This document shows positions 1-64,000 of a DNA stretch of 64,000 bases, piece by piece. Made by a program: the position numbers and the translations under genes. The DNA lies in NCBI RefSeq assembly GCF_014931715.1, contig NZ_CP063164.1:992001-1056000 (forward strand), in the 5' to 3' direction. The notes below the pieces were generated by a model. It made no database searches, was not told the DNA's origin, and was given only the letters and a program-made list of their open reading frames with translations. How positions within the stretch are numbered: position 1 is the stretch's first letter; the number at the start of each line of letters is the position of its first letter. This DNA comes from Sulfurovum indicum. Its GTDB lineage: Bacteria > Campylobacterota > Campylobacteria > Campylobacterales > Sulfurovaceae.

Positions 1-150
1 GATCACTCTGTGGAATTTGAGGTTGTTGTAGAATCCCTCATTGGCAAGGTGTGCAAAGTTTGCTACAGTGTTCGGCGCATCTTCATGATAAAGCTTTACC
101 CAGATGTCCCCTTTGTTCGTTTTGATCTTTGCGTAATTGTATGTCTCCAT
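1..150 (-). CDS. Cyclophilin-type peptidyl-prolyl isomerase, N-terminal part
   Basis: Only the first 50 residues lie in the window; the gene continues off the left edge. The translation begins [20 protein letters not shown] and continues with the typical cyclophilin run [20 protein letters not shown] followed by LKFHRVI. The family catalyses cis-trans isomerisation of proline peptide bonds, usually in the cytoplasm when, as here, there is no signal peptide. It is divergent from pyrF. The start is the ATG at 148-150. Cyclophilin identity is strong; the substrate is unknown. Confidence 0.85.
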
Positions 151-263
151 AATATCTTGTGAAATATCATATCTTTTTGTTTTGCTTCCAAACATGGTTG
201 TTTAGTCCTTCTATATTAAAATTAGGCTATTATTATACCAATATTTATTTAGGGGTTACTACT

Positions 264-956
264 ATGGAACTGTGTGTCGCACTCGATCTGCCTTCAGCAG
301 AAGAGAATCTGGCTCTGGCAGAGTCGCTGAAGGACTATAATATCTGGATGAAAGTAGGGTTTCGTGCATATATACGTGACGGAAAGCCATTTATAGAAGC
401 ACTTAAGTCGATCGGTCCGGACTTCAGAATATTTCTTGATCTCAAACTCTATGACATTCCAAACACGATGGCAGATGCGGCAGAAGAGATAGCCAAACTG
501 GGGGTCGATATGTTCAATATTCATGCCTCTGCAGGTGCTGTGGCAATGAGAACGGTCATGGAGAGGCTCTCTGCCTATGAGAAGCGTCCACTGGTATTGG
601 CAGTGACTGCCTTGACCTCGTTTGACGAAGAGAATTTCCGTCTGGTTTATGAGAAAGGTATCGATGAGAAAGCAGAGCAGTTTGCGAAAATGAGTTATGC
701 CAACGGTCTTGACGGAGTTGTCTGTTCGACATTTGAGAGCAGAGCGATCAAAAATGCAACATCAGATGATTTTCTGACTCTCTGTCCGGGTATAAGACCT
801 TTCGGTGAGGAGGCAGGTGATCAGCAGAGGGTGGCGACACTGGATCTGGCTGCAAAAGAGAGGGTCGATTTTCCTGTAGTGGGAAGACCTGTCTATAAAG
901 ATGAGGATCCCCGGGCAAAAGTAGAAAAAATATTGAATGTAATGGCTACTCTGTAG
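264..956 (+). CDS. pyrF: Orotidine 5'-phosphate decarboxylase
   Basis: This 230-residue protein catalyses the last step of de novo UMP synthesis, decarboxylating OMP in the cytoplasm. The N-terminus [11 protein letters not shown] is the usual first strand of the barrel. The catalytic motif [10 protein letters not shown] (D-x-K-x-x-D) is intact, and the C-terminal phosphate-binding strand reads [17 protein letters not shown]. The start at 264 follows AGGGGTT and fits family length; the open frame extends upstream to 159, but that part is low-complexity and lacks a ribosome site. Its 3' end overlaps the convergent small gene at 946-1080 by 11 bp. Confidence 0.95.
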
Positions 957-1080
957 CCTCTGCTTTCTTGGCACTTTGTGGGTCTGCAAGCCTGGTAGCA
1001 TTGTGCATACCTTTTAACATAAAATAGACACCGGCAGCAAATAGTGCCAAGACGATAAGTGGTGTGATTTTTTGGAACAT
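946..1080 (-). CDS. Small single-pass membrane protein (44 aa), unknown function
   Basis: The ORF encodes [20 protein letters not shown], then [24 protein letters not shown]. It has one hydrophobic segment (about residues 6-22) and a charged, Ala-rich C-terminal tail. A good Shine-Dalgarno sequence (CAGGAAGA on the minus strand) lies just upstream of the ATG. It is convergent with pyrF and lies between pyrF and tRNA-Ser. I do not recognise a family. The ribosome site and the clean transmembrane pattern make it more likely real than chance. Confidence 0.6.
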
Positions 1081-1155
1081 TTGTCTTCCTGAGATATTTT
1101 TTAAAATCATACAATAAAATAACCGTTTTTAAGCTTTTGTTTAAGGCAAGTAGTT

Positions 1156-1161
1156 TATAAT
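1156..1161 (+). promoter_or_regulatory. -10 box for tRNA-Ser
   Basis: TATAAT lies 21 bp upstream of the tRNA-Ser 5' end. No clear -35 hexamer is seen; the upstream sequence is T-rich. Confidence 0.55.
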
Positions 1162-1181
1162 CCCATCCACAAAACTTCATT

Positions 1182-1272
1182 GGACAGTTGGGTGAGTTGG
1201 CTGAAACCACATCCCTGCTAAGGATGCGTACTCGTAAGGGTACCGAGGGTTCGAATCCCTCACTGTCCGCCA
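1182..1272 (+). tRNA. tRNA-Ser (GCT)
   Basis: A class II tRNA of 91 nt including an encoded CCA. The acceptor strands GGACAGT and ACTGTCC pair, the anticodon stem is CATCC/GGATG, and the loop CTGCTAA puts the anticodon GCT at 1217-1219. There is a long variable arm, and the T-loop GGTTCGAATCC is present. It reads AGC/AGU codons. Confidence 0.95.
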
Positions 1273-1501
1273 TCTATTCAAAACCCCCTTAAATACGAGC
1301 TTTGAAGCACTTTTTAAAGACACAGTTACAACACTTTTTATAATATTTGTATTCATACACTATTCCAAATTTAAAGACCCTCTGAAACTTGCGATAGACT
1401 TTTTAACCCTTTAACTACAGAACTATGACAATTTGTCATCTTTTCTCCTTGTTCCTTTAAGTCAGGGTATACTTTGTGTTATATCAAAAGAGGGTTTTTA
1501 T

Positions 1502-2770
1502 TTGTTTCTGCATATCGATATAGACAGTTTTTTTGCTTCTGCCGAGCGTGCTGTTGACCAAAGTCTGAAGGGTATTCCTATGGCGGTTGGGAGTCGAAGC
1601 AATCTGGAGATCTTCGATACCGAACGCATCAATATCAAATTGATGAACGATAACAGCGGGGCCTTTGTGGCACCGGTATTCTACAGTGACCGGCAGAAAA
1701 GTTTTGAGGAATACTTTGTTGATACGATCAATGGAGAGAGAAAGATCAGAGGTATCATTACTTCTGCAAGTTATGAAGCGCGTGAATGCGGAGTGAAGAC
1801 AGCAATGCCCATTGCCAAGGCACTGCAGCTTTGTCCAAAGATGGTCGTCATTCCATCACATTACAAACTATACCATACACTTTCAAAAAGACTCTACCGT
1901 TTTATGCTTGCAAAGATCCCCAATGTAGAGCAGTACAGCATCGATGAATTCTTTGGTGATGTCAGGGGATGGGTAGAAGATGCAGAAGTGTATGATTTTG
2001 CCAAAACACTTCAGGAAGAGATCATGGAGAAGTTCCTGCTTCCGGTCTCTATAGGTATTTCACAAGCCAAGTGGATCGCCAAGCTTGCTACGGAATCAGC
2101 CAAGCCTTACGGTATTTATGAAGTAAAAGATATTGACAGCTACATAGAGAACATTCCTATTGAAGCATTTCCCGGTATCGGCAGGGGGTTTCAGAAACGC
2201 CTGCATGCACACTATATCTCTACACTTGGCGAGGTCAAACGGAATAAACCGCTGCTTTACAGTTGGAAAAAACCGGGGATACAGCTCTATAAACGTATTA
2301 CGGGGACAGATGAAGAGGGAATAGATGTACGGTCTGAGCGAAAATCCATAGGAATAAGCCGTACATTTGATCCGATCTATGAGAGGGAGGAGATCAAACG
2401 GCGTATTATGATCATGGCAAGGCATATCGTCTATATGGTCATGGCAATCGAAGTCAACCCTACGACATATTATCTTAAGATCAGTTATGAGTACGGTGTA
2501 AAGGTTAAAAAGAGTGAGACTGTACACCGGGTTTTCAGCGAAACACTTTACAAGCAATTATTGGAGGAGATGTTTAGAACGATCTCACTGCCGGGAAAGG
2601 GTGCAGTAAAGCTTTCACTTAATGTTTCCAATTTTACGTCACAGCACCTTAAAACTCTTTCGCTTCTCGATCTTCATGAGGACCTGCATACCCATAAGCT
2701 GACAAAATATCTGCAGCATTTAAGAGAACGCTTCGGACTTGATATTATCAAAACAGGGAATGAATTATGA
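1502..2770 (+). CDS. Y-family DNA polymerase (DinB/Pol IV-like) with an insertion
   Basis: A translesion polymerase of 422 residues. The start is probably the TTG at 1502, preceded by AGAGGGT and giving the family N-terminus (M)FLHIDIDSFFASAE with the first metal-binding Asp. ASYEARECGVKTAMPIAKALQLCP (residues split around 100-125) and QYSIDEFF with the catalytic DE are intact, as are the helix-hairpin-helix (AFPGIGRGFQKRL) and little-finger regions. Between PMAVGS and the RGIITSASYEAR strand there is an extra block of about 45 residues (near 37-80) that standard DinB lacks. The open frame extends back to 1433, but that part has no family similarity. No other SOS genes are adjacent. Confidence 0.85.
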   Translation: MFLHIDIDSFFASAERAVDQSLKGIPMAVGSRSNLEIFDTERINIKLMNDNSGAFVAPVFYSDRQKSFEEYFVDTINGERKIRGIITSASYEARECGVKTAMPIAKALQLCPKMVVIPSHYKLYHTLSKRLYRFMLAKIPNVEQYSIDEFFGDVRGWVEDAEVYDFAKTLQEEIMEKFLLPVSIGISQAKWIAKLATESAKPYGIYEVKDIDSYIENIPIEAFPGIGRGFQKRLHAHYISTLGEVKRNKPLLYSWKKPGIQLYKRITGTDEEGIDVRSERKSIGISRTFDPIYEREEIKRRIMIMARHIVYMVMAIEVNPTTYYLKISYEYGVKVKKSETVHRVFSETLYKQLLEEMFRTISLPGKGAVKLSLNVSNFTSQHLKTLSLLDLHEDLHTHKLTKYLQHLRERFGLDIIKTGNEL

Positions 2771-2812
2771 TGCTTTATCCAAAAATCAAAGTGTTTTCTG
2801 TATAATATAAAG

Positions 2813-5155
2813 ATGAAATATCTGTTAAAAGCACTAAGTACTTTACAAGGAAGCAACGGGACAGATAGAGAGATGGTGAGCAGGCTCTATCATCTGTCTC
2901 TGCGAAGTCTTATTGCATTGATCATATTCGCACTGGTCGTATCCTATTATCTCTATTCTGCACTGCAGCTCTCTATTCTTTTTTGGGGAACATGTATTGT
3001 GACGATCTCTCTGATCAGATTGGTGGCTGTTTACTATTTTAAAAAACACGAAGAGAGGTATTCGACAAGAGAGTGGTATAGACTTTTTTTTGTTTTCAAT
3101 GTTATTACTGCATTGATCGTCTCTCTTCTTGGTACAGTCTATATATTGGATGTCAGCGACCTGGAGAGACTTTTTATCATCGCTTCGCTTGTTGGTCTTT
3201 CAGGTGCTGCAATGAGTTCGCTTTTCCCGGACATACGTATAACATTCTGGTATATCACGATTCTTCTGTTCCCTCTGATCATTTGTGTATTGAGCATAGG
3301 CGGAGAACAGTATATACTGATTGGGATCATGCTGGTACTTTACTACTTTGCACAACTGCTCATTGCATATAACTCCTACAAACAGAATGAGGATCTCTTC
3401 AGACATCAGCAGGAGATCATAAAAGCACAGGAACAGCTTTTTAAGAACCGTGAAACACTGGAGTACTTCTATACGCAGGCACCTATCGGTATTTTCTCCT
3501 ACAATACCGATCTTAAGATAATTGAATGCAATGAAGCATTTTTGAAGCTGTTTCATTTGAAAAAAGACGAGATCATCGGTATGGATTTAAATCTATTGCC
3601 GGACCAAAGTCCACTGAAGATCATTAAAACAGCACTGAAAGATGGTGTACAGGACTATGTAGGACCTTATCTTTCGATGAAAGGGTTGGAGTACTGGATT
3701 GAAGCCAAGGCTTTTCCCATTCATGACCATGAGAAGAGAGTAATTGGCGGTGTAGTACTGATCGAGAATAAAACGAAAGAGCATCGTGCTGTTGAAAAAT
3801 TGAAATATATGGCTGCCCATGATGCACTGACACAACTTTCAAACAGGCGCGGTTTCAGGCACTATATGGAAACATTGATCAAAGATGAAAAGCATAAAAG
3901 TCACTATTCACTCTTATTTTATCTTGATCTCAACCGTTTTAAATATATCAATGATTCTCTCGGGCATACTTTTGGAGACAAGCTTCTTAAAGAGGTTGCT
4001 TTGCGTCTGAAGTACATAGTACCGAATGAATGTAGTTTAACCCGTCTTGGCGGAGATGAGTTTGTTGTTGTCGTCCCTTTTGTTTCGGTTCATAGGGAGC
4101 CAGCGAGAGAAGAGGCGGAAGCATTTGCTTTGAAGATACACAATGCTTTTGAGGAAGCTTTTATAATAGAGGGCATCAGGTTTTATATAAATACCAGTAT
4201 CGGGATTGTACTGATAGAACCTGGTTTCGACAATCTTGAAGAGATCGTGCGTCATGCGGATATTGCAATGTATGAAGCCAAAAAACATGGTAAGAACCAT
4301 ATTTCCTTTTATAATGACAAACTGGATGAAGAGCGCAAACAGACTTTTACGCTGCAGCAGGATCTTATCTATGCGCTTGAGCATGAGGGATTTGAACTCT
4401 ATTTACAGCCTATTGTAAATATCGAGGATGATTCTGTGAATGCAGCCGAAGCATTAATACGATGGCACCACCCCAAACAGGGACTGTTGCTGCCGGCAGA
4501 CTTCATTCCTCTGGCGATAGAACTCGGAGTGATCACAGAGATCGGATGGTGGGTACTCAGGAAGGTGTGTCAGACTATTTCTCTTTGGAAAAAAGAGGGG
4601 ATTTGGAAACTGGACTATATATCTATCAATATTAATGCAAAACAGCTGATTAAAGAAGACTTTACCGAACGCTTTTTCGCTCAGCTGAATGCTTATGATA
4701 TCGATACAAAAGATATAAAGATTGAGATAACCGAAACATCATTGATCAATAACTTCGAATTGACACAACAGGTGATCCATGAACTGCAACAGCGTGGTAT
4801 CAAATGTATTATTGATGACTTTGGAACAGGGTACTCTTCGCTTTCGTATCTAAAGAAACTCTCTTTCTCTGTTTTGAAGATCGACAGGGAGTTTATTTTT
4901 GATCTGGAAAATAATATTGCAAATGAGACTCTGATACGGATGATCGTTGCGATCGCAAAACAGTTCAATTACAAAATTGTCGTAGAGGGAATAGAGAAAC
5001 TTGAACAGAAAGAGATTATCAAAAATATCGATGCACATGTGAGTTACCAGGGCTTTCTGGTCAGTAAACCGTTACCTATCAATGACTTTGAAGAAAAATT
5101 TATTGAAAAAGAAAAGGCACTCTCTCATTCCCGCGTTGTACAAGAGAGTGTATAG
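2813..5155 (+). CDS. Membrane GGDEF-EAL protein with PAS sensor (c-di-GMP turnover)
   Basis: A 780-residue signalling protein. The N-terminal quarter (about 25-185) holds several membrane helices. A PAS-like domain follows (about 215-320, FYTQAPIGIFSYNTDLKIIE). The GGDEF domain (335-500) has an intact RLGGDEF near residue 413 but no clear RxxD inhibitory site just before it. The EAL domain (515-765) has AEALIRW near 545 and DDFGTGYSS near 668. Both halves therefore look catalytically competent: cyclase (GTP to c-di-GMP) and phosphodiesterase. The start ATG lies 6 bp after a TATAAT at 2801-2806, so the transcript may be leaderless; a downstream Met at 2873 is the alternative. It stands alone after the polymerase gene. 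Confidence 0.9.
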   Translation: MKYLLKALSTLQGSNGTDREMVSRLYHLSLRSLIALIIFALVVSYYLYSALQLSILFWGTCIVTISLIRLVAVYYFKKHEERYSTREWYRLFFVFNVITALIVSLLGTVYILDVSDLERLFIIASLVGLSGAAMSSLFPDIRITFWYITILLFPLIICVLSIGGEQYILIGIMLVLYYFAQLLIAYNSYKQNEDLFRHQQEIIKAQEQLFKNRETLEYFYTQAPIGIFSYNTDLKIIECNEAFLKLFHLKKDEIIGMDLNLLPDQSPLKIIKTALKDGVQDYVGPYLSMKGLEYWIEAKAFPIHDHEKRVIGGVVLIENKTKEHRAVEKLKYMAAHDALTQLSNRRGFRHYMETLIKDEKHKSHYSLLFYLDLNRFKYINDSLGHTFGDKLLKEVALRLKYIVPNECSLTRLGGDEFVVVVPFVSVHREPAREEAEAFALKIHNAFEEAFIIEGIRFYINTSIGIVLIEPGFDNLEEIVRHADIAMYEAKKHGKNHISFYNDKLDEERKQTFTLQQDLIYALEHEGFELYLQPIVNIEDDSVNAAEALIRWHHPKQGLLLPADFIPLAIELGVITEIGWWVLRKVCQTISLWKKEGIWKLDYISININAKQLIKEDFTERFFAQLNAYDIDTKDIKIEITETSLINNFELTQQVIHELQQRGIKCIIDDFGTGYSSLSYLKKLSFSVLKIDREFIFDLENNIANETLIRMIVAIAKQFNYKIVVEGIEKLEQKEIIKNIDAHVSYQGFLVSKPLPINDFEEKFIEKEKALSHSRVVQESV

Positions 5156-5194
5156 CTTATAAAAAGTTGGTGCATAAGAAGGTGAGGATATCTA

Positions 5195-5215
5195 TTCCCG
5201 TACACAGCACGGGAA
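5195..5215. terminator. Intergenic hairpin between convergent genes
   Basis: TTCCCGT and ACGGGAA form a perfect 7-bp stem around ACACAGC. It lies between the 3' ends of the GGDEF-EAL gene and the Sel1 gene. No clean U-tract follows on either strand, so termination is only plausible. Confidence 0.4.
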
Positions 5216-5260
5216 AGAGACCGGGAGAGAGTCTATGCAACTCGTCTCTGTCTATGCAGA

Positions 5261-5845
5261 TTAAAAGACGATCTGTCCATCCTGCTGCATTCTCTGAATG
5301 ATCCCTTTTGCTTTTTGATGACCCTGATAGGCAGCTTTTCTACACCATTCGATAGCTTTCTCTTTATTCTCTTCGCATCCCAGTCCCATATCATAGAGTG
5401 CTCCAAGATTGAATTGTGCAGAAGCATTGCCTGCAATGGCAGCTTTTTTAAAGAGTATATAGGCTTTGTGATAATCCTGAACGACACCGCGACCCTCTTT
5501 ATACATTGCGGCCAGGTTGTTGTAGGCTTCTATGTTACCGCGTTTGGCTGCTTCTTCATACCAGAATGCCGCTTCTGAGAAGTTCTGTTCACATCCGTCA
5601 CCGTTTTCGAGCATGAGTGCTGTTTCAAACTGTGCGACCGGTACTTCTCGGGTTGCGGCTTCCAGATAGTTCTTGAATGCTTTTTTCTCATCTTTCTCTA
5701 CACCGAAACCTCTGAAGTAGAGAAATCCAAGATAGTAGAAACTGGTCGGTTCTTTCTGTTCAGCCAAAGCGGAGTAGAGTACGAAAGCTTTTTCATACTC
5801 TTTGGCTAACAGTGTATCGTAAGCCTCTTTTATCTGTGTTTGCAT
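5261..5845 (-). CDS. Sel1-like repeat protein
   Basis: A 194-residue protein built of tandem Sel1/TPR-like repeats: AKEYEKAFVLYSALAEQKEP, AFKNYLEAATREVPVAQFET, EAAFWYEEAAKRGNIEAYNN, AYILFKKAAIAGNASAQFNL and AIEWCRKAAYQGHQKAKG are successive units of about 36 residues. Such proteins are helical scaffolds for protein-protein contacts. There is no signal peptide, so it is probably cytoplasmic, unlike the secreted cysteine-rich Hcp proteins of Helicobacter. It is downstream of and co-directional with valS; the 87-bp gap allows co-transcription. The partner is unknown. Confidence 0.85.
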   Translation of the reverse strand: MQTQIKEAYDTLLAKEYEKAFVLYSALAEQKEPTSFYYLGFLYFRGFGVEKDEKKAFKNYLEAATREVPVAQFETALMLENGDGCEQNFSEAAFWYEEAAKRGNIEAYNNLAAMYKEGRGVVQDYHKAYILFKKAAIAGNASAQFNLGALYDMGLGCEENKEKAIEWCRKAAYQGHQKAKGIIQRMQQDGQIVF

Positions 5846-5932
5846 ATGTTTATCCTTTTTTGGTGGATAGATCCACCCTACATAGTTTAAGCGATGGAGA
5901 GGAGGGGGTACCCACCATGTGGCAGAGTATAT

Positions 5933-8566
5933 TTATACACTAAATCCCGCAAGCTCAGCCTCGATCTTCTCAAGCTTTGCCTCTGCCTCTTCAAGCTGTT
6001 GACGGTTCTGTGTGATAACCTGTTCCGGTGCATTGGCAACAAACTTCTCATTGCCCAGCATACCGTTCAATTTTCCGATCTCTTTTTCAAGTTTCTCTTT
6101 CTGTTTTGTCAGTTTGGCGATAATAGCACTCATATCGATGTCATCGGTAGAGATCATTGTTTCAAGGGAGTCGGAGACATCAGTGACACAGTTCGTCAGT
6201 TTTTCTGTAACAAATTCGATCTCTTCGACTTTTCCAAGTTTCTCAATAAACGGCTTTAGCAGAACAGTGTCTGCTTCTTTGTTGAATTTTATCGCCGCTT
6301 TCTCGATCTTCTGGTTCCCTTTTTCTATGAGTGTCTTGCAGCGTCTGACTGAGACGATCGCTTCGATAGCAAGGTTGAATTGTGCTGTGATCTCTGCATC
6401 GATCTGTCTCTCTTTTGGATAAGACATTACCATGATGGAAGTATTCTCTTCAAGTAGAGTTCCGGAGAGTCTCTGGTAGAGGTTTTCTGTAATGAACGGC
6501 ATAAACGGGTGTAACAGCTTCAGTGACTCTTTAAAGATGCTTCCCAGCTCACTGACACTCTCTTTGGAGGCTTTGCTCAGTTCGATCCCCCAGTCACAGA
6601 ACTCTCCCCACATGAAGCGGTAGAGTGTCGTAGCTGCATCGTTGAATCGATACTGATCGATGTAGTCTCTGGTCTCTTTGACCGCCAGGTTGAAGCGCGA
6701 AAGCATGTATCGTCCAAGCGGTGTTTGGATCTTCTCCTGCTCCAGATCCTCAAAAGTATTCTGATTGAGTTGCAGGTAGTTAGCTGCATTGAAAAGCTTG
6801 TTGGTAAAATTACGGCTTTGCTCCAGTTTCTCTTCGCTCAGTTTGATGTCACGTCCCTGAACGGCAAGAACAGCAAGTGTGAATCTGAGTGTATCGGCAG
6901 AGTACTTCTCGATCATGACCAGAGGATCAATGACATTTCCTTTGGACTTGCTCATCTTCTCACCTTTCTCATCTTTGACAAGAGCATGCAGATAGATATC
7001 TTTAAACGGCAGTTTTCCGGTGATATTCTCTCCCATCATCAGCATTCTGGCAACCCAGAAGAAGAGGATGTCAAAACCGGTAATGAGAAGCTGGTTAGGG
7101 TAGAATGCTTTCATGTCCTCTTCAAACCACTTTTCTCCTTTAAAGGCATCACCGTTCCCCCATCCAAGAGTAGAAAAGGGCCAGAGTCCGGAAGAGAACC
7201 AGGTATCGAGTACATCCTCATCCTGATGAATGTGTGCTGATCCACACTTTTCACACTTGGTCGGTGTTTCTTTTTCAAAAGCAAACTCTGCTCCACAGTC
7301 GTCACAGTACATGACCGGTATCTGGTGCCCCCACCAGAGCTGACGTGAGATACACCAGTCACGGAGATCATTCATCCAGGCATTGTAGGAGTTGATCCAG
7401 TGTGCGGGAAAGAATTCTGCTTCACCGTTATTGACCTTTTCTATGGAAGCTTTGGCGAACTCTTTTTTAACGAACCACTGCTTGGAAATATACGGTTCTA
7501 CAATGTTCTTACATCTGTAGCAATGTCCTACCTGGTGAGCATGTTCTTCCACTTTTTCGACATAGCCTTCTGCTTCAAGCTTCGCCATGATAGGTTCTCT
7601 CGCTTCAAGGCGCTCCATTCCCCGGAACTCTCCACACTCTTCATTGAGGATACCCTGTTCGTCAAATATGGTAATGAATTCCAGATTGTGGCGTTTACCT
7701 ACCTCGTAGTCGTTGGGATCGTGTGCAGGGGTTACTTTAACAAAACCGGTACCGAACTCCATGTCAACATGCTCATCGGCAATGATCTTTACTTCACGTC
7801 CAATAAGCGGAAGTGTAACGGTCTTTCCAATAAGGTGTTTGTGACGTTCATCATCCGGATGGACCATTACAGCGGTATCTCCAAAGTAGGTCTCCGGACG
7901 GGTAGTTGCAACGACTATGACACCTGAACCGTCGGTAAGGGGGTATCTGAGATGGTAAAGGTGACCCAAATGATCTTCATGCTCTACTTCGATGTCAGAA
8001 AGTGCTCCATCATGAGTACACCAGTTGATCATGTAGTTCCCGCGGACGATATATCCATTGTCATACATCTGCTTGAAAGCTTTTTTGACTGCATTGGCCA
8101 GGCCCTCGTCCATTGTGAAACGCTCACGGCTCCACGCCGGGGAAACCCCCAGTTTTCGAAGCTGCTTGGTAATAGCATTGCCTGAGCTGTCTTTTTGCTT
8201 CCAGGCACGTTCAAGGAATGCCTCTCGTCCGATCTCTTCTTTGGTGGTTCCTTCTGACAAAAGCTGTTTCTCTACAACATTCTGTGTCGCAATGCCGGCA
8301 TGGTCCGTTCCGGGCTGCCAAAGTGTTTTATAGCCGTCCATACGTTTGTAACGTACGATGATATCCTGCAGTGTAAAGGTCAGTCCATGCCCGATATGAA
8401 GATGTCCGGTCACATTCGGCGGGGGCATCATGATAGAGAAGGTCTTCTCTTCCTCCTGTATCTCTTTATTGCCTTCTACTTCAAAATAACCTCGTTCTTC
8501 CCAAAGTTTGTAGTAGTTCTCTTCTATCTCTTTTGGGTTATATACATTTTTTTTTGTTTCGCTCAT
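5933..8566 (-). CDS. valS: Valyl-tRNA synthetase
   Basis: A class I synthetase of 877 residues that charges tRNA-Val. The signature HIGH is at about residue 57 (HLHIGHGLTF) and KMSKS appears as EKMSKSKGNVID. The CP1 editing domain lies between them (TTRPETYFGDTAVMVHPDDER). An anticodon-binding domain follows, and a C-terminal coiled coil (last 65 residues, LTKQKEKLEKEIGKLNGML) is typical of bacterial ValRS. Paired CxxC motifs (CDDC, CEKC) form a zinc knuckle. All key motifs are intact. Confidence 0.97.
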   Translation of the reverse strand: MSETKKNVYNPKEIEENYYKLWEERGYFEVEGNKEIQEEEKTFSIMMPPPNVTGHLHIGHGLTFTLQDIIVRYKRMDGYKTLWQPGTDHAGIATQNVVEKQLLSEGTTKEEIGREAFLERAWKQKDSSGNAITKQLRKLGVSPAWSRERFTMDEGLANAVKKAFKQMYDNGYIVRGNYMINWCTHDGALSDIEVEHEDHLGHLYHLRYPLTDGSGVIVVATTRPETYFGDTAVMVHPDDERHKHLIGKTVTLPLIGREVKIIADEHVDMEFGTGFVKVTPAHDPNDYEVGKRHNLEFITIFDEQGILNEECGEFRGMERLEAREPIMAKLEAEGYVEKVEEHAHQVGHCYRCKNIVEPYISKQWFVKKEFAKASIEKVNNGEAEFFPAHWINSYNAWMNDLRDWCISRQLWWGHQIPVMYCDDCGAEFAFEKETPTKCEKCGSAHIHQDEDVLDTWFSSGLWPFSTLGWGNGDAFKGEKWFEEDMKAFYPNQLLITGFDILFFWVARMLMMGENITGKLPFKDIYLHALVKDEKGEKMSKSKGNVIDPLVMIEKYSADTLRFTLAVLAVQGRDIKLSEEKLEQSRNFTNKLFNAANYLQLNQNTFEDLEQEKIQTPLGRYMLSRFNLAVKETRDYIDQYRFNDAATTLYRFMWGEFCDWGIELSKASKESVSELGSIFKESLKLLHPFMPFITENLYQRLSGTLLEENTSIMVMSYPKERQIDAEITAQFNLAIEAIVSVRRCKTLIEKGNQKIEKAAIKFNKEADTVLLKPFIEKLGKVEEIEFVTEKLTNCVTDVSDSLETMISTDDIDMSAIIAKLTKQKEKLEKEIGKLNGMLGNEKFVANAPEQVITQNRQQLEEAEAKLEKIEAELAGFSV

Positions 8567-8734
8567 TAACGATCCTTCTTGACGCTCAACGCTTAGCGCT
8601 CAACACATAATATTGCCGCGATTATACCCAAATGGTGCTTTTTCTTTTATGGCACTTGGCTGCAGCTTTGTTTTGAAAGGTATAGATTTAATATATTATA
8701 ACAGATACATTGTTTTGAGCAAGGCAGATGAATT

Positions 8735-8775
8735 CTCTTATAAGAGTTGACAATTTCAAAAGATTGAAATAGAAT
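8735..8775 (+). promoter_or_regulatory. Consensus promoter with dyads, stranded upstream of the MITE
   Basis: TTGACA (8747-8752), exactly 17 bp, then TAGAAT (8770-8775) make a near-consensus sigma-70 promoter reading rightward. A 12-bp palindrome CTCTTATAAGAG (8735-8746) abuts the -35, and the spacer holds a second dyad, TTTCAA-AAGA-TTGAAA (8754-8769). The predicted start, near 8782, is at the left end of the inserted element. The promoter most simply belonged to the small gene at 9070. Strength and regulation are inferred. Confidence 0.7.
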
Positions 8776-8783
8776 AGAGATAA

Positions 8784-9048
8784 GGGCACCTCTAATAACC
8801 CCATATGCTCATAACATTGCCGGCTTTGTTCTAGGCAAGGCACACTTTACAGACCTAGCCGTAGCTAAGTCGAAAAAGTGTAACGCCGCATAGGGCAAAG
8901 CCGGCATTGCCCAAAGGGTGGGCTTTGCAGACGCGATCTTTCACAAGATGCTTCCATCGTCTTAGCTTTGGCTAGGACTTGAAAGCCTCTTGCAAAATCT
9001 CACATCTGCAAAACCCATTATGGGCGTATGGGGTTATTAGAGGTGCCC
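8784..9048. mobile_element. MITE-like element, 265 bp, with terminal inverted repeats
   Basis: The left end begins GGGCACCTCTAATAACCCCA and the right end is its reverse complement; 26 of the outer 28 bases match. The 4-bp flanks are identical (ATAA at 8780-8783 and 9049-9052), as expected of a target duplication. There is no transposase ORF inside. The interior is unusually structured, for example GCCGGCTTTG near 8820 pairs with CAAAGCCGGC near 8895. This fits a non-autonomous element moved by a DDE transposase encoded elsewhere. A 14-base piece of the same end recurs at 21862. Confidence 0.85.
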
Positions 9049-9069
9049 ATAAATAAAAAAAGGAATCAA

Positions 9070-9267
9070 ATGATGAAAGAAAAAATAGAAAAAATTATAG
9101 AAAAGATTGAAGAGGCTGAGCATATTGCACCGGAAAATAAGCCTCTTATCATTGAAAAGATCAAAGAGTGGAAGGAAGAGGATAATGCTGTCAGTGAAGT
9201 GATTTTGAAACTTGAGAACTGGTGGCTGGAAGTAGAGCCGATCTTTGCGGAGATGGGGCTTGTCTAA
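9070..9267 (+). CDS. Small charged helical protein (65 aa), unknown function
   Basis: The protein is Lys/Glu-rich and predicted helical (KEKIEKIIEKIEEAEHIAPE, then NKPLIIEKIKEWKEEDNAVS), ending LENWWLEVEPIFAEMGLV. AAGGAA precedes tandem ATGs at 9070 and 9073. I recognise no family. The MITE ends 21 bp upstream, so the 5' leader now contains the element. The next small frame begins inside its 3' end, suggesting translational coupling. Confidence 0.7.
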   Translation: MMKEKIEKIIEKIEEAEHIAPENKPLIIEKIKEWKEEDNAVSEVILKLENWWLEVEPIFAEMGLV

Positions 9268-9460
9268 AGAAAAAGCAGTCTGCAATACCCAGTATACCTA
9301 TGAAAAACGCTGGGTGCCGACAACGAAGAGCGAGGTGCTCAGGATTATCATGAAGGAGATGCCTGAAACGGATGCAGAGGGGACGTTCGTATATATCTTT
9401 TCTGAGATAAAAAAAGGCAAAACTGTTACTTTGGGGGAGTGCCGTTTTAAAGCACTGTAA
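9245..9460 (+). CDS. Small hypothetical protein (up to 71 aa)
   Basis: The frame overlaps the previous gene by 23 bp and would start at TTG 9245 or TTG 9260. The product (YTYEKRWVPTTKSEVLRIIM, then EMPETDAEGTFVYIFSEIKK) has mixed strand/helix composition like a real small domain and ends CRFKAL. No family is recognised. The lack of an ATG and of a clear ribosome site keeps confidence moderate. Confidence 0.45.
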   Translation: MRRWGLSKEKAVCNTQYTYEKRWVPTTKSEVLRIIMKEMPETDAEGTFVYIFSEIKKGKTVTLGECRFKAL

Positions 9461-9463
9461 GAT

Positions 9464-10357
9464 TTATAGAAGAAGAAATGTACTTCCGTCATCTGCGAAC
9501 TTCACTTTCCCCTTGTAACTTTTACGTATTTCAGAGATCGTCTCCAGTTCCTTGTCCAGCGTTCTTGACATTCTGTGTGAAAGTATGACTGTTCCGGGCT
9601 GTGCTTTCTGTGCGATCTCTCCAATAGTTTGAGGTGTCATGTGAAGCAAAGCGGCTGTACCGGTCGCAGTTTGCGGAACGGCATTGTGCATGATGAGGAT
9701 ATCGGTACCTTTGGCCAGTTTTTCAAGTGTATGGAACTCTCCATTCATGTCACCTGAAAATGTAAGGCTTTTATTACCGATGTTTACACGGTATGCGATC
9801 GCCGGGATCATTCCATGATGTACGCTTACGGCTTCTACACTGATGTTGTTCTCGGCTAAAAGTGTCTGGACTTCCCGTGAATACTCTACATTATGGGCAC
9901 TGAGTTGAAGATCTGCTTTTCCGCCAAGATGGTCTCCCATGTACTGCCAGGCTCCTTTATGGTCTTCAAAGAGTCTGCGGATGAATGTTTTGGTATCGGG
10001 CATGGTGCTGTTCCCGTAGGGACCGTAGAGAGGGAGTACTTTTTTTATATTGGTGAAAAAACCTGCTTTTAGGAGTGCTGGAAGGTCCGCAGTATGGTCA
10101 ATATGCAGATGAGTAAGCAGGATCATATCAAGCTCTTCTATATTTGCATCACTCTCTTCAAAGCGCAATGATGCACCACTGCCGAAATCGATCAGAATAC
10201 GACTTTTCCCGTCAATCCATATCAGATAGGACGATGATGCACGTTTATCATTCATTTCCGGTCCGCCTGAACCGAGTACCTGCAGCATGATCTTCTGATT
10301 ACTCTGTGCTAACAGGAACAGGGGAGAGAGCAACAAGAGAAAGAGAAGCTTTTTCAT
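9464..10357 (-). CDS. Secreted metallo-beta-lactamase-fold hydrolase
   Basis: A 297-residue protein with an N-terminal signal peptide (MKKLLFLLLLSPLFLLAQ). The zinc motif THLHIDH (HxHxDH) sits near residue 90, further ligand positions appear as SVHHGMIP and SGDM, and VILSHRM is near the C-terminus. The layout resembles the RNase Z/arylsulfatase-like branch with periplasmic location rather than a true beta-lactamase. The ATG at 10357 follows AAGGATC. The substrate is unknown. It is divergent from the DoxX gene. Confidence 0.8.
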   Translation of the reverse strand: MKKLLFLLLLSPLFLLAQSNQKIMLQVLGSGGPEMNDKRASSSYLIWIDGKSRILIDFGSGASLRFEESDANIEELDMILLTHLHIDHTADLPALLKAGFFTNIKKVLPLYGPYGNSTMPDTKTFIRRLFEDHKGAWQYMGDHLGGKADLQLSAHNVEYSREVQTLLAENNISVEAVSVHHGMIPAIAYRVNIGNKSLTFSGDMNGEFHTLEKLAKGTDILIMHNAVPQTATGTAALLHMTPQTIGEIAQKAQPGTVILSHRMSRTLDKELETISEIRKSYKGKVKFADDGSTFLLL

Positions 10358-10434
10358 GATCGATCCTTTACATAAAGAGTACACACCATAAGTATATACT
10401 AACCTTATGTAAAGTTTGTGTAACAGGAGACGCT

Positions 10435-10875
10435 ATGAGGGATTTTTTGGCAGAATACAGTGTGTTGGTCTCCTATCCAAAACATCTGGTCCTATTCTTT
10501 GCCAGAATTGCTGTGGCCTATGGATTTACCTACCCCGCTTTGTTGAAAATGCAGGATATGCAGGGTACTGTCAAATGGTTCGAAAGTATCGGTATACCGT
10601 TCGCGTCACTGATGGGAATGATGGTCTCCTATATTGAGATGTTAGGAATTATATGTCTGACATTGGGACTCTTTACCCGATATATCTCGATACTTCTTTC
10701 ATTTGTAATGATGGGAGCAATCTTTTTTGTACATTGGAAACACGGGTTTCCCGCTGCGGACAATGGCATTGAGATCCCGCTGTATTACTTCATCTTTCTA
10801 ATGCTTTTTGCCTCTTTCGGTCCGGGAAAATACAGCCTGGACAGATTTGTCTTCGGGGAGGGTAAAGGTGACTAA
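10435..10875 (+). CDS. DoxX-family membrane protein
   Basis: A 146-residue inner-membrane protein with four predicted helices. The first carries the family hallmark ARIAVAYGFTYPALLKMQDM, followed by KWFESIGIPFASLMG and the late LYYFIFLMLFASFGPGKYSLD. DoxX-family proteins are quinone-linked or redox-associated membrane proteins of mostly unknown activity. The next gene's GTG start overlaps its end by 8 bp, so the two are probably co-translated. Confidence 0.85.
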   Translation: MRDFLAEYSVLVSYPKHLVLFFARIAVAYGFTYPALLKMQDMQGTVKWFESIGIPFASLMGMMVSYIEMLGIICLTLGLFTRYISILLSFVMMGAIFFVHWKHGFPAADNGIEIPLYYFIFLMLFASFGPGKYSLDRFVFGEGKGD

Positions 10876-12559
10876 TGAACAACTGCTTGCATTCTTCTCC
10901 AGCTTTACCGTCGACTGGAGTATCCTGTTTCAACTCTTTATGGCGGTGATAGCGGTCGTGCTGATCAGTGTTGCGTTCTACGACCGTTTTATTCAACGAG
11001 AGAATCAGCTGCTTATAAATTTTCCGCTTGTGGGCCGTCTGCGCTATTTTTTTTATATGATGCGTAATCCAATGCGCCAGTATTTCGGAGATGAGACCTT
11101 TTATGATTCATTTGAAAAACTTCTATGGATCAACAAGGTGGTTAAAAAAGAGGATCCTTCTCTCTCTTTCTCTCCGGCAAAACCCTATGCAAATCAGCAT
11201 ACACTTTTCAGACATGCCAATATTGTCAATGAACTTAATGAAGTAGATACGGACTTTAGTGTCACATTCGGATCAAACTGCCGTTATCCGTTTGTAACCA
11301 GAAGCATTATAGGACGTTCAGCCATGAGTGATGGTGCCATCTCTCCGGAAGGTACCCGTGCTTTTGCCAGAGGGGCGGCTATGGCACATTTTCCTATCAA
11401 TACAGGAGAGGGGGGTCTGACCTCAAATTTTCTGACCACCCTTCATTGCAGATTCTGTAACAAGGAATATCTTGAATTTAAAAAAGGAACATTGTTTGCC
11501 AAAAGTATCTACCATATTCTTAGATCCCTGACCAATGCAGAGATCGCACAGCGTATTTACCGTAAGATGGTAGTCCGGCAAAAGGATAGGGGAACGTTTA
11601 TTTTCGATGATGAACAACTGCTCTACTTTCGTATCAATTGGGAAAGCGATCTGGAGCATTTCCCGATAGAAGTACCGAAGGGATTGCCGGATATCGTCTT
11701 TCAGATAGGGAGCGGTTTGTACGGAGTCCAGGATGCCGACGGCAGTTTTGATGCTGTACGTTACCAGAAAGTTATACGTTTTTGCCGTATGACCGAAGTT
11801 AAACTGGCTCAGGGTGCAAAGCAGACAGGAGGAAAACTTCTGGCTAACAAGGTGAATGATGATATTGCTTACTACCGGGGAGTTCAGGCGCATCGGGATC
11901 TCATTAGTCCCAACCGTTTCCCCTATGCAGAAACTGAAGCGGAGCTTTTTGATTTTATAGAAGAGCTTCAGCAACTCTCCGGAAAACCTGTAGGTTTTAA
12001 AATTGTTCTTTCGGACAGGGAGGGGTTTGAAGTGTATGCCAAAGAGCTTAAAAAGAGAAAGGATGCCGGAAGAGGACTGCCTGAGTTTATCACTATTGAT
12101 GGTGGAGATGGGGGAAGTGCGACTGCACCGCTTGAGATGATGAGCCGTATCGGACTGCCTGTACGTGAAGCCCTGCTCATTGCAAACGAGGTATTGTCTG
12201 AATATGGTTTAAGGGATGAGATAAGACTGATCGCTGCAGAGAAAGTATTGACAGCCGATGATGTGGTGGAACTGCTCTGTTATGGTGCGGATTTTATTAA
12301 TATCGCAAGAGGTTTTATGATCTCGGCAGGCTGTATCCGTGCACGGCAGTGTTCTGGGGCCGGTGGTCGTAACTGTCCCGTTGGACTTGCAACGATGAAT
12401 GAAGCAAAAAGAAGCAAGTTTTTAGTGCTTGAGAAGTCGAGACATATTGCGAACTACCATGATGCTCTGGTTCAGGGTATACGGTCCCTTCTGGCTGTAA
12501 TGGGAAAAAGAAGTGTTCAACAGCTCTCTATGAAAGATCTTGAAGTTTCAAGGGTTTAG
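10868..12559 (+). CDS. FMN-binding glutamate synthase-family protein (GltB-like)
   Basis: The protein has 563 residues from the GTG at 10868, chosen because GGAGGG lies just upstream and because it overlaps doxX by only 8 bp. One N-terminal membrane helix (VDWSILFQLFMAVIAVVLIS) is followed by the central glutamate-synthase FMN barrel. ITIDGGDGGSATAPLEMMSR binds FMN phosphate. A cysteine cluster (GCIRARQCSGAGGRNCPVG) corresponds to the 3Fe-4S ligands. There is no glutaminase domain, so it is not a complete glutamate synthase. These stand-alone membrane-attached homologues have no settled function; the DoxX neighbour hints at a membrane redox role. Confidence 0.85.
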   Translation: MTNEQLLAFFSSFTVDWSILFQLFMAVIAVVLISVAFYDRFIQRENQLLINFPLVGRLRYFFYMMRNPMRQYFGDETFYDSFEKLLWINKVVKKEDPSLSFSPAKPYANQHTLFRHANIVNELNEVDTDFSVTFGSNCRYPFVTRSIIGRSAMSDGAISPEGTRAFARGAAMAHFPINTGEGGLTSNFLTTLHCRFCNKEYLEFKKGTLFAKSIYHILRSLTNAEIAQRIYRKMVVRQKDRGTFIFDDEQLLYFRINWESDLEHFPIEVPKGLPDIVFQIGSGLYGVQDADGSFDAVRYQKVIRFCRMTEVKLAQGAKQTGGKLLANKVNDDIAYYRGVQAHRDLISPNRFPYAETEAELFDFIEELQQLSGKPVGFKIVLSDREGFEVYAKELKKRKDAGRGLPEFITIDGGDGGSATAPLEMMSRIGLPVREALLIANEVLSEYGLRDEIRLIAAEKVLTADDVVELLCYGADFINIARGFMISAGCIRARQCSGAGGRNCPVGLATMNEAKRSKFLVLEKSRHIANYHDALVQGIRSLLAVMGKRSVQQLSMKDLEVSRV

Positions 12560-12655
12560 TCACTTAACTTAACTTTACTTAGTCTGTAAATATTAAACTT
12601 TTGTTAAACTTCACTTTTTATAATTTGTCAGGAAACAAATTGTAAGGAGCAAATC

Positions 12656-13360
12656 ATGTTAAGAAAAAAACTTTCCCTACTTGCTTTGCCGCTGGTTGCA
12701 GCAGTGTCACTCCAGGCACAGGACCCGTTTAACGATCCTTTTTTCAGTGATCCTTTCGGAGATGATATTTTTAAAGAGATGATCCAGATGCAGCACCGGA
12801 TGGATGAGATGTTCAAGCGGATGGAAGAGAGAATGTATCAGCGTTCAAGCAGACTGGTAAGTCCGTTGGGTACCTATAGGCTTGCAAGAGAAAACCAGTT
12901 TTCCGATAAAGGTGATCATTATGAGCTTTTGACCAATATTCCAGAAAGCAAAGAGAACCATATTGATATTACTACAAAAAACGGTATTATTTCTATCAGT
13001 GCAAAGATAGTATCTGAGAATGAGAGCAAGACAAATGGGATGATAAGCACATCGCGCTCAGTACAGATGTTCCAACAAAGTGCCAGCCTGCCGCAGGATG
13101 CTGATGAGAACGGTATTAAAAGTACTTTTAAAGACGGGAAACTGCTTCTGAGTATTCCCAAAAAACAAAAGGGAAAAACAGCAGCAACAGCGATGCCGCA
13201 CAAGCAGGAGAAGCGTAACGTTCTTCCCAGGATCGATGAAAATCTAAAAAATTCACAGCTCTCTGTGGAAAAAAAAGATAATGGGGAAAAATCTGAAAAA
13301 AAAGAGGATGAGAATGAGAAAAAGAGGGTCTCTCTGAGCGATCGTACCTCTATGAGCTGA
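12656..13360 (+). CDS. Secreted Hsp20/alpha-crystallin-like protein
   Basis: A 234-residue protein with a signal peptide (MLRKKLSLLALPLVAAVSLQAQ). A Met-rich helical stretch follows (EMIQMQHRMDEMFKRMEERM), then an alpha-crystallin-like beta-sandwich (about 80-165: HYELLTNIPESKENHIDITT through FKDGKLLLSIPKKQ). The tail after 170 is Lys/Glu-rich and disordered. Small heat-shock proteins are usually cytoplasmic; export of one is unusual and suggests a periplasmic holdase. GGAGCAAATC precedes the ATG. Family assignment is by pattern only. Confidence 0.75.
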   Translation: MLRKKLSLLALPLVAAVSLQAQDPFNDPFFSDPFGDDIFKEMIQMQHRMDEMFKRMEERMYQRSSRLVSPLGTYRLARENQFSDKGDHYELLTNIPESKENHIDITTKNGIISISAKIVSENESKTNGMISTSRSVQMFQQSASLPQDADENGIKSTFKDGKLLLSIPKKQKGKTAATAMPHKQEKRNVLPRIDENLKNSQLSVEKKDNGEKSEKKEDENEKKRVSLSDRTSMS

Positions 13361-13365
13361 GTTTT

Positions 13366-14172
13366 TCAGGGGAAAAGGGGCTCTCCTCTTTTCTCATACC
13401 AAGCAAGTATGTGTTCCCAGGCTTCTTTTGCACTTTCTGCATAAGATAGAAGTGCTGCATCTTCTGCCGAGATCACACTTTCTTCCACCATAAAATCAAA
13501 GTTTATCATACTGTTCCAATACTGTTTTGAAATAAGTACAATAGGTATATAGGGACTTTTATTTGTCTGTATCAGGGTAAGTATATCAAAAAGTTCATCG
13601 AGTGTACCAAACCCTCCGGGGAAGATCACAAGTGCTTTGGCTCTTTGCATGAAATGCAGTTTTCTGATACCAAAATAGTAAAAAGAGAAAGAGAGTTCCG
13701 GTGTAATATAGGAGTTGGGGTCCTGTTCATAGGGCAGGGTGATATTCAGTCCGATGGATTTGCCTCCTACCTCATAGGCACCTCTGTTGGCAGCTTCCAT
13801 GATACCGGGTCCTCCACCGGTCATCAGCGTTACTGTACAGTCTTGAGGCCCTTTCCCACTCTGTGCGACCAACTTTCCAAATTCCCGGGCTTCTTCATAG
13901 TATCTGCTTTGTTCAAGCTTTTTGATCGCTTTGGCATAGGCTTCAGTATCCTCTTTATCTACTAAGTCCAGATATTTTTGGGCTTCTTCAGTAGAGAGAA
14001 TTCTGGCACTGCCGAAGACGACGATAGTGTGTTCGATCCCCTCAGCTTTCATTTTTGTTTCGGCCTTAAGGTAATCAACCTGCAGTCTGATACCCCGGGC
14101 TGCATCAGAATAGAAAAAAGCCTTATCCTCTTCTGTGATCGTATAATGTTTCTTAACCTCTTCAATCGCCAT
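13366..14172 (-). CDS. LOG-family (TIGR00730-like) nucleotide hydrolase
   Basis: A 268-residue protein with the Rossmann-like LOG signatures MTGGGPGIMEAANRGAYEVG and FPGGFGTLDELFDILTLIQT (PGGxGTxxE). Characterised members cleave nucleoside monophosphates to base and ribose phosphate (cytokinin activation in plants); the bacterial substrate is uncertain. The ATG at 14172 is preceded by AGAAGGAG; the open frame reaches 14274 but that extension is not family-like. It is divergent from pfkA. Confidence 0.88.
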   Translation of the reverse strand: MAIEEVKKHYTITEEDKAFFYSDAARGIRLQVDYLKAETKMKAEGIEHTIVVFGSARILSTEEAQKYLDLVDKEDTEAYAKAIKKLEQSRYYEEAREFGKLVAQSGKGPQDCTVTLMTGGGPGIMEAANRGAYEVGGKSIGLNITLPYEQDPNSYITPELSFSFYYFGIRKLHFMQRAKALVIFPGGFGTLDELFDILTLIQTNKSPYIPIVLISKQYWNSMINFDFMVEESVISAEDAALLSYAESAKEAWEHILAWYEKRGEPLFP

Positions 14173-14229
14173 AAATACGCTCCTTCTTTTTGATACTCTT
14201 ATGTTAACGTAATAATCGGGGGATAATGG

Positions 14230-14235
14230 TATAAT
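14230..14235 (+). promoter_or_regulatory. -10 box upstream of pfkA
   Basis: TATAAT ends 6 bp before the first in-frame ATG (14242). Transcription would start at about that ATG, which supports the second ATG (14269) with its own AAAGGAAAAGGT ribosome site as the real start. Confidence 0.6.
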
Positions 14236-14268
14236 TTTTAAATGAACGATCCAAAAAAAGGAAAAGGT

Positions 14269-15231
14269 ATGCAAAAAATAGCCATTCTCTGTTCCGGCGG
14301 TGACGTCTCCGGTATGAATGCTGCATTGAAGCGTTTTGTCGAATACACGCAGGCAAAAGGGTTTATGCCATACTTTATCTATGATGGGTTCGAAGGGCTT
14401 ATAGATAATAAAATAGTCCGGGCCAAATACAGTGATGTTGCAGGAATCATTACCCGAGGAGGCACAGTGATACGTTCATCCCGTTCTGAACGTTTTATGG
14501 AAAAGTCATACAGACTGAGGGCCATTGACAACCTCCACTCCCATGATATTTCTTCCGTCATAGTACTGGGAGGGGACGGCTCTTTCAAAGGTATGCAGAA
14601 ACTGATACAGGAGAGTAATATCTGTTTCAGCGGCATACCGGCTACTATTGATAATGATATTGCCGGGACCGAATATTGTCTGGGGGTTGATACAGCACTT
14701 AATATTATCAAAAATGCTATCGATGCTGTACGTGATACAGCATCTTCTTTCAGTAGAGCATTTGTGATAGAGACAATGGGCAGAGAGTGTGGTTATTTAG
14801 CCCTTGTATCAGCACTGACAGGTGGAGTGGAAATGTGTCTTATCCCAGAGATCCCCTATAATCTGGATAACTATAAAAAACGCTTCATGAAAGAGATGAA
14901 GGAGGGTAGAAGCTATTTTATCGCAGTAGTTTCCGAAGCATTGAAGAAGAGTGACATGATTCTGGAATGGTTTGAAAAAGAGATAGGTATGGAGTCAAGA
15001 AAAGTTGTTCTGGGGCACACTCAGCGTGGAGGAAATCCGACTGTAAATGACAGACTTATGGCTTACCGTTTTGTTACCAGTGCTATTGACGGATTGATCG
15101 CAGGAGAAAGAAGTTCTGTTGTCTGTTACAATGATGGAGGGTTCTCCCACAAAGATATTGGAGAGATTGCCTTTGAAAAGTATACAATCTGTACTGATCT
15201 TCTTAAACTGGGGATGGAGTATGAAAAGTAA
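14269..15231 (+). CDS. pfkA: 6-phosphofructokinase
   Basis: A 320-residue enzyme that phosphorylates fructose 6-phosphate. Motifs: GGDVSGMNAALK at the N-terminus, GGDGSFKGMQKL (the glycine after GGD favours ATP over pyrophosphate), PATIDNDIAGTEYCLGVDTA with the catalytic Asp, and ETMGRECGYLAL for substrate binding. GHTQRGGNPTVNDR closes the fold. The start at 14269 is preferred over 14242 on ribosome-site grounds. The macro-domain remnant begins 10 bp downstream. Confidence 0.9.
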   Translation: MQKIAILCSGGDVSGMNAALKRFVEYTQAKGFMPYFIYDGFEGLIDNKIVRAKYSDVAGIITRGGTVIRSSRSERFMEKSYRLRAIDNLHSHDISSVIVLGGDGSFKGMQKLIQESNICFSGIPATIDNDIAGTEYCLGVDTALNIIKNAIDAVRDTASSFSRAFVIETMGRECGYLALVSALTGGVEMCLIPEIPYNLDNYKKRFMKEMKEGRSYFIAVVSEALKKSDMILEWFEKEIGMESRKVVLGHTQRGGNPTVNDRLMAYRFVTSAIDGLIAGERSSVVCYNDGGFSHKDIGEIAFEKYTICTDLLKLGMEYEK

Positions 15232-15240
15232 GACCGTTTG

Positions 15241-15430
15241 ATGTACAGGGAGATCGCATTTCCTGCCCATATCTACAGGAGTATACGGCTGTCCCAAAGC
15301 GGATGCAGCATCTATCGCCTATGAGACCGTCAAAGATTTTCTGGAGGAGAGATATGATATGAAAATCTGTTTCATATTTCACAATGGAGCAGATGAAGCG
15401 CTTTTTCGGAGAGAGAACGGTATAGTTTAA
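15241..15430 (+). pseudogene. Macro-domain (ADP-ribose-binding) protein, C-terminal fragment with frameshift
   Basis: The first frame reads MYREIAFPA. After one extra C in the run near 15268 the next frame continues ISTGVYGCPKADAASIAYET then VKDFLEERYDMKICFIFHNG and a stop at 15428. Joined, they give the macro-domain signature IAFPAISTGVYGCP and its C-terminal helix. The N-terminal two thirds is absent, so this is a broken remnant; the frameshift might instead be a sequencing error, but the truncation would remain. It abuts pfkA and overlaps amrS by 4 bp. Confidence 0.7.
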
Positions 15431-16452
15431 CGCCATATTCCTTCAAGAACATAGCCGCAATGGGAACAGGTTCCTCTCTCATCCAGTTTATTAATGACAT
15501 ACTGTCCGATATGCCCTCTTCTGTTTATGACCATCGTATTGCATTTTGGACAGTAGGTTGATTCATGCGCTTCATCCTCTATATTGCCTACATAGACATA
15601 TTTCAGTCCTTCTTCTATGCCTATATCATATGCTCTTCGAAGGGTCTGGCCGGGAGTGGGAGGGATATCCAGCATTTTATACATAGGGTAGAATCCGGAG
15701 AGATGCCAAGGGATTGCCGGATCAAGTTTCGCAATGAACTTTGCGATATTCCGGACCTCTTCCTCTGAGTCATTCTTGCCCGGGATCAGCAGTGTTGTTA
15801 TCTCGATCCATATCCCTTTCTCATGTGCATACTTGACACACTCCAGTACCGGTTTGAGTCTGGCACCGCAGATCTCTTCATAGAACTCCTCTGTAAAACC
15901 TTTGATATCTATGTTCATGCCGTCAATATAGGGTGCAAGCAGATCTATGGCTCTGTGTGTTTCAAATCCGCTGGTAACGTAGATGTTCTTCAGTCCTTTT
16001 TCATGTGCAAGCTTTGCCGTATCATAGGTATATTCAAAAAAGACGATCGGCTCATTGTATGTATAGGCGATTGATCGGCATTTGTTCTCCAAAGCAAGTT
16101 CTACGATCTTGTCCGGCAGTAGTTCACTGCCGAGTATTTTCTGGTTGTGTTCTTTCGGATATTGGGAGATGTAAAAATTCTGGCAAAATTGACAAGAGAA
16201 GTTGCAACCTACGGTGCCTATAGAAAAGGCAGTGCTTCCCGGCATAAAATGGAACATCGGCTTTTTCTCTACCGGGTCGATGTTAACTGCGGCAGCAAGT
16301 CCATAGACAAGCAGTTTAAGTTCTCCATCTTCGACTTTTCGTACCCCGCATATCCCATATTCGCCCTCTTCAAGTGTGCAGGCCTGGGAACATGCCTGAC
16401 ATAGGACCTTACCGCTTTTAAGCTTTATACTTAACCATGCTGTTACTGACAT
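15427..16452 (-). CDS. amrS: AmmeMemoRadiSam system radical SAM enzyme
   Basis: A 341-residue radical SAM protein (older name: PflA-like). The 4Fe-4S motif is CNFSCQFC (CxxxCxxC) near residue 83. An N-terminal CQACSQACTLEEGEYGICGV segment and a C-terminal zinc-ribbon-like CPKC...CSHCGY are characteristic of the AMMECR1-Memo-radical SAM family. Its reaction is not established, and the Memo and AMMECR1 partners are not in this window. The start is the ATG at 16452. Confidence 0.87.
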   Translation of the reverse strand: MSVTAWLSIKLKSGKVLCQACSQACTLEEGEYGICGVRKVEDGELKLLVYGLAAAVNIDPVEKKPMFHFMPGSTAFSIGTVGCNFSCQFCQNFYISQYPKEHNQKILGSELLPDKIVELALENKCRSIAYTYNEPIVFFEYTYDTAKLAHEKGLKNIYVTSGFETHRAIDLLAPYIDGMNIDIKGFTEEFYEEICGARLKPVLECVKYAHEKGIWIEITTLLIPGKNDSEEEVRNIAKFIAKLDPAIPWHLSGFYPMYKMLDIPPTPGQTLRRAYDIGIEEGLKYVYVGNIEDEAHESTYCPKCNTMVINRRGHIGQYVINKLDERGTCSHCGYVLEGIWR

Positions 16453-16588
16453 TCTGTCTCCTTTTGCTCTGTCTTTGAGAGCCCGCTTTTCTATTATACT
16501 ACAAAAAGGAAACGAATGGTTGCAGATAGATAACCTCTTATGTTATGATGTATTACAGAACCAGATAAATAGAAAATAGGAGTTTATC

Positions 16589-17800
16589 ATGTATCTTTTT
16601 GCTTCCGAATCCGTATCTGCAGGACACCCGGATAAATGTGCCGATATTATTGCAGATTCTATCGTAGACAGACTCCTGCAGCTTGATCCGGACGCCAGAG
16701 TGGCAACTGAAGTATTTATCAGCGGAAAACATATTTTTATAGGCGGAGAGGTCAAGACCATAGCATCCGTAGATACCGGATTTTATAAGAAGACAGCCAT
16801 AGAAGCCCTTAAAAAGATAGGATATCCTGAGAGGGGATTTCAAAGAGGAGAAACACTTTTCCCCGAGGAGACAGAGATCGGGGTTTATGTCAGCAAGCAG
16901 TCTCCTGATATCACTATGGGTGTTGTCAAGGAGGGTAATGAGATAGGTGCCGGTGATCAGGGGATAATGTTTGGTTATGCAACAAGTGAGCGTGATGACT
17001 ATATGCCCACAGCTTTTTCCTATGCACGTCAGATCAGGGATGTGCTGTACCAATATGCTTTGGAACATCCCGAGACCTTTGGTGTGGACATAAAAACAGA
17101 AGTGGTCATGGACTATGGAAGCAAGGAAAATTTTGATAATTGTCATCCAGAACGTATCGCAAAGATCATTGTAGCGATACCTCACAGCAGTTCCACGCAA
17201 CCGCAGGAAGTTCATCTTCTGGTGAAAAAGATCATAGCAGAGGAGGTGGAGTTCAAGAGAGGACATTTTGACGAGAGTTCTGTAGTATTCTATATCAACA
17301 ATACAGGAAGATTCGTCATGCATTCTCCCATAGCTGACTCAGGTCTGACCGGAAGAAAAACAGTGTGCGACACATATGGAGGGTATGCCCCTGTAGGCGG
17401 AGGATCACAGAGCTCCAAGGATTACAGCAAGGTTGACCGGTCGGCACTTTATGCTGCCAGATGGCTGGCAAAACATATTGTTGCTTCAGGACTTGCAAGA
17501 AAAGCACTGGTACAGCTCTCTTATGTGATCGCTGAACCACGCCCGATCTCTGTTACGGTTGATACACTGCACACTGCTCTTACACAGATCAAAGATGAGG
17601 ATCTGTCACAAATGATCGCAGAGAAGTTCCCTCTTACACCAAGATGGATCACAGACAAATTCACACTGGACAAGCCGGGAGAGAATAGTTTCCTATATGC
17701 AGAAGTCGCGGCGAAAGGACAGATAGGTTATGCACACTACCCCTGGGAAAAACTGGATGAAGATAAGTGGTTCAAAGACCTGATCCATGGTGAAGAGTGA
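16589..17800 (+). CDS. metK: S-adenosylmethionine synthetase
   Basis: A 403-residue enzyme that makes SAM from methionine and ATP. The N-terminus FASESVSAGHPDKCADIIAD carries the methionine/ATP-binding residues, GAGDQGIMFGYA is the signature hexapeptide region, and GGGSQSSKDYSKVDRSALYA matches the GGGAFSGKDPTKVDRS phosphate loop with local substitutions (SQSS for AFSG). AGGAG lies 9 bp before the ATG. It is cytoplasmic and stands alone between amrS and sodB. Confidence 0.95.
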   Translation: MYLFASESVSAGHPDKCADIIADSIVDRLLQLDPDARVATEVFISGKHIFIGGEVKTIASVDTGFYKKTAIEALKKIGYPERGFQRGETLFPEETEIGVYVSKQSPDITMGVVKEGNEIGAGDQGIMFGYATSERDDYMPTAFSYARQIRDVLYQYALEHPETFGVDIKTEVVMDYGSKENFDNCHPERIAKIIVAIPHSSSTQPQEVHLLVKKIIAEEVEFKRGHFDESSVVFYINNTGRFVMHSPIADSGLTGRKTVCDTYGGYAPVGGGSQSSKDYSKVDRSALYAARWLAKHIVASGLARKALVQLSYVIAEPRPISVTVDTLHTALTQIKDEDLSQMIAEKFPLTPRWITDKFTLDKPGENSFLYAEVAAKGQIGYAHYPWEKLDEDKWFKDLIHGEE

Positions 17801-17916
17801 AAATATTCTGCTCACAAAGAGAGCATTCATCAGTACACACATATTCCATACAGACTCCTTAAGATAACCATATAATACTATTACTCTCTTTCCGAGGGTA
17901 GAACAAAGGAGAAGTT

Positions 17917-18558
17917 ATGAAACATGTATTAATGGAGTTGCCGTTTGATGAGAATGCACTTGAGCCTTATATTTCGGCAGAAACCATACAATATCACTAT
18001 GGCAGACACCATAAGGGATATCTAACCAAACTAAATGCCCTGATCGAGGGAAGCCCGTTTGAAGAGATGTCTCTTGAAGAGATCATTAAGAAGTCTGGGG
18101 ATGCGATCTTTAACAATGCTTCACAAGTCTATAACCATGATTTCTATTTTAGCGGTATGAGTATGCAGAAGAGTGAACCCTCTCGAATGCTTAAAGAGTG
18201 GATAGAGCGTGATTTTGGTTCAATGGAAATATTCAAAAAGAGTTTTCTTGAGAGTGCTGCAGGTCTGTTCGGTTCGGGCTGGGTATGGCTGAGCGTGAAC
18301 AGGGAGAACCATTTGATCATAGAGTCACGCTCCAATGCCGACAACCCGATACTTTACGGACACACTCCTCTGCTCACCTGTGATGTCTGGGAACATGCCT
18401 ATTATATAGACTACAGAAATGCCAGAGCAGACTATCTTGAGAAGTGGTGGGAACTTATCAACTGGGATGTTGTTTCTGAAAGGTTTGGCGAGTATCACTA
18501 CATTGAATTTCCATGTGATGACAACAGTGGAGAATGTGAGTTTCGCGAAGAGAGATAG
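17917..18558 (+). CDS. Superoxide dismutase (Fe/Mn family), copy 1
   Basis: A 213-residue Fe/Mn SOD. Metal ligands are seen as the His in QYHYGRHHKGY, the His in VYNHDFYF, and Asp/His in CDVWEHAYYIDYRNARADYL. NHDFYF replaces the common NHTFYW, a change shared with the second copy at 46065. There is no signal peptide, so it should be cytoplasmic. A ribosome site AAAGGAGAAG precedes the ATG. SODs of this type remove superoxide; the metal (Fe or Mn) cannot be settled by eye. Confidence 0.92.
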   Translation: MKHVLMELPFDENALEPYISAETIQYHYGRHHKGYLTKLNALIEGSPFEEMSLEEIIKKSGDAIFNNASQVYNHDFYFSGMSMQKSEPSRMLKEWIERDFGSMEIFKKSFLESAAGLFGSGWVWLSVNRENHLIIESRSNADNPILYGHTPLLTCDVWEHAYYIDYRNARADYLEKWWELINWDVVSERFGEYHYIEFPCDDNSGECEFREER

Positions 18559-18632
18559 TTTTAACAAAGAATATACACAAACAGGAGTACAATAGTATCA
18601 GGAAGGTCTAAATTATAATTGAAAGAAGGATA

Positions 18633-20033
18633 ATGATGGCAACAGTAGTTTCTTACGGTGCAGCAGAGACAGTGACAGGTTCCTGTCACCTGCTAAGCAT
18701 TGATGGCGGTCCGAACATATTGATCGATTGCGGTATGTTTCAGGGAAAAGAGGAAGAACGCAACTACGGTCCATTCGACTTTGATCCCTCTGATATCGAT
18801 TATCTGTTTCTGACACACGCACACCTTGATCATATAGGACGTATTCCCAAACTGGTAAAAGAGGGCTTTAACGGTGCCATCTATGCTACCAGTGCGACGA
18901 GGGATCTTGCTGAAGTGATCCTGCTTGACAGTGCAAAGATTATGAAGGAAGATTTCAAGACAAACTATAGAAAAGCATTACGACGAGGAAAGGAGAAGGA
19001 GGTAAGAGCCCCTCTGTATGAAGAGAGTGATGTCGAAGATGCTTTCAGTCTTGCCTGGCACTATCCGGAATACAGTGCTGCCTTTGAACCGCAAAAGGGG
19101 GTGGATGTGGTTTATCATAATGCAGGACATATTCTCGGGTCGGCATTTATTGAGATCAACTATAGGGAAAACAATGTAAGGCAGACCATTGTCTTCTCCG
19201 GAGATATAGGAAATGACAATGATATGGTACTTCCGCCTCTGGAGAAATGTACCCACACCAATTATCTCTATGTTGAATCGACCTATGGTGACAGAGACCA
19301 CCAAAGTGCAGAAGCCACGGTGAGAGAGTTCAAACAGGTGATCATCGATACACTTCATGAGTGGGGGAATGTTATTATACCTTCCTTTGCTGTGGAACGT
19401 ACCCAGGAGCTGCTCTGTATTCTTAAAGAGATGTATGAGAGAAAAGAGCTGCCTCATTGCCAGATATTTCTTGACTCTCCTATGGCTACACGGGCAACAG
19501 ATGTTTACAAAAAATATTCGGAACTTCTCAGTGAAAGGTGTCAGGTTGGCAAAGAACAAAAGGGCACAGTGTTCGATTTTGAGCCGCTGGTCTATACACT
19601 GGATGTGGAAGCATCAAAGAAGATCAATGATGTCGACAGGCGTGCTATTATTATTGCCGGAAGCGGTATGTGTACCGGCGGGCGTATCCTGCATCACTTC
19701 AAGAACCGTCTCTGGAACAGAAAAAATGCCGTTATCTTTGTAGGATATCAGGCACAGGGGACCCTTGGAAGACATATTGTAGATGGTGCCAGATGGGTAA
19801 AAATATATAACGAAGATATTCTTATCAAGGCATCTGTTCATACGATCAACGGTTTTTCAGCCCATGCCGACCAGAGTGCCATTATTAAATGGATCTCCCG
19901 GATGGATGATCTGAAAACAGTCTATCTCATTCATGGAGAGAAGGACAAACAGGTGATCTTGAGAAGTGTGATAGAGAATGCTTTAAGTCTGAAAGTACAT
20001 ATTGTTGAGCCTGAAGAGGTGATCTACCTGTAA
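18633..20033 (+). CDS. MBL/beta-CASP RNA-processing exonuclease-like protein
   Basis: A 466-residue protein of the beta-CASP branch of metallo-beta-lactamases (CPSF/YSH1-like). THAHLDHIGR is the zinc motif 2 near residue 67, FSGDIGNDND is motif 4, and the beta-CASP inserts are FLDSPMATRATDVY and IIIAGSGMCTGGRILHH. The C-terminal RMMBL part has HTINGFSAHADQ and LIHGEKD. It probably acts on RNA in the cytoplasm. AAGAAGGA precedes two tandem ATGs (18633, 18636). Confidence 0.9.
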   Translation: MMATVVSYGAAETVTGSCHLLSIDGGPNILIDCGMFQGKEEERNYGPFDFDPSDIDYLFLTHAHLDHIGRIPKLVKEGFNGAIYATSATRDLAEVILLDSAKIMKEDFKTNYRKALRRGKEKEVRAPLYEESDVEDAFSLAWHYPEYSAAFEPQKGVDVVYHNAGHILGSAFIEINYRENNVRQTIVFSGDIGNDNDMVLPPLEKCTHTNYLYVESTYGDRDHQSAEATVREFKQVIIDTLHEWGNVIIPSFAVERTQELLCILKEMYERKELPHCQIFLDSPMATRATDVYKKYSELLSERCQVGKEQKGTVFDFEPLVYTLDVEASKKINDVDRRAIIIAGSGMCTGGRILHHFKNRLWNRKNAVIFVGYQAQGTLGRHIVDGARWVKIYNEDILIKASVHTINGFSAHADQSAIIKWISRMDDLKTVYLIHGEKDKQVILRSVIENALSLKVHIVEPEEVIYL

Positions 20034-20044
20034 GGTAGGCAGAT

Positions 20045-21646
20045 TTATTTTGCGGTCAGGAACACCGCTTCCTTCATATGGCTTGCAATTCTGGAAATAT
20101 GATGGCTGACACGCACAAGCCATCTGACAGCTTCAAGCTTGGAAGTGCCCATGTGCATACTGATCTTATCTTCCGCCATATTTCTGGCAATCTCTTTTCT
20201 GTACGGTTCAACTATTCTTCCGATCTGTTCTTCACTTTTTTTCGCAACGTTTTCTGCCTTTGAAAAGTTCCTGGAGTTTAATGCTCTGATGACCTCTGTA
20301 TTGTTTGCTATTAAAAGGTCGTGTTCTTCTTGGAGCTCCGCAGATTTTTGTACGACTCTTGCCCGGTAGGCATCTTCCTCACAGCGTTCATAGAGACGAA
20401 ACAGGTGGTCAAGTATATGGATCAATGAGATAAGCTCTTTCCATTTTGCATCATCCTGCTGTTTGAGGTCGATAGCATCGAGATATTCCCGTGTCTCATT
20501 CAGTGCTGCCTGGAGCATGCGCAAGTCAGCTTTTGCCCCATTCTTGGAGTCACCCAGAATAAAGTTGATATGTTCTAAAAGTGCAGTGAACTCATTCTGT
20601 ATGGAGATACGTACAGCTTCCAATGCAAGATTGGCCTCTTCCAGTATTTTTGTATCCAGTTTCATGGTATACTTCGGCTTTTCCGGGGGAATGATCTTCT
20701 CCATCATCATAGCAAATCTGTGCGTAAAGGGAAGTATGACCAGTACACCTATCGTATTGAAGAGTGTGTGAAAAGCAACCAGTGCGATCTGGGCATCTGC
20801 AACTATGGGCACGGGTGCAATGTACTCCCACAGATGGACAAAGGGTGTAATGAGAAAAACAGCCATAACTGCGGTGAAAATATTATAGATAACGTGTGAA
20901 AGACTGGTTCTTTTGGCATTTGCAGATCCGCCAATGGAAGCGAGAAGTGCAGTCACTGTGGTTCCCATATCCATACCTATGATAAGTGCTGCAGCCTGTT
21001 CAAAGTTGATCGTATTGGCAAAAAGTGCGGTCAGCGTTGCGGCAACTCCGGCACTGGAAGACTGGGTGATCACAGTTGTGATCACCCCAAGCGCAACTAA
21101 CTTTAGTATGCCTGTAAAAGAGTGGGAAGGCAGGTTTTCAGGTGTGATGATCCCTTCAAAACCGCTCATCCCCTCCTGTAAAAAAGTGATCCCGATAAAA
21201 ATAAGACCAAATCCGGCCAGAGCATAACCGGTTGCAGCAAGCTTTTTCTTAAAAAAGAGTTTAAGTACAGCACCGATGAATATAACGGGAAGAACGGCAG
21301 TGCCAAGGTTGAGTTTGAAGCCGAAAAGAACGACCATCCAGCCTGTGATGGTAGTACCTATATTTGCACCGAAAATGATCCCCAGTGCTTCAGGAAAGGC
21401 GAGGAGACCTGCACTGACAAAGCCGACCGCTGCAACCGTTGTAGCACTCGAGGACTGCAGTATCGCAGTGACAGCTGCACCAGTAGCAGCACCTGAAATC
21501 GGACTTCTGGTAAAGTGCATTAACAGGTTTCTCATCCTGTCACCTGCCAAAGAGCGCAGTCCGTCTGTCATGATTATCATACCCAACAGAAAGATACCCA
21601 GCCCGCCGGTTACTTTAAGTATTATTACAAGAGACAGGCCATCCAT
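20045..21646 (-). CDS. Na/Pi cotransporter family protein with PhoU-like tail
   Basis: A 533-residue membrane protein. The first 310 residues hold repeated hydrophobic segments with the duplicated signatures AVTAILQSSSATTVAAVGFV and GVITTVITQSSSAGVAATLT (QSSSA motifs) of the NptA/PhoU-transporter family. The last 200 residues are helical and PhoU-like. It likely moves phosphate with sodium across the inner membrane. It converges with the beta-CASP gene, with an 11-bp gap between stops. Confidence 0.9.
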   Translation of the reverse strand: MDGLSLVIILKVTGGLGIFLLGMIIMTDGLRSLAGDRMRNLLMHFTRSPISGAATGAAVTAILQSSSATTVAAVGFVSAGLLAFPEALGIIFGANIGTTITGWMVVLFGFKLNLGTAVLPVIFIGAVLKLFFKKKLAATGYALAGFGLIFIGITFLQEGMSGFEGIITPENLPSHSFTGILKLVALGVITTVITQSSSAGVAATLTALFANTINFEQAAALIIGMDMGTTVTALLASIGGSANAKRTSLSHVIYNIFTAVMAVFLITPFVHLWEYIAPVPIVADAQIALVAFHTLFNTIGVLVILPFTHRFAMMMEKIIPPEKPKYTMKLDTKILEEANLALEAVRISIQNEFTALLEHINFILGDSKNGAKADLRMLQAALNETREYLDAIDLKQQDDAKWKELISLIHILDHLFRLYERCEEDAYRARVVQKSAELQEEHDLLIANNTEVIRALNSRNFSKAENVAKKSEEQIGRIVEPYRKEIARNMAEDKISMHMGTSKLEAVRWLVRVSHHISRIASHMKEAVFLTAK

Positions 21647-21682
21647 GCTGTTTCCCTTCTCACCGACTGTTTAACTGTCAGT

Positions 21683-21847
21683 TTAGCTCTTTTTGTTCTT
21701 TTTGTTCTTTTTGGCTTCTTTTTCTTTCTTTTTATAGTCTTTGATATTTTTTTTTATCTCTTGCTTCAGCTCTTTTTTGAGCATACTCTCCATCTGTTTT
21801 TTGATCTGTTTTTTGATGTATTTTTTTGCTTTTCTTTTTGAAATCAT
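21683..21847 (-). CDS. Very lysine-rich small protein (54 aa)
   Basis: The ORF begins MISKRKAKKYIKKQIKKQME and ends KKKEKEAKKNKKNKKS; 24 of 54 residues are lysine, with Glu and Gln spread as in a helix. AAGGATC lies just upstream of the ATG. Such composition suggests nucleic-acid or anionic-surface binding, but no family is recognised. It lies 36 bp upstream of the Na/Pi gene on the same strand, and its leader contains the MITE-end remnant. Confidence 0.6.
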   Translation of the reverse strand: MISKRKAKKYIKKQIKKQMESMLKKELKQEIKKNIKDYKKKEKEAKKNKKNKKS

Positions 21848-22161
21848 GATCGATCCTTTTATATTAGAGGTGCCCTTAAGTTAAGACGGTATAACTATTC
21901 TATGATAGGGTAAATCGCCTTTAAAAGGAATGAAGTGTATATAAGAGGTTTATAAGGAAGAGCACGCTTTTTATCAATGTACTGAATAGAGGTTTCTAAA
22001 ACAATATAAAACTATTGATACTCTAAAGATATTTTGGCAAGAAAGGGTTGTGACAAATATTTTTTGATGATCTCCTCATGGGCATACGGATCCACTCTTT
22101 TCCGGACAGGCAGTCAGGAAGATGGTCGACTGAATGGTTCCCGGTACAGGCGAGTCGGATG
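21848..22161. other. Gene-free stretch with a solo MITE-end remnant
   Basis: The only recognisable item is TATTAGAGGTGCCC at 21862-21875, identical to 14 bases of the right end of the element at 8784-9048. No matching left end or interior is nearby. The rest is AT-rich with no convincing ORF or hairpin. Confidence 0.5.
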
Positions 22162-22464
22162 TTACAGTTTGCCTATATAGTCCGCAACGCTCTTGATCTC
22201 ATTATCGTTGTATTTTTTGATAAACCGCTTTTTCACGCTTTTTGCAAGTGGATGCCCCTTCTTTTTACCGGAAGCATAGTCGTGTGTCAGAGCAATAAGC
22301 TTTTTGGCCGGCATACCATGTAAAGGGTGTGAGACTCCCAAGGCTTTTTTTTCGCCTTTGCTGCCATGACATGCAGCACACTCTTTTTTGTAAATACTTT
22401 TTCCTGAGCCTGCTGTCAGCAATGTTGCAGTCACAAGAGGTATAATAATGATCCATTTTTTCAT
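22162..22464 (-). CDS. Periplasmic class I c-type cytochrome (c553-like)
   Basis: A 100-residue protein: signal peptide MKKWIIIIPLVTATLLTAGS, then the heme site ECAACH near residue 31. PLHGMPAKKL offers a possible Met ligand. The C-terminal helix IKSVADYIGKL is typical of mono-heme c553. It should carry electrons in the periplasm. It is isolated; the sensor kinase gene ends just upstream on the same strand. Confidence 0.85.
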   Translation of the reverse strand: MKKWIIIIPLVTATLLTAGSGKSIYKKECAACHGSKGEKKALGVSHPLHGMPAKKLIALTHDYASGKKKGHPLAKSVKKRFIKKYNDNEIKSVADYIGKL

Positions 22465-22531
22465 TTGCGAACTCCTCTCTAAGCCTTTTTTAAATCATAA
22501 CACATTCTATACCTGATATTCATAAAATTGA

Positions 22532-23695
22532 CTATTTGTGAGATTGCTTTGGAAATATAAGTGTAAAAGTACTTCCTTTTGAGAAAACGGAGTCAACTTC
22601 TATTTTGATGCCATACTCTCTGCATATCTGACTCACAATATCAAGCCCCAGACCAAATCCTCCGGTTTGTGTCGAGGTCGACTCAAAACGCTTGAAGATC
22701 TTTTTCTTTTCATCTTCTTTAATACCTATGCCGTTATCCTGGATACTAAGCTGTTCCGAGCACAGGTCGATACGTATGTATCCTCCTTGTCTTGAAAACT
22801 TGATGGCGTTGGAGAGAAGATTATCAATCAGAAGAACTACCTTTCTTCTATCCATAAGGATCTCTTTTGGTATCATATGACACTCAATCTCTATTTTTTT
22901 GAACTGTATCATGGTTTCCATATAGCGGATACGTTCCTCAATGATATCTTTCAGGTTTATTTTCGTGTCTTCATAATTGATATGTGTGTGAAATGAGATA
23001 AAGGTGAGATCGTTGTAGAGCTGGGAGAGGGTTTTTGTAGCGATCTCGATACGGTCGAGTGCACGCAGTTGTTTTGGTGAAAGATTCTCTTTGGGCATAT
23101 GTTCCTGGCTCATTAAAATGGTACTGATGGGTGTATTCATTTCATGTGCTGTATCTTTGATGAACTGTTTGAGAGTCTGTATGGCCTGGCGTAGAGGATA
23201 GAGCATGATCTTGGAGAGTAGAAGTGCAATAAATAACAGGAAAACAAAACCAAAAAGGGCAACGATCCATATCTGTTCCAGTATTTGGTCAAGTTTCTCT
23301 ATGGGTAACGTTTTTTTGATAACGATATATTTCACATTAAGATACTCTTTGATGATACTCTCTACAAGATAATAGTCCAGTCCTTTATGGTAGAAAAGCT
23401 GTGAAAAATCGATTTTGTCATCGAAGGTTGAAGCAATTAATGCCTTATTCTTGTCATAAAGGGCAATACCGTACCCCTCTTCATAAAAAGTAAACTCTTC
23501 ACTTTCAAGATTATGGTAATACTCCAGTTTACTGTTGATGTCTCGTGCTTTATAGCGCATCTGCATATGTAAATTTTCGACCAGTTTATATTTCTCGGAG
23601 TGGTAGTAGAGGTATCCTATCACACTTCCAAGGGCTCCGATCGAGCCCAGATAGATCACCATAAAAAAGATGAGGGTTTTTGTACTTGCTTTCAT
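22532..23695 (-). CDS. Sensor histidine kinase
   Basis: A 387-residue membrane kinase. Two transmembrane helices (about 8-28 and 142-163) flank a periplasmic domain of about 110 residues. The H-box reads FIKDTAHEMNTPISTI with the phospho-acceptor His near 186. The ATPase domain has the N-box LLIDNLLSNAIKFS and the G-boxes DNGIGIKED and GGFGLGLDIV. It follows the response regulator with a 2-bp gap, so they form one unit. The signal is unknown; the divergent small secreted proteins are candidate targets. Confidence 0.9.
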   Translation of the reverse strand: MKASTKTLIFFMVIYLGSIGALGSVIGYLYYHSEKYKLVENLHMQMRYKARDINSKLEYYHNLESEEFTFYEEGYGIALYDKNKALIASTFDDKIDFSQLFYHKGLDYYLVESIIKEYLNVKYIVIKKTLPIEKLDQILEQIWIVALFGFVFLLFIALLLSKIMLYPLRQAIQTLKQFIKDTAHEMNTPISTILMSQEHMPKENLSPKQLRALDRIEIATKTLSQLYNDLTFISFHTHINYEDTKINLKDIIEERIRYMETMIQFKKIEIECHMIPKEILMDRRKVVLLIDNLLSNAIKFSRQGGYIRIDLCSEQLSIQDNGIGIKEDEKKKIFKRFESTSTQTGGFGLGLDIVSQICREYGIKIEVDSVFSKGSTFTLIFPKQSHK

Positions 23696-23697
23696 TC

Positions 23698-24369
23698 TCA
23701 GGAGACTTTGGGTATGAACCGGTATCCGGTACCTCTTATATTTTGTATCATATCGGTACTGAGATATTTTCGTAAGTTCTTGATATGTGCTCTAAGTGCA
23801 TCAGACGAGCCGCTTTCATGGTACTCCCACATTGTCCGGTAAAGATCTTCGAACGTTACGATCTTGTTGGGATGCCGAAGAAAGTACTTTAGTGCCTTTA
23901 ACTCTTTGGGAGGGAGGGAGATCTTTTCCTCTCCACGGATGAGCAGTTCATTCTCTATGTCAAAAAAAAGCTCTTTGTCTATCTGGATACGCGATGAACG
24001 TTGTTGTGCAAATGAGCGTTTTTGAATGTTTCTGATACGCAGTAGAAGTTCTGTCAGTTCAAACGGTTTTTTCATATAGTCGTCTGCACCGCTTTCAAAG
24101 CCCTTTTTGACATCTTCGATATCATTAAGAGAGGTAATATAGATTGCGGGTGTCTTGTCACCGTTCTTGCGCATCATCTGTAAAAGTTCAAATCCTTTGA
24201 GAATCGGTACATTGACATCAAGGATATAGAGGTCATAATGTTTTTCATAGCTCAGTGAAAGTGCCTCTTCTCCGTCATAGACAAGATCCACATCAAAGTC
24301 ATTGTCTTGAAGATATTCGGATATGATATCAGCTAATCCGATGTCATCTTCCAGTAGCAAAATATTCAT
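23698..24369 (-). CDS. OmpR-family response regulator
   Basis: A 223-residue regulator. The receiver domain has acidic residues LLLEDD, phospho-acceptor Asp in LYILDVNVP (near 52), Thr/Ser in YITS and Lys in MKKPFE. The C-terminal winged helix ends NIRGTGYRFIPKV. It is the first gene of the two-component unit and is divergent from the small secreted protein at 24516; the 146-bp gap carries the element duplicated at 24874. Confidence 0.93.
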   Translation of the reverse strand: MNILLLEDDIGLADIISEYLQDNDFDVDLVYDGEEALSLSYEKHYDLYILDVNVPILKGFELLQMMRKNGDKTPAIYITSLNDIEDVKKGFESGADDYMKKPFELTELLLRIRNIQKRSFAQQRSSRIQIDKELFFDIENELLIRGEEKISLPPKELKALKYFLRHPNKIVTFEDLYRTMWEYHESGSSDALRAHIKNLRKYLSTDMIQNIRGTGYRFIPKVS

Positions 24370-24451
24370 AGGTACTCCTGTATGAAACTATGTTAAACAG
24401 ATCGTATTTTGACGATTTTTCTATTATAACATACCAGGTATAGAAAACAGT

Positions 24452-24485
24452 ACTTCACTCTTTTTTCATACTTTTGTACTATAAT
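24452..24485 (+). promoter_or_regulatory. Upstream element copy A plus -10 box
   Basis: The 29 bp at 24452-24480 (starting ACTTCACTC, ending TTTTGTACT) match the 29 bp at 24874-24902 at 23 positions without gaps. TATAAT (24480-24485) follows at once. This is a candidate binding site for the adjacent regulator; that is inference. Confidence 0.5.
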
Positions 24486-24515
24486 TTAAAAACAGATTTA
24501 GAAAGGTAGTGCGCT

Positions 24516-24851
24516 ATGAAATATAAATGTATACTGGTTTCCCTTTGTATATTCGGCACTACCTCTCTTTATGCACACGAGAGTGGATTGGGAGATGTAC
24601 TTCGGGAACTGGGGAAAGAAAAAATACCTGCTGAATTTTCGGAAAAGAAAAGTGTATCTAAAAAAAAGAGACGTTTTGTTTTTAGAGACGACTATGAGGC
24701 CAATGGTATAGGAGAGAAAGACAAAAACAGATCAGAAAGTTATAATTATACCAATAGATCTAGGTTTAAATTTAAATTCAAGGACGGTTCTTCACACAAC
24801 AACTTCTCAGGGGGCTATCGAGGAAGCGGTGGCGGAAGAGGCAGAAGATGA
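24516..24851 (+). CDS. Small secreted basic protein with Gly/Arg-rich tail, unknown
   Basis: A 111-residue protein with a signal peptide (MKYKCILVSLCIFGTTSLYA, cleavage after YAHA-like site), a lysine-rich middle (SEKKSVSKKKRRFVFRDDYE), a stretch rich in Asn/Tyr/Arg and Phe/Lys (YTNRSRFKFKFKDGSS), and the tail FSGGYRGSGGGRGRR. No family is recognised. The next gene has the same plan, so the pair may be diverged duplicates. Probably periplasmic or surface located and intrinsically disordered. Confidence 0.7.
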   Translation: MKYKCILVSLCIFGTTSLYAHESGLGDVLRELGKEKIPAEFSEKKSVSKKKRRFVFRDDYEANGIGEKDKNRSESYNYTNRSRFKFKFKDGSSHNNFSGGYRGSGGGRGRR

Positions 24852-24873
24852 TTTTCCCCTTCTCTTCATAGAT

Positions 24874-24902
24874 ACTTCACACTCTTTTCATATACTTCTA
24901 CT
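24874..24902 (+). promoter_or_regulatory. Upstream element copy B
   Basis: This is the second copy of the 29-bp element described at 24452, 37 bp before the ATG of the second small secreted gene. Unlike copy A it is not followed by a TATAAT. Confidence 0.45.
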
Positions 24903-24939
24903 GCAGCAAACAGCAATCATACTAAAAAAAGGATCAAGC

Positions 24940-25224
24940 ATGAAAAAAATAGTTTTGGCGGCAGGAGCCGTGGCACTTTTTTCCGTTACCACTCTGAGTG
25001 CAGATGAAAACAGATATCAGACAAGAGTTCAGCAGTCTGCAGAATATAAAGATGATGTTCAGTATAAATATCGATATCAACCGGATGAACCTCATCAGTA
25101 TAAAGGTGAATATCAGCAAAAAAACCAGTATCGAAAACAATACAGAAATAATATGAATGACATAAGCAGCGATATGGGCAGCATGGGAAGTATGGGCGGC
25201 AGCAGAGGTGGTGGCAGACACTAA
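24940..25224 (+). CDS. Small secreted protein with Gly/Arg-rich tail, second member
   Basis: A 94-residue protein with a signal peptide (MKKIVLAAGAVALFSVTTLS, cleavage after SA). The mature part is dominated by Tyr/Gln/Lys repeats (YKYRYQPDEPHQYKGEYQQK) and ends with a Met/Ser/Gly stretch, MGSMGSMGGSRGGGRH. AAAGGATC precedes the ATG. No family is recognised. The design (signal peptide, disordered Tyr-rich body, GGxRGGGR end) parallels the gene 88 bp upstream. Confidence 0.7.
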   Translation: MKKIVLAAGAVALFSVTTLSADENRYQTRVQQSAEYKDDVQYKYRYQPDEPHQYKGEYQQKNQYRKQYRNNMNDISSDMGSMGSMGGSRGGGRH

Positions 25225-25231
25225 TATAATG

Positions 25232-25250
25232 GCAGAGGCATCTCCTCTGC
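25232..25250 (+). terminator. Hairpin after the small secreted gene pair
   Basis: GCAGAGG and CCTCTGC form a perfect 7-bp stem with a 5-base loop, 7 bp after the stop codon. No U-tract follows, so it may act as a transcript-stabilising 3' hairpin instead. Confidence 0.5.
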
Positions 25251-25359
25251 GGTAGAAACCTACAGCGCAAGGAGATGTTCTATGACAAGTAAAGCACTTT
25301 CTACTTTCACTCTCTGTTACTTGTTTCTACTTTACATACATAAACACTCTGCTCAATAT

Positions 25360-26130
25360 CTAATAGGAATTGAGCTTGTTGTAGAGTTCTATTTTTGAAT
25401 TTACCTGATATTTTCTGAAAATACTTTTCATATGGGTTTTAACGGTATTGATCGAGAGGTTCAGTATCTCCGCAATTTCAGTATAGGATTTGCCGGACAA
25501 TACTTTACGTACAATACGTTTCTCCTGTGCTGTAAGCAGTTTCAACTCTTCATCGATTCGTCTGCATTTGGTATAGAAGATACCATAATGTTCGTCATGA
25601 AGAGGTCTGGTCAGTGTTTCAAAAAGCTCTTTTACTTCTTTTAGTTTTGGTATCTTGATTTCTACTTTGTTTTGGAACATAAAACAAATAAATGCTATCT
25701 CTGTTTTATTGTCAAAATCGTAGATAGGCATGGTAATGATATCTTTTAATTGAGCTTTTTTTGAAAGCTCAATTGCATTTTTTTTGGAGATCAATCCTTT
25801 AAAGAGTTCATAAAGACTACTGGTATGGGCATATTTCATGTTTGATGTAAAATGGTTCTTGCAGTTTTTTATAAAATCATTCCAGGAAAAACTATTTTTG
25901 TCAAACACATACTCTTTCAGTAAATGCTTGTATCTGTGGTGTGCTTCTATAACATAGCCGATCTTGACATTGTTCTGTTCCCTCAAAAATAGAGAAATGA
26001 TATCAGCCTGTGTTCTTTTAAGATAAAAATCCCTGTCTTTATGCAGCATGGCATTGATATCTCTTCCCTGGATAATGCAGGACTGAAACTCGATAATCTT
26101 ACTTTGTATTGTATTCTCTTTTTCTTCCAT
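25360..26130 (-). CDS. LuxR-type transcription regulator
   Basis: A 256-residue protein. The last 60 residues are a clear LuxR/FixJ helix-turn-helix (LTAQEKRIVRKVLSGKSYTE, then IAEILNLSINTVKTHMKSIF). The first 190 residues contain no domain I recognise and no receiver Asp, so it may bind a ligand directly. It is divergent from the lipoprotein gene at 26290, and the space between holds an 18-bp dyad, which makes control of that gene likely. Confidence 0.88.
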   Translation of the reverse strand: MEEKENTIQSKIIEFQSCIIQGRDINAMLHKDRDFYLKRTQADIISLFLREQNNVKIGYVIEAHHRYKHLLKEYVFDKNSFSWNDFIKNCKNHFTSNMKYAHTSSLYELFKGLISKKNAIELSKKAQLKDIITMPIYDFDNKTEIAFICFMFQNKVEIKIPKLKEVKELFETLTRPLHDEHYGIFYTKCRRIDEELKLLTAQEKRIVRKVLSGKSYTEIAEILNLSINTVKTHMKSIFRKYQVNSKIELYNKLNSY

Positions 26131-26189
26131 ATGTTTATACCTTATTAAAATTATATCATTATTTATTAATTTAAAGATAAGTTTACTTT

Positions 26190-26234
26190 ATCACCCGAAT
26201 GGGTGATGTATTGTTTTTTCAGTTTAGTTATACT
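26190..26234 (+). promoter_or_regulatory. 18-bp dyad and -10 box before the lipoprotein gene
   Basis: ATCACCCGAATGGGTGAT (26190-26207) is two perfect 7-bp arms around GAAT. A -10-like TATACT lies at 26229-26234. With a start 7 bp further on (26241) the dyad centre falls at -42.5, the classical activator position of LuxR-type proteins. No -35 hexamer is seen, consistent with an activated promoter. Confidence 0.6.
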
Positions 26235-26289
26235 GATTTAATGTGAAAAATATTTACATTAATTCTTAAGTAAAGGGAGGAGATTAGGT

Positions 26290-29016
26290 ATGAAAAGAGT
26301 CAGTTTTCTTATAAGTATACTAGTAACATCGTTGTTGTTATTGGTCAATTGCGGCGGAGGCGGAGGAGGGGATTATGATGATAATAATCCACCGATCATC
26401 TCCTATACTGAGCCTACTGTCATCCTGCAGGGGAGTAACTTTGATCCTTTGGATGGTGTGACCGCATGGGATGATATAGATGGAGATATCACAGATGAGA
26501 TCGTGATAGTCTCAAATGATGTCAATACGAGTGCTGTAGGGATCTATACAGTTATATATAGAGTAGCGGATACAGCAGGAAATATAACGACGGCCACTAG
26601 ATCGGTAAGTGTTATAGTCCTGAACCCGGATGATCTTCCTGTTGACTCCGGCAGTGCAATAGATGGAACAGCTCTTGGTTGTGATCCTGCAAGTGTTGAT
26701 GCGAACGGAAGTACGGATGCAAATGAGTTTGCAGCAGATAAACCGTTCAAGAAAAATGTCTCTTCATCTACTGATGATGTAGCAAGTCGAAAACTTCAGA
26801 CATCACACAATACTATTAAACGACTTGATATGGTAATGTATGAAACGAATGCTGCAGGAGAAACGAATACTTCCAGCAGGTACCATCCGATACTGGCGAC
26901 CTATTTGGAACATGTGGAGGGAAGTGACTATGAGATGGGTGACGGAAGTGCAGATATAGGTGATCCTGATAATGTAGATAAAGTTGTTGCATCAATCTCA
27001 AGAGACAATGGTAAAACATGGAAGGATTATAATGTTTCCAACACTACAGGCAAGAGCAGTATAGAGGTAGTCTGGAATGGACAAACCATTGCATACCCTG
27101 GAGATGCCCAAAAGCCGACAATGGCGATAAGTGGTCAGTATGTACTTGTTGCATGGAATGACAAATACTGTCCGAGTGGAAATCCTTTCAATCTTGATGG
27201 AAACAGTACAGATGGATACCCGGATGATGCCTTTGCTGTAAATGGTCCTCAGAACTATATAGATTATGAAGGTGTGGTGGCACCAAACGGGAAAAGAGTC
27301 TACCAAGTGCCATTCTCCTGTGTCTGGACTGCAAGAGGGATTATCGATGAAACAAGCGGAGAGATAAGGTGGCATGCTCCAATGCAGCTTACTTCGGGGA
27401 CAAGAGATTCAAATAAAATATGGGTTGCAGGTTCTCCTGCAGGATTTGCACTTGCATGGCAGGAAGATGTTCTTGGGCTGAAGCAGGGTGAGGGTGCCGG
27501 TCCCGGCGATGGATGGAGTGGTGCAACAACCAACCGGGGTACAGATATCTGGTACACCTCTATCAAAATGGCAGACTTTGCTGCAGAAGATGGACTGGAA
27601 GACGGTAAACCAAAATCTGCGTATAACTTCCATTATCCGGTACGTATTACAGACAATGAGCAGTGTCAGGACACAGACAAAAAGATCTACTGCAAATACT
27701 TCTGTGATACCTATGGTACCGTAACATCTGAAAAAGGTAATCTCAGTGGAGATACAGTAACACGTTGTTTGACATATGATATTGATATGCTGACAAATAC
27801 CGTATCGGTTCTTGACGGTGATACCGGTGCATCAAGATCGGCGTTGAAAATACTGAAAACGAATGCGGGAGGCGAGTATGTTGTCGTATTTGGGTATGAA
27901 GAGACAAAAGCGCTTACAATAAAGATCTCAGGTGAAGGTGAACAGGATCAGGGCGAAATACCTACTGATATAGAAGCAGAAGGGAAGTCTGTCTATTTTG
28001 AGAGTTTTGATTTTAATGCAATTGATGCTTTTGATGAGAGCAATATCTCTACGATCGCCACAACACCTATGCCTATTGTAAGTGCAGGCAACATCATTAA
28101 TACCAAGGCACCTGCGCAAGATGATCCGGAGCATATGATCTATGAGAATGCACGTCGTCTTGTTATCGGGACACAGATCGATTCCTGTGATGCAGCGGGT
28201 GAAGGAAATATCACTTTTGCCATTCTGTATAAACAGTCATTTGAAGTCCAGGGTGCATCCTCTGATATGTTCGTTCGTACAAACCGCGGATTTACCTATG
28301 ATACATTTGAAGCGCTTAACGGGCTTGAGGTAACCAATGTCAGTGCACAGAATTATCGGGTAACGGAACTTCCGACTGACTATGTTGTCGACTGGAGTCC
28401 GGAGAACCTTGATGACAATACCTATGAGAATGGTGAAGAGAATACATTTTCTCCTCGTATATTCCTTCGTGGAGGCAATATCTATGTAGGATTTGAGTAT
28501 ACACCGAATGACACAAAGACAAGTCAGGGGAATTTTCCGAGCAATTTCCATACACATCGTTTCATCGATGGTGTTTGGCAGGGGCCTCAGAATATCACAC
28601 AGGTAACAGAGGGGCATGTTACGACTGTGGATGCAAGATTCTTTACCACACCGAAGGGCAGCTATGATGCTACCGGTCTGGAATCAGACAAGAGTAATCC
28701 GAATGTTCTTTTCGTCACATGGGGAACACTTGTAAACGGTATAGAAGCAGATCTGTTCTTTAGACGTTCGGCAGACAATGGAGAGAGCTGGGAAGAGGAA
28801 CAAAATCTCAGCAGCATTTCCGGTACTGTAGTTCAAGAAAAAGAAGTAGAAAGTTTTGCCTCACCAGATGGTAAAACGATCTATAATGTCTGGTTACAGC
28901 AGTCAGAGAATGAACCGATGGGACCTGCATCCGAGAATGACGGAGATATATGGCTTGGACTTGATACATGGTTTGGGCGTGTGGACTATAATGTATCAAT
29001 TCTACCGGCACCCTAG
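26290..29016 (+). CDS. Large surface lipoprotein with Ig-like and Asp-box motifs
   Basis: A 908-residue exported protein. The signal peptide ends LLLLVNC followed by six glycines, a lipobox-like site with an unusual Asn at -1. Residues 34-112 resemble a DUF5011/HYR Ig-like domain (DGVTAWDDIDGDITDEIVIV). The body has at least two sialidase-type Asp boxes, SRDNGKTW (about 237) and SADNGESW (about 826), which mark beta-propeller blades. Overall it recalls the choice-of-anchor O proteins, but I cannot confirm that. AGGGAGGAG precedes the ATG. It sits between a LuxR regulator and an outer-membrane cytochrome-porin and is probably co-expressed with the latter. Confidence 0.75.
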   Translation: MKRVSFLISILVTSLLLLVNCGGGGGGDYDDNNPPIISYTEPTVILQGSNFDPLDGVTAWDDIDGDITDEIVIVSNDVNTSAVGIYTVIYRVADTAGNITTATRSVSVIVLNPDDLPVDSGSAIDGTALGCDPASVDANGSTDANEFAADKPFKKNVSSSTDDVASRKLQTSHNTIKRLDMVMYETNAAGETNTSSRYHPILATYLEHVEGSDYEMGDGSADIGDPDNVDKVVASISRDNGKTWKDYNVSNTTGKSSIEVVWNGQTIAYPGDAQKPTMAISGQYVLVAWNDKYCPSGNPFNLDGNSTDGYPDDAFAVNGPQNYIDYEGVVAPNGKRVYQVPFSCVWTARGIIDETSGEIRWHAPMQLTSGTRDSNKIWVAGSPAGFALAWQEDVLGLKQGEGAGPGDGWSGATTNRGTDIWYTSIKMADFAAEDGLEDGKPKSAYNFHYPVRITDNEQCQDTDKKIYCKYFCDTYGTVTSEKGNLSGDTVTRCLTYDIDMLTNTVSVLDGDTGASRSALKILKTNAGGEYVVVFGYEETKALTIKISGEGEQDQGEIPTDIEAEGKSVYFESFDFNAIDAFDESNISTIATTPMPIVSAGNIINTKAPAQDDPEHMIYENARRLVIGTQIDSCDAAGEGNITFAILYKQSFEVQGASSDMFVRTNRGFTYDTFEALNGLEVTNVSAQNYRVTELPTDYVVDWSPENLDDNTYENGEENTFSPRIFLRGGNIYVGFEYTPNDTKTSQGNFPSNFHTHRFIDGVWQGPQNITQVTEGHVTTVDARFFTTPKGSYDATGLESDKSNPNVLFVTWGTLVNGIEADLFFRRSADNGESWEEEQNLSSISGTVVQEKEVESFASPDGKTIYNVWLQQSENEPMGPASENDGDIWLGLDTWFGRVDYNVSILPAP

Positions 29017-29034
29017 TCGTAGAGCCCCATCAGT

Positions 29035-29058
29035 CAAAGTGGGATTTTTCTCACTTTG
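29035..29058. terminator. Hairpin between the lipoprotein and cytochrome-porin genes
   Basis: CAAAGTG and CACTTTG form a perfect 7-bp stem around a T-rich loop. On the plus strand the tail is A-rich rather than U-rich, so it may process or attenuate the transcript rather than stop it. Confidence 0.4.
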
Positions 29059-29147
29059 CAAAAAAAGCTTGTGTTAGATAAGTGTGGGCACAGAGAGGGG
29101 TATTGTATGTCGGTCGATACTATGTAAAACAGAGGGAGGAAAAAATA

Positions 29148-30473
29148 GTGAGAATGAAAAAAAACAGTTATTATATCGCTGCTGCAGGAGTGTTTGCAGT
29201 ATTTGGGTTAACGGAGAGTGCAGAAGCACTGCCAATGTTTACGGCACAGACAGGTATGGAGTGTGCAGGATGCCATACACAGCATATGCCAAGACTCAAC
29301 AAGGTTGGCAGAAAGTTTGCCGCATCCGGAATGACAATGAGCCGTCAGGTTTCAGAGATGAAAAAAACTTCCGATATGGATATCCATCCGTCACTGCTGA
29401 TCAAATCAAAATATACAAAAACATGGGATAAGCCAGATGGTCATGGTTTTATTAAGGAAGGCGATACAAATGACGGTGAACTCTCTCCGGTACGTATGAC
29501 TACATTTTATACCGGAGGACAGCTCACCAGTAATATTGGCGGAATATTGAATCTGGGCTGGAGAAAAGAAGAGGGCAGGTCTATTTCAGGGAAAGTTGTC
29601 TATGCGCAAGAGCTTGAAGAGGGATACTGGGGGGCAGCATTCTACTCTACAGCCACGCTTGGGCCATTTTCGGGAATGGAGTTTTATAATACAGGTCTAT
29701 ACAAACCTTTACGGACTTTTGATAACAAGGTCTACAGTAATGCAAACCAGTCAACAAAGATCGGTACAAAAGCAGCTACAGGTATCCAGGCTTATTATGA
29801 CAGAGACAACTTTCTAACAGATGGAGACCACTTTTTTATAACAGCAGGTATTTATACCCCCGGACAAGACAATAGAGACCTGAAAATGAGTGATAATATA
29901 TTGCCGTTTGCAAGAGTTGCATATGAATATCCTATAGGTGACTACAATGTCATGATAGGTGCTTTTATCATATCCGGAGGAGAAACTGTCTCTCCAACTG
30001 AACCGCTCAGTATCAAAAGAGAAACATTTGGTATAGATATGCAGGTAGAAGGTGAAATAGCAGAAAGAGAGGTTGTTCTGACGATAACAAATATTTTCAA
30101 GAATAAAGTGGAGTTCACAGGTATCGGTATGCAATTGACAGATGATACTGAAGATATAGAAAATGATGCATTTTCAGCAGAAGGCTCTATAAGTGTAACA
30201 CCTTCCATTGTTGCAAAAGTGGGATATATGTACTTCAATGATCGTTTTGACTACAGGTATAATGGCATAGGCGGTGGTACCGGGGAAGGGACCGGAGATC
30301 TGAAACCGGATGTAAAAGATCTTGATTATGCCATTAATATAGGTATTGATTATGGTTTTACTATTACGAATACACCGATGAAGATCGCAGTAGAGTATGC
30401 ATGGATGAATCCACGACTTGACAGAGTAGAAGAGTATCAGAGTTTTATGGTAACAATTACCTTGCCTTTATAG
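29148..30473 (+). CDS. Outer-membrane beta-barrel with one N-terminal c-type heme site
   Basis: The protein has about 441 residues from the GTG at 29148, 9 bp after GGGAGG; the ATG at 29154 is the alternative. The signal peptide is KKNSYYIAAAGVFAVFGLTE. A single heme motif, ECAGCHTQHMPRLN, follows at about residue 37. The remainder alternates in short amphipathic strands typical of a porin barrel (VRMTTFYTGGQLTSNIGGIL, VYAQELEEGYWGAAFYSTAT). Barrel proteins carrying their own heme suggest electron or ligand traffic across the outer membrane. The open frame upstream to 29082 has no ribosome site. Confidence 0.75.
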   Translation: MRMKKNSYYIAAAGVFAVFGLTESAEALPMFTAQTGMECAGCHTQHMPRLNKVGRKFAASGMTMSRQVSEMKKTSDMDIHPSLLIKSKYTKTWDKPDGHGFIKEGDTNDGELSPVRMTTFYTGGQLTSNIGGILNLGWRKEEGRSISGKVVYAQELEEGYWGAAFYSTATLGPFSGMEFYNTGLYKPLRTFDNKVYSNANQSTKIGTKAATGIQAYYDRDNFLTDGDHFFITAGIYTPGQDNRDLKMSDNILPFARVAYEYPIGDYNVMIGAFIISGGETVSPTEPLSIKRETFGIDMQVEGEIAEREVVLTITNIFKNKVEFTGIGMQLTDDTEDIENDAFSAEGSISVTPSIVAKVGYMYFNDRFDYRYNGIGGGTGEGTGDLKPDVKDLDYAINIGIDYGFTITNTPMKIAVEYAWMNPRLDRVEEYQSFMVTITLPL

Positions 30474-30490
30474 GCCTGATCCTCAATATA

Positions 30491-30514
30491 GAAGATGTTC
30501 AAAACAGCATCTTC
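30491..30514. terminator. Hairpin after the cytochrome-porin gene
   Basis: GAAGATG and CATCTTC form a 7-bp stem with a 10-base loop, 17 bp after the stop codon. It is followed by ATTGGA rather than a U-run. Confidence 0.45.
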
Positions 30515-30573
30515 ATTGGATCGGACCGATATATATTGATAGGGGGCGAAACAGAATATCTACACTAAGCAGA

Positions 30574-30834
30574 CTAGATGCAGAGTACCTGTTTGATCTT
30601 TTCCTGATTGAGCTTTTTTATGAGTTTTGTTGAGAGTTCAGCGTAGCGTTCCTCATCAAGATTGAGTTTCTCTTTCAGAAGAGTGAGTTCCTCTTTCTCT
30701 GCCCATGCAGTAAGAAGCTTGAACTCTTTTTTGGTTAGTTTTATCTTAAGTGCTTCTTTTAACTCCTCTTCATCTTTGAGGGGGTGAACCAGTTTGTTGA
30801 TATGTTTTTGAACTTCTTTTTGCAGTGTTGACAT
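30574..30834 (-). CDS. Small helical hypothetical protein (86 aa)
   Basis: A Lys/Glu/Leu-rich protein (VHPLKDEEELKEALKIKLTK, then KEFKLLTAWAEKEELTLLKE) predicted all-helical and without a signal peptide. No family is recognised. It starts 13 bp after the crcB stop on the same strand and is probably the last gene of the purS-crcB unit. Confidence 0.65.
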   Translation of the reverse strand: MSTLQKEVQKHINKLVHPLKDEEELKEALKIKLTKKEFKLLTAWAEKEELTLLKEKLNLDEERYAELSTKLIKKLNQEKIKQVLCI

Positions 30835-30847
30835 ATATATCCTTGTA

Positions 30848-31234
30848 TTATTTTGCCAGGTTCAGTACCATGATATATCCTATACCGGCTAAAAGTATGG
30901 TACCAAAAAGATTGAGTGCCATATTGGCGAAGGCATGTCCATATTGTCCTGATTCCAACAGGAAGAAGCTTTCTATGGCAAAGGTAGAGTAGGTAGTCAG
31001 TGCTCCCAAAATACCGGTAACCATAAAGGTTTTCAGATGAGGGGAGAGGTGGGTATTGAAATGGAAGTATGCAAAGAGCATACCAATGATAAGGCTTCCA
31101 AGAAGGTTGACCGTCAGTGTGCCAAAAGGCAGAGTGTGCGGTACATACTTGTTGACAAAGCCGTTAATGAGCAGACGCAGTGTTGCGCCCAGCGCACCGC
31201 CGCTAGCGACTGCGATGATGGTTAGTGTATTCAT
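30848..31234 (-). CDS. crcB: Fluoride ion channel (Fluc/CrcB)
   Basis: A 128-residue inner-membrane protein with four helices and the family motifs GGALGATLRLLINGF, GTLTVNLLGSLIIGML and GILGALTTYSTFAIE. It exports fluoride as a dual-topology dimer. Its start lies 32 bp inside the end of plsC, implying coupled translation. I saw no fluoride riboswitch upstream, as expected for an internal operon gene. Confidence 0.93.
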   Translation of the reverse strand: MNTLTIIAVASGGALGATLRLLINGFVNKYVPHTLPFGTLTVNLLGSLIIGMLFAYFHFNTHLSPHLKTFMVTGILGALTTYSTFAIESFFLLESGQYGHAFANMALNLFGTILLAGIGYIMVLNLAK

Positions 31235-31913
31235 CGTCTATTACTTCCTGCATTTGTCTGTGAAGGTCGTCAAACCACTCTTTATTGTCCTTGTTCACCG
31301 TAATCGTGGGCAGGAATTTGTAGTGTACCGTACCACTGTGACCGGTTTTCTCATGTTCATTCACTATCCATTTGCTTCCGGTGATCACGACCGGCTGCAC
31401 TTTCAGGTTAAGTTTCTCTGCGATCATTCTCGTCCCCTGTTTGAAAGGAAGCAAGGGCTGCTCTTTTGCTCTTGTCCCTTCCGGAAAGATAGCTACAGCA
31501 CGATGTTTTTTTTCCAGAGACTCTTTGACATCCTTCATCAGTTTGATCAGACCGGCTTTGTTGCTCCTGTCAAGAGAGATCATGTCTCCATGACGAAGCA
31601 GGTGTCCATAGACGGGTATGGTAAAAAGCTCTTTTTTGGCTACCCATCTGAGATGATTGTTCTGCAACGCTTCCATACCGATAATATCGATGATACCCTG
31701 ATGATTCATCACATACATATCTGCTTCCGGATCCATTTCCCCTTCCTGAACAAGTTTCGCACCCATTAAGAAGAGGGTAAACCTGTTCAGGTAATGCATA
31801 ATAGCACCCTTGTACTTTGGGAAAAGGATAATTGCGGGTATCATGATCAGGCCTGTATTGACAGCAATAACAAAAGCATTCCAGACAAATCTAATTTTCG
31901 CAAAGATCTTCAT
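31203..31913 (-). CDS. plsC: 1-acyl-sn-glycerol-3-phosphate acyltransferase
   Basis: A 236-residue membrane-bound acyltransferase making phosphatidic acid. The catalytic box is MNHQGIIDIIG (NHxxxxD variant, with Gln in place of the common position 3 residue), and the substrate box is FPEGTRAKEQPLLPFKQGT. One or two N-terminal hydrophobic helices anchor it. It overlaps the upstream gene by 23 bp and crcB by 32 bp, so it is internal to a tight operon. Confidence 0.9.
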   Translation of the reverse strand: MKIFAKIRFVWNAFVIAVNTGLIMIPAIILFPKYKGAIMHYLNRFTLFLMGAKLVQEGEMDPEADMYVMNHQGIIDIIGMEALQNNHLRWVAKKELFTIPVYGHLLRHGDMISLDRSNKAGLIKLMKDVKESLEKKHRAVAIFPEGTRAKEQPLLPFKQGTRMIAEKLNLKVQPVVITGSKWIVNEHEKTGHSGTVHYKFLPTITVNKDNKEWFDDLHRQMQEVIDDEYTNHHRSR

Positions 31914-32931
31914 TCTTTATCCATCCTATAATACCGTTCTTGTACTCTATCTTTCTAAACTCCAACCGTTCTCCAAGCAGTGGTGTATGCAGCTCTTTAT
32001 CGATTTTTGTACTGATACTGCTTGTCTTTGTGGGCAGTATATAGAGTGGTGCACCTTGTTTGACACAGATATGCTTTTTAGGTGTATAGAAAGTAAGAAG
32101 CGTAATGAGAGAGACTACACCAAGTATGAGGTAGAAGAAATCACGATAGACTAGGAACATTAAAAAGAAAAATCCGACCAGTGTCAGGAAGATATATTTC
32201 TTGAGTTTGTCAAAACTGTCCTCTTTGGGATTAAGTTCTGTCTGTGTAACAACAGTACTGTCGAGCAGTTCGACAGGAACCTCAAGGAAAACATACTGTT
32301 GCTTTATGGTATTGAAATAAGTGAATTTCAGTTTTTTACGGGTTGTTGGAATAACAACATAGAACTCTGCCTTGACTTTCGCCCCCTCCCTTTCAAGCTC
32401 CTCTATACCCGATTCCGCTACTCCGGAGAGATGCATATCTTCCAAATTGGCTTCAAACGCCTCTATGGAAAGTGTGACAAGGTAGTTTTGTTCGTCATAG
32501 TGGGAGACTTGATGGTTCCGCACTTTCATGTCAGCAGCCAGAACACCGCAAAAGTCCTCTCTTTGTTTGAGTTTCTGTACAGGGACAGTGCGTTGTTCAA
32601 GAATGGTCGTTCTGCCGTCAGCATCAATGGTGATACGGGGAACAGTAATATCTCTCTTATGAGCTTTGTAGTAGAAGGTATAAAAGTTATCGTTACCGTT
32701 TCGAATGATCAGCGGTTTCATTGAAAGAGGGCGGACACTGTTTGAGGGATCGAACTGGTAGTGCGGTTTGCTCTTCTCTTCCCGTGAATCAATAATGGTT
32801 ACCGGGAAAAGCTGATTTTCATAGACCTTTTTGGGTACATAGCTGTATTTGAAGTCACCTTCGGCATGAAGCCATGATGCTGTAAGCAGTAAGAGGCCCC
32901 AGAAAAGAATGAAGGTGCGTAAATGGTGCAT
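31891..32931 (-). CDS. Exported BatD-like protein with C-terminal SH3-like segment
   Basis: A 346-residue protein with a signal peptide (FILFWGLLLLTASWLHA), a beta-rich periplasmic region with repeated oxygen-tolerance-like strands (FKYSYVPKKVYENQLFPVTI), two membrane helices (about 245-285) and a C-terminal, probably SH3-like, stretch (APLYILPTKTSSISTKIDKE to GIIGWIKNEDLCEN). The layout resembles BatD but similarity is by pattern only. Its ATG overlaps the purQ stop (TGATG). Confidence 0.6.
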   Translation of the reverse strand: MHHLRTFILFWGLLLLTASWLHAEGDFKYSYVPKKVYENQLFPVTIIDSREEKSKPHYQFDPSNSVRPLSMKPLIIRNGNDNFYTFYYKAHKRDITVPRITIDADGRTTILEQRTVPVQKLKQREDFCGVLAADMKVRNHQVSHYDEQNYLVTLSIEAFEANLEDMHLSGVAESGIEELEREGAKVKAEFYVVIPTTRKKLKFTYFNTIKQQYVFLEVPVELLDSTVVTQTELNPKEDSFDKLKKYIFLTLVGFFFLMFLVYRDFFYLILGVVSLITLLTFYTPKKHICVKQGAPLYILPTKTSSISTKIDKELHTPLLGERLEFRKIEYKNGIIGWIKNEDLCEN

Positions 32932-33602
32932 CAGGCTTCAAAGCCCCTTAGCATTTTGATTCCGTCTTCACTTCCGAGGATCACTTCAAGTGCACGTTCG
33001 GGGTGAGGCATAAGACCAAAGACATTTTTCTTCTCATTGCAGATACCGGCAATAGAAGTAACTGAGCCGTTGACCACAACTCTGTTGCCGTCTGTATCGG
33101 AGTAGCGAAGCAGAACCTGCCCGTTCGCTTCCATTTTTTCCAGTCCTTCATCATCGATATAGTAGTTTCCGTCTGCATGGGCAATAGGAATGTTGAGTAC
33201 TTCACCTTTTTCACACTGGTTCAAAAAGGCATTGTCATTGTTTTCGACACGAAGTGTCTGATGCTTGGAGATGAAGTGCAGGTTGTTGTTTCTTTTCAAA
33301 GCTCCCGGAAGCAGGCCTGCTTCTGTAAGGATCTGGAATCCGTTACAGATACCCAATACCCTGCCGCCATCTTCTGCATATCTGCCTACAGCTTTCATTA
33401 CAGGAGAGAAACGCGCAATGGAGCCTGAACGGAGGTAGTCACCATAAGAGAATCCGCCAGGTACGACTACAAGGTCAATATCTGTCGGAAGACTCTCTTC
33501 CTCATGCCATACCAGTTCTGTAGTATGCCCGAGTTTTTCAAATGCATACTGTGTGTCGAACTCACAGTTTGTTCCCGGAAATCGTAATACTGCTACTTTC
33601 AT
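32931..33602 (-). CDS. purQ: Phosphoribosylformylglycinamidine synthase, glutaminase subunit
   Basis: A 223-residue class I glutamine amidotransferase that supplies ammonia to PurL in purine synthesis. The catalytic Cys lies in LGICNGFQIL (near 85), and the His-Glu pair is in GLMPHPERALE. PGGFSYGDYLR is the oxyanion-side signature. It starts 1 bp after purS. PurL itself is not in this window. Confidence 0.96.
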   Translation of the reverse strand: MKVAVLRFPGTNCEFDTQYAFEKLGHTTELVWHEEESLPTDIDLVVVPGGFSYGDYLRSGSIARFSPVMKAVGRYAEDGGRVLGICNGFQILTEAGLLPGALKRNNNLHFISKHQTLRVENNDNAFLNQCEKGEVLNIPIAHADGNYYIDDEGLEKMEANGQVLLRYSDTDGNRVVVNGSVTSIAGICNEKKNVFGLMPHPERALEVILGSEDGIKMLRGFEA

Positions 33603-33603
33603 C

Positions 33604-33843
33604 TTATCTGATCTCTATGCTGTAATCTTCTATAACTGTATTGGCAAGCAGTGTCTCACACATCTCTTTGACCTCCTGTTCAGCTTTTTCTTTGTCGGTA
33701 TCAAGTTGAAGAACGATCTGTTTTCCGATGCGAACATCTTTAACCCCTTCAAATCCGAGTGAGTCCAGTGCATGGTGTGCTGCTTTACCCTGCGGGTCAA
33801 GTACCCCTTCTTTCAAAAATACGTTCACGATTGCTGTTGTCAT
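33604..33843 (-). CDS. purS: Phosphoribosylformylglycinamidine synthase, PurS subunit
   Basis: A 79-residue protein (MTTAIVNVFLKEGVLDPQGK) with the family pattern ALDSLGFEGVKDVRIGKQIV. PurS bridges PurQ and the small form of PurL. The ATG at 33843 follows AAGGAAGG; the open frame upstream to 33873 contains the promoter and is rejected as coding. It heads the purS-purQ-batD-like-plsC-crcB unit. Confidence 0.93.
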   Translation of the reverse strand: MTTAIVNVFLKEGVLDPQGKAAHHALDSLGFEGVKDVRIGKQIVLQLDTDKEKAEQEVKEMCETLLANTVIEDYSIEIR

Positions 33844-33861
33844 TATTTTTTCCTTCCTTTT

Positions 33862-33892
33862 ATTATAACGCAACTTGAACAGGGTCCAAGTT
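33862..33892 (-). promoter_or_regulatory. purS promoter with an overlapping dyad
   Basis: On the minus strand TATAAT (33867-33862) lies 19 bp before the ATG. Upstream, AACTTG-N9-CAAGTT (33872-33892) is a perfect 6-bp inverted repeat covering the -35 zone, a plausible operator. The regulator is unknown. Confidence 0.55.
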
Positions 33893-33932
33893 TGCTATGC
33901 TAACGCTGTACTCTTTCAGCGAAAGGCTCATT

Positions 33933-33954
33933 GTACCGGTGTGATCACGGGTAC
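33933..33954. terminator. Nested hairpin at the purC 3' end
   Basis: GTACC-g-GTG-TGAT-CAC-g-GGTAC makes a two-part stem with one mismatch, ending at the purC stop. It may separate purC from purS. Confidence 0.4.
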
Positions 33955-34670
33955 TATTTTGTGCCGAGAATTCTGTTAAGTACCTCTTCGTATGCTACTT
34001 TCAGTCCGCCAAGTCCCTTTCTGAAACGGTCTTTGTCCATACTTTCACCGCTTTCTGAATCCCAGAGTCTGAAGTTGTCAGGACTGAGTTCATCAATGAG
34101 AATGATGTTGCCGTCCATGTCACGGCCGAATTCAAGTTTGAAGTCTACCAGGGTCAAGCCTCTCTCTGCATAGAATGCTTTCAGCAGATCATTGATACGT
34201 CTTGCCATATAGCGGATGTATTCCAGTTCTGATACATCATTTACAAGTTCCAGAATAAGGCAGTGCTGGTCATTGAGTTTAGGGTCGCCCAGTTCATCGT
34301 TCTTGTAGTCAAATTCCACCAATGTAAATGGAAGTACTTTCCCGTCTTCAATACCAAGGTTTCTGCTGAGACTTCCGGTTGCGATATTTCTTACTATCAC
34401 CTCGATGAGGATGACATCAGCTTTTTTATGGAGCATATGACTGTCATCGAGCATATCAACAAAGTGTGTCGGGATCCCTTTGTTATTGAGGTATCTGAAA
34501 AGTTCTGTAGAGATCTTGTTGTTCAGTGCTCCTTTTCCCTCTTCACTTGATTTCTTCTCTCCGTTAAATGCTGTGAGATCGTCTTTAAATTCAGAGATGT
34601 AGAGCTTCTCGTCTTCTGTAGACCAGATCTTCTTTGCCTTCCCTTCATAAACGAGTGACTTTTTTTCCAT
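33954..34670 (-). CDS. purC: SAICAR synthetase
   Basis: A 238-residue purine enzyme joining CAIR and aspartate with ATP. Motifs: [11 protein letters not shown] at the N-terminus, [39 protein letters not shown] and [12 protein letters not shown]. Its ATG starts on the base after the ctpA stop, so ctpA and purC are read together. Confidence 0.96.
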
Positions 34671-36020
34671 TTACTTTGTTCCTTTCTGTGTAATGATAAG
34701 TGCTTTGAGAATGTCTACAGCGCTTTTTAGCTGTGCATCATCATAGAGCATCTTTTCTGTGATCAGTGTTTTGTTCTCTTCTGCAGCATTGCTCTTTTCA
34801 TTATTATTTGCTTTTTCTGTTTTGGGTGCTTCTGTATCTATCTTCTCAAGTTCATTCTCAAGATGTTTTTTCAGATCTTTCTCTTTGAGCAGGACAGGAT
34901 CATCGGTATAGTCGATCTTTCCAAGATGTACGATAATATCAGGTGTAACGCCTTTTGCCTGAATGGTACGTCCGCTTGGCAGATAGTAACGGGCGACGGT
35001 GAGTTTGAGAGCTTCATCCTTTCCTATTGGCATAACGACCTGGACCGACCCTTTGCCGAAGGTCTTTTCGCCTACGACCACAGCGCGTTTGAAATCCTGC
35101 AGTGCCCCTGCAACGATCTCACTGGCAGAGGCTGAACCTCCGTTGACCAGTACAATGATAGGTGTGTGGGTATCGGTACCTTTTGGGGTCGCTTTATACT
35201 CGACATTCTCAAAACGGCTTTTCCCTTTTTGACTGACGATCACACCTTCTTCCACGAACATATCGACAAGACCGGTCGCCTGGTCGAGCAATCCTCCGGG
35301 ATTGTTGCGAAGATCCATAATGATCCCTCTGGTATTGTTGTGTTCTGCAATTGCTTTTTTGACACTCTCTACCACTTTCTGGTCGAATGATGTAATATGA
35401 AGATAAAGTATGCCGTCGGCATCCTGGATCGTTTTGTCATAGACTGAATCGATCTTGATGATGTCTCTGGTGATCTTGATACGAAGGGGCTTAGGCTCTT
35501 TTTTACGAACAATGGTCAAGAGGATATCGGTTCCCGGTTTGCCGCGCATCAGTTTGACGGCTTCATCAATGTTCATACCTATGGTCGCTTTGTCATCGAT
35601 CTTTAGAATGATGTCACCGGCTTTGACCCCTGCTTTCATGGCTGGAGTGCCTTCGAGCGGAGCGATGACCGTAAGGGCACCGTCTTTCATACCTACAGAG
35701 ATACCGAGTCCTCCGAACTCTCCTTTGGTCTGTACGGTGAGTTCTTTATAGGATTTTCTGTCCATGTAGTTGGAGTGAGCATCGAGATTGGTCATCAGCC
35801 CTTTAAGCGCCTTGTCAACGAGTGTAGAGGTGTTGACCTCGTCAACATACTCTTTTTCGATCACATTGAGGATCTGGGTAAACTTGATATAGGCTTCGAG
35901 TTTCTCTTTGGCTGTTGACTCTTTGGTCTCCTGTGCCTGTGCAAAAGAACCGAAAAGATAAGCAGCTGTCAAGGTTGATACCAGACCGGCAAAAATGATT
36001 TTTTTACTTTTTTTGATCAT
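34671..36020 (-). CDS. ctpA: C-terminal processing peptidase, S41 family
   Basis: A 449-residue periplasmic serine protease. A signal peptide (IIFAGLVSTLTAAYLFGSFA) is followed by a PDZ domain (about 100-180, EGTPAMKAGVKAGDIILKID) and the S41 core, with catalytic Ser in GGSASASEIVAGAL and Lys in GEKTFGKGSVQ. RTIQAKGVTPDI is typical. The C-terminal 80 residues are charged. It is divergent from clpB across a 299-bp gap. Confidence 0.94.
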   Translation of the reverse strand: MIKKSKKIIFAGLVSTLTAAYLFGSFAQAQETKESTAKEKLEAYIKFTQILNVIEKEYVDEVNTSTLVDKALKGLMTNLDAHSNYMDRKSYKELTVQTKGEFGGLGISVGMKDGALTVIAPLEGTPAMKAGVKAGDIILKIDDKATIGMNIDEAVKLMRGKPGTDILLTIVRKKEPKPLRIKITRDIIKIDSVYDKTIQDADGILYLHITSFDQKVVESVKKAIAEHNNTRGIIMDLRNNPGGLLDQATGLVDMFVEEGVIVSQKGKSRFENVEYKATPKGTDTHTPIIVLVNGGSASASEIVAGALQDFKRAVVVGEKTFGKGSVQVVMPIGKDEALKLTVARYYLPSGRTIQAKGVTPDIIVHLGKIDYTDDPVLLKEKDLKKHLENELEKIDTEAPKTEKANNNEKSNAAEENKTLITEKMLYDDAQLKSAVDILKALIITQKGTK

Positions 36021-36257
36021 AAGATGATATGCTCCGTAAATTAGTTTGTTATTTTATAGAAATCTCACTAAGAGGTTGCTGTTTTATAACTATAGTAATC
36101 TATAGTAAATGGTAGTTAAATCGACAACGGGTCAGTGCAGTAAACGATGTACGCTTTTTTTATGGATCATCGATAATGAAATATAAATTTTTTTGAAGCG
36201 TGCAGATAGGGCAGATAAACAAGATTCAGGAAAAATTGAATTAAATTTGTTAAGAAA

Positions 36258-36287
36258 CTTGACAAGAAGTGACTAAAGTTGTATAAT
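36258..36287 (+). promoter_or_regulatory. clpB promoter with overlapping HAIR (HspR) operator
   Basis: TTGACA (36259-36264), 17 bp, TATAAT (36282-36287) is a perfect consensus promoter. CTTGACA-N7-ACTAAAG (36258-36278) matches 11 of 14 arm bases of the HAIR consensus CTTGAGT-N7-ACTCAAG with exact spacing and covers the -35. HspR represses clpB through HAIR sites in Helicobacter and Campylobacter relatives, so the same is inferred here. Confidence 0.8.
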
Positions 36288-36319
36288 ATGTAAAATTTAT
36301 TTATAAAAAGGGAGTCGCT

Positions 36320-38893
36320 ATGAGTATTTTAGAAAAGTTGACCAACCAAATGCAAGAGACCATTGAATCGGGGGTTTCACTTGCATTGCATAATAAAAAC
36401 CAGGAAGTAGAACCGATTCATCTTATCTGGGCATTGTTAACCAACAGTAACTCTATTTTACATCAAGCCCTCAACAAAATGAATGTCGACAAGGCAGCTA
36501 TAGAGCTTGAAGCCAAGAGTCTGGCAGGTAAACTGCCTGCAGTTTCAACTGTAACAAAAGAGAATATTAAGCTTGGGCAGAACCTGGTGCGTTCTTTGCA
36601 GAATGCCGAAGGGGTTATGACAGCAAACGGTGACCAGTACCTGGCCGTCGATACCTGGCTTGTCGCCAACACCAATGAGAGTTTTATACGGGATGTACTT
36701 GGCAAATATGTTGATATATCCGAGTTCAGGAAGACATTGGAGTCGATCCGCGGCGGCAAGCAGATCGATTCGCAGTCTGCAGATGAAACGCTTGAAGCAT
36801 TGGCACAGTACGGGATAGATCTGAACCAGAAAGCAATTGACGGTGAGCTTGATCCGGTCATTGGGCGCGATGAAGAGGTACAGCGGGTGATGCAGATCCT
36901 GATCCGAAAGACCAAAAACAACCCGATCCTTATCGGGGAGCCTGGTACCGGTAAAACAGCCATTGTGGAAGGGTTGGCACAGCGTATCGTCAATAAGGAG
37001 GTACCGCTCAGTTTACAGAATATGAGGGTGATCTCTTTGGATATGAGTCGACTGATCGCCGGTGCAAAGTACAGAGGAGAGTTCGAGGACAGGCTTAAAG
37101 CAGTTGTTGACGAAGTCAAGGAAGCAGCGAATATCATCCTCTTTATTGATGAGATACATACCATTGTCGGAGCAGGTGCGAGCGAAGGAAGTATGGATGC
37201 TGCCAATATTCTGAAACCGGCATTGGCTCGCGGGGAGCTTCATACCATAGGTGCGACTACACTCAAAGAGTACAGAAAGTATTTTGAGAAAGATGCCGCA
37301 CTTCAAAGACGTTTCCAGCCTGTCAAAGTTGATGAGCCGAGTATCAATGAGGCATTACAGATACTCAGAGGGATCAAGGACAGACTTGAGACCCACCATA
37401 ATGTTGTTATCACCGATGGTGCACTGGTGGCGGCAGCCAAGCTTTCAGATCGTTACATTACCGACAGGTTCCTGCCGGACAAAGCGATCGATCTTATAGA
37501 TGAGGCAGCGGCAGAGCTGAAGATGCAGATCGAGAGTGAGCCGACCGAACTTGCGAAGATCAAACGTGAGATCTCTACCCTCCAGGTAGAAAAAGAGGCG
37601 CTCAAAATGGAAGAGAGCGGGAAGAACGCCGCTCGTCTTGAGGAGATCGAAAAAGAGCTTGCTGATCTGGAAGAGAGACGTGTAGGACTGCAGAACCAGT
37701 TTGAGAATGAAAAAGCGGTCTTCAATGAGATTGCCGAGGCTAAAAGCAAGATAGAGTCGCTCAAGCATCAGGCAGAGACTGTAAAACGTGAAGGTGATTT
37801 CAACAAAGCGGCAGAGATCGAGTATGGTCAGATCCCACAGGAGCAGAAGAGACTCCAAGCACTTGAAGAGAAGTGGTCTGCCATGATGAAAGAGGGGACA
37901 CTCCTCAAGAACTCGGTCGATGAAGAGATGATCGCAAGTATCATAAGCAGATGGACAGGTATTCCGGTCAACAAGATGCTGCAGAGTGAAAAAGACAAGA
38001 TCCTGCATATCGAAGATGTACTCAAAGAGGAAGTCGTAGGTCAGGAAGAGGCGCTTAAAGCAGTTGCACGTGCGATCAAGCGTAACAAAGCCGGCCTTAG
38101 CGATGTGAACAGACCGATCGGCAGCTTCATGTTCCTTGGGCCTACCGGTGTCGGTAAGACACAGGTGGCCAAGACATTGGCAAAGTTCCTCTTTGACTCT
38201 GAGAGATCACTTATCCGTATTGATATGAGTGAATACATGGAGAAACACGCTGCCAGCAGACTTGTTGGTGCACCTCCGGGATATGTCGGGTACGAAGAGG
38301 GCGGTCAGCTTACCGAAGCTGTCAGAAGAAAGCCTTACTCTGTCGTTCTTTTCGATGAGATAGAGAAGGCACATCCTGATGTCTTCAATACCCTTCTGCA
38401 GGTGCTTGACGATGGACGTCTGACAGACAACAAAGGGGTCACTGTAGACTTTAAGAACACCATTATTATTATGACGTCGAACATTGCGTCAGACAAGATC
38501 ATGGAGTTCAAAGACCCTGAAGATAGAAGAAAAGCGGTCAATGACGAGTTGAAACTCCATTTCAAGCCGGAGTTCCTCAACCGTCTGGATGACATTGTGA
38601 TCTTCAATCCGCTTGACCTGGATGCTATTACAAACATCGTGGATATTCTCTTCAAGGGTATCCAGAAGAAACTGGCTGAGCGTGATATCAAGATCACACT
38701 CACACCGGCTGCCAAAAAATATATTGCAGAAGCAGGGTTTGACCCTGTCTATGGTGCCCGACCGCTTAAGAGAGCACTCTATGAAGTGGTTGAGGACAGA
38801 CTTGCCGAACTTATCCTGGAAGACAGGGTGGTCGAAGGCAGCAGCGTCGAGTTCGACGTACAGAACGGAGAGGTTGTTGTCAACATCTCCTGA
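36320..38893 (+). CDS. clpB: ATP-dependent disaggregase ClpB
   Basis: A 857-residue Hsp100 chaperone. N-terminal Clp_N repeats occupy about 1-140. The first AAA+ module has Walker [14 protein letters not shown] and Walker [10 protein letters not shown]; a coiled-coil M-domain (about 400-525) distinguishes ClpB from ClpA/C. The second module has [12 protein letters not shown] and [11 protein letters not shown], with pore loop YVGYEEGG. There is no ClpP-binding tripeptide loop. It works with DnaK to rescue aggregates. AAAGGGAG precedes the ATG. Confidence 0.97.
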
Positions 38894-38899
38894 TCTTTG

Positions 38900-38935
38900 C
38901 AGAGAGAGCACTAGGTTCTCTCTGTTTTCTTCTTT
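38900..38935 (+). terminator. Rho-independent terminator of clpB
   Basis: CAGAGAGA and TCTCTCTG form an 8-bp stem with a 9-base loop, followed by TTTTCTTCTTT. Confidence 0.85.
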
Positions 38936-39103
38936 CCAAAAATCATACCGTATATTTTTTACCTCTCCCTATATGAAAAACATATTTTGTCTGCCTGATA
39001 ATAGTAATATAGATAATTGATCTATTTTTGAACAAAGTCATAATTTTGGATTATAATATACCACTTAATTGTATAAAATTTAATCACATGGCTGTATAAA
39101 TAT

Positions 39104-39145
39104 TTGATTTAAATCAACTTTTTTACTCTCCCATCCTCATAGAAT
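39104..39145 (+). promoter_or_regulatory. Perfect FNR/CRP-family box before the NO reductase operon
   Basis: TTGATTTAAATCAA (39104-39117) is the full FNR palindrome TTGAT-N4-ATCAA. A -10-like TAGAAT lies at 39140-39145. With a start 7 bp later (39152) the box is centred at -41.5, the standard class II activator position. AGGAG precedes the first ATG at 39179. Confidence 0.75.
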
Positions 39146-39178
39146 ACTGAGGTCAAAATTATTTTAGGAGAAGAGACT

Positions 39179-39766
39179 ATGGCAGATTCGATTGATGTGC
39201 TGGCAGCACTCAAACTGATATATACGATCTATGCCCTGGCAGTAATATCCGTTATTGCCTATTTCGGATATCGTATTACACAAAAAGGGGAGGTAAAACC
39301 TGCAAAGAAAGGTATTTTCTGGGCCTATGTGGCATCACTGATCGTTATTGGTACAGGGATGCACTTTTTAACATACAATGTCGTTCCATGGGTACCTATG
39401 GATCTTAACAGAGCCAATATCAAAGCAGAAAAAACGTTTGATATTACCTACAGAGACCACAAGATCATTCCAAATGAAAAACCAATGAAAGTCCCTTGCG
39501 GCAAATATGTGGTTTTTGATGCGCACAGTGATGATCTGACCTACGGATTTGGTATTTTCAGACAGAACAATACTATGGTGGCACAAATGCAGGTGGTACC
39601 GGGAAGCAGAAATGACCTGATGTGGATCTTTCACAAGAACGGTACCTACAGTGTACGTTCTACCGAGTATTCCGGACCCAAGGGAGCACAGATGATCATA
39701 GAAGATGCGATCGTTGTGAGCGGGTGCAAAGAAGATGACAAGTATGCAATGAAAGGAGGTGAGTGA
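39179..39766 (+). CDS. Heme-copper oxidase subunit II-like protein without CuA (NO reductase subunit)
   Basis: A 195-residue protein with two N-terminal helices (about 11-31 and 46-66) and a cupredoxin-like periplasmic domain. It aligns with ba3-type subunit II, but the CuA loop CNEYCGLGHQNM is replaced by STEYSGPKGAQM: Ser161 and Ser165 for the two Cys and Gly169 for the His, with Met172 and an upstream His116 retained. It therefore cannot build a normal CuA centre. Its stop lies 2 bp before the ATG of subunit I. Together with subunit I this fits a nitric oxide reductase-type enzyme rather than an oxidase. Confidence 0.8.
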   Translation: MADSIDVLAALKLIYTIYALAVISVIAYFGYRITQKGEVKPAKKGIFWAYVASLIVIGTGMHFLTYNVVPWVPMDLNRANIKAEKTFDITYRDHKIIPNEKPMKVPCGKYVVFDAHSDDLTYGFGIFRQNNTMVAQMQVVPGSRNDLMWIFHKNGTYSVRSTEYSGPKGAQMIIEDAIVVSGCKEDDKYAMKGGE

Positions 39767-39768
39767 AT

Positions 39769-41409
39769 ATGAGTTTTATGAATACATTGATTGAGGGGCA
39801 TGAAGGCGGACTGAAAGCCGAAAAGATGACCCCTATGCAGAAGATCGCAATGCGATTTGTAGTAATAGGTCTTCTCTATTACGGTTTGGCGGCACTTGAA
39901 GGGATGATCATGCGAGCATATGAGATCAAACCTCTGCCGTTCATTGACGAGACACACTTCTTTTCCATCATGACGGTACACCCTATGGTCGGGATATTCG
40001 GATCTTCATACATGATCGTGTTCGGGGCATTTCTGTTCCTGACACCCTATTTGATGAAGAAGCCGATCTACTCGTTGAAACTTGCGAACCTTTCATGGAT
40101 ATCGATTGCCGCAGGAACGCTTATTATGTGGACAGCAGGATTTTTGTTTTCCTATGCACCGCTCTACACACTCTACTGGCCGCTGCCGGCAGATATGTCA
40201 CAGTTCAAGGCGATCGGCGGTATTGTCTATATTGTCGGTGTTGTAGGGATCATGGTCGGTACATTTGCATATACGTACAATATTTTCAAAACGATCGTCT
40301 ATACGCCAAAAGGCTGGGAAAAACAACCTGCTATGGCGTTGATGAAGTCTGCTCTGGGTATTACAGGATTGACGAACTTCTTTAAACGCAAAAAAGAGGA
40401 ACATCTTGTTCCTCTGCCTATTGCTGCGATCTCAAGAGGAACGATCGATGTCGGTCTGAATGCAGTAGTGATCTCAACAGCCGGCGTACTGATACTGATC
40501 TATCTTGTTGGTAACGGACTGTTTGGGATGGACCTGAAAGATACCTGGGTAGATGCACTGCTGTACAAGAATATCTTCTGGTGGGGACTTGACCTGGTAG
40601 CTGACGGACTGGTACTTGTTTTTGTCGCCGGTACGTGGTATCTGCTTGCGATGCTTATCTCCGGTAAAGAGCTCTTTATGCAGAACATTGCCCGTGCAGC
40701 ACTCTTTTTGGAGATGGTTGTATCCTGGACAGTATGGTCGCACCACCTGATGTCAGACCAGGGTCAGTCAAATTTCCTGAAAGTCTTTTCCGGTGAGATG
40801 GTTACAGCATTCGAGCTGATCACACAGGGGCTTGCTGTCTATATCACACTTGTGACGCTTTATCGTGCAAAACCGCTTAAGATGACGAACGAACTCAAGT
40901 TCCTTCTTGGTGGTCTTTTAGGCTTTATGCTTGCTGTACCGGCCGGTATCATTCAGGCGGATCTTGGTATGAACAGGATACTTCACAATACACAATGGAT
41001 CATTGGTAACCATGTACATGTGGCGATCCTTGTAGGTCTTACTATGACACTTTATTCGGCGATCTATGTACTCTTTCCGATCTTGACGAACGGGGTAAAG
41101 CTCTATTCGCAAAAGCTTGCCAATGCACACTTTTGGCTGCATCTTGTCGGTGGTATCGGTATGGGTGCCTTTATGGGTATGGCAGGAATAGACGGGATGT
41201 TGAGACGTACGATCTACTATAACGGTGAGTACAACACCTATATGATCCTTGCCGGGATATGTGGCCTTATGATGTTCGTAGCGTTCCTGCTCTTCCTGTA
41301 CAATATTATCATGAGTGTGGGGATCAAGGGACTGCTTGGTATCTATCAGCCGGCGAAGATCGATACGCACGAGTGTCTTCTTGAAGAGACAAAGAAGGAG
41401 GAAGCATAA
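39769..41409 (+). CDS. Divergent heme-copper catalytic subunit, gNOR-like nitric oxide reductase
   Basis: The protein has 546 residues from the ATG at 39769, 8 bp after AGGAGGT; the GTG at 39763 is too close to the ribosome site. About 12-14 membrane helices are predicted. Heme ligands: His71 (TVHPMVG) and the helix X pair His415/His417 (IIGNHVHV). Helix VII keeps the two CuB histidines, His325/His326 (WSHHLM). In helix VI the oxidase HPxVY is replaced by WWGLDLVAD: no His, no cross-linking Tyr, but Asp275. A two-His one-Asp metal site is what is described for the gNOR branch found in Campylobacterota, so NO reduction to N2O is the best guess. Oxidase activity cannot be excluded by sequence. 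Confidence 0.8.
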   Translation: MSFMNTLIEGHEGGLKAEKMTPMQKIAMRFVVIGLLYYGLAALEGMIMRAYEIKPLPFIDETHFFSIMTVHPMVGIFGSSYMIVFGAFLFLTPYLMKKPIYSLKLANLSWISIAAGTLIMWTAGFLFSYAPLYTLYWPLPADMSQFKAIGGIVYIVGVVGIMVGTFAYTYNIFKTIVYTPKGWEKQPAMALMKSALGITGLTNFFKRKKEEHLVPLPIAAISRGTIDVGLNAVVISTAGVLILIYLVGNGLFGMDLKDTWVDALLYKNIFWWGLDLVADGLVLVFVAGTWYLLAMLISGKELFMQNIARAALFLEMVVSWTVWSHHLMSDQGQSNFLKVFSGEMVTAFELITQGLAVYITLVTLYRAKPLKMTNELKFLLGGLLGFMLAVPAGIIQADLGMNRILHNTQWIIGNHVHVAILVGLTMTLYSAIYVLFPILTNGVKLYSQKLANAHFWLHLVGGIGMGAFMGMAGIDGMLRRTIYYNGEYNTYMILAGICGLMMFVAFLLFLYNIIMSVGIKGLLGIYQPAKIDTHECLLEETKKEEA

Positions 41410-41564
41410 TGAAATATATTTCGATAGTATTGATACTGATAGCCGTAGCGCTGGCAGCACTTTTCCTGATCAAGGAGAGTGATGCTCTGCTTTTGACAGC
41501 CATCGTGGCTGTTATCGCAGGATTCTGGATCGCAGTTTTCCAGATTCCAAAAGAGAAGGAGTGA
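41409..41564 (+). CDS. Small membrane protein (51 aa) of the NO reductase operon
   Basis: The ATG overlaps the subunit I stop (TAATG). The product MKYISIVLILIAVALAALFL, then IKESDALLLTAIVAVIAGFW and IAVFQIPKEKE, makes two hydrophobic helices with a short polar turn. The tight coupling and the size suggest a third subunit or assembly factor, comparable in kind to small subunits of other heme-copper enzymes. No family is recognised. Confidence 0.75.
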   Translation: MKYISIVLILIAVALAALFLIKESDALLLTAIVAVIAGFWIAVFQIPKEKE

Positions 41565-41577
41565 TCTTCTTAAAAAG

Positions 41578-41599
41578 GAGAAGAGCGCTTGTTCTTCTC
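41578..41599 (+). terminator. Hairpin after the NO reductase operon
   Basis: GAGAAGA and TCTTCTC form a 7-bp stem with an 8-base loop 13 bp after the stop codon. No long U-tract follows. Confidence 0.5.
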
Positions 41600-41670
41600 T
41601 TGCTGCGACTCCTCTGTTTATTTCTCGGACCGAAGATAAAAGTTCAGCTTTTATGGATCATTTACCGTAT

Positions 41671-42537
41671 CTACTGACGGTCATTTTTCTCAATCCCTCT
41701 GAGTATTTTATAGTAGTAACCCAGACCAATGAACATGAATGTAGTACCGATTATCAGATAAAAAGCAGCCAGCATCTGGGTATAATCATCAAGTGTGATT
41801 TTAAAAACAACCATCAAAGTCTCTATTGAGAGCGCGATCACGATCGAGATCAGGAATTTCCCCAGTACTTTATACTGTTTGTCTTCAGGCTGCTGAAATG
41901 ACTGGAAGAGTACTTCATGTTCAAATATCTGTTTTGAGAGGTCAAATATGGCAAGTCCCAATGTGATTGAGATAATGGATTTGAAGATATCCTGCAAAAA
42001 GTCAGTGCTGGCTGAACCAAATATGATAGCAATAAATACATATCCTCCATAGATGATCAGCATGATGGATACGATTGACAAAAATATCGACCCGACTGAA
42101 TAGACTACCTTCTTATAGTGTTCATGAAGCGTGTTATGCTCTATCATTCGCAGGTGCTCCAGCAGCAGGAGTAGATCGATATCAAAGACCCTGTATCTGT
42201 CATTGTCAGCTGCAACTACAGATATGCTGGCTTTTCCTGTGCGGTAATGAATATATGGATTGGACACATATACGCCTTTATCATCAAGTCTCAGACTTCT
42301 AAAATAGTGACTCTTGTCACTGCCTAATCCTTCGGTGTCTTTACCTCTGTGACATACGGTAGGAGTCGTCTGCATGTATTTTTGGTCCACTTCATACATA
42401 AGTTGTATGAAGTGGTATTGTTTCAGTGTCTTCCCTGCCGAACCTATATAGTCGACAGGCAGGCTCTCAACCACAGAGTGTATATATTTTTCTATGGATA
42501 TTTTATTGATTTTGTAAATATTTACGATCTCTTTCAT
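41671..42537 (-). CDS. Membrane protein with an N-terminal Cache-like region, unknown
   Basis: A 288-residue protein. The first 150 residues are soluble and include a stretch like a PDC/Cache sensor strand set (SLRLDDKGVYVSNPYIHYRT), lacking a preceding signal helix. Four hydrophobic helices fill the last 140 residues (SVGSIFLSIVSIMLIIYGGY, FLISIVIALSIETLMVVFKI, LAAFYLIIGTTFMFIGLGYY). No kinase or methyl-acceptor domain follows. It stands alone. Function unknown. Confidence 0.65.
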   Translation of the reverse strand: MKEIVNIYKINKISIEKYIHSVVESLPVDYIGSAGKTLKQYHFIQLMYEVDQKYMQTTPTVCHRGKDTEGLGSDKSHYFRSLRLDDKGVYVSNPYIHYRTGKASISVVAADNDRYRVFDIDLLLLLEHLRMIEHNTLHEHYKKVVYSVGSIFLSIVSIMLIIYGGYVFIAIIFGSASTDFLQDIFKSIISITLGLAIFDLSKQIFEHEVLFQSFQQPEDKQYKVLGKFLISIVIALSIETLMVVFKITLDDYTQMLAAFYLIIGTTFMFIGLGYYYKILRGIEKNDRQ

Positions 42538-42666
42538 GGCTGATACCTATCCTTCAATAGTTTTATGTTTTTTCTCCGGTTTGTGTACGTTAAACACTTC
42601 GCAGATGCTCAGGTTGCCTGATCACAGCAGAGTGCCATTCTGCATCACTGTCCGTATGCTGTGGTC

Positions 42667-43512
42667 TCAGTATGCTCCAAAGAGCAGTTGCAGCTTATCA
42701 ATGTCGTGGGATAGGCTGTAAAGTGCTCTTGTATCATCTCCCCGGAGATTTTCTTCAAAGGTGCTCTGCATGGTTTGATAGAAAATACCGATGGGGACAG
42801 GGGCATTCTCCAGAGCCTTCTGCATTGCAGAGAGCAGGTTGCTGCTGTCATGGGAGTCTTCTATTTCAGCAGTATTCTCTTTGAACCATTTGTAGGTATT
42901 TACCTTGTTGAACACCACGCAGGGCTGGAAGACATCGACCAATGCATATCCTTTGTGTAGAAATGCCTCTTTGAGTACGCTCTTGGCATGGGTGTAGTTC
43001 CCTATATTGACACGCGATACGAAACCTGCCTTCAGTGCAAGAGCGACCGAAACAGGGTTGAAGGGTTCGTTGTTGACACCTTTGACCTGTACGGGAGTTT
43101 TGAATCCTTTTTGGCTTGTGGGAGATGCCTGTCCTTTGGTAAGACCATATACCATATTGTTATGTACGATATGGACAATATCGGGATTTCGCCTGATGGT
43201 ATGCAGAAAGTGGTTGCCTCCCTCACCGTACATATCTCCGTCTCCTCCCTCGGCAATGACGGTGAGTGCCGGGTTTGACAGCTTCAGTGCCGCAGATACG
43301 GGAAGAGCACGTCCATGCAGACCGCAAAACATATGTGTACCGATGTAGTAGGGTGTTTTGGCGGCCTGGCCGATACCTGAAACGATCACCGTGTTCTTTG
43401 GATCGAGTTCAAGTTCCGTCAGTACCTCTTTAAGAAGCTTCAATATTGCAAAATTGCCGCACCCGGGACACCATGCATTGTCTATATCTGTTCTGTCAAG
43501 CGGATGTTTCAT
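42667..43512 (-). CDS. 2-oxoacid:ferredoxin oxidoreductase, beta subunit
   Basis: A 281-residue TPP-binding subunit. WCPGCGNFAILK starts the TPP/4Fe-4S region, the TPP motif is GGDGDMYGEGGNHFLH...NNMVYGLTKGQ, and further Cys at HMFCGLHG and FQPCVVFN can complete a 4Fe-4S site. It decarboxylates a 2-oxoacid (2-oxoglutarate or pyruvate) with CoA and ferredoxin. It overlaps the alpha gene by 4 bp. Confidence 0.9.
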   Translation of the reverse strand: MKHPLDRTDIDNAWCPGCGNFAILKLLKEVLTELELDPKNTVIVSGIGQAAKTPYYIGTHMFCGLHGRALPVSAALKLSNPALTVIAEGGDGDMYGEGGNHFLHTIRRNPDIVHIVHNNMVYGLTKGQASPTSQKGFKTPVQVKGVNNEPFNPVSVALALKAGFVSRVNIGNYTHAKSVLKEAFLHKGYALVDVFQPCVVFNKVNTYKWFKENTAEIEDSHDSSNLLSAMQKALENAPVPIGIFYQTMQSTFEENLRGDDTRALYSLSHDIDKLQLLFGAY

Positions 43513-45275
43513 TTCTGCTCCTTCACAAGGTTATACAGCTTTTCTTTGAGAAGGTCTGTAAAAAAGGCAAAACCGTCAGCCTGAAGAATACGGTGATGGA
43601 TGTCGATATCATGCTTTTTCAAAATATCCGAGAACTCTCCTGTAACGTTGTTCTCTATGACAATATTGGTTTTTGTCTCTTTCAGCATCTCCAGGTGCCG
43701 GGGATCGAGTGGGTGTACCCAGACAAAATGTACCTGGAAGAGGCGCGGATCGGCCAGTTCCCTGAGTACTTCGGTTATCACACCTTTGGTAGAACCCCAT
43801 CCAATCACTGCAATGCTTCCTTCTCCCATGACTTTGGGAGAGTGTGCTTCCAAGATGGCTAAAGAGATCTTTTTTTTCCGTTTTTTCACCATCTTGTCAC
43901 GCATATGGGAGCTTTCTGTGATCTGACCGCGTTCATCATGTTCATCACTGGTTGAAACGACCAGTCCCTCTCCCAAACCGGGAACTCCGCGGGGAGTAAT
44001 GCCGTTCTCTGTGAATTTGTAGCGCTCATATAGTGCATCGGTGGGCAGAATGTAACGCCGCTGTACATAGGCGGAAAAATCAACCCTTTTGAGCATACCT
44101 ATGGAGTCAGCCAGATACTGGTCTGAAAGAGTGATAACCGGCATCTGGTACCTGTCTGCCAGTTCAAAAGCCAGATAGCCGAAGTCAATGCACTCCTGCA
44201 GATCTCCGGGTGCCAGGACGATACGTCCGAAATACCCATGTCCGCTGTAGATGGCAAGGTTAAGGTCACCCTGTTCACTTCGTGTGGGCAGACCTGTAGC
44301 AGGGCCGGGACGCTGTGCAAGATAGATCACGGCGGGGGTCTCGCTCATACCTGAAAGACTGACTGCTTCACTCATCAGTGCAAATCCGCCTCCGGAGGTG
44401 GAGGTCATCGCACGTGCTCCGCCGAACCATCCGCCCAGTACCATGTTCAGTGATGCGATCTCATCTTCACTCTGTTCCACCAGCAGGGTAAAATGTTCGG
44501 ACATAGAAGCCATAAAGTTCAGCACTCCTGTAGAAGGGGACATGGGATAGGCTGTTATCATATTGCATCCTCCGGCCAGAAAACCGAATCCGGATGCGGA
44601 AGAGCCGTCCATCAAGTGCATGCTGTTGGTCTTTTGCTGGAGCTGTCCGGGAAGTTTCGGAAACGGAAGATCTTTCAGACTTTGGCCGTACACTACTCCT
44701 TGATGCATTGCTGCTTTATTCTTGTGTATCTCCTCTTCATCAAACAAAGCCTCCATGCTTTCAGTCAGTACAGCCTCATCCAGACCGAAAATACCGAATA
44801 TGACACCGGTGACATAACTGTTTGCATAATGTCTGCCTCCAAGTTCTTTGAGGGCCCGTGACACAGGTATCTTCGTAATCTCTATCTCTTCATGTGTTAT
44901 ATTTTCATCGGCGAGGACAATGGTGTGGTCTGTAAGGCGTTCGTGCGCATGGGAGAGGGCATCTGTATCCAGTGCTATGAAGATATCGGTATACCAGCAG
45001 GGTGCATTTACGGGAGCGTCAGCAATACGTAGCAGTGTGGTGTTCGATCCGCCGCGTACTCTGGACATATACTCCTTCGTGGAGAAGACAAAATATCCGC
45101 TTCTTTTGAATGCACCGGTCAAGATCTTTTCCAGTGTCATTATCCCCGTACCCGCAGCCCCTCCGATAAGAATGGAGATGCTGTCTCTACCGGGGAGCTC
45201 TTCCTCTCTCTTTTCAGGCAGTGATACGGCCTGATCGGATATCGTTGCCTCAAATGGCACTTTCGTTTCATTCAT
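43509..45275 (-). CDS. 2-oxoacid:ferredoxin oxidoreductase, fused gamma-alpha subunit
   Basis: A 588-residue protein. The gamma domain is at about 30-190 (GGAAGTGIMTLEKILTGAFK) and the alpha pyrimidine-binding domain starts near 210 (FLAGGCNMITAYPMSPSTGV). The fused gamma-alpha plus separate beta arrangement is the two-subunit type (as in Halobacterium and Mycobacterium KorAB), not the four-subunit enzyme usual for the reverse TCA cycle. The substrate is probably 2-oxoglutarate but unproven. It overlaps the cytochrome b5-like gene by 4 bp. Confidence 0.9.
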   Translation of the reverse strand: MNETKVPFEATISDQAVSLPEKREEELPGRDSISILIGGAAGTGIMTLEKILTGAFKRSGYFVFSTKEYMSRVRGGSNTTLLRIADAPVNAPCWYTDIFIALDTDALSHAHERLTDHTIVLADENITHEEIEITKIPVSRALKELGGRHYANSYVTGVIFGIFGLDEAVLTESMEALFDEEEIHKNKAAMHQGVVYGQSLKDLPFPKLPGQLQQKTNSMHLMDGSSASGFGFLAGGCNMITAYPMSPSTGVLNFMASMSEHFTLLVEQSEDEIASLNMVLGGWFGGARAMTSTSGGGFALMSEAVSLSGMSETPAVIYLAQRPGPATGLPTRSEQGDLNLAIYSGHGYFGRIVLAPGDLQECIDFGYLAFELADRYQMPVITLSDQYLADSIGMLKRVDFSAYVQRRYILPTDALYERYKFTENGITPRGVPGLGEGLVVSTSDEHDERGQITESSHMRDKMVKKRKKKISLAILEAHSPKVMGEGSIAVIGWGSTKGVITEVLRELADPRLFQVHFVWVHPLDPRHLEMLKETKTNIVIENNVTGEFSDILKKHDIDIHHRILQADGFAFFTDLLKEKLYNLVKEQK

Positions 45276-45952
45276 TTTGACCTCTTTGCAGGCCAGGTCA
45301 GTTTGGCGCCATAGTATGCTGTAACTGTAACTGTAGCAGTTGTAATAAGTACGATGGCATGGTAAATGATACCCGGCAGATTGGGTGTATAGACGATATT
45401 GGGATCATCAAGGTAGAGGATAACCGCAGCTGTTCCGAGCAGAAGTGTAATGATAGAGAGTACCAGCTTTACAATAAAGATATATGTCATGGCAAGGCTG
45501 TAGTTTATCCACCAGCTTAAAATACCGGGGACCATGGCCAGAGCTCCTGTGACTGTAGCTGCAAAGAAAGTATAGAAAACAGCTGAGGCATAAGAGTCAG
45601 CCGGGGAGAAGAGAAATATCAGATCCAGTCCGCCTGCAAAAATATGCAGTGCAATAGGAAAGTGAACGAAGATAGGATGGGGATGATATTTTCTATACCA
45701 CTCAATCCAGTATGTTTTTCCGGTATCACTCCCTGTCAGTCTGTCGACGATTGTAAAGCCGGAAAAAACTTCATCTGAATGGGGTGCCTTCTCTATGGAT
45801 GCCGTAAGGTCTGCCCCTGCTGTATGTATTTTTTTGTGAATACCGCCTTTCCATAAAGGACTCTCTGTGACATCATACACGTTTCCTTTATAGGCTATAT
45901 AAGCTTTGCGTCCGTTCTTTCCGTTATATTGCTTCAGCTCTTTTAGGGTCAT
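45272..45952 (-). CDS. Cytochrome b5-like plus DUF2231 membrane protein
   Basis: A 226-residue protein. Residues 1-75 resemble a small cytochrome b5-type heme/steroid-binding domain (TLKELKQYNGKNGRKAYIAY; GIHKKIHTAGADLTASIEKAPH). Residues 90-220 are a DUF2231-type four-helix membrane domain (HPHPIFVHFPIALHIFAGGL) with several His that might hold heme. It is the first gene of a three-gene unit with the oxidoreductase, each overlapping by 4 bp. A role linking that enzyme to the membrane quinone pool is inferred. Confidence 0.75.
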   Translation of the reverse strand: MTLKELKQYNGKNGRKAYIAYKGNVYDVTESPLWKGGIHKKIHTAGADLTASIEKAPHSDEVFSGFTIVDRLTGSDTGKTYWIEWYRKYHPHPIFVHFPIALHIFAGGLDLIFLFSPADSYASAVFYTFFAATVTGALAMVPGILSWWINYSLAMTYIFIVKLVLSIITLLLGTAAVILYLDDPNIVYTPNLPGIIYHAIVLITTATVTVTAYYGAKLTWPAKRSK

Positions 45953-46064
45953 CTATATCCTCCTTCAGAGGGGTGTTATCGGTTTGTGGTACCTGACTGC
46001 TTCTATTTTTTCAGCTCTCTGCAGTATGGGTTTCCTGCCTCTCTTGTTTGGAGCAGCTGCGTTT

Positions 46065-46742
46065 TCAGGTGTTGGTATGCTCCATTTTGTCTATAGTATC
46101 TATATAGTCACATACTTCACTGTTGTCGTTGCAGGGGTCTAAAAATCCATGGCGTGTCTCAGAGAATGCTTCGAGGTTCTGTGAAACAAAATCCCAATTG
46201 ATCAGGTTCCACCATTTTTCAAGGTAGTCTGCTCTTGCATTTCTACAGTCAATGTAATAGGCATGTTCCCATACATCACAGGTTAGCAAAGGGGTGTGTT
46301 TTGTCAACAGGGGATTGTCGGCATTGGATAATGGTTCGATCACCAGTGATTCGGAACTGTCTATGCTCAACCATACCCATCCGGAACCAAAGAGTCCTGC
46401 GGCCGTCTCCAGAAATCTCTTTTTAAATTCCTCAAGAGAACCGAAGTTCCTTTCGAAGTGATCCAGCAGTTTTTTTGAAGGTGTGGTGCTTCTGCCCGTC
46501 ATTCCGTTAAAATAGAAGTCATGGTTATAGACCTGTGCCGCATTGTTGAAAATACCGCCTTCGGCTTGTTGAATGATATCTTCAAGTTTCATATCTTCAT
46601 ATTTGGTACCTTTTATAAGTCTGTTCAGGTTGTTGATATACCCTGCATGGTGCTTGCCATAGTGATATTGGATTGTTTCTTTGGAGATATGAGGTTCCAG
46701 TGCATCCATATCAAAAGGCAGATCCATTAATAGATGTGTCAT
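46065..46742 (-). CDS. Superoxide dismutase (Fe/Mn family), copy 2
   Basis: A 225-residue paralogue of the protein at 17917. MTHLLMDLPFDMDALEPHIS, QYHYGKHHAGY, VYNHDFYFNGM and CDVWEHAYYIDCRNARADYL match it closely, including the unusual NHDFYF. The C-terminus differs (CNDNSEVCDYIDTIDKMEHT). GGATC precedes the ATG. Its upstream region has the palindrome TACACGTGTA (near 46802), absent from copy 1, which hints at separate control. Confidence 0.92.
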   Translation of the reverse strand: MTHLLMDLPFDMDALEPHISKETIQYHYGKHHAGYINNLNRLIKGTKYEDMKLEDIIQQAEGGIFNNAAQVYNHDFYFNGMTGRSTTPSKKLLDHFERNFGSLEEFKKRFLETAAGLFGSGWVWLSIDSSESLVIEPLSNADNPLLTKHTPLLTCDVWEHAYYIDCRNARADYLEKWWNLINWDFVSQNLEAFSETRHGFLDPCNDNSEVCDYIDTIDKMEHTNT

Positions 46743-46890
46743 TGTTGATCCTTTTTTGTTTAAATAGTCTTATAGTTATAGTAGATAGAATGTGTGTAAT
46801 ACACGTGTAGTTTTTTGTAGCAAGTAATAAAGATGATATGAATGGTTTTTTTAAGTTGTGTTATATAAAGTTGATGTAGTGGGATTGTTT

Positions 46891-46967
<77 letters not shown>

Positions 46968-47003
46968 ACAATTAAAAAGAAGTGTTTGGACACAATATCC
47001 AAG

Positions 47004-47078
47004 TGGATGGGGTAGAGGGATTCGAACCCCCGAATATCGGTACCAAAAACCGAGGCCTTACCGCTTGGCGATACCCCA
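47004..47078 (-). tRNA. tRNA-Gln (TTG)
   Basis: A 75-nt tRNA with encoded CCA. Acceptor TGGGGTA pairs with TACCCCA, and the anticodon stem TCGGT/ACCGA encloses TTTTGGT with TTG at 47044-47046. Confidence 0.96.
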
Positions 47079-47110
47079 ATCGTTAAGCATCAACTGCTTA
47101 TGTGGACGGC

Positions 47111-47139
47111 ATTATAGCACCAAATGACTTGCTTGTCAA
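47111..47139 (-). promoter_or_regulatory. Promoter of the tRNA-Gln/tRNA-fMet pair
   Basis: On the minus strand TTGACA (47139-47134), 17 bp, TATAAT (47116-47111) is a perfect consensus, 33 bp upstream of tRNA-Gln; both tRNAs are probably one transcript. Confidence 0.85.
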
Positions 47140-47192
47140 GAGGTTTTGGAAAAAAATTTAAAAATTTTGTTTGGCGTGAAAAATTATTTGTG

Positions 47193-47198
47193 TATAAT
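47193..47198 (+). promoter_or_regulatory. -10 box of the WYL regulator
   Basis: TATAAT ends 6 bp before the ATG at 47205, so the transcript would be leaderless. Confidence 0.6.
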
Positions 47199-47204
47199 CA
47201 CTTT

Positions 47205-48107
47205 ATGAGCCATAAAAAACACCCACAACCTGTTGAACGAATAGTGAATATTTTGAAGCGTCTGTATGCATTTGAGAGGCTTCGTGCCAGTCGTATTGCC
47301 ATGGAGTATGGCGTAAGTACAAAAACCATTTCAAGAGATATGAAAAAGATAGGCAAGATCATTCCTCTTATTTCAAAAAGAGGCATTTACCGTATCGATA
47401 CATCAAAGATGGCACATCTTAACAGCCTGCCGTCAGCAATGCTGCACTCTTTTGCTTCTAATGCCGGACTGAGTATAGACTGCCTGCAGGGTTCGGAGGA
47501 GAGTATCCCTGTGATCTCATTTGCCATTGCCTATGACGGTATTCCAAAAGAGATCGCAGAAGAGATCATAGAGAGTATAGAAAAGGGGTGTAAATGCCGA
47601 TTTGTATATACCAACAACCAGGGTATTTCAAGTATCAAAACCGTTTCACCCGTCAAGCTCTACACAGCCAAAGGCAAATGGTATCTGCTTGCCAAAGATG
47701 ATGTCAGGAGTGAAGTGAGGCCTTTTGACTTTCTCAAGATCAGAGAGTTCGAGCTTCTTTCCGGTGTACCGCACGACCTGACACAGGCTGAGATAGAGGA
47801 AGCCAACAACAGAGCCTCCGTCTGGACGAGTTCGGGTCAAAAACCTTTTGAGGTGCGTCTGCATGTCTCAGCCTATGCCAAACGCTACCTGCTTGAGGTT
47901 CCTCTGCACAAAAGCCAGACTTTGGAGTCTCCGCACACGGACGGCACTGCCACCTTTACATACCAAATAACACACAACATGGAACTACTCCCAGAGATCA
48001 AGAACTGGATACCTCACATCCAGGTCATAGAACCAAAAGAGCTTAGGGCTGCTTTGAGGGAAGATGTGGAGAACTTTTTACGGCAAATGGATGAAATGGA
48101 CATATAG
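47205..48107 (+). CDS. WYL-domain transcription regulator
   Basis: The protein has 300 residues from ATG 47205 (MSHKKHPQPVERIVNILKRL), the start chosen because it directly precedes the helix-turn-helix and follows a TATAAT. The DeoR-like HTH is at about 8-55 (YGVSTKTISRDMKK). The WYL domain (about 125-200, VSPVKLYTAKGKWYLLAKDD) and a C-terminal WCX-like part follow. WYL proteins often control defence loci and sense nucleic-acid or nucleotide ligands. It lies immediately upstream of the tracrRNA/cas9 region, so control of that locus is plausible but unproven. Confidence 0.85.
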   Translation: MSHKKHPQPVERIVNILKRLYAFERLRASRIAMEYGVSTKTISRDMKKIGKIIPLISKRGIYRIDTSKMAHLNSLPSAMLHSFASNAGLSIDCLQGSEESIPVISFAIAYDGIPKEIAEEIIESIEKGCKCRFVYTNNQGISSIKTVSPVKLYTAKGKWYLLAKDDVRSEVRPFDFLKIREFELLSGVPHDLTQAEIEEANNRASVWTSSGQKPFEVRLHVSAYAKRYLLEVPLHKSQTLESPHTDGTATFTYQITHNMELLPEIKNWIPHIQVIEPKELRAALREDVENFLRQMDEMDI

Positions 48108-48189
48108 GTGTCCGTAGGGTTGTGGTATTATATCAAAATGTCATATCTAGATTAAGATTGCTAAATTTTTGAAGGAAATTGGAGATAAA

Positions 48190-48295
48190 GAGGTGAAGTT
48201 TTTGAGGATGACAACTTAATGTCAGTTCAACCTTGCTCGGAACTTCAAAACCGATTATTATAGCACTTTCGTGTCCCCACACAAATAAGCTATGA
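48190..48295 (-). ncRNA. tracrRNA of the type II-C CRISPR system
   Basis: Read on the minus strand from about 48295, the sequence contains an anti-repeat (48257-48295). Two blocks are identical to the plus-strand CRISPR repeat, TATTTGTGTGGGGA (14 nt) and GTGCTATAA (9 nt), separated by a bulge, so it can pair with the crRNA repeat read from the minus strand. Downstream are short stems TCGG/CCGA (48237-48254) and TGACA/TGTCA (48209-48224). A minus-strand TATTAT lies just upstream of the proposed 5' end. The 3' end is uncertain because no clear U-tract is seen. Confidence 0.8.
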
Positions 48296-48297
48296 GG

Positions 48298-48303
48298 TAT
48301 AAT
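48298..48303 (+). promoter_or_regulatory. -10 box for cas9, overlapping the tracrRNA promoter
   Basis: TATAAT on the plus strand, 28 bp before the cas9 ATG and after the tracrRNA 5' end. The two divergent promoters share the same AT-rich 15 bp, so their use may be mutually exclusive. Confidence 0.55.
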
Positions 48304-48331
48304 AAACAAAAATTCTTTAAAGGGAGATAAA

Positions 48332-51300
48332 ATGGGGAAGATGTATCAGAGGATTTTAGGACTTGATATAGGGATAGCATCGATTGGATGGGCGGTAATA
48401 GATTATTCAAAAGAAGATGCTACACAAAACAAGATAATAAAAAGTGGTGTACGTATATTTACACAAGCTGAACATCCTAAAGATGGAAGTTCTTTGGCAC
48501 TTCCAAGACGATTGGCACGAGGAGCAAGACGTACACTCAAAAGAAAACGTCAAAGAATGAAAGCTATTAAAAGACTTTTTATAGAGTATTTTTCTTTGAC
48601 AGAAGGTGACCTTTTTGTAGGGAAAACCGATAAGACAATCTACAGTAAAAAAGGTCGTGTGGATGTATGGCAGCTTAGAGCTGAAGCTGTTAGCAGGGTA
48701 TTGAACAATGAAGAGTTTGCAAGGGTATTAACCCATATTGCAAAACGAAGAGGCTATAAGTCAAATAGAAAAGTAGAAGAGAAGAGTGACAGTGAAGGCA
48801 AAAAGGTTTTGGGTGCGATTGAGCATAATGTAACACTGTTAAAAGAGTATGAAACCATTGGGCAGGCTATTTATGAGACAACCAAAGATACAGGTATAAG
48901 AAGAAATAAAGAAAAGGACTATTCGCATAGTGTATCAAGAGAGATGCTTTTGGATGAAGTAGAAGTGATTTTCAAAAAACAGAGTTCTTTTGGTAACACA
49001 TTAGCGACAGATGTAATAAAAGAAAAATATGTTGAGATAGCTTTTTCACAAAAAGACTTTGCTTCTGTGGACAAAATGGTGGGAAAATGTACATTTGAAA
49101 AAGATGAACTGAGGGCTGCCAAAAGAACCTATAGTGCAGAAGAGTTTGTAACACTTACTAAACTTATTAATACAAAAATAGAACTGGAAGACGGCTCTTA
49201 TCGGAGATTAACCAAAGAAGAGTTAGAAAAGATTATTCTTCTATGCAGACAGAGTGAAAAGCCAAGCTATATTAAGATACGAGAGACTATTGGGCTTGAA
49301 CCCACTTCAAAATTTAAAAATATAGATGAATATGAAATAGATAAAAAGACAGGTGAAGTACTAAAAAAGAAGCCTGTAAAGTTTGTGAGCGCATTTAAAG
49401 GTTTTCATACACTTAGAAAAGTGGTAGAAAAAACACTTTCTAAAACACATTGGCATAATATTTCACAAGATACAAAACTTTTGGATGAAATAGCAACAGT
49501 TTTTTCTATCCACAAAAGTGATGAGAAGATACAAGAAGCATTGAGTGATTTAGAATTTTCTATGCTTAACGAAAATGAAACAGAACTTTTAAAAGAGGCT
49601 CTTATCGCATCGATCAATTTCGATCAGTTTATCTATCTTAGTTTAAAAGCATTAGATAAGTTACTGCCACATATGCGAGATGGTAAACGCTATGATGAAG
49701 CAGTAACAGCAGTAGGGTATGAAAAATCATCAGGAACTAAAGCAAAATTTTTACGTGCATTAAACAATGATGAACAGAAAGAACTTACAAACCCTGTTGT
49801 AAAAAGAGCTATTGCACAAACAAGAAAAGTGATTAATGCACTCATTCGTGAGTATGGACAGTTTGACAGTGTACATATTGAGCTCACAAGAGAGATAAAA
49901 AAGAGCCATAAAGATAGAAAAAAAATAGAAGATGGGCAAAAAGAGTATCAAAAATTTAAAGAAGCAGTTGTCGCAGACTTTATAGAGAAATTTGGAAGGG
50001 AACCAAAAGGCAACGAATTACTTAAATTCAGGCTTTGGAAAGAGCAGGATGGGTACTGTGCCTATAGTGGTTTTATGGGAGAAAAAGGCTATATCAAGCC
50101 TGAAAAACTTATATCAGATGTAAAATATGCTGAGATAGATCATATTTTACCTTATAGCCGAAGTCTTGATGATGGGCTTAACAATAAAGTCTTATGTCTT
50201 GCCAAAGAGAATCAAAACAAGAAAAATCGAACACCTTTTGAATATTTTAATGAGATAAATAGAGATTGGTATAGTTATGAAATTTTCGTGAACAATATGT
50301 TGAAAAATCTTAATAGAGCAAAACGTCAAAGATTGTTAAAAAAGAATTTTGATGAAAACTCCGAAAAAGAGTTTAGAGAACGTAATATACGCGATACAGC
50401 CTATATGGCTCGATATATCAAAAACTTTATAGAAAACAATCTCGAACTGAGAGGTGAAGGTAAAAATAATGTTGTAACCATAAATGGAACATTGACCAAT
50501 ATGCTTAGGCATAATTGGGGAGTAGGCAACAAGAGTAGAGAGACACACCTGCATCATGCTGTTGATGCGATTATTATCGCATTTGCAACACAGAGTGAGA
50601 TACAGAGGCTCTCTACACTCTCTGCAAAAAGAGATGGGTTTGCTTATGAAAAAAGTAAAGAGAAATCAAAAAAATTTAAATTTATTCCACCTATGGAAAA
50701 CTTTAGAGATGAAGTACAGAAGAGTATAGATGAGATATTTGTTTCTAATTCTCCTAGACGTAAGGTAACAGGTGCAGCTCATGAAGCAACAATCTATAGC
50801 CCTAAGACATTTATTGCCAATAAAAAATCAGATAAGCCATCCATCTTAGCTGGTAGCAGTAGGCAGAAAACGGTTGTACTCAATGGTGGAAAAAGTCTTG
50901 CCAAAAATGATACGATGCCAAGAGTAGATATTTTTCAACACAAAAAAAATGGTAAGTATTATGTAGTACCTCTGTATGTTTCAGACTTTGTTAAAAAAGA
51001 GTTGCCAAACAAAGCGATTGTACAAGGGAAAAACAAAGATGGTACTCCCAAAGAGTGGCTGGAAATGGATGAAAATTACCAATTTAAATTTTCTTTATTT
51101 AAAGATGAACTTGTAGAAATACAGACAAAAAAAACTGCGAGTAAAGAGGCAAAAAATATTGTAGGATATTTTGTATCTGCACATAGTGGTACTGGGGCTA
51201 TTTTATTAAAAAGTCATGATAACTCTGAACTTAATGGTTTCAAAAGAAATTCATCTAATAGTTGTGAAATAAGCTTAGGCATACAAAATGTTGAATATGT

Positions 51301-51385
51301 AAAAAAATATCAAGTTGATGCATTGGGAAACAGGCGAGAAGTCAAACAAGAACAACGTATTATGACTACAAAAAAGAAAAGATAA
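48332..51385 (+). CDS. cas9: Cas9 endonuclease, type II-C
   Basis: 1017 residues, the short form typical of II-C. RuvC-I RILGLDIGIASIGWAV gives Asp12; the Arg-rich bridge helix is ARGARRTLKRKRQRMKAIKR (about 62-82). RuvC-II IELTREI gives Glu517. The HNH core is EIDHILPYSRSLDDGLNNKV with catalytic His604 and Asn near 617; RuvC-III LHHAVDAIII gives His742 and Asp745. All nuclease residues are intact, so both strands of target DNA should be cut. AAAGGGAG precedes the ATG. cas1 starts 4 bp after the stop. The PAM cannot be read from this window. Confidence 0.97.
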   Translation: MGKMYQRILGLDIGIASIGWAVIDYSKEDATQNKIIKSGVRIFTQAEHPKDGSSLALPRRLARGARRTLKRKRQRMKAIKRLFIEYFSLTEGDLFVGKTDKTIYSKKGRVDVWQLRAEAVSRVLNNEEFARVLTHIAKRRGYKSNRKVEEKSDSEGKKVLGAIEHNVTLLKEYETIGQAIYETTKDTGIRRNKEKDYSHSVSREMLLDEVEVIFKKQSSFGNTLATDVIKEKYVEIAFSQKDFASVDKMVGKCTFEKDELRAAKRTYSAEEFVTLTKLINTKIELEDGSYRRLTKEELEKIILLCRQSEKPSYIKIRETIGLEPTSKFKNIDEYEIDKKTGEVLKKKPVKFVSAFKGFHTLRKVVEKTLSKTHWHNISQDTKLLDEIATVFSIHKSDEKIQEALSDLEFSMLNENETELLKEALIASINFDQFIYLSLKALDKLLPHMRDGKRYDEAVTAVGYEKSSGTKAKFLRALNNDEQKELTNPVVKRAIAQTRKVINALIREYGQFDSVHIELTREIKKSHKDRKKIEDGQKEYQKFKEAVVADFIEKFGREPKGNELLKFRLWKEQDGYCAYSGFMGEKGYIKPEKLISDVKYAEIDHILPYSRSLDDGLNNKVLCLAKENQNKKNRTPFEYFNEINRDWYSYEIFVNNMLKNLNRAKRQRLLKKNFDENSEKEFRERNIRDTAYMARYIKNFIENNLELRGEGKNNVVTINGTLTNMLRHNWGVGNKSRETHLHHAVDAIIIAFATQSEIQRLSTLSAKRDGFAYEKSKEKSKKFKFIPPMENFRDEVQKSIDEIFVSNSPRRKVTGAAHEATIYSPKTFIANKKSDKPSILAGSSRQKTVVLNGGKSLAKNDTMPRVDIFQHKKNGKYYVVPLYVSDFVKKELPNKAIVQGKNKDGTPKEWLEMDENYQFKFSLFKDELVEIQTKKTASKEAKNIVGYFVSAHSGTGAILLKSHDNSELNGFKRNSSNSCEISLGIQNVEYVKKYQVDALGNRREVKQEQRIMTTKKKR

Positions 51386-51389
51386 CACT

Positions 51390-52298
51390 ATGGGGTGGAG
51401 AACACTTATTATAACCAAGCCAGCTAAAATCTCCATTGCTAACGATCAGTTAAAGTATGCACCCAAAGATGGGGAAGTGATAACTGTCCCGATAGATGAT
51501 ATATCTGTCATCATTGTAGAGGTGCATCAAGTGACGATTACCTCAGCACTGATGTCACGGCTTACAGAGTCAAATATAGTACTGTTTACTTGCGATAAAA
51601 CCCATACACCAAATGGTGTGTTCATCCCCTTTCACCAACATAGTCGCTATACACAAGTAGCACATAATCAAATAGCATGGAGTGAACCTCTCAAAAAACG
51701 TCTTTGGCAAAAGATAGTCTCTCAAAAAATACGCAACCAAGCCAAAACTTTAGAATACATGGGAAAAACAAAAGTAAAACAGTTAGAATCTTATGCAAAA
51801 TCGGTCAAATCAGCAGATAGCACTAATGTAGAGAGTGCAGCTGCCAGACTTTATTTTGTTGAGCTTTTTGGAAAGTTTAATCGTAAAAATGAGAATGACT
51901 GGAGAAACAGTGCTCTTAACTATGGATATGCGCTTATAAGAGGAGCAATCTCACGAAGTTTGGCTAGTCATGGGTTTTTACCGGCTTTTGGATTGTTTCA
52001 TCATAGTACACTCAATGCCTTTAATCTTTCAGATGACATCATAGAACCCTACAGGGCTTTTGTAGATGTGGTAGTGGCTGAGCAGTATGAAAACTTTATA
52101 GAGTTACCAGATACACGATTTTTACCAGAGCATAAAGTAGAGCTATATCAGCTGTTTACGATGAATACCGTTATAGATGGTGTAGCTACAACATTGTTAA
52201 ATAGTGTAGAAGTATGTGTAACTTCGTTGATGAACGTAACGTTAGAAAAAGATGTACAACTTCTAAAACTTCCTGTCTTGGTTAATAATGATGGATAG
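51390..52298 (+). CDS. cas1: CRISPR integrase Cas1
   Basis: 302 residues. The Cas1 fold is recognised by the beta N-terminus (LIITKPAKISIANDQLKYAP) and the metal-binding residues: Glu in NVESAAARLYFVELFG, His in FGLFHHSTLNAFNLSDD, and the acidic EPYRAFVD. Cas1 with Cas2 inserts new spacers. It overlaps cas2 by 11 bp. There is no csn2 or cas4, as defines subtype II-C. Confidence 0.96.
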   Translation: MGWRTLIITKPAKISIANDQLKYAPKDGEVITVPIDDISVIIVEVHQVTITSALMSRLTESNIVLFTCDKTHTPNGVFIPFHQHSRYTQVAHNQIAWSEPLKKRLWQKIVSQKIRNQAKTLEYMGKTKVKQLESYAKSVKSADSTNVESAAARLYFVELFGKFNRKNENDWRNSALNYGYALIRGAISRSLASHGFLPAFGLFHHSTLNAFNLSDDIIEPYRAFVDVVVAEQYENFIELPDTRFLPEHKVELYQLFTMNTVIDGVATTLLNSVEVCVTSLMNVTLEKDVQLLKLPVLVNNDG

Positions 52299-52623
52299 TT
52301 ATGAGAGTAGATTTATGAGACTATTTGTATTCTTTGATTTACCCACGGGAACAAAGAAGGAACGTTCTCATGCAACAAGGTTTAGAAATATGCTTATAAA
52401 AAATGGCTTTACAATGTTACAGTTTTCTGTTTATGTGCGTGTATGTAAAGGGCAAGACATGGTGAGTAAGTATTTGGATATCACCATGAAGCATCTACCA
52501 CCCAAAGGTCACATAAGAGCAATGCAGGTTACTGATAAGCAGTATGAACGTATGCATATCCTTATAGGTGAGGAAACTGTAGAAGAAAAAAATGTAGGAG
52601 TACAACAACTTTTACTTTTTTGA
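52288..52623 (+). CDS. cas2: CRISPR adaptation protein Cas2
   Basis: 111 residues; the ferredoxin-like fold starts RLFVFFDLPTGTKKERSHAT with the conserved Asp, and LIKNGFTMLQFSVYVRVC is typical of type II Cas2. The ATG at 52288 overlaps cas1; the Met at 52315 directly before RLFVFFDLP is an alternative start and would match the usual family length. Confidence 0.95.
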   Translation: MMDSYESRFMRLFVFFDLPTGTKKERSHATRFRNMLIKNGFTMLQFSVYVRVCKGQDMVSKYLDITMKHLPPKGHIRAMQVTDKQYERMHILIGEETVEEKNVGVQQLLLF

Positions 52624-52718
52624 TGCAAAAAATACTAAAAAAATGAGAAAACTTAAACGATTTTGGTAAAAAAGATGATTTTTTTATTGAAATAAAATGT
52701 GTAAATCAAGTCTACGAG

Positions 52719-52734
52719 GGGGCTTGAAAGCCCC
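52719..52734. terminator. Hairpin abutting the cas-side end of the CRISPR array
   Basis: GGGGCT-TGAA-AGCCCC is a perfect 6-bp stem 2 bp from repeat 1. It lies where leftward array transcripts leave the array and could end them, although no U-run follows. Confidence 0.5.
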
Positions 52735-52736
52735 GT

Positions 52737-55214
52737 ATTATAGCGTATTTGTGTGGGGAAGGGTGCTATAACTTTCTCTTCACGTGTTGTTAGCGGTGAA
52801 AAATTATAGCGTATTTGTGTGGGGAAGGGTGCTATAACGTTTCCACTATGATGCTTTGCTCCTGTGGTATTATAGCGTATTTGTGTGGGGAAGGGTGCTA
52901 TAACTGACCTCTGTCTTGGTGGCAAAGACCGCGAATTATAGCGTATTTGTGTGGGGAAGGGTGCTATAACTGCTGAGATAACACAGTCAAACCCGCCTGA
53001 ATTATAGCGTATTTGTGTGGGGAAGGGTGCTATAACCTCAAGGTCATCGTACAGCCTATTGATATCATTATAGCGTATTTGTGTGGGGAAGGGTGCTATA
53101 ACTTCCCATCTATTGCATCCAAAATCATCATCATTATAGCGTATTTGTGTGGGGAAGGGTGCTATAACATTGCGATCCTTAACGAGTTGATCGTAGTAAT
53201 TATAGCGTATTTGTGTGGGGAAGGGTGCTATAACTCCTTGGATCTCTTGGATTGACAAACGAAGATTATAGCGTATTTGTGTGGGGAAGGGTGCTATAAC
53301 TGCTGAGATAACACAGTCAAACCCGCCTGAATTATAGCGTATTTGTGTGGGGAAGGGTGCTATAACTTCTGATGTGTCATTGATCCATCCGCCATTATTA
53401 TAGCGTATTTGTGTGGGGAAGGGTGCTATAACCCATTACACCTGTTAGTAGATCAATGATTAATTATAGCGTATTTGTGTGGGGAAGGGTGCTATAACTT
53501 CTGTATTTGTAACTTCGTTTACTTTAGAATTATAGCGTATTTGTGTGGGGAAGGGTGCTATAACTATGCAAGGATCGAAGTGACCGAAAAAAAAATTATA
53601 GCGTATTTGTGTGGGGAAGGGTGCTATAACTGACCAATGGGTATTACGTTGACGCCGATAATTATAGCGTATTTGTGTGGGGAAGGGTGCTATAACCCCT
53701 ATTATAAGTGGATTAGGTGTCCAAGTATTATAGCGTATTTGTGTGGGGAAGGGTGCTATAACTAGGGAACAGTAGCCAGTCAGTAGGAGACAATTATAGC
53801 GTATTTGTGTGGGGAAGGGTGCTATAACCAGCCTGCTATATCGTTGTCGAAAGTCCCAATTATAGCGTATTTGTGTGGGGAAGGGTGCTATAACTTGCTT
53901 CAAGTGTGCCAACGCTAACACCAAATTATAGCGTATTTGTGTGGGGAAGGGTGCTATAACTCACGGCTCAGGCGTACTTGGAAAAGGCAAATTATAGCGT
54001 ATTTGTGTGGGGAAGGGTGCTATAACACACTATAGCTCTGTAAAAAAACAGAGTGAATTATAGCGTATTTGTGTGGGGAAGGGTGCTATAACTAGCGGTA
54101 GAGGTTGAATGCCATCGAGACCATTATAGCGTATTTGTGTGGGGAAGGGTGCTATAACATATAACATCCTTAACGCTCAACATGGTCCATTATAGCGTAT
54201 TTGTGTGGGGAAGGGTGCTATAACATGTAGTATGATGACAGATCGAGGATGATAATTATAGCGTATTTGTGTGGGGAAGGGTGCTATAACTGTTGCGTTA
54301 ACTGATACATATCAGTTGTAATTATAGCGTATTTGTGTGGGGAAGGGTGCTATAACGTTAACGATGCAACTGTCTTATATACGGCAATTATAGCGTATTT
54401 GTGTGGGGAAGGGTGCTATAACGTGGTCTTACAGCGGTAGGAATTGCAGGATATTATAGCGTATTTGTGTGGGGAAGGGTGCTATAACGCACAAGATAGA
54501 CGCAATAGACATAGGCTTATTATAGCGTATTTGTGTGGGGAAGGGTGCTATAACGGCATACCTTGACACACTCTTCATCGGCGGATTATAGCGTATTTGT
54601 GTGGGGAAGGGTGCTATAACTACCTGCAGTGTGAAAGAAAAACTAGCAGCATTATAGCGTATTTGTGTGGGGAAGGGTGCTATAACGCAATTTCGATGTA
54701 AGAACCATCTGAAAGCATTATAGCGTATTTGTGTGGGGAAGGGTGCTATAACTGGACGCTCCGCTGGGCACTCCGTGGGCGTATTATAGCGTATTTGTGT
54801 GGGGAAGGGTGCTATAACATCGATTTTTCTATCACGTATGAGCAATACATTATAGCGTATTTGTGTGGGGAAGGGTGCTATAACAGATTGTTATCTTTTT
54901 TCGCAAAAGTATTAATTATAGCGTATTTGTGTGGGGAAGGGTGCTATAACTAACTGTAATATTTTCTGGTAGTACACTCAATTATAGCGTATTTGTGTGG
55001 GGAAGGGTGCTATAACCAAGGCCATAAACGATGCAGAAGCACGGATATTATAGCGTATTTGTGTGGGGAAGGGTGCTATAACGCAGATCTATCTCTTCTA
55101 AACGCTTAATAGATTATAGCGTATTTGTGTGGGGAAGGGTGCTATAACCGTTGGGGTCTCTGTTTTCTCTCATTGGAGATTATAGCGTATTTGTGTGGGG
55201 AAGGGTGCTATAAC
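52737..55214 (-). CRISPR. Type II-C CRISPR array, 38 repeats and 37 spacers
   Basis: 36-bp repeats recur at an exact 66-bp period from 52737 to the last repeat at 55179, giving 38 repeats and 37 spacers of 30 bp. No repeat variant was seen. On the minus strand each repeat starts GTTATAGCACCC and ends TACGCTATAAT, the polarity of type II repeats, so guides should be read leftward, toward cas2. The final TATAAT of each repeat is a consensus -10. Spacer 4 (52971-53000) and spacer 9 (53301-53330) are identical. Frames of up to about 200 codons repeating VIAPFPTQIRYN are artefacts of the repeats, not proteins. Confidence 0.99.
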
Positions 55215-55220
55215 TTAAAA

Positions 55221-55240
55221 TAAGGGTCAGGCGTTGAATA
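55221..55240 (+). repeat. Left inverted repeat of the RAYT element
   Basis: TAAGGGTCAGGCGTTGAATA, the exact reverse complement of 56049-56068. It begins 6 bp after the last CRISPR repeat. Confidence 0.85.
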
Positions 55241-55286
55241 TACACTTTTTTTGCTATACTGTTTTTAAAAAAACAAGGAGTAGGTG

Positions 55287-56069
55287 ATGTCAAGAAGACC
55301 GCGCATAGATCTGGCAGGGTATCATCATATCATCAATCGTGGAGTGAACCGTTCTGATATCTTTAGATCGGATGATGATTATGCAATGTTTTTAAAGATC
55401 CTTTGCAAAGCATGCAGAGCATATAGAGTAGTGGTGCATGACTATTGTCTAATGCACAATCATTTTCATCTGCTGATCGAAACAGAACTGGACAATCTTT
55501 CACTTTTTATGAAACAAGTCAACAGCAATTATGCTATCTATGCAAATAAAAAACAAAAAAGATCCGGTCACTTCTGGCAGGGAAGATTTTACTCACGATA
55601 CATCAACAATGAAGCATATTACTATACGCTCATACGTTATATAGAACAAAATCCGATAGAAGCAAATATAGCAAAGAGAGTGGGTGAATACCCCTATACA
55701 TTAGGAGCCGTGATTGCCAACAAACAAATACCCATACCCTGTGCAAACAAGTCCAAACTACTGGCGGAACTGGATTATGAAAATATACAGGAACTCATAG
55801 GTGTAACTCTGCAGGAAGAGGAGCTGAAGATACTTGATACGATCCAAAAACAAAAAGTGATCACTAAAGAGAATATTCATAGGCATGCCTATTTGAAAAC
55901 ACTCGAGGAACATTTCAGGGACAGTAAAACCAGGAATGAGAGAAATATCAGCATTATCAATGCCTGTGATGACGGATACACACAAGCCCAGATAGCAAAG
56001 TATTTGAGTCTATCCCGTTCACTTGTTTCAAAGATCGTCAAAAGTAGATATTCAACGCCTGACCCTTAA
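55287..56069 (+). CDS. REP-associated Y1 transposase (IS200-like, RAYT)
   Basis: 260 residues from ATG 55287, 6 bp after AAGGAG; GTG 55284 is closer. The HUH motif is MHNHFHLLI and the Y1 nucleophile is in RYIEQNPIEA. RSGHFWQGRFYSRYI is a family signature. The C-terminal helix-turn-helix YTQAQIAKYLSLSRSLVSKI is an addition found in many RAYTs. The catalytic residues look intact. The enzyme nicks and rejoins single-stranded DNA at REP-like hairpins; the flanking inverted repeats are probable substrates. Confidence 0.9.
   Translation: MSRRPRIDLAGYHHIINRGVNRSDIFRSDDDYAMFLKILCKACRAYRVVVHDYCLMHNHFHLLIETELDNLSLFMKQVNSNYAIYANKKQKRSGHFWQGRFYSRYINNEAYYYTLIRYIEQNPIEANIAKRVGEYPYTLGAVIANKQIPIPCANKSKLLAELDYENIQELIGVTLQEEELKILDTIQKQKVITKENIHRHAYLKTLEEHFRDSKTRNERNISIINACDDGYTQAQIAKYLSLSRSLVSKIVKSRYSTPDP
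56049..56068 (-). repeat. Right inverted repeat of the RAYT element
   Basis: Reverse complement of 55221-55240; it overlaps the last codons of the transposase. Confidence 0.85.
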
Positions 56070-56146
56070 TAAAATGGTCTAAACCAAACTCTATATACTC
56101 CTACGATATAATACCTTCAATTTATCAGTCTAAAACAGGAACAACA

Positions 56147-57178
56147 ATGTCAGAAGCAATACAGAGAGTAGAAAAAGCCATCGATGAGATCAAAAAAGGG
56201 AAGATGGTCATTATGATGGATGATGAGGACCGTGAGAATGAGGGCGATCTTGTCTATGCGGCAACCTTTTCCACACCGGAGATGGTGAACTTTATGGCCA
56301 AAGAGGCAAGAGGACTCATCTGTACACCTATTACCAAAGAGCTCGCTTCCGGGCTTGAGCTGATGCCGATGGTCAGCAACAATGACTCTGCACATGAAAC
56401 AGCGTTTACTGTCTCCATAGACTCTGCGACTGCGACCACAGGTATCTCTGCCGCTGAGCGGGATGACTGTATACGAAAACTGGCCAATCCTTTGAGTGTT
56501 GCCGGTGACTTTGTACGTCCCGGACATATTTTCCCTCTCATTGCCAAAGACGGAGGTACACTAGTGCGTACCGGCCACACTGAAGGATCGGTCGATCTCT
56601 GTAAACTGGCAGGGTTGGCACCCGTAGGTGTGATCTGTGAGATCATTAAAGAGGATGGTACGATGGCACGTATGGATGATCTGAAAATATTTGCCAAAGA
56701 ACATGACCTCTGCATTGTCTACATCTCTGATATTGTGGAGTACCGTCTTGCCAATGAACAGCTGGTCAAACGGTTAAGCAGTGAAGAGACCCTGCTTAAA
56801 GGAATGAAAGTAGAAAAACATACCTACACTGACCATCTTGACCGGACCCATACAGTTATTCAGTTCTACAAACTGCACGAGACGGCAAATGTCAAGTTCC
56901 ATAACATCGGCAGCGATATTGACCTTATTCTTGATGACAGACGTTTCAGTGCGCTCAACAACTCCATAGAGTATCTCAAGAAGAACGGTGGGGTACTGGT
57001 TTTTCTCGATACAAAAGTGATCTCACATGAACAGGCCAAAGAGTTTGGTGTCGGCGCACAGATACTCAAAGACCTCGGCATCAGGAACATCAACCTTCTG
57101 ACCACCAACAAAGATACCGAGTTTGTCGGACTTGCAGGCTTTGGGCTTGATGTGGCGGAGAAAATAGAAGTCGTCTGA
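56147..57178 (+). CDS. ribBA: Dihydroxybutanone-phosphate synthase with degenerate GTP cyclohydrolase II half
   Basis: 343 residues. The N-terminal RibB half (1-200) is complete: MMDDEDRENEGDLVYAA, FMAKEARGLICTPIT, RPGHIFPLIAKDGGTLVRTG and HTEGSVDLCKLAGL. It converts ribulose 5-phosphate to the riboflavin precursor. The C-terminal RibA half lacks the zinc-binding Cys triad and the usual HSECLTGD stretch (it reads VKFHNIGSDIDLILDDRRF), so it is probably inactive, and a separate ribA is expected elsewhere. This state is common in Campylobacterota. The sensor kinase gene starts 20 bp downstream. Confidence 0.92.
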   Translation: MSEAIQRVEKAIDEIKKGKMVIMMDDEDRENEGDLVYAATFSTPEMVNFMAKEARGLICTPITKELASGLELMPMVSNNDSAHETAFTVSIDSATATTGISAAERDDCIRKLANPLSVAGDFVRPGHIFPLIAKDGGTLVRTGHTEGSVDLCKLAGLAPVGVICEIIKEDGTMARMDDLKIFAKEHDLCIVYISDIVEYRLANEQLVKRLSSEETLLKGMKVEKHTYTDHLDRTHTVIQFYKLHETANVKFHNIGSDIDLILDDRRFSALNNSIEYLKKNGGVLVFLDTKVISHEQAKEFGVGAQILKDLGIRNINLLTTNKDTEFVGLAGFGLDVAEKIEVV

Positions 57179-57198
57179 TAGCGGGAGTCAAGTGCAGT

Positions 57199-58797
57199 AT
57201 GAAAAGATATCTTCAAAAGCTCAGTCTGCATTCGATCAATTTCTTCGGGATCATTATACTTTTTGCCTTTGCCCTGATCTTTACATTTCTTGTGATCTTT
57301 GAAGAGTACAGGGACTTTGAACAGGAATCCATACATCTTCGAAAAAACTACCTGGAAGAACAAAAGAGCAAGATCAAAGAGGAAACTGAACGTATCTTGC
57401 GTTATATCCGCCATACGTACGATAGCATGGGAACGCAAATTGGAGAGGAAGACCTTAAAGAAAACATCATCAGTTCCATTGAACACCTCTTTGACCGCAG
57501 GAACGGAAGCAGCTATATCTTTATCTATACATTTGACGGAGTCAATATCTCAGACCCGAACAGGCCGGAAAACCGGGGAAAAAAGATGATAGACTTTCAG
57601 GATATCAATGGTAAATACATGCTCAAAGAACTTATAGCGGAGGCAAAAAAAGGGGGAGGATATGTGGAGTATGTATGGACCAACCCCGCCAACAACCAGC
57701 TCTCTCCGAAAGTTTCATATGCAGCACCATTCAGACCGTGGAACTGGATGGTCGGTACAGGAGTCTACCTTAATGAGATCGATGAGATCATCGCACAGAA
57801 AAAAGAGAAGTTAAAAGCACGCCTTATCCGCTATGTTATGGAAATACTGACCCTCTCTGCAATACTCTTCTGGATCGCATGGGGTGGGATCAAGATGATC
57901 AACAGTATTATCCATAAAGAGATATCAACTTTCAGAGATTTCTTTCGGCAGTCAGTAGTACATAATATCGTGATAGACAAACATCAGATACACATTAAAG
58001 AGTTTAAGATACTGGTATCGTATGTCAATGAGATGGTAGAGGAGATACACAAAAAGAACAGTGAACTCAAAGCATTGAATGCATCACTTGAAGAGAAAGT
58101 TGTACAGAAAACGGCAAAACTGCATGAACAGATAAAGTATAACGAACAGCTTGTTGCCGCACAGGACAGTTTCATCAAACACTCTATCCATGAGATCAAT
58201 ACACCGCTTGCGGTCATTATGACACATATCGATATCTACAAGATGAAGTATGGAGAGAACAGATACCTCTCAAAAATAGAAGCAGCTTCCAAAATGATCT
58301 CCAATATTTATGATGATCTCAGCTATATGGTGAAAAAAGACCGTTTTGTCTATGAAAAACAGATCTTGGATTTCTCTTCTTTTCTTAAAGAGAGAATTGT
58401 TTTTTTTAATGAGATCGCAAGGGGAAATGAGCATAAAATAGTCAGTGAGATAGAAGAGGGGATCAGCATCTGTTTTTCAGATATAGAACTGCAGAGGATC
58501 ATCGATAATAACCTCTCCAATGCTATCAAGTATGCATACAAGAAGAGTGATATTGGCATACGGCTTCAAAAAGTAAAGGGTGATACTGTTCTGGAGTTTC
58601 GAACCCACTCAAAACAGATAGAGGATACACAGCGTATTTTTGAACCGTTCCATCAGGAAGTAGAGAACAAAGGCGGCTTTGGTCTGGGGCTGGAGATCGT
58701 ACACAGTATTTGTAAAAAAGAGCATGTTGAAGTGGAAGTTGAGTCGGGTAAAGATATGACGCTGTTTCGATATGTTTTCAAAGGAGAATATGCATGA
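57199..58797 (+). CDS. Sensor histidine kinase with Cache domain
   Basis: 532 residues. The first membrane helix is at about 16-34 and the second near 210-230; between them is a single Cache domain (SSYIFIYTFDGVNISDPNRP, SYAAPFRPWNWMVGTGVYLN) typical of small-acid sensors. A coiled coil (NSELKALNASLEEKVVQKTA) leads to the H-box FIKHSIHEINTPLAVI and the ATPase motifs IDNNLSNAIKYA and GGFGLGLEIV. It overlaps the response regulator by 4 bp. The downstream porin-ActP set suggests an organic acid as the signal. Confidence 0.9.
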   Translation: MKRYLQKLSLHSINFFGIIILFAFALIFTFLVIFEEYRDFEQESIHLRKNYLEEQKSKIKEETERILRYIRHTYDSMGTQIGEEDLKENIISSIEHLFDRRNGSSYIFIYTFDGVNISDPNRPENRGKKMIDFQDINGKYMLKELIAEAKKGGGYVEYVWTNPANNQLSPKVSYAAPFRPWNWMVGTGVYLNEIDEIIAQKKEKLKARLIRYVMEILTLSAILFWIAWGGIKMINSIIHKEISTFRDFFRQSVVHNIVIDKHQIHIKEFKILVSYVNEMVEEIHKKNSELKALNASLEEKVVQKTAKLHEQIKYNEQLVAAQDSFIKHSIHEINTPLAVIMTHIDIYKMKYGENRYLSKIEAASKMISNIYDDLSYMVKKDRFVYEKQILDFSSFLKERIVFFNEIARGNEHKIVSEIEEGISICFSDIELQRIIDNNLSNAIKYAYKKSDIGIRLQKVKGDTVLEFRTHSKQIEDTQRIFEPFHQEVENKGGFGLGLEIVHSICKKEHVEVEVESGKDMTLFRYVFKGEYA

Positions 58798-59456
58798 AAG
58801 TATTACTGCTGGAAGATGAACTGATGTTACAGAGCGCTATGGTAGAGTATCTGACAGACTGTGGCTACATTGTCGATGCCTGCGAAGATGGAGAAGATGC
58901 ATTCCAAAAGGCAAGAAGAGAAAAGTATGACTTTTTTGTTCTTGATATCAATACCCCTACGATAGACGGGCTTACCCTGCTTGAAAAACTGCAAAGTGAC
59001 AAGATATTCGTGCCTACTATTTTTATTTCGGCCATTACCCAGATAGAGCAGATATCAAAAGCGTATGAGCTGGGCTGCTATGACTACCTTAAAAAACCTT
59101 TTCATCTGAAAGAACTTACTTTACATATAGAGAGACTGCTCAAGATGGCCAACATTACGCCCCGGTCACTTGTAAAGTTCTCCAAAATGTACAGTTACGA
59201 CCTGGAGAAGAACCGTCTCCTGTTTGACAATGAAGAGCAGCACCTTACACCAAAACAGGCCCAGATCATTCATCTGTTTGCTTTGAATGTCAACAGGATC
59301 GTTGATTTTGATATGCTCAGGCATTACGTCTGGGAAGAGAGCAATGTAGACAATGCAACCATCAGGGCTGAGATGCACCGGGTCAAACGTGTACTCAAAG
59401 AGGATCTTATAGAGAGTCTCAAAGGGATTGGTTACAAAGTAAACAAACATTACTGA
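58794..59456 (+). CDS. OmpR-family response regulator
   Basis: 220 residues. Receiver: LLLEDE, phospho-Asp in FFVLDINTP (about 51), FISAI and LKKPFH. The winged-helix DNA-binding domain ends SLKGIGYKVNKHY. It is read with the Cache kinase. Probable targets are the porin, DUF485 and actP genes that follow after a 157-bp gap. Confidence 0.92.
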   Translation: MKVLLLEDELMLQSAMVEYLTDCGYIVDACEDGEDAFQKARREKYDFFVLDINTPTIDGLTLLEKLQSDKIFVPTIFISAITQIEQISKAYELGCYDYLKKPFHLKELTLHIERLLKMANITPRSLVKFSKMYSYDLEKNRLLFDNEEQHLTPKQAQIIHLFALNVNRIVDFDMLRHYVWEESNVDNATIRAEMHRVKRVLKEDLIESLKGIGYKVNKHY

Positions 59457-59613
59457 AGCATAACGACAAATAACTTCAATAACACCTCTTTACCGTTACC
59501 AATTGATACAAATACGATATAACACCCCCTTATTTTCATCAAATTTTTCAATGCTATGTTAATGCTATTTTCACCTTCCATAATAAAACCGAGAAAAAAT
59601 TCAGGAGTAAAAT

Positions 59614-60954
59614 ATGAAAAAAATAATCGTATTGTCACTTGTGGCAACGACAATGATGACTGCGGGCGGGCAGATCGATCCTGCTGAAAGTACCGCAGAA
59701 ACAGAGACAGAAAAAGAGTGGGGTGAGATATTCGGCCAGTCCCGTACATTCTATATAGACAGGACATACAGCGGTTCAATCGTCAACAACCGAAATTCAC
59801 TATCAAGCGGAGGTTATATTGGTTACCGAACGCCAGAATACAATGGTTTCAGTGCAACGGTAGCTGCGTACGGTACCTACGGACTTGATATTCATGATGA
59901 AGATGCGGATGTGGTCGGCAGTGCAAGTTATGACCCGTCACTTTATGGTGACAGCTTTGACAACTACCTGTTTGTCGGTCAGGCATACCTTAGTTATGCC
60001 TTTGGCAATACGAACATAAAAGTCGGACGTCAAAGACTTGATACACCGCTTGCGGGAGCAGATGATGCACGTATGCTTCCAAACCTTTTTGAAGCAGTAC
60101 TTTTGAGCAATAAAGAAGTAGAGAATACTACATTGATCGCTGCACATGTAATGAAAGAGACAGTCGGTACATTCGGTAATGTTTACGGTACTCCCTCCGC
60201 ACTCTCTTTGCAAAGCGGTTACGGTCTTGGGTATAAATTGGGTACAGGTGGTGACTTTGCCGACATGGGAGAGATCGCGCTTGGTGAAGGTGTAGATACG
60301 GACGGTGTTACTGCATTGGCAGCCATATATGCCAAAGGCGGACTAAAAGTACAGGCTTGGGACTATGTAGCATGGGATATTCTCAATGCAGTTTATCTTC
60401 AGGCTGATTTTGGCTGGAACTGTCTGCTCAATGATGCTGTGAAGATGAAAGCATCTGTACAGTTCATCAATGAAAGCGATATCGGCGACAGTCTGGCGGG
60501 GAGTGTGGATGTAAACTACTTTGGCGTTAAGCTGGCTGCAGCCTTTGATGCATTCAGTGCCTATGCTGCCTACTCATCTACAGGAGATGACGCGGATACA
60601 GTAACGAATGGAGGAGTGATCACTCCCTGGGGAGGTATGCCCGCATTTACACAGGGAATGGTGACAAGACACCAGTTCTTTGCCAATACTGACAGCTGGA
60701 AAGTAGCAGCATCATACAACTTTAAAGCATACGGACTTAAAGCTTCGGTATACTATACTGAATTTGATATCGGTAGAGAGAATACCTATGACAACGGCAA
60801 TGCCTGGACCGCCTCTGAGTCAGGCTGGGACGTACAGTATAAAGTTGCTTCGGTTGAAGGTCTCAGCCTTAGAGCCAGAGCAAACTACCCAAGAGATTTC
60901 AAAGAGGGGCTGGACTGGGATGAGTACAGACTCATAGTAAACTACAATTTTTAA
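59614..60954 (+). CDS. OprD-like outer-membrane porin
   Basis: 446 residues with a signal peptide (MKKIIVLSLVATTMMTAGG). SRTFYIDRTYSGSIVNNRNS, GGYIGYRTPEYNGFSATVAA, LFVGQAYLSYAFGNTNIKVG and RQRLDTPLAGADDARMLPNL are OprD-family signatures, and the chain ends in Phe (LIVNYNF), as for many barrel proteins. It should admit small organic acids. It is 12 bp upstream of the DUF485 gene. The start has a clear ribosome site, CAGGAGTAA. Confidence 0.9.
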   Translation: MKKIIVLSLVATTMMTAGGQIDPAESTAETETEKEWGEIFGQSRTFYIDRTYSGSIVNNRNSLSSGGYIGYRTPEYNGFSATVAAYGTYGLDIHDEDADVVGSASYDPSLYGDSFDNYLFVGQAYLSYAFGNTNIKVGRQRLDTPLAGADDARMLPNLFEAVLLSNKEVENTTLIAAHVMKETVGTFGNVYGTPSALSLQSGYGLGYKLGTGGDFADMGEIALGEGVDTDGVTALAAIYAKGGLKVQAWDYVAWDILNAVYLQADFGWNCLLNDAVKMKASVQFINESDIGDSLAGSVDVNYFGVKLAAAFDAFSAYAAYSSTGDDADTVTNGGVITPWGGMPAFTQGMVTRHQFFANTDSWKVAASYNFKAYGLKASVYYTEFDIGRENTYDNGNAWTASESGWDVQYKVASVEGLSLRARANYPRDFKEGLDWDEYRLIVNYNF

Positions 60955-60966
60955 CAAGGAACTGAA

Positions 60967-61281
60967 ATGACTAAAGAACAGATTGAACATGTTCGGAACA
61001 ATCCGAAGTATCAGAAACTGGTAAAAGAGAGAAGCAGATTCGCATGGACTCTTTCTATTATTATGCTGGTGATCTACTATGCCTTTATTTTAACGATCGC
61101 GTTTGAACCGGCAGTACTGGGAACCAGAATGGGAGAGGGTGTAATGACCATTGGTATACCTATCGGTATCGCTATTATTGTTATTGCATTTGTTTTGACC
61201 GGTATTTATGTAAAAAGAGCCAACAGTGAGTTTGATGAACTGAGCCATCAGGTAAAAGAAGAGTTAAAGGATATTGCGTAA
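60967..61281 (+). CDS. DUF485 membrane protein
   Basis: 104 residues with two membrane helices (about 25-47 and 60-82) and charged ends ([20 protein letters not shown] at the N-terminus, [16 protein letters not shown] at the C-terminus). DUF485 proteins (YjcH type) are nearly always encoded beside ActP-type acetate permeases, as here. It overlaps the permease start by 1 bp. Confidence 0.93.
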
Positions 61282-62951
61282 TGAAAAAGTTTTTATTATT
61301 AACATTGCTGTTGAGTGCAGGTGCATTTGCAGCAGGTGCACTTGAGGGTGAAGTGCAGAAGCAGCCGCTTAATATTTCTGCGATAGTGATGTTCCTTATT
61401 TTTGTTGCAGGTACACTGGGTATTACATACTGGGCAGCAAAAAGAACGAAGACAGCAAAAGATTTCTATACTGCCGGCGGCGGTATTACAGGTTTCCAGA
61501 ACGGTCTGGCAATTGCAGGGGACTACATGTCAGCGGCATCGTTCCTTGGTATTTCCGGTTTGGTCTATCTGGCCGGATATGACGGACTGATCTACTCTAT
61601 CGGTTTCCTTGTCGGCTGGCCGATCATTCTGTTCCTTGTTTCTGAGAGACTTAGAAACCTGGGAAAATACACCTTTGCCGATGTTGCAGCGTACAGACTG
61701 AAGCAGACACCTATCAGAACACTTGCGGCGTTTGGTTCCATTGCAACAGTTATTTTGTATTTGATCGCCCAAATGGTAGGGGCTGGCAAACTGATCCAGC
61801 TTCTCTTTGGTCTTCCGTATGAGTTGGCAGTTGTGCTTGTCGGTACACTGATGATCCTTTATGTGACTTTCGGTGGTATGCTTGCAACAACATGGGTTCA
61901 GATAATTAAAGCGGTACTTCTTCTTTCTGGTGCGACATTTATGGCACTTGCAGTTATGAGCCACTTTGGATTCTCTCTTGAAGCAATGTTCGCCAAAGCG
62001 GTGGAGGTACACCCCAAACATCAGGCTATTATGGCTCCCGGAGGGTTGGTATCTGATCCTGTATCAGCGATCTCTCTTGGTATTGCACTGATGTTCGGTA
62101 CAGCAGGTCTTCCGCACATCCTGATGAGATTCTTTACGGTTGCAGATGCAAAAGAGGCAAGAAAATCCGTATTCTTTGCAACAGGTTTCATCGGTTACTT
62201 CTATGTTTTGACCTTTATCATCGGTTTTGGTGCGATCATCATGGTATTGAACAACCCTCAGTATCTTGATCTTGCAAAGCAGGCTGTTAGTGGCGGCGCG
62301 CCAATTCTTGGCGGTAAGAATATGGCAGCAATACACTTAAGCCATGCTGTCGGCGGCAACTTCTTTCTCGGATTCATCTCGGCTGTGGCATTTGCTACGA
62401 TCCTTGCCGTGGTTTCAGGTCTTACGCTTGCAGGAGCATCGGCGATCTCCCACGATCTGTATGCAAACGTATTTAAAAGAGATAGAGTTGACGAAGCTAA
62501 AGAGATGAAGGTTTCCAAGATCGCTACGGTAGCACTTGGTATCATTACGATCCTTCTTGGTATTGCATTTGAGAAGCAGAACATTGCATTCGTTGTCGGC
62601 CTGGCATTTGCCATCGCAGCGTCAGCGAACTTCCCTGTACTCTTCCTCTCCATGTTCTGGAGCAAACTGACCACAAGAGGTGCGGTCATCGGAGGCAGTC
62701 TCGGACTTGCAACAGCAGTGCTGCTTGTCATTCTCGGTCCTATTGTGTGGGTACAGATCCTGGGTAATGCAGAAGCGATATTCCCTTACAAGTATCCTGC
62801 ACTCTTCTCGGTAACGGTTGCCTTTATCGGTATCTACTTCTTCTCTGTCACTGACAACAGTGAAGATGCAAGAAAGGAGAGGGAAGCATTCGAAGCACAG
62901 GATATCCGCTCTCAGACAGGTATCGGTGCAGAAGGTGCAGTCTCTCACTGA
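61281..62951 (+). CDS. actP: Cation/acetate symporter, sodium:solute symporter family
   Basis: 556 residues with about 13 helices, the first of which may be a signal peptide ([20 protein letters not shown]). Family motifs: [40 protein letters not shown] and the [20 protein letters not shown] loop. It imports acetate or a related short acid with sodium. Genes for acetate activation are not in view. Confidence 0.93.
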
Positions 62952-62958
62952 TCATTGT

Positions 62959-62982
62959 ATGCAAAGCCTTCGGGCTTTGTAT
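62959..62982 (+). terminator. Terminator after actP
   Basis: CAAAGCC-TTCG-GGCTTTG is a 7-bp stem with a UUCG-type tetraloop, extendable by three pairs including a G-U, followed by a T-rich stretch. It ends the porin-actP transcript. Confidence 0.85.
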
Positions 62983-62995
62983 GGAATTTTCTGTT

Positions 62996-63030
62996 TAGTG
63001 CTATAATATTCCCCCTTTGTTATAGCACTA
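62996..63030 (+). promoter_or_regulatory. Inverted repeat enclosing a -10 box before the DUF294 gene
   Basis: TAGTGCTATAA (62996-63006) and TTATAGCACTA (63020-63030) are perfect 11-bp arms 13 bp apart. TATAAT at 63002-63007 overlaps the left arm, so a protein bound here would block the promoter, or the leader could fold. Confidence 0.6.
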
Positions 63031-63060
63031 TACAGAGAGTTTAAATGAGGATATCCGCCA

Positions 63061-64000
63061 ATGATCGCACTACTTCAGAGACTGAAAGAGCATCTGCCTT
63101 TTTCCCTTTTAGGCAAAGAGGAACAAAAAACAATAGAAAAGAGTGCCCAGATCGTCTACTATCCTCAGGAGACCATACTGATCGCCACAGATCAAACACC
63201 TGATAGACTTTACTATATTATCAAGGGAGTGGTGGAAGCCATAGTAAATGATGAACTGGTCGATATCTACCACCAGGATGATACGTTCGGCGGTATTGAA
63301 CTGATAGAGAAGCAACCTTCAGGTTATGACTATATTGTAACCGAAGAGATGATCTGTTATGAGATACCCAAAGAAGTATTTCTACAGTTGTGTGACAGTA
63401 ATGAGGCTTTCAGAAGTTATTTCTTCTCCTCTATTGTAGAACGCATCGATATGATCAAGGAGCGTAGAGAGAGTGCCAAAACGGCAGATCTGATGGTAGC
63501 ACGTATCGATCGTGATATTTTGCATCCTGCCTGTATCGTTGAGCCTGATATATCCGTTACCGAAGCGGTGGCTGAACTTGAGACCGAGGGCGCTGCTGCA
63601 TTGCTTGTAAACAATACGGAAGGGTACGGCATTGTCACCGATATGGACTTGAGAAAATATATCCTCTCCAAGGAGAGAGAGGAACTTCTGACTGTTTCAC
63701 AGATACAGACTTTTCCGGCAATCACTGTTTCTGAGGGTGAACTTCTTTTCAATGTACTGATCTTAATGACCGGGCACTCCATCAAACATATGCCTGTAGT
63801 TGATGAGAATGAAAAACCTGTAGGCATACTGACACTCATCGATCTGTTGAGCTATTTTTCAAACCAGTCCCACCTTATAACTACCCAGATAGAAAATGCC
63901 GGGGATATCGAGAGTGTTATCGATGCATCCAAGCGTATAGATGTGATGGTCAAAACGCTGCACCTGAAAGGGATCAAGTCACGATATATCGCCAAAATGG
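63061..64000 (+). CDS. cNMP-binding/CBS/DUF294 nucleotidyltransferase-like protein, partial
   Basis: The frame runs off the right edge after 313 residues. A cyclic-nucleotide-binding-like domain is at about 15-125 (DRLYYIIKGVVEAIVNDELV), a CBS pair at about 155-275 (EGYGIVTDMDLRKYILSKER; HMPVVDENEKPVGILTLIDL), and the start of the DUF294 nucleotidyltransferase helical region follows (VIDASKRIDVMVKTL). Such proteins often sit beside acetate permeases and are thought to regulate their use. The catalytic part is outside the window. Confidence 0.88.
   Translation, partial: MIALLQRLKEHLPFSLLGKEEQKTIEKSAQIVYYPQETILIATDQTPDRLYYIIKGVVEAIVNDELVDIYHQDDTFGGIELIEKQPSGYDYIVTEEMICYEIPKEVFLQLCDSNEAFRSYFFSSIVERIDMIKERRESAKTADLMVARIDRDILHPACIVEPDISVTEAVAELETEGAAALLVNNTEGYGIVTDMDLRKYILSKEREELLTVSQIQTFPAITVSEGELLFNVLILMTGHSIKHMPVVDENEKPVGILTLIDLLSYFSNQSHLITTQIENAGDIESVIDASKRIDVMVKTLHLKGIKSRYIAKM

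Follow-up and report, generated by a model that had tools for sequence, protein, structure and literature searches.

Cyc2, represented in Acidithiobacillus ferrooxidans, in Mariprofundus ferrooxydans PV-1 and, as Cyt572, in Leptospirillum, is a fused monohaem cytochrome-porin and the leading marker that has been proposed for iron oxidation by microbes. Those Cyc2 proteins that have been characterised oxidise iron, and the Cyc2 consensus comprises AXPXFAR[Q/K][T/Y], described as unique to Cyc2, followed by CXXCH and PXL, with a length of at least 365 aa set by the FeGenie rule (PMC8406198). Bona fide Cyc2 has already been reported in Campylobacterota (PMC12442345). A further system of relevance here, JDVT-CTERM/MrtJ sorting, consists of a glutamic-type intramembrane protease and a single target protein, and the published description is of a two-gene unit found in beta- and gammaproteobacteria (PMC11980579).

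Here we compare these systems with a locus of Sulfurovum indicum. The window, meaning the whole 64,000-nucleotide stretch that was analysed, is part of a 2.21-Mb Sulfurovum genome in a single contig. Sulfurovum is a known sulfur and hydrogen oxidiser of the vent type.

Results

Organisation of the locus

An initial annotation of this DNA had named a LuxR-type regulator, a dyad, a lipoprotein and a porin-like barrel protein, and all four elements were present at the places it gave. The features of the locus are listed below.

22162..22464, minus strand: small secreted c-type cytochrome, 100 aa (PF00034)
22532-23695, minus strand: histidine kinase of a two-component pair (domain match, synteny)
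23698-24369, minus strand: response regulator of the two-component pair (domain match, synteny)
25360..26130, minus strand: REG, LuxR/GerE-type regulator, 256 aa (PF00196)
26190..26207, plus strand: putative operator dyad (dyad and spacing conserved in genomes with REG only)
26229..26234, plus strand: TATACT, the -10 hexamer in the promoter of LIPO (promoter alignment)
26290..29016, plus strand: LIPO, choice-of-anchor O lipoprotein, 908 aa (NF040591, PF16403, PF02012)
29154..30473, plus strand: BARREL, predicted Cyc2-like monohaem cytochrome-porin, 439 aa (hhalign, hmmsearch)

The two-component pair is a conserved neighbour of the barrel locus by synteny and, together with the shared d30574-crcB-plsC flanks, identifies the window locus as the syntenic site of that in the surveyed genomes G089, G090, G097, G137 and G138. 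Almost every barrel locus has a relative of the small cytochrome c beside the barrel gene or REG. At 24516-25224 on the plus strand lie the genes of two small secreted proteins whose tails are rich in Gly and Arg (GSGGGRGRR and GGSRGGGRH); the pair is conserved in many barrel loci, divergent from the response regulator, and the first protein (24516-24851) gave no family match. Within the 137-bp gap between LIPO and BARREL there is merely a weak terminator-like hairpin (29026-29043), and thus the two genes are likely to be co-transcribed.

Relationship of BARREL to Cyc2

The listed open reading frame of BARREL extends over 463 aa from a GTG at 29082. An ATG at 29154, placed behind GGAGG, gives 439 aa, agrees with the relatives and is the likely start. 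The CxxCH that had been claimed for this porin-like protein is there, as a single ECAGCH, and one CxxCH flanked by conserved residues was found in 16/16 barrel members examined. No Pfam, NCBIfam or PDB family covers the protein (best PDB profile E 0.033). Its N-terminus, ALPMFTAQTGMECAGCHTQHMPRLNKVGRKF, resembles the Cyc2 cytochrome domain.

Cyc2-like sequences were sought by a motif scan of the phylum, which yielded L069 (ATPAFARQTQMDCMSCHFQSIPKL). This protein, in which AXPXFARQT is complete, matches the Sulfurovum barrel family over almost the whole length (hmmsearch 1e-62) and aligns with BARREL of the window at a BLAST value of 5e-41. The barrel family was also matched to L099 (AIPSFARQTGLSCSACHTVFPEL), from another family of the same order, and L076 (AVPSFARQTGQPCATCHTAFPEL), a Methylocystis plasmid protein, both termed canonical Cyc2 by the published motif and not by named characterised records. 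The hhalign match (probability 98.3, E 2e-14, ~123 columns) spans the cytochrome domain and the first barrel segment; past that segment the porin part of BARREL gave no significant match to canonical Cyc2, save through L069. By this profile match and by way of L069, BARREL shares ancestry with Cyc2. On the Methylocystis plasmid (L076 3854-7624) the canonical Cyc2-like gene is annotated 'hypothetical protein' and is followed by three c-type cytochrome genes.

Set against the published consensus, BARREL has its single CxxCH near the N-terminus behind a signal peptide, relatives starting with a signal-peptide-like hydrophobic stretch, and at 439 aa it is longer than the FeGenie minimum. The motif before CxxCH departs from that of Cyc2: ALPMFTAQT keeps A, P, F, Q and T with AR changed, and FAR, which reads F-[T/A/S/G]-[A/T/Q/M] in all Sulfurovum members, is lost in every one. 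PXL is likewise displaced, the P of CHTQHMPRL being the fifth residue after H as against the fourth in L099 and L076; the element is one residue late throughout the Sulfurovum clade, with its P replaced by E in one subclade. Judged by sequence, BARREL is Cyc2-like and not Cyc2, a divergent relative of the Cyc2 cytochrome-porins.

The last residue of most sister barrel proteins is F, as is typical for barrels of the outer membrane. An AlphaFold2 model of BARREL built from three sequences had a pLDDT of 29.9, too low to support the 16 strands of a Cyc2 porin, and a strand count from amphipathicity, with 28 peaks, was unusable. Attachment of haem and a barrel topology are predicted for the protein. 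G097 encodes two barrel paralogues (L050 7704-10864), 70% and 47% identical to BARREL of the window and separated by a small cytochrome c gene.

LIPO and the choice of anchor

The 908-residue product divergent from REG was confirmed. Its call as a lipoprotein stands with a minor correction: the N-terminus is a hydrophobic stretch ending LLVNC-GGGGGG, and the lipobox of LIPO itself, L-V-N-C, is non-canonical, but relatives have LVGC. LIPO is a clear member of the choice-of-anchor O family (choice_O; NF040591 choice_anch_O, 637.3 bits against a cut-off of 125). We found no literature on a choice-of-anchor O protein, nor a described function for the family. The Ig-like motif noted initially corresponds to PF16403 (53 bits), a domain that lies in front, while the Asp-boxes of the propeller-type domain are recognisable in SRDNGKTW and SADNGESW, which fit SxDxGx[TS]W, but give weak Pfam matches (PF02012 2.5e-4, PF13088 3.6e-3). 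A PDB profile search with LIPO returned nothing meaningful, and plasmid matches to LIPO cover its Ig domain only. Lacking CxxCH, LIPO is unlikely to be a cytochrome. An MtrCAB/MtoAB-type complex was dropped as a candidate, since there is no multihaem protein in the set and LIPO is without CxxCH.

The family name signifies that its members are anchored at the surface in different ways, as is the case here. The relatives in G071 and G095, together with a second G095 copy, are lipoproteins; JDVT-CTERM tails are found on the relatives in G079, G128 and G089. LIPO of the window ends DYNVSILPAP and does not have the GGGC-TM-RR tail of JDVT-CTERM (NF033191). In G132 (L061 6927-7370) the choice_O gene is cut to its 3' part of 147 aa, with the operator gone and REG and the barrel kept; this remnant reflects either natural decay or an assembly gap.

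Co-distribution and exchange of partners

The initial annotation had proposed a search for co-occurrence and held that separate distribution of the genes in other genomes would count against a linked set. We surveyed 175 Sulfurovaceae genomes, several of them fragmented MAGs, and found the barrel in 16, one of which (G075) gave a weak match. Full-length REG was present in 11 genomes, choice_O in 7 (one as a fragment) and choice-of-anchor F (choice_F) in 10, and all 11, 7 and 10 are among the 16 barrel genomes. No such separation was observed: outside the barrel genomes there was no instance of REG, choice_O or choice_F. Hypergeometric values for co-distribution with the barrel are 5e-14 for REG and 1.3e-8 for choice_O, or 6.5e-10 and 4.8e-6 within an approximate genus count, and they overstate significance because the genomes are related and not independent.

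In the window, G071 and G095, the gene immediately before the barrel gene encodes a choice_O lipoprotein. Sister species have a JDVT-CTERM choice_F gene (NF033657, NF033191) immediately after the barrel gene in 10 loci, and usually then MrtJ (NF033192), next in 8. Loci without choice_F are those of the window, G071, G095, G132 (where the 3' part of choice_O alone is present) and two short contigs. LIPO is an exchangeable part of the module and not its core: choice_F stands alongside the barrel in 10 of the 16 barrel genomes. Choice_F was not found in the genome of the window. At its 1804.7 kb region (L078 8697-11758) that genome has a separate JDVT-CTERM-like pair, in which MrtJ adjoins an 870-aa protein ending MMSLFYPLRRKYFK. 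Viral contigs held no relatives, and the one plasmid relative of choice_F (Acinetobacter, n=1) is without a barrel neighbour.

REG and its putative operator

The LuxR-type assignment of REG was upheld by a match to PF00196 GerE (50.8 bits, residues 198-250). TIGR03020 EpsA is the closest NCBIfam model, at 52 bits against a cut-off of 170; with an N-terminal half that differs as well, REG was rejected as an EpsA member. PDB profile matches are confined to the HTH, which alone is confident in a model of pLDDT 48.4. C18, C149 and C189 are invariant in an alignment of 10 relatives, a trio that would fit a possible redox or metal sensor.

The dyad reads ATCACCC-GAAT-GGGTGAT, with perfect 7-bp arms. 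Allowing at most 3 mismatches, 0.06 matches are expected in the window and 2 were seen, 1 of them exact. TATACT at 26229-26234 lies 21 bp beyond the dyad and puts the presumed transcription start at 26241; counted from there the dyad is centred at -42.5, bearing out the distance of 42.5 bp given initially. Class II activator sites have this position, as does the lux box. The LIPO promoter has no -35 match, a scan for sigma-70-like sites giving none here, and the dyad would appear to stand in place of the -35 box.

A search of the loci and the window (348,505 bp) with the operator pattern ATnACnC-N4/5-GGTGAT found it solely in promoters of the module genes: before choice_O in the window, G071, G095, G079 and G128; before the barrel gene in G122, G086 and G088; before choice_F in G090 and G100; and before an invasin/Ig lipoprotein gene in G128. 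The dyad is 21-22 bp from a -10-like hexamer in 11/11 aligned sites. The same site is present at the contig ends of G079 C124 and C202, pointing to an adjacent, divergent arrangement of REG and the choice_O-JDVT gene there.

Genome-wide, a promoter site with the dyad was found in 10 of 11 genomes with REG and 0 of 16 without (Fisher 1.3e-6); the value overstates independence, the genomes being related, and the motif was first defined on REG loci. Hits within coding sequence in G139 and in G122 contig C68 were left out of this count; the second dyad-like site of the window genome (1956021) is also inside coding sequence. The REG genome without the dyad is G132, where the start of the lipoprotein gene is lost. 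Three dyad sites are not beside REG (G090, G100 and G128 C63) and precede choice_F or choice_O genes; these are the most independent support for the tie between regulator and dyad. Taken together, the pattern of occurrence supports a dyad that behaves like the operator of REG.

Discussion

The identities of the genes, the homology to Cyc2, the linkage and co-distribution, the exchange of partners and the correlation between regulator and dyad can all be read from the sequences. We propose a model which, we judge, has about an even chance of being right: the whole is an activator-controlled outer-membrane electron-transfer module, with a divergent Cyc2-type BARREL and with LIPO as its surface partner. 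REG would bind the dyad at -42.5 as a class II activator, replacing the -35 element, and would switch on, presumably as activator and not as repressor, LIPO and, as second gene, BARREL. One c-type haem would sit in an N-terminal plug on the porin of BARREL and take electrons from a small soluble donor entering the pore, most likely Fe(II). Assuming this inward direction of flow, the electrons would pass to the small periplasmic cytochrome encoded nearby (22162..22464), a candidate acceptor. LIPO would be the surface-anchored partner, probably binding or positioning an extracellular substrate or making physical contact with BARREL; choice_F with JDVT-CTERM would fill this role in sister species, both proteins presumably acting outside the barrel.

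The initial annotation had suggested a surface system for electron exchange or for binding an extracellular substrate. The linked set agrees with this, electron exchange being the more likely role, although LIPO is not core. Indeed, the relationship to Cyc2 suggests that the cells may exchange electrons with something outside. It is unlikely, though conceivable, that the haem-bearing porin works in surface display or in the capture of a substrate and not in respiration; its haem would then be a redox sensor or gate, and LIPO or choice_F would bind an extracellular ligand such as a polymer, mineral or neighbouring cell. The partner found most constantly is large and anchored at the surface, the operator also precedes the invasin/Ig-type lipoprotein gene in G128, and the FAR of the Cyc2 motif is lost in Sulfurovum members, all of which would suit such a role; however, the CxxCH conserved in 16/16 members and the small cytochrome c nearby point to electron transfer, and the homology to Cyc2 covers the cytochrome domain. 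The drift of FARQT to F(T/A)(A/T)QT, the extra residue before PXL and a host group known for sulfur oxidation might instead indicate Cyc2-like uptake from a donor other than Fe(II), for example Mn(II), reduced sulfur species or an electrode/shuttle. We consider this quite improbable, given that the characterised Cyc2 representatives oxidise iron (PMC8406198).

The role of the dyad in our model must be weighed against an RNA hairpin, acting as a terminator or mRNA structure and not as a protein-binding site. A terminator scan does flag 26189-26208, followed by TATTGTTTTT. Nevertheless, the arms in sister species are imperfect (ATCACAC..GGTGAT, ATAACCC..GGGTGAT), so that pairing is broken with the spacing kept, and the dyad does not occur as a promoter site unless REG is there too. 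Moreover, lying upstream of the -10 hexamer at constant spacing, it is not transcribed from that promoter. We regard a hairpin as very hard to believe.

It is tempting to speculate that a sulfur-oxidising Sulfurovum lineage gains energy by Cyc2-type electron uptake with an obligatory but interchangeable surface partner (choice_O or choice_F) and its own LuxR-type switch, a tentative reading that we hold to be possible. If true, it would provide the first function for the orphan choice_O and choice_F families and the JDVT-CTERM system, and the first extracellular accessory protein for Cyc2. A diverged Cyc2 relative in a genus of sulfur oxidisers bears on the reach of Cyc2 beyond known iron oxidisers, and the function-less choice-of-anchor O, choice-of-anchor F and JDVT-CTERM/MrtJ families are brought into one physiological setting. 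Since the regulator, the operator, a candidate periplasmic cytochrome and the surface partner are all defined, function is open to ordinary genetics.

The initial annotation knew of no characterised example of such a set. This has to be revised, as the barrel is a divergent relative of Cyc2, and LIPO and its replacement fall in named NCBIfam families linked elsewhere to JDVT-CTERM/MrtJ sorting. Like Cyc2, BARREL has an N-terminal CxxCH in an AxPxF..QT context, then an outer-membrane porin-type region, in ~430 aa; unlike Cyc2, it has FAR replaced, PXL shifted by one residue and a diverged porin part, and its gene is linked to those of a LuxR regulator and of surface-anchored proteins. REG shares its C-terminal GerE HTH with the XrtB/PEP-CTERM-associated EpsA regulators, which are similarly tied to a C-terminal protein-sorting setting. 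In this locus the choice-of-anchor O family is coupled to a Cyc2-like porin and has a dedicated regulator, and the JDVT-CTERM/MrtJ system, described from beta- and gammaproteobacteria as a pair of genes, occurs here in Campylobacterota with a Cyc2-like barrel, a lipoprotein replacing it at the window locus.
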